A stretch of 19,614 nucleotides of DNA from Opitutia bacterium UBA977 (lineage in GTDB: Bacteria; Verrucomicrobiota; Verrucomicrobiia; Opitutales; Coraliomargaritaceae). The notes below the pieces were generated by a model. That model was given only the letters and a program-made list of their open reading frames with translations, had not been told where the DNA came from and searched no databases. Made by a program: the position numbers and the translations under genes. Of this stretch, positions 1 through 19,614 are shown piece by piece. The DNA lies in assembly GCA_002292345.1 (NCBI GenBank), contig DBBT01000069.1:1898-21511 (forward strand). The letters are read 5' to 3'. Each line of letters opens with the position of its first letter. Position 1 is the first letter of the stretch.

Positions 1-897
1 CACGGCGACATCACGCAAGTTAACCGCGAGCGCGTGATCAAGCGTTTTAAGGATGGCTCCGTTGAACTGCTGGTCGCGACCGACGTCGCTGCTCGTGGCC
101 TCGACATCGACGATGTCGATATTGTGTTTAACTATGACCTACCACATGACCCGGAAGACTACGTGCACCGTATCGGCCGCACAGGCCGCGCTGGACGAAC
201 TGGTAAATCCGTCACATTTGTTTACGGACGCGACATCTACCGGCTCGAAGCGATCGAGCGCTACACACGCCAAGTTGTGCGTCGCATGCAGATCCCAACC
301 ATGGAAGACGTGGAAGGTCGCAAAGCCGACAAGGTTTTTAACCAAGTAAAGAGCCTCCTCGAAGCGGGCAATTTCAAGCGTCACGATGCACTGGTCGATC
401 GCTTGCTCGACGCTGGGCACACTCCGACCGACATCGCCAGCGCACTCTTTAACCTATTAAATAAGGATGACGGTTCCCTTGGTGAAAAAATCGCCGAAGA
501 CACCGAGCCTTACTCAGAGACACCTAACCGCTCAGGCGGCAAACGTGGAGGAGGTGGCGGTGGCTACCGAGGCGGCAATCGCGGCGGAGGCGGTGGTGGC
601 TATCGCGGCAAGCGTGGCAACGATAACCGCGGCGGAGGCGGTGGCTTTCGTGGCAACGATAGCCGCAGTAACGATAGTCGCGGTGGTGGCTACCAAGGCG
701 GCGAACGTCCTAAGCGTCCATTCAAAACCAAGAGCAAATTTGGCGGCCACAGCGCTGGCGGCGAAAGCACAGCAAGTGGTGGTGGCTATAAAGGCGGCGG
801 CAATCGGGGGGGCGGAGGTTACCAAGGCAACAGCGGCGGCAACAAAGACTTCACTCCTGTGAAGAAGCCAGCACGCCGCTTCAAGAAGCCTGAATAA
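1..897 (+). CDS. DEAD-box RNA helicase, C-terminal part (5' truncated by window)
   Basis: The reading frame is open from base 1, so the gene begins upstream; 298 residues are visible. They cover the end of the second RecA-like domain: motif V ([12 protein letters not shown]) and motif VI ([11 protein letters not shown]), which bind RNA and ATP. A helical extension follows, with the phrase [11 protein letters not shown] that is typical of DeaD/CshA-type helicases, then about 120 residues rich in Gly, Arg, Asn and Ser with many RGG/YRG units. No folded DbpA-type RNA-binding domain is visible, so the RGG tail probably supplies non-specific RNA binding. The family unwinds RNA duplexes in ribosome assembly and mRNA decay, often under cold stress. 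The helicase call is secure; the exact subfamily (DeaD, CshA or RhlE) is not. A terminator follows 25 bases after the stop. Confidence 0.93.
541..825 (+). repeat. Gly/Arg-rich low-complexity coding repeat
   Basis: Inside the helicase tail, units rich in GGN and CGN codons recur, encoding variants of [12 protein letters not shown]. This is an internal degenerate repeat and could vary in length between strains by slippage. Confidence 0.7.
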
Positions 898-921
898 AAC
901 CACGCGTAGAATATCTAATCG

Positions 922-951
922 AAAAGGCGGATAGCAATATCCACCTTTTTT
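922..951 (+). terminator. Rho-independent terminator of the helicase gene
   Basis: An 11-bp stem with one mismatch (AAAGGCGGATA against TATCCACCTTT) closes a GCAA loop and runs into a T tract. It lies just after the helicase stop and separates it from cysH. Confidence 0.8.
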
Positions 952-1024
952 AGCTCAACAGTGGCACAGCCAAGGTCATTCTAATCGACCATCGATTGGA
1001 CTACGAAATAAAGCATGGCTATAT

Positions 1025-1056
1025 CTTGACTTTCTCAGTCAAGAACTAAAGATAAT
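1025..1056 (+). promoter_or_regulatory. Candidate cysH promoter with overlapping palindrome
   Basis: A perfect 7-bp inverted repeat, CTTGACT and AGTCAAG with a 5-nt spacer (1025-1043), contains a -35-like TTGACT. A -10-like GATAAT sits at 1051-1056. The spacing between hexamers is 19 bp, longer than ideal. The cysH start is only 6 bases after the -10-like box, so any transcript from here would be nearly leaderless. The palindrome could be an operator covering the -35 element. This is read from sequence only. Confidence 0.35.
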
Positions 1057-1062
1057 GCGCCA

Positions 1063-1788
1063 ATGGATGACGCCCAAACAGTTAAAAACCAACGCCTCAC
1101 ACAAGCGGAATTGGAAAACGCCTCCGCCGTTGATCGCGTGCGTTGGGCGCATGAACAATATGGTGATAAGCTGGTTCTTAGTACTAGCTTTGGTATCCAA
1201 AGCGCAGTCATGCTCCACCTCGTCACCACCCAAATTCCTGATATTCCGGTAATTTTCATCGATACTGGCTACCTGTTTCCCGAAACCTACCAGTTTGCTG
1301 AGGCATTGACCGAACGGCTGACTTTAAACCTGAAGACCTACCTTCCGCGCCAATCTGCGGCTCATCAAGAAGCTGTGCATGGCAAGCTTTGGGAACAAGG
1401 CATCGAAGGCCTGGCCCAATACAATCGCGTCAACAAAGTCGAACCAATGAATCGAGCGGTTCAAGAACTCGGCGCGACTGCATGGCTCTCGGGTCTACGC
1501 AGGCACCAATCGTCTTCGCGCGAGAAGCGCACCGTCGCCGAGCAGCAAAACAAAATCATGAAGGTGTATCCGATCGTTGATTGGAACGAGCGCGACATTT
1601 ACACTTACCTGACCGAAAACAACCTGCCTTATCATCCACTTTGGGATGAAGGCTATGTATCGATAGGCGACTGGCACAGCACCAGCAAACTCAGCGAAGG
1701 TATGAGCGCTGAAGAGACACGTTTTAGTGGCCTCAAGCGCGAATGTGGGCTCCACGAATCCAACGCGGATTCGGATTACCAGATATAA
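1063..1788 (+). CDS. cysH: Phosphoadenylyl-sulfate (PAPS) reductase, thioredoxin-dependent
   Basis: CysH reduces PAPS to sulfite and adenosine 3',5'-bisphosphate in assimilatory sulfate reduction, taking electrons from thioredoxin. The 241-residue length matches the E. coli enzyme (244). The PP-loop-like nucleotide-binding segment [11 protein letters not shown] is at residues 40-50, [11 protein letters not shown] at 66-76 and the C-terminal catalytic motif KRECGLHE around Cys228. The Cys-Cys pairs that bind a [4Fe-4S] cluster in APS reductases are absent, which points to PAPS rather than APS as substrate. No other cys gene is adjacent. The ATG at 1063 has no Shine-Dalgarno sequence. A short inverted repeat, TCTGAC-GA-GTCAGA, at 1791-1804 follows the stop but lacks a T tract. 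Confidence 0.95.
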
Positions 1789-2132
1789 AATCTGACGAGT
1801 CAGAGGTAAAATGTGCGAAGGCATGAAGGTGCGAACCTAAAACCTGCAACTTTTGCACCTTTGTAGTTCCTACCTTCCAATGTGTGCGAAGAGCACTCAG
1901 CCGCAACCGTGTCCACAGGAATCGCTAAAGTGGATTGATCATCCAACAGAGGTGTGAGCAAAGAAATCTGAATCTTTGCAAAGTGGGCGCTAAAAAAAAC
2001 TCTACAACTCATCACTCTGGACGCTCTACCCTTGCACCCGAGCGAGCAGAGCTTATTTATCAAACCTTTCAAATCAGACTTACCAAAGCAACCACTCAGT
2101 GCCCCGCCTCACATTTCCCGCTCAGTCATCAC
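1789..2132. other. Intergenic spacer cysH-uppS with small inverted repeats, no gene seen
   Basis: This 344-bp spacer has no convincing coding sequence; the frame continuous with uppS is open from 1935, but that peptide does not look like a UppS N-terminus. Visible structure: TCTGAC-GA-GTCAGA (1791-1804), an inverted pair AAGGTGC/GCACCTT (1826-1832 and 1855-1861), a direct repeat TGTGCGAAG (1812-1820 and 1883-1891), and GCAAAG/CTTTGC (1958-1963 and 1974-1979). The uppS promoter is presumably here but could not be assigned. Confidence 0.6.
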
Positions 2133-2876
2133 GTGAATTCCACTCAAATTCCTAAGGATCGCCCCCCCAGGCATGTCGCCATCATCATGGATGGCAATGG
2201 TCGCTGGGCCAAAGAACGTGGCCTACCTCGTATCGAAGGCCATCGGTGCGGCGCAGAGGCGGTTAAGCGCACGCTCAAAGCTGCCCAGGAAAACGGCGTC
2301 GAAATCATCACCTTGTATGCCTTTAGTGTCGAAAATTGGAACCGCCCCAAAGTAGAAGTCGATGCGCTCATGGCCCTACTGGATCGGTTTCTTGTCGATC
2401 AACTGTCCGTACTGATTAAGCGAAAAATCCGTCTGCGCGTGGTCGGTCGTTATAAGGAGCTCCCTGATTACATTCAACACCGGCTGCGCAAGTCCGAAGC
2501 CGCCACCGCAAAATTTACCGAACACACCCTAGCACTCGCACTCAACTATGGCGCACGCACTGAAGTAGTCGACGCCGTCAAAGCCATCGCGCAAGCCGCA
2601 CAAGCCGGCAGCGTCGATCCCAACACGCTAGACTACGACAGCTTGCGCCCCTATCTCTACACCAACGACCTGCCCGATCCCGATCTAGTCATCCGCACCT
2701 CAGGTGAAGCACGGCTGAGCAACTTCTTACTATTGCAAGCCGCCTACGCTGAGATCTACTTTACTCCCGTGCTATGGCCAGACTTCGACGAATCACATTT
2801 TAAAGCCGCACTCGCTGACTACTCCTCCCGCGAACGCCGTTACGGTAAAACTGCCGAACAATTGCAAGACAGCTGA
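2133..2876 (+). CDS. uppS: Undecaprenyl (polyprenyl) diphosphate synthase, cis-type
   Basis: UppS condenses isopentenyl diphosphate onto farnesyl diphosphate to make the C55 carrier lipid for peptidoglycan and O-antigen synthesis. The hallmark motif HVAIIMDGNGRWAK is at residues 14-27, with the catalytic Asp at position 20. Further matches are the NYGART segment and the C-terminal RTSGEARLSNFLLLQAAY, typical of cis-prenyltransferases. I chose the GTG at 2133, which gives 247 residues, the usual family size. The frame is open back to an ATG at 1935, but that would add 66 residues with no family character. It heads the uppS-cdsA-dxr-rseP series found in many bacteria. The start codon is the least certain part. 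Confidence 0.93.
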   Translation: MNSTQIPKDRPPRHVAIIMDGNGRWAKERGLPRIEGHRCGAEAVKRTLKAAQENGVEIITLYAFSVENWNRPKVEVDALMALLDRFLVDQLSVLIKRKIRLRVVGRYKELPDYIQHRLRKSEAATAKFTEHTLALALNYGARTEVVDAVKAIAQAAQAGSVDPNTLDYDSLRPYLYTNDLPDPDLVIRTSGEARLSNFLLLQAAYAEIYFTPVLWPDFDESHFKAALADYSSRERRYGKTAEQLQDS

Positions 2877-2974
2877 TTTTCAATTTGTTCCTTCACCTGC
2901 CCAAAGAGCACCCAGTTCAGTCACCCCTGCGGGGCCGGCTCGGCAGACCATCTACGCGCTAATCGCGCTTCGTC

Positions 2975-3013
2975 ACTCTCACTTCCATCCTAACTCTCAC
3001 TTCCACTCTCACT
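2975..3013 (+). repeat. Pyrimidine-rich repeat upstream of cdsA
   Basis: ACTCTCACTTCC occurs at 2975-2986 and again at 2993-3004, followed by a partial third copy ACTCTCACT at 3005-3013. The tract ends 8 bases before the cdsA start codon. Similar C/T-rich repeats precede rseP and the 211-aa gene. Confidence 0.6.
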
Positions 3014-3021
3014 ATTTTATT

Positions 3022-3852
3022 ATGAAGCATCGAATCTTCAGCTTCACGATCCTCTGGTTGATCGTCACAGTCTCACTACTCATTTCAGGCATCGCCGCAG
3101 GCGTCTGGCTACTCGCCATTCTGGCATTTTTCACGCAACTTGAGCTCTATCAACTGTTCGATAAAATGGGGCTCAAGCCGATCAAGTCGCTCGGACTTGC
3201 TTGCGGCCCCATCATCATTTTAGGCTCCTACTACCTTGGCGGAATCGATGCTGGCACTGATATTTTTATTCTCTGCTTTCTGGCACTCGCACTGACGATC
3301 ATTATTAAAGATCTACAAGCAGGCCGCCTACGCAGCTTCATGCCGACGCTTTTCGGGCTCCTCTACGTGCCCTTCATGCTCCACTTTTTCGTAAAAGTCG
3401 TGAAGATGGCGGAGTTCCACGGTTTCACCGATGGTACCAGTATCTTTCTCACGATCTGGATCGTTGCAGTTGCCAAATGTACTGATGTCGGCGGCCTACT
3501 AGTCGGAATGAAAATCGGCAAAACGCCTCTCTCGGTGATCAGCCCGAAAAAGACTTTCGAAGGCGCAGCCGGCGGCATTGTGTTTGCCATGCTCATCGGC
3601 CTCTTTATTCTTGGCATCTTTAATGCCTATGCTCCCGAAGATTTCACTTGGTGGCGCTCCGCACTGATGGCGATTCCTATCGGCATCGCTTCGATCGCGT
3701 CTGACCTCGTCGAGTCGGCCTTCAAACGACAAGCCGGTGTCAAAGACTCCGGCACTATCATTCCCGGCATTGGTGGTATTTTTGATCTCACAGACAGCCT
3801 GCTGCTTACCGCGCCGCTCGGGTATTTAATGTTCAAATACTTCATCTTTTAG
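3022..3852 (+). CDS. cdsA: Phosphatidate cytidylyltransferase (CDP-diglyceride synthase)
   Basis: CdsA makes CDP-diacylglycerol from CTP and phosphatidic acid, the branch point of phospholipid synthesis, in the inner membrane. The 276-residue protein is mostly hydrophobic, with about seven or eight membrane segments. The C-terminal signature is recognisable: SAFKRQAGVKDSGTIIPG, then IGGIFDLTDS. Compared with the classic pattern (HGG then DR), the His is Ile and the Arg is Leu. A PGIGG form is, from memory, common in Planctomycetes, Chlamydiae and Verrucomicrobia. Its stop codon (TAG, 3850-3852) directly abuts the dxr ATG, which indicates co-transcription and probably coupled translation. No Shine-Dalgarno sequence precedes the ATG. 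Confidence 0.93.
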   Translation: MKHRIFSFTILWLIVTVSLLISGIAAGVWLLAILAFFTQLELYQLFDKMGLKPIKSLGLACGPIIILGSYYLGGIDAGTDIFILCFLALALTIIIKDLQAGRLRSFMPTLFGLLYVPFMLHFFVKVVKMAEFHGFTDGTSIFLTIWIVAVAKCTDVGGLLVGMKIGKTPLSVISPKKTFEGAAGGIVFAMLIGLFILGIFNAYAPEDFTWWRSALMAIPIGIASIASDLVESAFKRQAGVKDSGTIIPGIGGIFDLTDSLLLTAPLGYLMFKYFIF

Positions 3853-5022
3853 ATGTCCGAAACCGCGAAAAAAAAAGTGGTGCTTCTCGGTGCGACTGGT
3901 TCAATCGGTGGTAGTGCCCTACGCGTCCTGCGCGAACATGCAGATCGACTCGAACTAATCGGCGTCGCCGCGCACTCCAGCCACGCCGCGCTCGCCGCGA
4001 TTTGTCATGAATTCAACGTGCCACATGCCACGCTCTCCAGCGAAGCTGCCTACGCCGAAGCCAACGCAGCCAATAACTTTCCCGCCAACACTCAACTCGG
4101 TTGCGGTGACGCTGGCTTACTCGAAATCTCGACCTTGGCCGAAGCCGACATCGTGCTAGTCGCCGTTGCTGGGTCCTGTGGGCTCAAGCCGACCCTCGCA
4201 GCCATCGAAGCCGGCAAGGACATTGCGCTCGCCAACAAAGAGCTGCTCGTCCTCGGTGGAGCCTTCGTTATTGAAGCAGCCAAGCGCAAAGGCGTGCGCC
4301 TTCTCCCGACCGACAGCGAACACAACGCCATCTTTCAATGCCTCCAAGGCCATCCACTGCAACATCTCGACAAGCTTATCCTCACCGCGTCTGGCGGACA
4401 ATTTCGCGACGCGCCCGTTGCTCGACTCGCCAGCGTCACACCAGCTGATGCCACCCAGCATCCCAACTGGTCGATGGGGCCGAAAATCACAGTCGATTCC
4501 GCAACGATGGCTAACAAAGGCCTCGAACTGATCGAAGCACATTGGCTCTTCGGCTTGGAACCAGATCGCCTCGAAGTGGTCATTCACCCACAGAGTATCG
4601 TGCACTCGTTCGCGCAATTTATCGACGGCTCGATCCTTGCACAGTTGAGCCCGCCTTCTATGACCTTTGCGATCCAGCACTGCCTGCTTTACCCCGACCG
4701 CGCCCAAGGGGTGGATGCCACCATGGATTTCAGTCAGACTTTTCAACTCGATTTCAAAGCACCCGACTTAAAACGCTTCCCTTGCCTGCAACTCGCCTAC
4801 GATGCCATGCGCACAGGCGGCAGCGGCCCCGCCATTTTTAATGCGGCCAACGAAATCGCGGTCGAGCGCTTCCTAGCCCACGACCTTGCATATCTCGACA
4901 TACCGCTCGTGATTGAGCAGACACTCAGTAACATCAACTCTGCCTCCGCCGCCGACCTCGACGCACTGCTAGAGATCGACCACCAAGCGCGACAAGTGGC
5001 CCGCGACTTTAAATCTCAGTAA
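3853..5022 (+). CDS. dxr: 1-deoxy-D-xylulose 5-phosphate reductoisomerase
   Basis: Dxr (IspC) converts DXP to 2-C-methyl-D-erythritol 4-phosphate with NADPH, the first committed step of the MEP isoprenoid pathway; it is the fosmidomycin target. At 389 residues it has family length. Seen: the N-terminal Rossmann motif GATGSIG (residues 13-19), ALANKELLVLGG, the metal/substrate motif TDSEHNAIFQ, the active-site loop HPNWSMGPKITVDSATMANK, and IHPQSIVHSFAQFIDGS. It starts on the base after the cdsA stop. The pairing with ispG further down gives two MEP enzymes in one cluster. Confidence 0.97.
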   Translation: MSETAKKKVVLLGATGSIGGSALRVLREHADRLELIGVAAHSSHAALAAICHEFNVPHATLSSEAAYAEANAANNFPANTQLGCGDAGLLEISTLAEADIVLVAVAGSCGLKPTLAAIEAGKDIALANKELLVLGGAFVIEAAKRKGVRLLPTDSEHNAIFQCLQGHPLQHLDKLILTASGGQFRDAPVARLASVTPADATQHPNWSMGPKITVDSATMANKGLELIEAHWLFGLEPDRLEVVIHPQSIVHSFAQFIDGSILAQLSPPSMTFAIQHCLLYPDRAQGVDATMDFSQTFQLDFKAPDLKRFPCLQLAYDAMRTGGSGPAIFNAANEIAVERFLAHDLAYLDIPLVIEQTLSNINSASAADLDALLEIDHQARQVARDFKSQ

Positions 5023-5047
5023 CGCGTCCCAGTCTTCGAATCTCAAC

Positions 5048-5089
5048 TTTCAGCTCTCAGGTTTCAGCCCTCAAGTTTCAGCCCTCAGG
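5048..5089 (+). repeat. Three tandem 14-nt repeats upstream of rseP
   Basis: Three consecutive 14-mers, TTTCAGCTCTCAGG, TTTCAGCCCTCAAG and TTTCAGCCCTCAGG, occupy 5048-5061, 5062-5075 and 5076-5089. They differ at one or two positions each. They lie in the 82-bp spacer between dxr and rseP and end 15 bases before the ATG. Confidence 0.85.
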
Positions 5090-5104
5090 TCTCTCATCTC
5101 CGCC

Positions 5105-6553
5105 ATGCTTCTTAATATCTTCTATATCGCCATCGCGCTGCTCGCGCTGAGCTTCTGTATTTTTATCCACGAGCTCGGCCACTTTATCGCCGCTAAAAAG
5201 CGCGGCTTAATCGCCGACCGCTTTTCAATCGGCTTCGGCCCGCGCCTATTCGGCTGGAAATGGCGCGGCACCGACTTCCGCATCTCACTGCTACCGCTTG
5301 GCGGCTATGTCTCGCTACCTCAGCTCGCCGACATGGGCCGACTCGAAGGCGGCGAAGAAGACGAGTCCGAAGACCTCCCACCGATCTCTTATGCCGATAA
5401 GATGATCGTCGCCGTGATGGGCGCTGTGTTTAACATCATCTTGGCATTCTGCCTATCCCTCATCCTTTGGGGTGTCGGTCGCGACATTATTAAAACCACC
5501 GTAGTCGACGTCGCCCCGGAGCAAATTGTCAATTCCGCCGGCGAAATCGTGCCTGGTCCAGCCTTCGAAGCAGGCCTTCTCGCAGGCGACACCATCCTTG
5601 AAATTGATGACGAGCGGATCGGCGATTGGATGCAGCTACAAAATGCGGTGATGACCGGCACTGGTCGCAACGACGCAGGCATCCCCACCACCGAAGTCAC
5701 TGTTCTGCGTGGTGATAAAGAGCTCACCCTCACTGCTCACCCGGTGCTCGTCACCTCCGAAGACATCCGCACCCTCGGCGTGCAACCTGGTACCGATCTC
5801 GTCGTCAGCATGGTGCAAGAGAATATGCCCGCGTTCGAAGCAGGTATGCTGCCAGGCGACCAGCCTATTGCCCTCAATGGCGAGCCGATTACTTCCGCAG
5901 CTTTTTTGAGCGTTTATCTAAAGAATCATCAAGGCGGCAGTATCGACGTCACCCTCCTACGTGAAGGCCAAGAAGTCATCCTGCCGATCGAGCCAAGAAT
6001 CGCACCTAGTGAAGAATCTCCACGTTTTGGATTCGCCTACTACTACGAAGCCCAAACCGAGCGAGTGCACCGCAATCCATTCGAGCAGATCACCATCATG
6101 GCCAACACGATGAAGATGACACTCGTCGCGCTCGTCAGCCAGAAATCAGACGTCAAAGTGCGCAACATGAGTGGCCCGGTCGGCATTGTGCATGGTCTCA
6201 CTACGATGGCCCGCTATGGCTGGATCGACCTCGTTTGGTTCCTCGCATTGATCAACGTCAATCTCGCGATCTTCAACGTGCTACCGATCCCTGTGCTGGA
6301 TGGCGGCCACATGCTATTCGCCACGATCTCAAAAATCACCGGCCGTCCGCTGCCTCGTAGAATAATGGAAGGTGCGTATACCGCCTGCATCGTCATGCTA
6401 CTCTCCTTTGTGGTTTATGTCTCGTTCTTCGACGTCAAGCGCGTCGGCCAAGACATCGGCATCGGCCAAAACGACGAGGCAGAAACCGTCCAAGCCAAAG
6501 ACATCAGCAAAGAAGAACTAACCGCAGAGAACGCTGAGCAAATCAATGAGTAA
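5105..6553 (+). CDS. rseP: RseP-type site-2 membrane metalloprotease (M50B), two PDZ domains
   Basis: The family cleaves membrane-embedded substrates such as anti-sigma factors and remnant signal peptides. The zinc-binding HELGH (residues 22-26) lies in the first membrane segment, and the third zinc ligand is in the C-terminal LDGGH (Asp399 to His402) after NVLPIPV. Two PDZ-like regions lie between about residues 130 and 330: one with PAFEAGLLAGDTILEIDD, one with PAFEAGMLPGDQPIALNG. At 482 residues it is longer than E. coli RseP (450), largely because of a charged tail after the last membrane helix. The final residues (LTAENAEQ) are encoded by the left repeat flanking the GxxExxY gene, so this C-terminus may be rebuilt. 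It overlaps that gene by 8 bases. Confidence 0.95.
   Translation: MLLNIFYIAIALLALSFCIFIHELGHFIAAKKRGLIADRFSIGFGPRLFGWKWRGTDFRISLLPLGGYVSLPQLADMGRLEGGEEDESEDLPPISYADKMIVAVMGAVFNIILAFCLSLILWGVGRDIIKTTVVDVAPEQIVNSAGEIVPGPAFEAGLLAGDTILEIDDERIGDWMQLQNAVMTGTGRNDAGIPTTEVTVLRGDKELTLTAHPVLVTSEDIRTLGVQPGTDLVVSMVQENMPAFEAGMLPGDQPIALNGEPITSAAFLSVYLKNHQGGSIDVTLLREGQEVILPIEPRIAPSEESPRFGFAYYYEAQTERVHRNPFEQITIMANTMKMTLVALVSQKSDVKVRNMSGPVGIVHGLTTMARYGWIDLVWFLALINVNLAIFNVLPIPVLDGGHMLFATISKITGRPLPRRIMEGAYTACIVMLLSFVVYVSFFDVKRVGQDIGIGQNDEAETVQAKDISKEELTAENAEQINE
6519..6539 (+). repeat. Left inverted-repeat arm flanking the GxxExxY gene
   Basis: TAACCGCAGAGAACGCTGAGC matches the reverse complement of 6955-6984 at 20 of 21 positions, once one 9-nt unit (GACGCAGAG) present only in the right copy is gapped. 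The arm lies inside the last codons of rseP. Confidence 0.85.
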
Positions 6554-6923
6554 CTTAAGCGAACAAGTATTAGGTGCGGCAATCGATGTGCATACCGAGC
6601 TCGGGCCCGGACTACTGGAAAGCACATACGAACGTTGCCTCGCCCACGAACTATCTTTGCGAGGCATTCAGGGTATTCGCCAAAAGAAACAGCCGATCAC
6701 CTATAAAGGCTTGGAGTTAGACGAAGGCTACCGCCTCGATATTCTTGTCGAAAACCAAATCATCTTAGAGCTAAAAGTCGTCGATCAACTCAATAACATC
6801 CATACAGCCCAACTGATTACCTATTTAAAACTATCAGGTTGCACGCTTGGCTACTTACTGAATTTCAATGTCACAAAAATGAAAGACGGCATCAAACGAG
6901 TCGTCTATAATCACAAAGACTAG
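6546..6923 (+). CDS. GxxExxY family protein (PD-(D/E)xK nuclease-like fold)
   Basis: This 125-residue protein carries the name-giving motif G-LL-E-ST-Y at residues 22-28, preceded by AIDVHTELGPG. A nuclease-like core follows: RLDILVENQIILELK, with Asp65 and the E-x-K triad Glu75/Lys77, matching a PD-(D/E)xK arrangement. Members usually occur in several copies per genome; their biochemical role is not established. The gene overlaps rseP by 8 bases and interrupts an otherwise plausible rseP-ispG junction. It is bracketed by inverted copies of a TAACCGCAGAG-type repeat, as if carried on a small cassette. Family assignment is firm; nuclease activity is inference. Confidence 0.93.
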   Translation: MSNLSEQVLGAAIDVHTELGPGLLESTYERCLAHELSLRGIQGIRQKKQPITYKGLELDEGYRLDILVENQIILELKVVDQLNNIHTAQLITYLKLSGCTLGYLLNFNVTKMKDGIKRVVYNHKD

Positions 6924-6954
6924 AATTCATAATCACTGAGCCACATCATTCTAA

Positions 6955-6984
6955 GCTCCGCGTTCTCTGCGTCCTCTGCGGTTA
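6955..6984 (-). repeat. Right inverted-repeat arm flanking the GxxExxY gene
   Basis: Read on the minus strand this is TAACCGCAGAG, then GACGCAGAG, then AACGCGGAGC. It is the left arm (6519-6539) with one extra 9-nt unit and one substitution. It lies in the 98-bp spacer before ispG. Confidence 0.85.
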
Positions 6985-7021
6985 ACCTCTTTTATTCCCA
7001 ACACTCATTCGAAACGCTCGC

Positions 7022-9094
7022 ATGACCACTCTCTCAAATCTCGATTACTGCGCATCGCGCTTTCAGGCGAAGCGACGCGATTCACGTGTCATCCACATCG
7101 GCAATGTTGCTGTCGGCGGCAACAACCCGATTCGCATTCAATCGATGACGACCACCAATACTCAAGACGTCGACGCCACCGTGGCGCAAACGCTCGCCTT
7201 GGCTGAAGCAGGCTGCGAGATCGTCCGTATCACAGCACCCAATAAAGCCGCGGCCAGAGCCCTCGGCGAAATCTCCAAGAAGCTTCGTGCCGCTAAGTGC
7301 GACGTGCCACTGGTCGCCGACATCCACTTCCTGCCGACCGCCGCAATGGAGGCCGCGCTACATGTTGAAAAAGTCCGCATCAACCCAGGCAACTACGCCG
7401 ACAAAAAGAAGTTCGCCGTACTCGAATATACCGACGCCGCCTATGCCGAAGAACTCGAGCGCCTGCACCAAGCGTTCTCGCCGATCGTTCTGCGCTGCAA
7501 AGAGCTTGGCCGCGCCATGCGCATCGGCACCAACCACGGTTCCCTCTCTGACCGACTCATGAATCGCTATGGTGACTCACCACTCGGCATGGTTGAAAGC
7601 GCACTCGAATTTATCCGTATCGCCGAGAGTCACAACTATCACGACATCTGCCTGTCGATGAAAGCGAGTAACCCAAAAGTTATGATCGAGGCTTACCGTC
7701 TGACCGCCGCACGTATGGCCGAAGAAGGTATGAACTACCCGCTGCACCTCGGCGTGACCGAAGCTGGCGACGGCGAAGACGCCCGCGTCAAAAGCGCGAT
7801 CGGTATTGGCGCACTGCTCAACGATGGTCTGGGCGATACCATCCGCGTCTCACTTACCGAAGATCCAATCTACGAAGTGCCCGTTGCCCGCGACCTCGCC
7901 GACAAAGCAATGGCGCTCTGGAACCAGCAGGCGGAGCTACCACTTTCGGCCGAAACCAAAGACAGCATTAACCCGTTCGACTTCAATCGCCGCAGCGCCC
8001 GCGTCATTGAGCTCGGCCCGAAATGTAGCATCGGCGGCGACGTCGTCCCCGCCGTGATGGTCAAAACACAGCACCCGATCAGCGCAACTGCAGAAATCAT
8101 CCAAGACGTTTGCCGAACCCAGAGCTCGCTCAAAGAAAGTAAGCTCGAAGGCCTCCAAGTCGAGATCAACAGCAGCGGCGACCTCACCGCATTTACTGGA
8201 CTACACGAAGCCCTGCATAGTGTGGTACAAGCCTTCGTACTCGAACTTTCGGACGCAGTCGACCTCACTGACCTCGAAGCATTCGAATGGCCTGAAGACG
8301 GCCTCGCCGGCATCACCCTGCTGCAACACATCGAAAAGGAAGACGCCTACTACGCGACCAACCTGCTACAGTTTTGCCGCCAAAAAGGTTTCAACTGCGC
8401 CATTGATTGCCAAGCTGACGCCCTGCGCGAGGAGATCGGCGTACAACTCGCCCCGATGGGCAGCGAGCGTCTAATTCTAACCAGTGGCGTTCGAGCTTGC
8501 TCGGGCTCTGCATCAGAATCGCCCAACCACCCCGTCGGCAGCTACCGTACCCTTGCCGAAGCTGCCCAAGCCTTCGTGCCGGACGCACCTATCTGGATAC
8601 GTAATACACTAACGAACACGCTTGCGCCGAAAGACTACTTTTCAGATCGCCTACTCGAAAGCAGCATTCTCAGCGGCGCCCTACTCTGCGATGGTATCGG
8701 CGACGCGATCAGCATCGAGACCGAACCACTCCTCGAAAAAGCCACCACGCTCGCTTATAATATTTTACAAGGCGCACGCGCACGCATCACCAAAACCGAA
8801 TTCGTCGCCTGCCCAAGCTGCGGTCGCACCCTATTTGATTTACAAAGTGTCACCCAAACCATTCGCGCACGGACCGACCACCTCAAAGGTGTTACCATCG
8901 CGATCATGGGCTGCATCGTTAATGGCCCTGGCGAAATGGCTGATGCTGACTTCGGCTATGTCGGTGGCGCCCCCGCCAAAATTAATCTCTACGTCGGCAA
9001 ACAATGCGTAAAGTATAACGTGCCCGCCGAAGAAGCCTTAGACCGTTTGATCGGTCTAATCAAAGAGCACGGCAAATGGGTCGAGCCGAGTTAA
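7022..9094 (+). CDS. ispG: 4-hydroxy-3-methylbut-2-en-1-yl diphosphate synthase (three-domain IspG)
   Basis: IspG reductively opens the MEcPP ring to HMBPP, the penultimate MEP-pathway step, with a [4Fe-4S] cluster. The N-terminal TIM-barrel part is clear (IQSMTTTNTQDVDATVAQ, RINPGNY, GTNHGSLSDR). The C-terminal cluster domain has CPSCGRTLFD (Cys597, Cys600) and GCIVNGPGEM (Cys631, Glu638), with the same seven-residue Cys-Glu spacing as E. coli. At 690 residues it is nearly twice the E. coli size. The extra 250 or so residues between the two domains match the central insert known in Chlamydia, Bacteroidetes and plants, so it is a natural long form rather than a fusion. It lies 98 bp past the GxxExxY gene. 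Confidence 0.97.
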   Translation: MTTLSNLDYCASRFQAKRRDSRVIHIGNVAVGGNNPIRIQSMTTTNTQDVDATVAQTLALAEAGCEIVRITAPNKAAARALGEISKKLRAAKCDVPLVADIHFLPTAAMEAALHVEKVRINPGNYADKKKFAVLEYTDAAYAEELERLHQAFSPIVLRCKELGRAMRIGTNHGSLSDRLMNRYGDSPLGMVESALEFIRIAESHNYHDICLSMKASNPKVMIEAYRLTAARMAEEGMNYPLHLGVTEAGDGEDARVKSAIGIGALLNDGLGDTIRVSLTEDPIYEVPVARDLADKAMALWNQQAELPLSAETKDSINPFDFNRRSARVIELGPKCSIGGDVVPAVMVKTQHPISATAEIIQDVCRTQSSLKESKLEGLQVEINSSGDLTAFTGLHEALHSVVQAFVLELSDAVDLTDLEAFEWPEDGLAGITLLQHIEKEDAYYATNLLQFCRQKGFNCAIDCQADALREEIGVQLAPMGSERLILTSGVRACSGSASESPNHPVGSYRTLAEAAQAFVPDAPIWIRNTLTNTLAPKDYFSDRLLESSILSGALLCDGIGDAISIETEPLLEKATTLAYNILQGARARITKTEFVACPSCGRTLFDLQSVTQTIRARTDHLKGVTIAIMGCIVNGPGEMADADFGYVGGAPAKINLYVGKQCVKYNVPAEEALDRLIGLIKEHGKWVEPS
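8484..8509 (+). repeat. 26-nt segment shared with the nadA upstream region
   Basis: This coding stretch matches 18465-18490 at 22 of 26 positions, including GTGGCGT and GAGCTTGCTC. The core CGAGC-TT-GCTCG is a palindrome. Here it encodes SGVRACSGS in the central insert of IspG. Confidence 0.4.
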
Positions 9095-9105
9095 GCTAAA
9101 GCCGA

Positions 9106-9435
9106 TTAGGCAATCATGACATCTTCCATGTCGTCAATTTCATCTAGGTCTACCTCAAAGATCTGATGGTTGAGCTGCGCACGGAAATCATCATACTTGA
9201 TCAGTTCTAATCGGCCATCGAAGTGCTCGACGATCGCAGTCTTGGATTCCACCCAGTCGCCCGAGTTTAAATAGTGAATGCCATCGATTTGCTTATCATC
9301 GGCACTGTGAATATGTCCACACATGACACCATCACAACGCACACAGCCAACACACTCAAAAAAATCAGTCCAATAGTCATAATAACAGAAGTTTAAATTA
9401 ACAGAGTCTCCAGCTGTAGCCGGCAAGAATGACGC
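9106..9435 (-). pseudogene. Remnant of a LpxH-like calcineurin-type phosphoesterase (C-terminal piece)
   Basis: The last 70 or so residues resemble the C-terminus of UDP-2,3-diacylglucosamine diphosphatase-like metallophosphoesterases: CDGVMCGHIHSADDKQ, then IHYLNSGDWVESKTAIVEH. The family is usually about 260-280 residues with N-terminal metal motifs (DxH, GDxxD, GNHD). None of these is present. The frame is closed by a stop at 9436-9438 and has no ATG in a sensible place (a TTG at 9426 is the only candidate). The other two minus-strand frames hit stops around 9380-9400. Only about 110 bp remain before purT, so the front of the gene is missing, not just frameshifted. A run of seven A (9358-9364) near the break may be a decay point. 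Probably non-functional. Confidence 0.65.
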
Positions 9436-9547
9436 TTAAAGTGACGATAAAAAAGCAGATCTAAAAAAAGAACTACAAAATGAAGCGGGCTGCAGGCATT
9501 TGCAAGTTTGAGTTGAAGCCGAACCTCACCTGTCATTAACTCGTCAC

Positions 9548-10732
9548 ATGTCTACCATCGGAACACCTTTTACATCTACGGCAATAAAAGTGCTGCTTTG
9601 CGGCTCAGGCGAACTGGGTAAAGAAGTCGCCCTCGAATTACAACGCTACGGCGTTGAAGTCATCGCCGTCGATGCGTATGCCGACGCACCAGCCATGCAA
9701 GTGGCCGACCGCTCACATGTTATCTCCATGCTCGACGGCGACGCCCTCCGCGCTGTGATCGAAGCAGAGAATCCCGACTTCGTGGTACCCGAAGTCGAAG
9801 CCATCGCCACTGATACACTCGCTGCGATTGAACGGGACGGCATCGCCACCATCATCCCCACCGCTCGCGCCACCCAACTCACGATGAACCGCGAAGGCAT
9901 TCGCCGCCTCGCAGCCGAAGAGCTGGGTCTGCTCACTTCGCCATATCAATTCGCCGACACGTTGGAAGACTTTACCGCTGCGATTCACGCAATTGGCATG
10001 CCCTGCGTGATCAAGCCCATCATGAGTTCTTCTGGCAAAGGTCAGAGCGTCGTGAAAACAGAAGCCGACATCGAAGCCTCCTGGAATTACGCCCAAGAAG
10101 GCGGCCGCGCTGGCAAGGGTAAGGTCATCGTCGAAGGATTTGTCGATTTCGACTACGAGATCACCCTACTTACCGTTCGTCACGTCGATGGCACCAGCTT
10201 TTGCGCGCCGATCGGCCACATTCAAGTCGATGGCGACTACCGCGAATCCTGGCAACCGCAAGCCATGAGCGAGGCCGCACTCAATAGTGCGCAGCAAATG
10301 GCCGAAGCCGTCACAAGCAGCCTCGGCGGCTATGGACTGTTCGGTGTCGAGCTCTTCGTCAAGAACGACACCGTGATCTTTAGCGAAGTTTCCCCACGTC
10401 CGCACGATACGGGGATGGTCACCATGATCTCGCAGGACTTAACCCAATTTGCACTTCATGCCCGCGCCATTCTGGGATTACCAATCCCCAGTATTCGCCA
10501 ATTCGGCCCCAGCGCCTCATCGGTGATTCTAGTCGAAGGCAAGTCGGAGCAAGTCAGCTTCGGCAATCTGCAACAAGCACTTAGCGAACCTGACACACAG
10601 CTACGCCTGTTCGGCAAGCCAGAGGTCAATGGTAAGCGTCGCATGGGCGTCGCCCTAGCCCGCGCCGAGACGATCGATGCCGCTCGCACTAAAGCCTGCC
10701 GCGCATCGAGCGCGGTGGAGGTGCAATTGTAG
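9548..10732 (+). CDS. purT: Formate-dependent phosphoribosylglycinamide formyltransferase (GAR transformylase 2)
   Basis: PurT uses formate and ATP to formylate GAR in purine synthesis, a folate-independent alternative to PurN. The 394-residue length matches E. coli PurT (392). Seen: the N-terminal nucleotide-binding segment [13 protein letters not shown], then [12 protein letters not shown], the ATP-grasp core [33 protein letters not shown], and [21 protein letters not shown] near the metal site. The ATG is preceded by a pyrimidine-rich sequence without Shine-Dalgarno motif. It is convergent with menB across a REP-like doublet. Confidence 0.97.
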
Positions 10733-10737
10733 TTGAG

Positions 10738-10821
10738 GCGACACTCTTGTCGCTTACTTTGAAACGTATCTGAATATTGCGGGAGGACAATACTGAACAG
10801 CAAAAGCGACAAGAGTGTCGC
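10738..10821. repeat. REP-like inverted doublet between purT and menB
   Basis: An 18-nt sequence at 10738-10755 (GCGACACTCTTGTCGCTT) is repeated perfectly in inverted orientation at 10804-10821. Each copy is itself a hairpin, with arms GCGACA and TGTCGC around CTCT. A third small stem (TATTG/CAATA, 10775-10779 and 10788-10792) lies in the 48-nt middle. The arrangement is that of a REP/BIME doublet and may also act as a bidirectional terminator for the two convergent genes. Confidence 0.75.
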
Positions 10822-10834
10822 TTCTACTTTCCCG

Positions 10835-11668
10835 CTACGGTAGCCAAGGATATTTCCTGAAATTGGGCTCGCGCTTTTCGTTCCATGCTTTGCGGCCTTC
10901 CTCGCCCTCTTCGGTGAGATAGTAGAGCATCGTCGCATTACCCGCTAATTCTTGTAGGCCTTGCTGACCATCCACGTCGGCATTGAACGCCGACTTGAGG
11001 CAACGAATCGACAGTGGGCTATGATTCATCACTTGCTGCGCCCATTCAAATCCTTCGGCTTCGAGTTGCTCATAGGGAACGACCTTATTGACCAAACCCA
11101 TATCCAGCGCTTCCTGTGCATTGTATTGGCGGCACAAATACCAAATCTCGCGCGCCTTTTTGTGGCCGACGATACGCGCCAAATAACTCGAACCAAAACC
11201 ACCGTCAAAGCTACCAACCTTTGGACCAGTCTGACCAAACACCGCATTGTCTGCCGCAATCGTCATATCGCACACCACGTGCAAGACATGCCCGCCGCCT
11301 ACCGCAAAACCGGCCACCAGCGCGATCACGACCTTCGGCATCGAGCGGATCAACTTCTGCAAATCGAGCACATTCAGGCGCGGCACACCATCTTTGCCGA
11401 TATAGCCACCTTCTTTATGACCACGAATCTTTTGATCGCCGCCCGCACAAAATGCGAACTTACCGTCGGTCTGTGGATTAAATCCAGTTAGCAGAACGAC
11501 ACCGACCGAAGTATCTTCACGCGCATCGGTGAAAGCCTCGATCATTTCGGATACCGTATCTGGCGTAAATGCGTTACGCCGATGCGGTCGATTGATCGTC
11601 ACTTTCGCAACACCATCGCACTTCTCATAAAGTATCTCTTCAAACTCGCGGGCTTTTTTCCAATTCAT
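10835..11668 (-). CDS. menB: 1,4-dihydroxy-2-naphthoyl-CoA synthase
   Basis: MenB is a crotonase-fold enzyme that cyclises O-succinylbenzoyl-CoA in menaquinone synthesis. The 277-residue protein has the oxyanion-hole/substrate motif [11 protein letters not shown] (residues 73-83), [12 protein letters not shown] (119-130), [13 protein letters not shown] (145-157), and the typical C-terminal end [16 protein letters not shown] to FRKYPWLP. Gly148 in QTGPK places it with the E. coli-type, bicarbonate-dependent enzymes rather than the group with Asp there (M. tuberculosis). No other men gene is in the window. It starts 52 bp after the end of the TolB-like gene on the same strand, so the two may be co-transcribed. 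Confidence 0.96.
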
Positions 11669-11720
11669 ACCGACAAGATAGGACGGGTTTTAACCGAAAA
11701 GCAACGTCACGATTCAACGA

Positions 11721-12917
11721 TTAATACACGAAGCTCGCGGACGAGGCATCGCCGAAATTCGGCACGTGCAAGGCGCTAATCTTCTTGGTCTCTGTATCCA
11801 GCAACATCAGACGCATTCGTCCGTTTTGACGCTTGGTAAACACTAAGTGCCGACCATCGTTCAACCATGTGGGCTCGACCGCAGACTGCGAAACAGACGT
11901 CAAAATCTCACTCTTACGCTTTGTGCTATCATACAGTGCGATCTGAAAACCACCGCTCACCGCTGCCGTAAAGGCGATTAAGTTCTCTTTAACCGGGTTC
12001 CATGTCGGCTCAGAGCAATAGCTACTGACATTGGTCGGGATGCGACGCATCGGCCCACCATTGGCAGACATCTCATAAATCTGAGGCTTTCCACGGGCAT
12101 CTGAAGTAAAGGCCAAACGGCGACCATCTGGAGACCATGTCGGCGACGCTTCTAAGCTTTTATTGGTCGTCAATCGGCGCGGCTTATTGTCGATCGATGC
12201 AGCCACATAAATCTCTGCGTTACCGACACTCGTAAGCGACATCGCAATACTCCGCCCATTAGGGCTATACTCGCCGCCAGAATTTGTGCCCTTATATGTC
12301 GCCACTGGGATCTTACGACCACTCTGCAGATCGATCATATAAATATCAGGAAAACCTGTTTTATAATAAGTCGTGTAGAGCAGCTTGGTACCATCTGGCG
12401 ACCAACTAGGTCCAGTCACCAACGCACGATCCGCAGTTAACGGACGCACACGATTAAACAACAAGTCACTCGTATATACCTCGGACACACCACGCTGCTT
12501 ACCAATAAAGGCTAACTTACCCGCAAAGAATCCTTTTATATGCAAAGTAGCCTCTACCGCCAGATCGCAGGCGCGAAGGGTAGCGTTTTGCAAATCGCGC
12601 CCTGGCACCACGCGGCGTAACTGTTCCTGCACTGGCTGGCCAGAGCCAATTGTAAGCGTCACAGACGAGTCACTGGCACGCTCGATTTGAAAGGTAAAAG
12701 CCGACTTCGCTGCGGTCGTCACCATATAACCGCCATGCAGAGCAAACGCCCGTCGTGCCAACTTCGCTAGGGCTTCATCAGTGCTGTCCACTGCAATCGC
12801 CAAACGCCCCTCACTTTGGCGAACAGCTTCGCCAATATTAATCGACTCCGCCGAAACAGTACTCGTCTGCAAAGAAAACGAAGCAATAAGAAGCAAAAAG
12901 TAATGAAATATACGCAT
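11721..12917 (-). CDS. TolB-like periplasmic beta-propeller protein
   Basis: A signal peptide is evident (residues 1-23, hydrophobic FLLLIASF, cleavage near VSA-ES). Residues 25-135 resemble the TolB N-terminal domain. From about 150 to the end come PD40/WD40-like propeller blades with the recurring phrase SPDG or SPNG (WSPDGTKL, YSPNGRSI, WSPDGRRL) and TWNP and TWLNDG variants. TolB works with Pal and TolQRA in outer-membrane constriction, but none of those genes is adjacent, so a dedicated Tol-system role is inference. At 398 residues it is slightly shorter than E. coli TolB (430). The ATG follows an AT-rich TATTATAA sequence, which could be a -10 box very close to the start. Confidence 0.85.
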   Translation of the reverse strand: MRIFHYFLLLIASFSLQTSTVSAESINIGEAVRQSEGRLAIAVDSTDEALAKLARRAFALHGGYMVTTAAKSAFTFQIERASDSSVTLTIGSGQPVQEQLRRVVPGRDLQNATLRACDLAVEATLHIKGFFAGKLAFIGKQRGVSEVYTSDLLFNRVRPLTADRALVTGPSWSPDGTKLLYTTYYKTGFPDIYMIDLQSGRKIPVATYKGTNSGGEYSPNGRSIAMSLTSVGNAEIYVAASIDNKPRRLTTNKSLEASPTWSPDGRRLAFTSDARGKPQIYEMSANGGPMRRIPTNVSSYCSEPTWNPVKENLIAFTAAVSGGFQIALYDSTKRKSEILTSVSQSAVEPTWLNDGRHLVFTKRQNGRMRLMLLDTETKKISALHVPNFGDASSASFVY

Positions 12918-13068
12918 TTATAATAAATAGTCGTAGGCTTGCAATAACCGCAAACGCAAATCCACTTCAATAAATATTTTTTAATCATTGGGAGGCGTAG
13001 CAAAGTTCAGAAGCTGCGCCTGCGTAATAAGATAGAATTGAGATCCGCCTACGCATCCTCAACAAAAC

Positions 13069-13136
13069 CGACTCTTTTGCGAATATTTATTCGATTCGTG
13101 TTGAGTCGCAGCCAGAGAGTTCCACTCTGCTCAATT
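13069..13136 (+). promoter_or_regulatory. Nested inverted repeats in the tolB-mrp divergent spacer
   Basis: CGACTC (13069-13074) pairs with GAGTCG (13103-13108) and encloses a perfect CGAATA-TT-TATTCG palindrome (13080-13093). A second hairpin, CAGAG and CTCTG around AGTTCCA, follows before the mrp GTG. These could be an operator or a structured mRNA leader; function is not known. Confidence 0.35.
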
Positions 13137-13154
13137 CTTCAACCAAAACATACA

Positions 13155-14225
13155 GTGGACATAGAAAGCATCAAAGCAGCTCTTAAGACGGTCAAATTCC
13201 CAGGGTTTAGCCGTGACATCGTCTCCTTTGGCCTCGTCAGAGACGTCGACCTTAAAGATGGCGAAGCCCTGATCAGCGTCGAAATTACGACCGCAGACAC
13301 GAAAATTCCCGAGCAAATTGCTGCCGACATTAAGTCCGCAGTGGGCGCCCTCGATAGGATACTCGACGTCAAAATCCGCATGGAGATTTCCCAGCCAAAA
13401 AATCAGCCCAGTCCGACTGGCGGAGCCAACGGTAGCACGCCGACTAACAGCGCCGCCATGCAGAAGGTGAAATACGCCATCGCAGTCGCCAGCGGCAAGG
13501 GCGGCGTCGGCAAATCCACCGTCACAGTGAACCTCGCCTGCGCACTGCAACGCCAGCTTGCAGCAGACGGCAAGGCTGGCGTCGGCATTATGGACTGCGA
13601 CATTTATGGCCCGTCCATTCCTCTGATGCTCGGCGCCAGCGGACGCCCAGAAATCGATAACGATCTAATCGTACCATTAGAAAATTTCGGCGTGCGTACG
13701 ATGTCGATGGGATTCCTAGTCGACGAGGACTCCCCAGTCGTCTGGCGTGGCCCAATGATCATGAAGACCATTCAACAGTTCGCGCAAAACGTGAATTGGG
13801 GTGAATTAGAAATCCTCGTCGTCGACCTGCCACCAGGCACTGGCGATGCACAGCTCTCTTTAGTGCAAACCATCCCACTCGACGGTGCAGTGATCGTGAC
13901 GACGCCTCAGCCAGCGGCATCCAATGTAGCTCGACGCGGCGCGCGCATGTTTGAAAAGGTCAACGTGCCGTATCTTGGCGTAGTCGAGAACATGAGCTAT
14001 CTCGAAAACGCAGATGGCACACGCCAGCAGCTTTTTGGTGAAGGCGGCGGCGCAAGTACTGCAAACAGTCTCGGCACGCCACTTTTGGGCGAAATACCAA
14101 TCGATCCCTCGATTCGTATCGGCTGCGACAACGGCATCCCGATTGTCGTTAGCGAGCCCGAATCAGTGGCAGCGAAAGAATTCTTTAAAGTCGCCCGCCT
14201 AATCATCGAGCAATTAAATATATAG
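13155..14225 (+). CDS. mrp: Mrp/ApbC-family P-loop ATPase (iron-sulfur carrier type)
   Basis: The family (Mrp, ApbC, NBP35-like) carries or transfers Fe-S clusters, driven by ATP. An N-terminal MIP18-like domain (residues about 1-80, with FPGFSRDIVSFG) is followed by a linker rich in Pro, Asn and Gly. The ATPase domain then shows the deviant Walker A GKGGVGKSTVTVNLA, CDIYGPSIPLMLG, and VVDLPPGTGDAQLSL. The paired cysteines (CxxC) that bind the cluster in ApbC should follow ENMSY; here that place reads ENMSYLENADGTRQ with no cysteine. I chose the GTG at 13155 (356 residues), since upstream sequence in frame has no family character. It is divergent from the TolB-like gene. Confidence 0.92.
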   Translation: MDIESIKAALKTVKFPGFSRDIVSFGLVRDVDLKDGEALISVEITTADTKIPEQIAADIKSAVGALDRILDVKIRMEISQPKNQPSPTGGANGSTPTNSAAMQKVKYAIAVASGKGGVGKSTVTVNLACALQRQLAADGKAGVGIMDCDIYGPSIPLMLGASGRPEIDNDLIVPLENFGVRTMSMGFLVDEDSPVVWRGPMIMKTIQQFAQNVNWGELEILVVDLPPGTGDAQLSLVQTIPLDGAVIVTTPQPAASNVARRGARMFEKVNVPYLGVVENMSYLENADGTRQQLFGEGGGASTANSLGTPLLGEIPIDPSIRIGCDNGIPIVVSEPESVAAKEFFKVARLIIEQLNI

Positions 14226-14252
14226 TTTTTTGTAAAAACTATATTGTTTTTA
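14220..14252 (+). terminator. Terminator of mrp, overlapping its stop codon
   Basis: An 11-bp perfect stem (ATATAGTTTTT and AAAAACTATAT, 14220-14230 and 14234-14244) with a TGT loop is followed by a T-rich tract. The TAG stop of mrp (14223-14225) is part of the stem. The stem is AT-rich, so efficiency is uncertain. Confidence 0.6.
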
Positions 14253-14327
14253 TTTTGAACTAGCCACCGAAAGCCTTGTCATTAAGTATTACTTTATAGT
14301 GTTCAACCCAAAGGCAAATTGCCTGTA

Positions 14328-14567
14328 ATGAGTAAGGATAAAAAAGATATGTCACCCACAACCACCAACGCAAAGCCCTCCAAAGGCTTCGCAGAGCGTT
14401 CCAGTTTATATCAAGAGTTCCTCGCAGAGCGCGAAGAAATCCTTCGACATAAATGGATTGAATCGGAAAAAAAGGGTAAAGACATTGGTTTCGAACGCGC
14501 CCTGCTCGATTGGATTCGAAAGCACCGCGAGAACTGGCGGAGCGAGCGAGCGCCCAGAAAAAAATAA
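14328..14567 (+). CDS. Small charged protein of unknown function
   Basis: A 79-residue protein, strongly charged, with a disordered-looking N-terminus (Lys, Thr, Pro, Asn) and a helical C-terminal half: YQEFLAEREEILRHKWIESE, then KGKDIGFERALLDWIRKHRENW. The second half reads like a conserved small-protein module, but I cannot name it with confidence. ATG at 14328 is taken as start; ATG at 14349 has an AAGGA 10 bases upstream, one of the few Shine-Dalgarno-like sequences in the window, and would give 72 residues. A strong terminator right after the stop supports it as a real, separately transcribed gene. Confidence 0.75.
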   Translation: MSKDKKDMSPTTTNAKPSKGFAERSSLYQEFLAEREEILRHKWIESEKKGKDIGFERALLDWIRKHRENWRSERAPRKK

Positions 14568-14573
14568 ACTTTC

Positions 14574-14605
14574 AAAAACCTCAGCAACATTGCTGAGGTT
14601 TTTTT
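14574..14605 (+). terminator. Strong Rho-independent terminator of the 79-aa gene
   Basis: AAAAACCTCAGCAA (14574-14587) and TTGCTGAGGTTTTT (14590-14603) form a perfect inverted repeat with a T tract, starting 7 bases after the stop codon. Confidence 0.92.
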
Positions 14606-14742
14606 GTGCGCGACTCACTCCTAAACTGTTGCCCCCACTTGGCCTTCGTCGTTAGACGGGGGATCGGCTCCACTGAAATCCGGCGCACCAATGACTCGCT
14701 CCCCGATCTTACGATCGAGGCTACGCCCATGCCTCCAGGCAC

Positions 14743-14769
14743 AAAAAAACCGCCTCGTGAGGCGGTTTT
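14743..14769 (-). terminator. Rho-independent terminator of rpmG
   Basis: ACCGCCTC and GAGGCGGT pair around a GT loop. On the minus strand the stem is followed by seven T; on the plus strand by four. It lies about 30 bases after the rpmG stop, so the minus strand is the main direction, though it may work both ways. Confidence 0.9.
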
Positions 14770-14797
14770 AGTGAATTGGCAGTATCGCCAAACAAGA

Positions 14798-14968
14798 TTA
14801 GTTCTTGATTTCGCGGTGCAGTGTATGACGACGAAGAAACTTGTTATACTTCTTTTTCTCAACGCGATCTGGCTGCTGCTTTTTATCGCGACTAGTCATA
14901 TAGCGGGATACTGGTTTGCCCTCGGCGCGTGCCTCAGTGCATTCAATCATTACGTGTTCTCTGGCCAT
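14798..14968 (-). CDS. rpmG: 50S ribosomal protein L33
   Basis: The minus strand encodes 56 residues that match L33: [20 protein letters not shown] at the start, [10 protein letters not shown] in the middle, and [18 protein letters not shown] at the end. L33 is a small protein of the large ribosomal subunit near the E site. Only one Cys is present (Cys10), so this is the zinc-free form. The gene stands alone, not next to secE, nusG or rpmB. It has its own terminator at 14743-14769 and a hairpin in its 5' leader at 14992-15042. A long plus-strand open frame (14606-15058) across the same DNA is an antisense artefact. Confidence 0.94.
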
Positions 14969-14991
14969 ACTAAAATTCTCTGTTGGATTTT

Positions 14992-15042
14992 GAAAAAAGA
15001 GCGGAAGTTAGGTGCTTCAAGAGCTGAAGCAACTCTTTTTTC
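14992..15042 (-). promoter_or_regulatory. Hairpin in the rpmG leader
   Basis: GAAAAAAGAG (14992-15001) and CTCTTTTTTC (15033-15042) are perfect inverted arms. Inside them TGCTTCA and TGAAGCA (15013-15019 and 15025-15031) form a second stem. On the minus strand this structure ends 23 bases before the rpmG ATG and has a T run on its 3' side, so it may be an attenuator or an autoregulatory site. Function is inferred. Confidence 0.4.
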
Positions 15043-15145
15043 ACCTGGATATCAATAAAACCGACCAGACCAGAGCTTGAAATCACTGAATACTTCGATC
15101 AAAAACAAACTTCCACTTTGATTCATCCTCTTAATTTCCAACGAT

Positions 15146-15346
15146 ATGACACAACAAGGATCGGCAGGTAACGTCATTGCCGCACTTTGCAGCTTCTTTA
15201 TTCCGGGACTCGGGCAGCTTGTGCAAGGCCGACTACTCATCGCCATCGTCCAATTCGTTCTAGCCGCGGTTCTTTGGGTCGTCCTGCTCGGCTGGATCAT
15301 CCACCTTTGGTCCATTCTAGATGCTGCTCTATTTAAAGCTAAATAA
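15146..15346 (+). CDS. Small two-helix membrane protein (TM2-like)
   Basis: A 66-residue protein. After a short polar start it has two hydrophobic segments, about residues 7-25 (NVIAALCSFFIPGLGQL) and 30-55 (LLIAIVQFVLAAVLWVVLLG), and a short basic end. The phrase SFFIPGLGQLVQG resembles the first helix of TM2-domain and related small membrane proteins. Function is unknown. It precedes rpiB by 69 bp on the same strand, so co-transcription is possible. Confidence 0.75.
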   Translation: MTQQGSAGNVIAALCSFFIPGLGQLVQGRLLIAIVQFVLAAVLWVVLLGWIIHLWSILDAALFKAK

Positions 15347-15415
15347 AGGGATTCGTATTTCATTAGATTGCGTATTGCCCTCATCGACTCAGCACGCTTT
15401 TACTCTTTGCTTCAA

Positions 15416-15859
15416 ATGAGCAAAACGTCCCTTACAGTTTCCATCGGCACCGACCACGCAGGGTTTCCCCTCAAGGCGCCAATCATTCAATTTCTGCGCG
15501 ACCGTGGCCACCAAGTCATCGATTGTGGCTGCGAATCGACCGAGTCCTGCGATTATCCCGACTTCATCCGCCCTGCGGCAGAGGCGGTGGCAGATGGCAA
15601 AGCCGATTACGGCATCGTGCTCGGCGGAAGCGGCAACGGCGAAGCCATCGTTGCCAATAAGGTCAAAGGCGTGCGCTGTGGCCTCTGCTGGGACGAATGG
15701 TCCGCGCAGATGACTAAAGAGCACAACGATGCCAACTGCATCTCCATCGGCGCCCGACCAGTTTCCGAAGCAATGGCGCTCAAGATTGTCGGCATCTGGC
15801 TCGATGCTGATTTCGAAGGTGGCCGCCACCAACGCCGCGTCGACAAAATCGAAGGCTAA
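15416..15859 (+). CDS. rpiB: Ribose-5-phosphate isomerase B (RpiB/LacAB family)
   Basis: RpiB interconverts ribose 5-phosphate and ribulose 5-phosphate in the pentose phosphate pathway. The 147-residue protein shows GTDHAGFPLK (residues 11-20), YPDF (47-50), GIVLGGSGNGEAIVANKVKG (66-85) and the C-terminal RHQRRVDKIEG. E. coli-type enzymes have a catalytic Cys in a CGTGIG loop; here the loop is GGSGNGE with Glu76 in the catalytic place, as in the M. tuberculosis enzyme. I chose the ATG at 15416 because the frame upstream has no family character. It lies 51 bp ahead of clpP. Confidence 0.93.
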   Translation: MSKTSLTVSIGTDHAGFPLKAPIIQFLRDRGHQVIDCGCESTESCDYPDFIRPAAEAVADGKADYGIVLGGSGNGEAIVANKVKGVRCGLCWDEWSAQMTKEHNDANCISIGARPVSEAMALKIVGIWLDADFEGGRHQRRVDKIEG

Positions 15860-15910
15860 GTCACCTCCCAACTTTTCTTTTTCACATTTAATCGATACCC
15901 AATAATTCTC

Positions 15911-16489
15911 ATGGCAGACAAAAAAACAGACGACACAGGCAAAGGCGCAGGCCCAAAAATCCAGGAAACATTCCTCAAGGAGCGTAAAGTATTCCTTTGG
16001 GGTGAAGTCTCGGATAAATCCGCTCGCGATATCACCGAGAAACTCCTCTATCTCGAAGCAGACGCTCCGGGCAAAGAGATCACTTTTTACGTCAACACTC
16101 CAGGTGGCTCTATCACAGCTGGCATGGCAGTATATGACACCATGAAGCTGATCAGCTCACCGATCAAAGTCATCGTCACAGGTATGGCCGCCAGCATGGG
16201 TTCAATTCTGCTCTGCGGGGCTGACAAGGGCAAGCGCTTCCTCTACCCGCACTCACGCGTATTGATCCACCAACCGCTCATCTCCGGCCAGATGGTCGCT
16301 GTAGCGGTGGATATCCACATCCAAGCGATGGAAATGGAACGCCTACGCGACGAGCTCAACGCGATCCTTGCAGAAAGCTCGGGCCAGAAGCTTGAAAAGA
16401 TCCAGCAAGATACGGACCGCGATTTTTATATGACCGCGAAAGAAGCCATCGCTTACGGCCTAGCCGATGCAATCGTCGAAAAGATCTAA
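15911..16489 (+). CDS. clpP: ATP-dependent Clp protease proteolytic subunit
   Basis: ClpP forms the double-ring peptidase chamber fed by ClpX or ClpA. The 192-residue protein has the catalytic triad in place: Ser95 in GMAASMGSI, His120 in HSRVLIHQP, and Asp171 in QQDTDRDFYM. The oxyanion-loop sequence VNTPGGSITAGMAVYDTM is typical. No clpX or tig is adjacent, unlike the common tig-clpP-clpX arrangement, so this may be one of several clpP paralogues. GMAASMG in place of the usual GQAASMG is a minor change. A strong terminator follows. Confidence 0.95.
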   Translation: MADKKTDDTGKGAGPKIQETFLKERKVFLWGEVSDKSARDITEKLLYLEADAPGKEITFYVNTPGGSITAGMAVYDTMKLISSPIKVIVTGMAASMGSILLCGADKGKRFLYPHSRVLIHQPLISGQMVAVAVDIHIQAMEMERLRDELNAILAESSGQKLEKIQQDTDRDFYMTAKEAIAYGLADAIVEKI

Positions 16490-16514
16490 GCGCTCCCAAG
16501 CCTGTTTACGAAAT

Positions 16515-16542
16515 CCCCACCGTCAACACGGTGGGGTTTTTT
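16515..16542 (+). terminator. Rho-independent terminator of clpP
   Basis: CCCCACCGT and ACGGTGGGG (16515-16523 and 16528-16536) pair around CAAC and are followed by six T. It lies 25 bases after the clpP stop. Confidence 0.95.
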
Positions 16543-16659
16543 ATGGACGCAAATGCCATGAGGACTTGATTCAACGGGTAGGGACGTCCCGCAACGGCAC
16601 AGGTTTTTACCTACAAATCGCTTCTGATTCTTTACACAAATTCCAACATCAGTAGGCAC

Positions 16660-16691
16660 AAAAAAAGGCCGGCCCGAAACGGGACGGCCTT
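16660..16691 (-). terminator. Rho-independent terminator of rplT
   Basis: AAGGCCG (16665-16671) pairs with CGGCCTT (16685-16691) and, after one mismatch, CCCG with CGGG around AAA. On the minus strand seven T follow. It lies 25 bases past the rplT stop. Confidence 0.9.
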
Positions 16692-16716
16692 AAGGAAAGA
16701 CTATTTAAGTCCGAAG

Positions 16717-17085
16717 TTAAGCAGCAGGTGCTGCGTTCGCTTCTTTTGCCTTTTCAACTAAAGTATTGAAAGCGACTTCATCGTGAATCGCTAGCTCGGA
16801 GAGCTGCTTACGGTCCATATCGATCTCAGCAGCCTTGAGGCCACGGATGAAACGACTGTAGTTGATGCCATTTGCACGGCATGCAGCATTGATACGAACG
16901 ATCCAGAGTGAACGGAACTCGGACTTCTTTTTACGGCGGTCGCGGTAAGCGTAAACTTCCGCGCGGTCGACTGCATCTTTCGCATAGCGAAAGAGACGTG
17001 ATTTGTTTCCAAAATAGCCCTTGGCTTTTTTCAGAACTTTCTTGCGGCGTTTTAAGGTTGCCGGACCATTAGTTGCTCTAGGCAT
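16717..17085 (-). CDS. rplT: 50S ribosomal protein L20
   Basis: L20 is an early assembly protein of the large subunit that binds 23S rRNA domain II. The 122-residue protein starts [20 protein letters not shown] and has the expected [20 protein letters not shown] and [20 protein letters not shown] segments, ending in an Ala-rich tail. It is downstream of rpmI with a 92-bp spacer that contains a hairpin. In many bacteria L20 represses its own operon by binding mRNA; a site here is not proven. Confidence 0.97.
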
Positions 17086-17110
17086 GTTTTATATAATCTC
17101 TCGATTTGGT

Positions 17111-17149
17111 CGCTGTCGGGTCGCCCATTTTCATGTTACCCGACTAGCG
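17111..17149 (-). promoter_or_regulatory. Hairpin in the rpmI-rplT spacer
   Basis: GTCGGGT (17115-17121) and ACCCGAC (17138-17144) form a 7-bp stem, extended by CGCT and AGCG past one bulged base to 11 bp. On the minus strand it precedes rplT by about 25 bases. It is a candidate L20 regulatory or processing site. Confidence 0.4.
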
Positions 17150-17177
17150 TGAGTTTTAGTATCAAACGTTCTTCGAT

Positions 17178-17369
17178 TTAAGCGAAAGGCAATCCGCGAA
17201 TGAGGTTAGCACGTTGGCCAGGAGCGACCAGTTTGCTTTGACCTGCACGGCGACGTTGCTTGACACTCTTGTTACGAAGGAGGTGACGGTGCCCTGGCGT
17301 GCGACGCAAGAGTTTACCGGTGCCTGTCTTCTTGAAGCGTTTGGCGATGGATTTACGTGTTTTCTGCAT
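17178..17369 (-). CDS. rpmI: 50S ribosomal protein L35
   Basis: The 63-residue, very basic protein has the L35 pattern: MQKTRKSIAKRFKKTGTGKL, then RRTPGHRHLLRNKS and a basic C-terminal half. The usual family length is about 65. It is the first gene of the pair rpmI-rplT; infC, which normally comes before it, is not in the roughly 1 kb upstream, so the classic infC-rpmI-rplT operon is split here. No Shine-Dalgarno sequence precedes the ATG. Confidence 0.96.
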   Translation of the reverse strand: MQKTRKSIAKRFKKTGTGKLLRRTPGHRHLLRNKSVKQRRRAGQSKLVAPGQRANLIRGLPFA

Positions 17370-17768
17370 GAGAAAGTTGGAAAAGATGGGGAAAACACAG
17401 CTTTTGCAGCGGCTTGTAAAGGGTTAAAGTAAGAAACTTAGAATGAAGCCACACTTGAACTCGGATCCCAACAGGTAATCGACTCAATCCCGCCTTTTTT
17501 TATGGTTGTTCGTTAATTAGTGGGAAAAGGGTAAAGTTGGTAGGGCAACTCGCCCACACTCCTATCGCGGACAATTGCTCAAACAAGCCCTCCTCAGTCG
17601 CAATCAATAATGCCGTGCGCCTATCTGACCGACGTTTTATAACCGACAACCCACTTTCCACTTTCCACCTGCCACTTTTCACGCTCTCATTCACCAGTTA
17701 TTCTTTTCACTATCGACACCGACACTCCAGATTGTAAATCCCCTTCCCTCCAAAGCCGCATCGTCGGC
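17370..17768. other. Divergent spacer between rpmI and the 211-aa gene
   Basis: About 400 bp without a credible gene. It should hold the rpmI promoter (minus strand) and the start of the 211-aa gene's transcript. Visible: a T run at 17494-17500 after CCCGCC, and a C/T-rich tandem repeat at 17652-17680. I could not place promoters with confidence. Confidence 0.5.
17652..17680 (+). repeat. Pyrimidine-rich heptamer repeat
   Basis: CACTTTC, CACTTTC, CACCTGC and CACTTTTC follow each other without gap at 17652-17680. It resembles the C/T-rich tandem repeats before cdsA and rseP. Confidence 0.6.
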
Positions 17769-18404
17769 ATGGTGGAGGGACGCGTGCGCCGCTTAAAAGG
17801 CTATCAAAAGAGCCATCACCTGCCCGACGGCCACCACGCAGCGGCACAAGCATTTGTACGGAAAGTCGGTCACGAGCACGTCAAAGAACTGGTCGATCAA
17901 TTCTATACCGACATCCGTAGTCTGTTCGGCCACAAGCGGCGCGAGTTGCACTACACCTGCGAAGATGGCTTCGGCTGCATCAAAACACCCGACTTCGATT
18001 TACAAGTCCGCATCGACCAGAGCCCCGAAGATCCGAAAAATTATCAACTCACCACCGAGATCGTCGCGCTGCACAATTCCGAGATCGTCGGAGACGAGCG
18101 TTTTCACTCCTGTTTCACGCATCACTGCGAGACCCTGATCGTCGAATTTCCCGGCTCGATCAATATCGACGAAAAAATCGACGCCATCGAAGACATCGAC
18201 GAGATCGCGCAATATCTGACCTATGAGCCAGACGGCAGCGCCTTCGACCTCAGAATCATTCCACTTGACCTCGAAATAAAGGTCACCGAGAGCGAAATGA
18301 GCTTTCAACTGCTCACCTTGCGCAATCTCGACAAACTAATCGAGCACAGCCAACAGGCCTTCGAAATCCTCACCGCAGTAGGACTGGGTGCGTCGCTAAG
18401 TTAG
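17769..18404 (+). CDS. Hypothetical protein, 211 aa, family not recognised
   Basis: The protein has a basic, His-rich start (RVRRLKGYQKSHHLPDGHH) and an acidic body rich in Asp, Glu and Ile, for instance EKIDAIEDIDEIAQYL. No signal peptide, membrane helix or known catalytic motif is visible, so it is likely cytoplasmic. Base composition and codon use look like the neighbours, with many GAC, ATC and GAG codons, which argues for a genuine gene. The frame is also open upstream to about 17706 but offers no ATG; I took the ATG at 17769. No operon partner: a 230-bp spacer separates it from nadA. I cannot suggest a function. Confidence 0.7.
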   Translation: MVEGRVRRLKGYQKSHHLPDGHHAAAQAFVRKVGHEHVKELVDQFYTDIRSLFGHKRRELHYTCEDGFGCIKTPDFDLQVRIDQSPEDPKNYQLTTEIVALHNSEIVGDERFHSCFTHHCETLIVEFPGSINIDEKIDAIEDIDEIAQYLTYEPDGSAFDLRIIPLDLEIKVTESEMSFQLLTLRNLDKLIEHSQQAFEILTAVGLGASLS

Positions 18405-18464
18405 ACCAGAGACTTGAGGACTGAGGTAAGAGACTTAAAAGGTGAGTGCGAATCGCTCCTGTTC

Positions 18465-18521
18465 GTGGCGTCAGAGCTTGCTCAGGCTTTTATCAAGCTG
18501 GCCTGCAGCAGTGCGGACGCC
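18465..18521 (+). repeat. Folded REP-like element upstream of nadA
   Basis: GGCGTC (18467-18472) pairs with GACGCC (18516-18521), and within it GAGC-TT-GCTC forms a small hairpin. The first 26 bases match a stretch of ispG (8484-8509) at 22 positions. It may be an intergenic palindromic repeat or a structured part of the nadA leader. Confidence 0.35.
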
Positions 18522-18634
18522 CCTTGCACTCCTTACTACCACTCTCACAAACACCGCAAGTCGTATCGCCGCAGGCACAGCTTGACTTAATTGCGCCTTC
18601 GCTTGATCTTCATCGGCTTTTTCCAACGAACCGC

Positions 18635-19614
18635 ATGGCAACACCCACTCTTAACTACGAACCGATGGTCTTCAATCCGCGTAACGGCGAAGAAGGTCCT
18701 CTCTCTGCGATCCAACAAGAAGTGCTTGCACTAAAGAAGGAACGCAATGCGGTCATCCTCGCCCACAACTATCAGGTGGATGAGATCCAGCGCGTAGCAG
18801 ACTATGTCGGCGACTCACTCGGACTCGCCTACCGTGCAGCGGAGGCCGATGCCGATTGCATCGTGTTCTGCGGCGTGCACTTTATGGCTGAGACCGCGAA
18901 GATCGTTAACCCGAGCAAAGCAGTGCTCCTCCCGGATATGAATGCCGGCTGTTCACTCGCCGACTCTTGCCCTGCAGAGAAGCTTGCCGCTTATAAAGCA
19001 GCGAATCCAAATGTTTACGTGGTCGCCTACATCAATTGCTCCGCAGCCGTCAAAGCGCTCTGCGACGTGATCTGCACCAGTGGCAACGCCAAGACGATCA
19101 TTGAAAACGTGCCGACTGATCGCGACATCCTGTTCGTGCCGGATCAGAACCTAGGTCAATGGGTCTCCAAGCAAACCGGCCGCGAGATGCAACTCTGGCC
19201 GGGCTCTTGCTATGCGCACGTGCTCTTTACCCAACAAGCAATCGAAGCACTCAGACTCAAATTCCCAGAAGCTCTAGTGGTTGCCCACCCCGAGTGCGTC
19301 GAAACCGTGCGTGATAATGCCGACATCGTTTGCAGCACCGAAAAAATGGTCGGCTTTTGTCAAAACAACGATGCGCAGCAGTTTATCATTATCACCGAGA
19401 CAGGCATGATCCATCGGCTGCAACGTGAAGCGCCCGAAAAGACCTTTATCGCGGGCCCCACAGATACTTGCGCCTGTAACGATTGCCGATTCATGAAGAT
19501 GAATACCATCGTCAAGCTACGCGACTGCCTGCGTGACATGAGCCCACAAATCGAGATGGACGAAGACGTGCGCCAACAAGCCTACGTACCACTCAAGCGT
19601 ATGCTTGATTGGAG
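18635..19614 (+). CDS. nadA: Quinolinate synthase A (3' end cut by window)
   Basis: NadA condenses iminoaspartate with dihydroxyacetone phosphate to quinolinate in NAD synthesis, using a [4Fe-4S] cluster. 326 residues are visible with no stop, close to the family length of about 350. Seen: AVILAHNYQVDEIQRVADYVGDS, VFCGVHFMAETAKI, NAGCSLADSCP, YINCSAAVKALCD, AHPEC, and the cluster-ligand region TCACNDCRFMKMNT. I took the ATG at 18635, 230 bp after the 211-aa gene; no Shine-Dalgarno sequence precedes it. A TTGACT at 18582-18587 with a poor -10 match (GATCTT, 18605-18610) is a possible promoter. nadB and nadC are not in the window. Confidence 0.96.
   Translation, partial: MATPTLNYEPMVFNPRNGEEGPLSAIQQEVLALKKERNAVILAHNYQVDEIQRVADYVGDSLGLAYRAAEADADCIVFCGVHFMAETAKIVNPSKAVLLPDMNAGCSLADSCPAEKLAAYKAANPNVYVVAYINCSAAVKALCDVICTSGNAKTIIENVPTDRDILFVPDQNLGQWVSKQTGREMQLWPGSCYAHVLFTQQAIEALRLKFPEALVVAHPECVETVRDNADIVCSTEKMVGFCQNNDAQQFIIITETGMIHRLQREAPEKTFIAGPTDTCACNDCRFMKMNTIVKLRDCLRDMSPQIEMDEDVRQQAYVPLKRMLDW

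Follow-up and report, generated by a model that had tools for sequence, protein, structure and literature searches.

Introduction

Several described systems combine short repeats with a small gene. REPIN/RAYT systems (TnpA-REP, 'REPtron') consist of short palindromic repeats and a dedicated enzyme, and include gene-less inverted pairs. The RAYT enzyme is reported to have evolved together with its cognate repeat (PMC8266576, PMC3116915), and is described as an HUH transposase that is usually present as a single copy, with no evidence that it is itself mobile (PMC8266576). The Coxiella IVS in 23S rRNA is a 428-nt element with an S23 ORF and 28-bp terminal inverted repeats that is processed by RNase III (PMC4990558). 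MITEs and insertion sequences have inverted repeats at their ends, copies bounded by the element, and deletion derivatives.

Here we analyze a GxxExxY gene bounded by inverted repeats in a 19,614-nucleotide stretch of DNA from Opitutia bacterium UBA977 (hereafter, the window). The protein is a clear member of the family described by models TIGR04256 and PF13366, which name the protein only. The unit that contains it works partly like RAYT systems and the IVS, and differs from each described system in at least one defining part. Its word class appears to follow protein clade, a RAYT-like trait (as an association). Unlike RAYT, GxxExxY is predicted to be Cas4/RecB-like, is multicopy, and is itself enclosed by the arms. 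Like the 23S rRNA IVS (about 430 nt; PMC4990558), it has terminal inverted repeats and a single small ORF; unlike the IVS, it lies between rseP and ispG rather than in rRNA, encodes GxxExxY rather than S23p, and has arms that are made of iterated words and placed at junctions of protein-coding genes. Compared with insertion sequences, terminal inverted repeats are present (everted at some loci) and a transposase of its own is absent; compared with both MITEs and insertion sequences, it terminates in tandem arrays of words that differ in class from one protein clade to the next. GxxExxY also differs from Cas4/RecB-type nucleases (SSO0001, Pcal_0546, LHK-Exo) and archaeal Hjc in being a stand-alone 125-aa protein in a repeat-bounded unit. 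A homing endonuclease gene would be compatible with the repeated use of one site upstream of alaS, while spread to unrelated junctions is atypical of such genes.

Our searches of open papers turned up no account of flanking word arrays, of mobility or of a coupling between word and clade for GxxExxY; an earlier one may exist in preprints or subscription journals. What appears to be new is the combination of enzyme and end structure, an architecture that is real, general and undescribed in the open papers searched. On balance, we favor the reading that the window carries a copy of a selfish cassette that is widespread and ~470 bp long, and whose own nuclease probably drives its mobility through the word arrays.

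Inverted word arrays enclose a GxxExxY gene between rseP and ispG

The GxxExxY (PDDEXK_3) ORF occupies 6546..6923 on the + strand and encodes an intact protein of 125 aa. It exceeds the curated cut-offs of both family models (PF13366, 147.1 bits against 22, E 3.7e-43; TIGR04256, 151.4 bits against 35, E 1.2e-44), in agreement with the family assignment made in the first-pass annotation. The placement of the gene between rseP and ispG was likewise borne out by family matches: upstream is an rseP-like site-2 protease ORF (M50/PDZ; 5105..6553, + strand), and downstream, on the same strand as the GxxExxY ORF, is ispG (GcpE; 7022..9094, + strand). No HUH (Y1) transposase of the RAYT kind is encoded; the enclosed ORF matches only PF13366 at E 1e-3 or better.

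The left arm (6519..6539, + strand; TAACCGCAGAGAACGCTGAGC) contains two CGCAGAG/CGCTGAG words with 9-nt spacing, has TAACC at its outer end, and lies within the 3′ end of rseP. The right arm (6955..6984, - strand; reverse complement TAACCGCAGAGGACGCAGAGAACGCGGAGC) contains three units of the left-arm word, inverted, with GGTTA at its outer end. Re-reading agreed that the arms are identical save one substitution and one extra 9-nt unit on the right, and that they enclose exactly one gene, 6546-6923 being the only annotated-size ORF between them. A point absent from that annotation is that the left arm is inside the rseP frame, such that the cassette supplies the last codons and stop of rseP; this stop (6551-6553) overlaps the GxxExxY start (ATG 6546). 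In cassette-free congeners, rseP ends otherwise.

A search of the window with the arm pattern AACCGCAGAGNACGCWGAG, allowing up to 2 mismatches, returned only the two arms (mean 0 in 200 shuffles). In the 2.43-Mb assembly of the host, the exact 11-mer TAACCGCAGAG occurred only at these two arms, and a reversed control pattern occurred once. The inverted-repeat score of 17 was equalled or passed by 3/2827 random same-spacing pairs of the window. Taken by itself, the copy in the window stands out only moderately. The argument depends on the recurrence of arms around homologues, on which ground a chance inverted repeat was rejected. At gathering cut-offs, no Rfam structured RNA matched in the window, and one scan of viral contigs returned no relative that would point to phage origin.

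The host genome (G000) carries four GxxExxY copies, two of them frameshifted (on contigs C6 and C27; L034 and L035), which could reflect decay or assembly error. It also contains arms without a GxxExxY gene at C78:3672, C78:5280 and C7:9181 (L377-L379). The C7 and C78:5280 arms resemble gene-less hairpins, and the C78:3672 arm is single.

Arms recur around most GxxExxY genes

We scored each locus by the best inverted match between the 150 nt before and the 170 nt after the gene, with same-spacing windows nearby as controls. In relatives, the median arm score was 22 (77 loci; of 86 table rows, the rest had short matches or flanks) versus 10 in 1313 control windows. The control 95th percentile (15) was exceeded at 59/77 loci and the 99th (21.9) at 39/77. 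In other phyla, 63/79 loci exceeded the 95th percentile (18) and 55/79 the 99th (20) of 755 controls; these loci span at least a dozen phyla, going by record titles, and 79 of the 80 were used, as L239 was too short. Thus, repeats flank most of the GxxExxY copies tested. Twelve of the 80 records from other phyla are not titled as MAGs, and apart from the unscored L239, the other eleven all score at least 19. Among five plasmid loci examined from eight records, four scored 23-28 and one scored 11; L384, one of the four, was everted by eye. No arms above the control 95th percentile were found at 18/77 loci of relatives and 16/79 elsewhere, and three longer homologues (L072, L074 and L077) scored only 9.

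Arm direction varied. Of 67 loci of relatives looked at, those above threshold comprised 42 inward-facing pairs, 8 everted pairs (three of them near ties) and 2 that were undecided; for 75 loci of other phyla, the corresponding numbers were 52, 6 and 3. The everted pairs rule out that arms always face inward. They may belong to distinct miniature repeats next to the gene, whose near ends form the pair, and they weaken the simple terminal-repeat picture at those loci; counting them slightly lowered our confidence in nuclease-driven mobility. Loci where the best pair is everted include L038, L039, L047, L054, L189, L190, L211, L216 and L248, among others.

GxxExxY is predicted to be a small nuclease and is under purifying selection

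PF13366 matches were present in 24/38 genomes (the host's included), with up to nine per genome, and a GxxExxY query matched in 226/387 genomes drawn from the host's phylum. The window protein contains the PD-(D/E)XK catalytic residues, arranged as D65, E75-x-K77 and Q89-xxx-Y93, and D65, E75, K77, Q89 and Y93 are invariant in a 46-sequence alignment (A3). The fold model is compatible with these residues and is Cas4-like, and the protein is predicted to be a small nuclease of the Cas4/RecB-type PD-(D/E)XK kind; a shared fold is not an activity. Foldseek returned nothing at E 0.001 or better (best 1.5e-3), and no PDB entry was matched by sequence, even with E allowed up to 1.

Comparison of ORF pairs indicated purifying selection, with dN/dS of 0.06-0.17 in the five pairs that had measurable dS (>0.05). 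Of 16 pairs tried, two were unequal in length, three were saturated and one had no differences; a near-identical pair gave 0.54 on three differences.

Word class follows protein clade

Each arm consists of 2-4 copies of a 7-nt word (CGCAGAG in the window) separated by gaps of 1-3 nt, giving a period of 8, 9 or 10 nt; one example is TTAACCGCAGAG-GACGCAGAG-AACGCGGAG. Among 49 cassettes of relatives with an intact ORF and clear arms, length ranged from 414 to 634 bp with a median of 469. The start codon, assigned by rule, fell within the left arm in 22/49, and the stop was a median of 4 nt from the right arm. In our reading of relatives and other phyla, the gaps often differ between left and right arms while the words agree. 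Thus, what is conserved is the word and not perfect pairing.

We grouped the words by their last letters into classes RAG, RAT, RAA, TTAAT and CTTAA. On a quick tree of 188 proteins (stop-free, with full flanks), of which 144 were word-labelled and many were orthologues at shared sites, word class changed 10 times, compared to a mean of 53.5 and a minimum of 46 in 1000 label shuffles; the shuffle leaves sequence kinship in, though clade I spans phyla. In clade I, 61/75 loci of other phyla were RAG, 14 were unlabelled and none belonged to another class (75 of 80 wide loci used). The classes are regular expressions picked after the arms had been seen, and only the host-phylum test (54/60 loci used, as the other six were part of the first set) postdates their definition. 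Across the host's phylum, the EKIYEN/EKPYEN clade was RAT at 23/27 loci and unlabelled at 4. The VREC clade was mixed (15 RAA, 6 RAG and 6 unlabelled; n=27). The six copies in G010 (a two-contig assembly) are flanked by several different words, so the word is a property of the element and not of the host.

Gene-less arms and S23 genes

Arms also occur away from GxxExxY genes. A strict generic arm pattern matched 570 times in 38 genomes versus 52 times for the reversed pattern, and 304 versus 26 times when the repeat-rich G031 was left out. That genome (3.4 Mb) has undergone a large expansion, with 266 strict matches against 26 for the control. For 13 genomes listed in full, including the host's, the 144 strict arms comprised 23 beside GxxExxY, 30 that belong to gene-less pairs and 91 single arms; the strict pattern detects only 15/44 GxxExxY loci in these genomes. 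As 121/144 arms lie elsewhere, pattern arms are not an exclusive mark of GxxExxY. The members of the gene-less inverted pairs are 52-202 bp apart, and in predicted folds the arm paired with an inverted partner in 14/15 fetched stretches (L377 had no visible partner). That many arms are gene-less hairpins is as expected of miniature derivatives. The first-pass annotation had held that repeats scattered irrespective of the gene would speak against a cassette. This was half the case: only 23/144 arms adjoin GxxExxY, while arms were present in 24/24 genomes with PF13366 versus 4/14 without (Fisher p 2e-6), the latter being on the whole smaller.

A second gene family occupies similar units. S23 genes (23S_rRNA_IVP, PF05635), which encode four-helix bundles and are unrelated to the GxxExxY family, were found in 23/38 genomes. 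At 25/29 S23 loci of relatives (L147-L176), inverted arms exceeded the control 95th percentile (15) and consisted of other words, such as AGAAGTTAGGAGTTAG. The Coxiella IVS fits this picture of S23 cassettes.

These data bear on an alternative in which an unlinked transposase mobilizes the arms as a miniature (MITE/REP-like) repeat family, with GxxExxY carried along or beside the repeats. The abundance of arms without the gene, the everted pairs (as though two separate miniature repeats flank the gene), the presence of an unrelated family between arms of like kind, and the lack of a transposase in the unit are all as this explanation predicts; if it is true, the cassette is a variant of a miniature element. 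However, a single mover would not give word classes that follow GxxExxY clade or the several words around the six G010 copies, and arms are scarce in the (on the whole smaller) genomes that lack the gene. We consider a passenger gene unlikely, and favor a cassette moved through its own nuclease.

Cassette genes usually lie in the sense orientation

Among loci of other phyla, the GxxExxY gene was on the strand of the upstream gene at 53 and on the opposite strand at 5 of 58 decided loci, and on the strand of the downstream gene at 45/57 (the strand analysis drew on 73 and 74 loci whose flanks were long enough; neighbor strands were taken from the longest open frames). S23 genes were similar: no decided neighbor was on the opposite strand (27 scored), and the upstream gene was + at 18 loci and - at none. 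The strand bias suggests that GxxExxY needs read-through.

The same bias would be expected of an RNA-level element like the 23S rRNA IVS, in which a stem formed by the arms is trimmed from the operon transcript by RNase III and spread is reverse-transcribed or RNA-guided. The folding of gene-less pairs into long hairpins, as well as the Coxiella IVS (an S23 element with terminal inverted repeats and RNase III processing; PMC4990558), is in keeping with this proposal. However, a simple need for read-through would equally produce sense bias, the predicted fold of the encoded protein resembles that of a DNA nuclease, the differing gaps indicate that it is not pairing that is conserved, and the unit contains no reverse transcriptase. 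Spread through RNA is quite improbable, and the nuclease-driven cassette remains our preferred reading.

Cassettes very probably move, and appear to be exchanged, at gene junctions

GxxExxY cassettes are very probably mobile. In the host's own neighborhood, the cassette was present in 5/20 rseP-ispG junctions read and missing from the others (20/30 ispG junctions were readable, and the other ten were without AACCGCAGAG). By coordinates, it was found between rseP and ispG in 5/34 ispG-positive genomes, four in the host's genus and one in another genus of the family. At the junction that holds the C58 cassette of the host genome, the upstream stop overlaps the downstream start in 9/10 other congeners read, and a solo arm remains in G004 (the G001 contig was outside the ten read). 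Presence and absence extend to other phyla. In Bacteroides finegoldii, a cassette separates radA and a FAD gene, which are 13 nt apart in Parabacteroides distasonis. Between fabD and fabG, Sphingomonas parapaucimobilis has a cassette, and in S. paeninsulae a fabG-like frame follows a short gap. A look for target-site duplications found that the sequence beside filled and empty sites differs too: even for L033, whose empty site is clean, the adjoining 10-30 nt differ.

Ectopic copies were also evident. Contig C92 of G031 carries two cassettes 2.3 kb apart that are 95% identical, with homology that begins at one arm and ends at the other, and a G010 cassette matches a G004 cassette between the arms only.

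The junction upstream of alaS is used repeatedly. We found alaS in 35/38 genomes. By coordinates, 12 of these have a GxxExxY gene in front of it and 3 have an S23 gene, such that the two families share this site in three species. Among the 17 alaS junctions without GxxExxY that were read, three hold S23. Those of G021 and G032 have arm pairs with the gene deleted or absent, those of G014 and G018 have arm-like remnants, and those of G012, G015, G019, G022 and G025 are short and without arms; the rest, G024 apart, have another neighbor. Loci L257-L286 at this junction thus host GxxExxY genes with different words, S23 cassettes, remnants, and short armless junctions. (The names leuB, gatA, gatB and alaS were read off relatives' sequences, and alaS was also identified via an alaS-like query.)

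At leuB-alaS, words labelled by hand fell into four or five types in eleven species. Between G000 and G007, the flanks are 94.6% and 97.3% identical and the gene 69%; between G000 and G005, the flanks are 94.3% and 91.7% identical and the gene 97.3%. Element similarity thus disagrees with flank similarity at this junction, and on sequence comparison, cassettes appear to have been exchanged. Cassettes at the same site are often closer than the flanking host genes. The ORFs of G006 and G009 are identical over 345 nt (flank bins 86-96%), and the window cassette is 99% identical among G000, G007 and G009 (flank bins 88-100%, mostly 92-97%). For six pairs, the excess similarity gave binomial P values of 4e-4 to 2e-16, calculated with rounded flank divergences. 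Two same-site pairs, L022/L057 and L013/L015, had no excess cassette similarity. Replacement is limited to the cassette and about 60-100 bp. Much of the evidence for exchange comes from draft genomes, some of them assembled from metagenomes, in which chimeric joins at near-identical flanks are possible.

A vertically inherited accessory gene with regulatory hairpins, whose species differences arise by homologous recombination of whole loci, is very improbable. In its favor, the gene is widespread upstream of alaS in the family, its ORFs are under purifying selection, plain recombination also swaps alleles and two pairs lack excess similarity, but this account does not explain ectopic copies with unrelated flanks, empty sites, replacement confined to the cassette and its edges, unrelated cargo at one site, or gene-less hairpins. 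The first-pass annotation had described the locus as a compact cassette, mobile or domesticated, that has terminal repeats of its own and lacks a transposase. Arms around most loci and the patchy occupancy of rseP-ispG uphold mobility; domestication finds no support, given the two frameshifted copies in the host genome and the exchange of cassettes.

A model for cassette movement

A selfish cassette moved by its own nuclease would operate as follows. The unit consists of arm, GxxExxY gene and inverted arm, with the gene filling the space between the arms. Once the cassette is inserted at a gene junction in an operon, transcription of the upstream gene probably reads through into the cassette gene. 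The nuclease would recognize word arrays of its own clade, in the form of either iterated sites in duplex DNA or an extruded hairpin, and cut at or near them; we infer this recognition and cutting of its own arrays. Host recombination would then join copies of the cassette into homologous or new sites. Ectopic copies, cassette replacement at one junction, and gene-less hairpins that keep their arms would all follow from such a mechanism.

More broadly, we tentatively propose, as a possibility that falls somewhat short of an even chance, a new bacteria-wide class of mobile elements. In this class, a Cas4/RecB-like nuclease would move its own gene via clade-specific 7-nt words in inverted terminal arrays, insert it at operon junctions, overwrite rival cassettes and leave gene-less hairpins behind. 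S23 genes, among them the IVS genes in rRNA, would then represent another line of cargo, unrelated to the first, that has converged on this organization and competes for the same sites.

The model supplies a testable function for a common, annotated and unexplained protein family, and suggests a chemistry of mobility without transposase, integrase or reverse transcriptase. Because words and clades are coupled, numerous natural pairs of protein and site are available for assays of binding and cutting. The cassettes may explain one class of short repeats found dispersed in intergenic regions, and the occurrence of GxxExxY and S23 at one junction ties the old puzzle of the 23S rRNA IVS to a wider set of elements.

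Other sequences at cassette sites

Some cassette-free rseP-ispG junctions hold other repeats. Those of G006, G005, G004 and G002 (L089, L091, L093 and L098) contain copies of a repeat of the form TAGCGAGCGGGTTTA...CCCGCG, and that of G008 (L094) contains GGCAGAATAATTA-type repeats. At 8/77 loci of relatives, the 85 nt that follow the ORF contain the sequence CATYCTAR (expected ~0.002 per stretch). A flank search with L065 gave mostly partial matches. In G005, the cassettes at L041 and L062 are 98% identical and lie within a longer shared unit, which is perhaps a nested element; at L041, the outer parts of this unit resemble inverted copies of ATATACTG(C/G)CGCGCATCAT.
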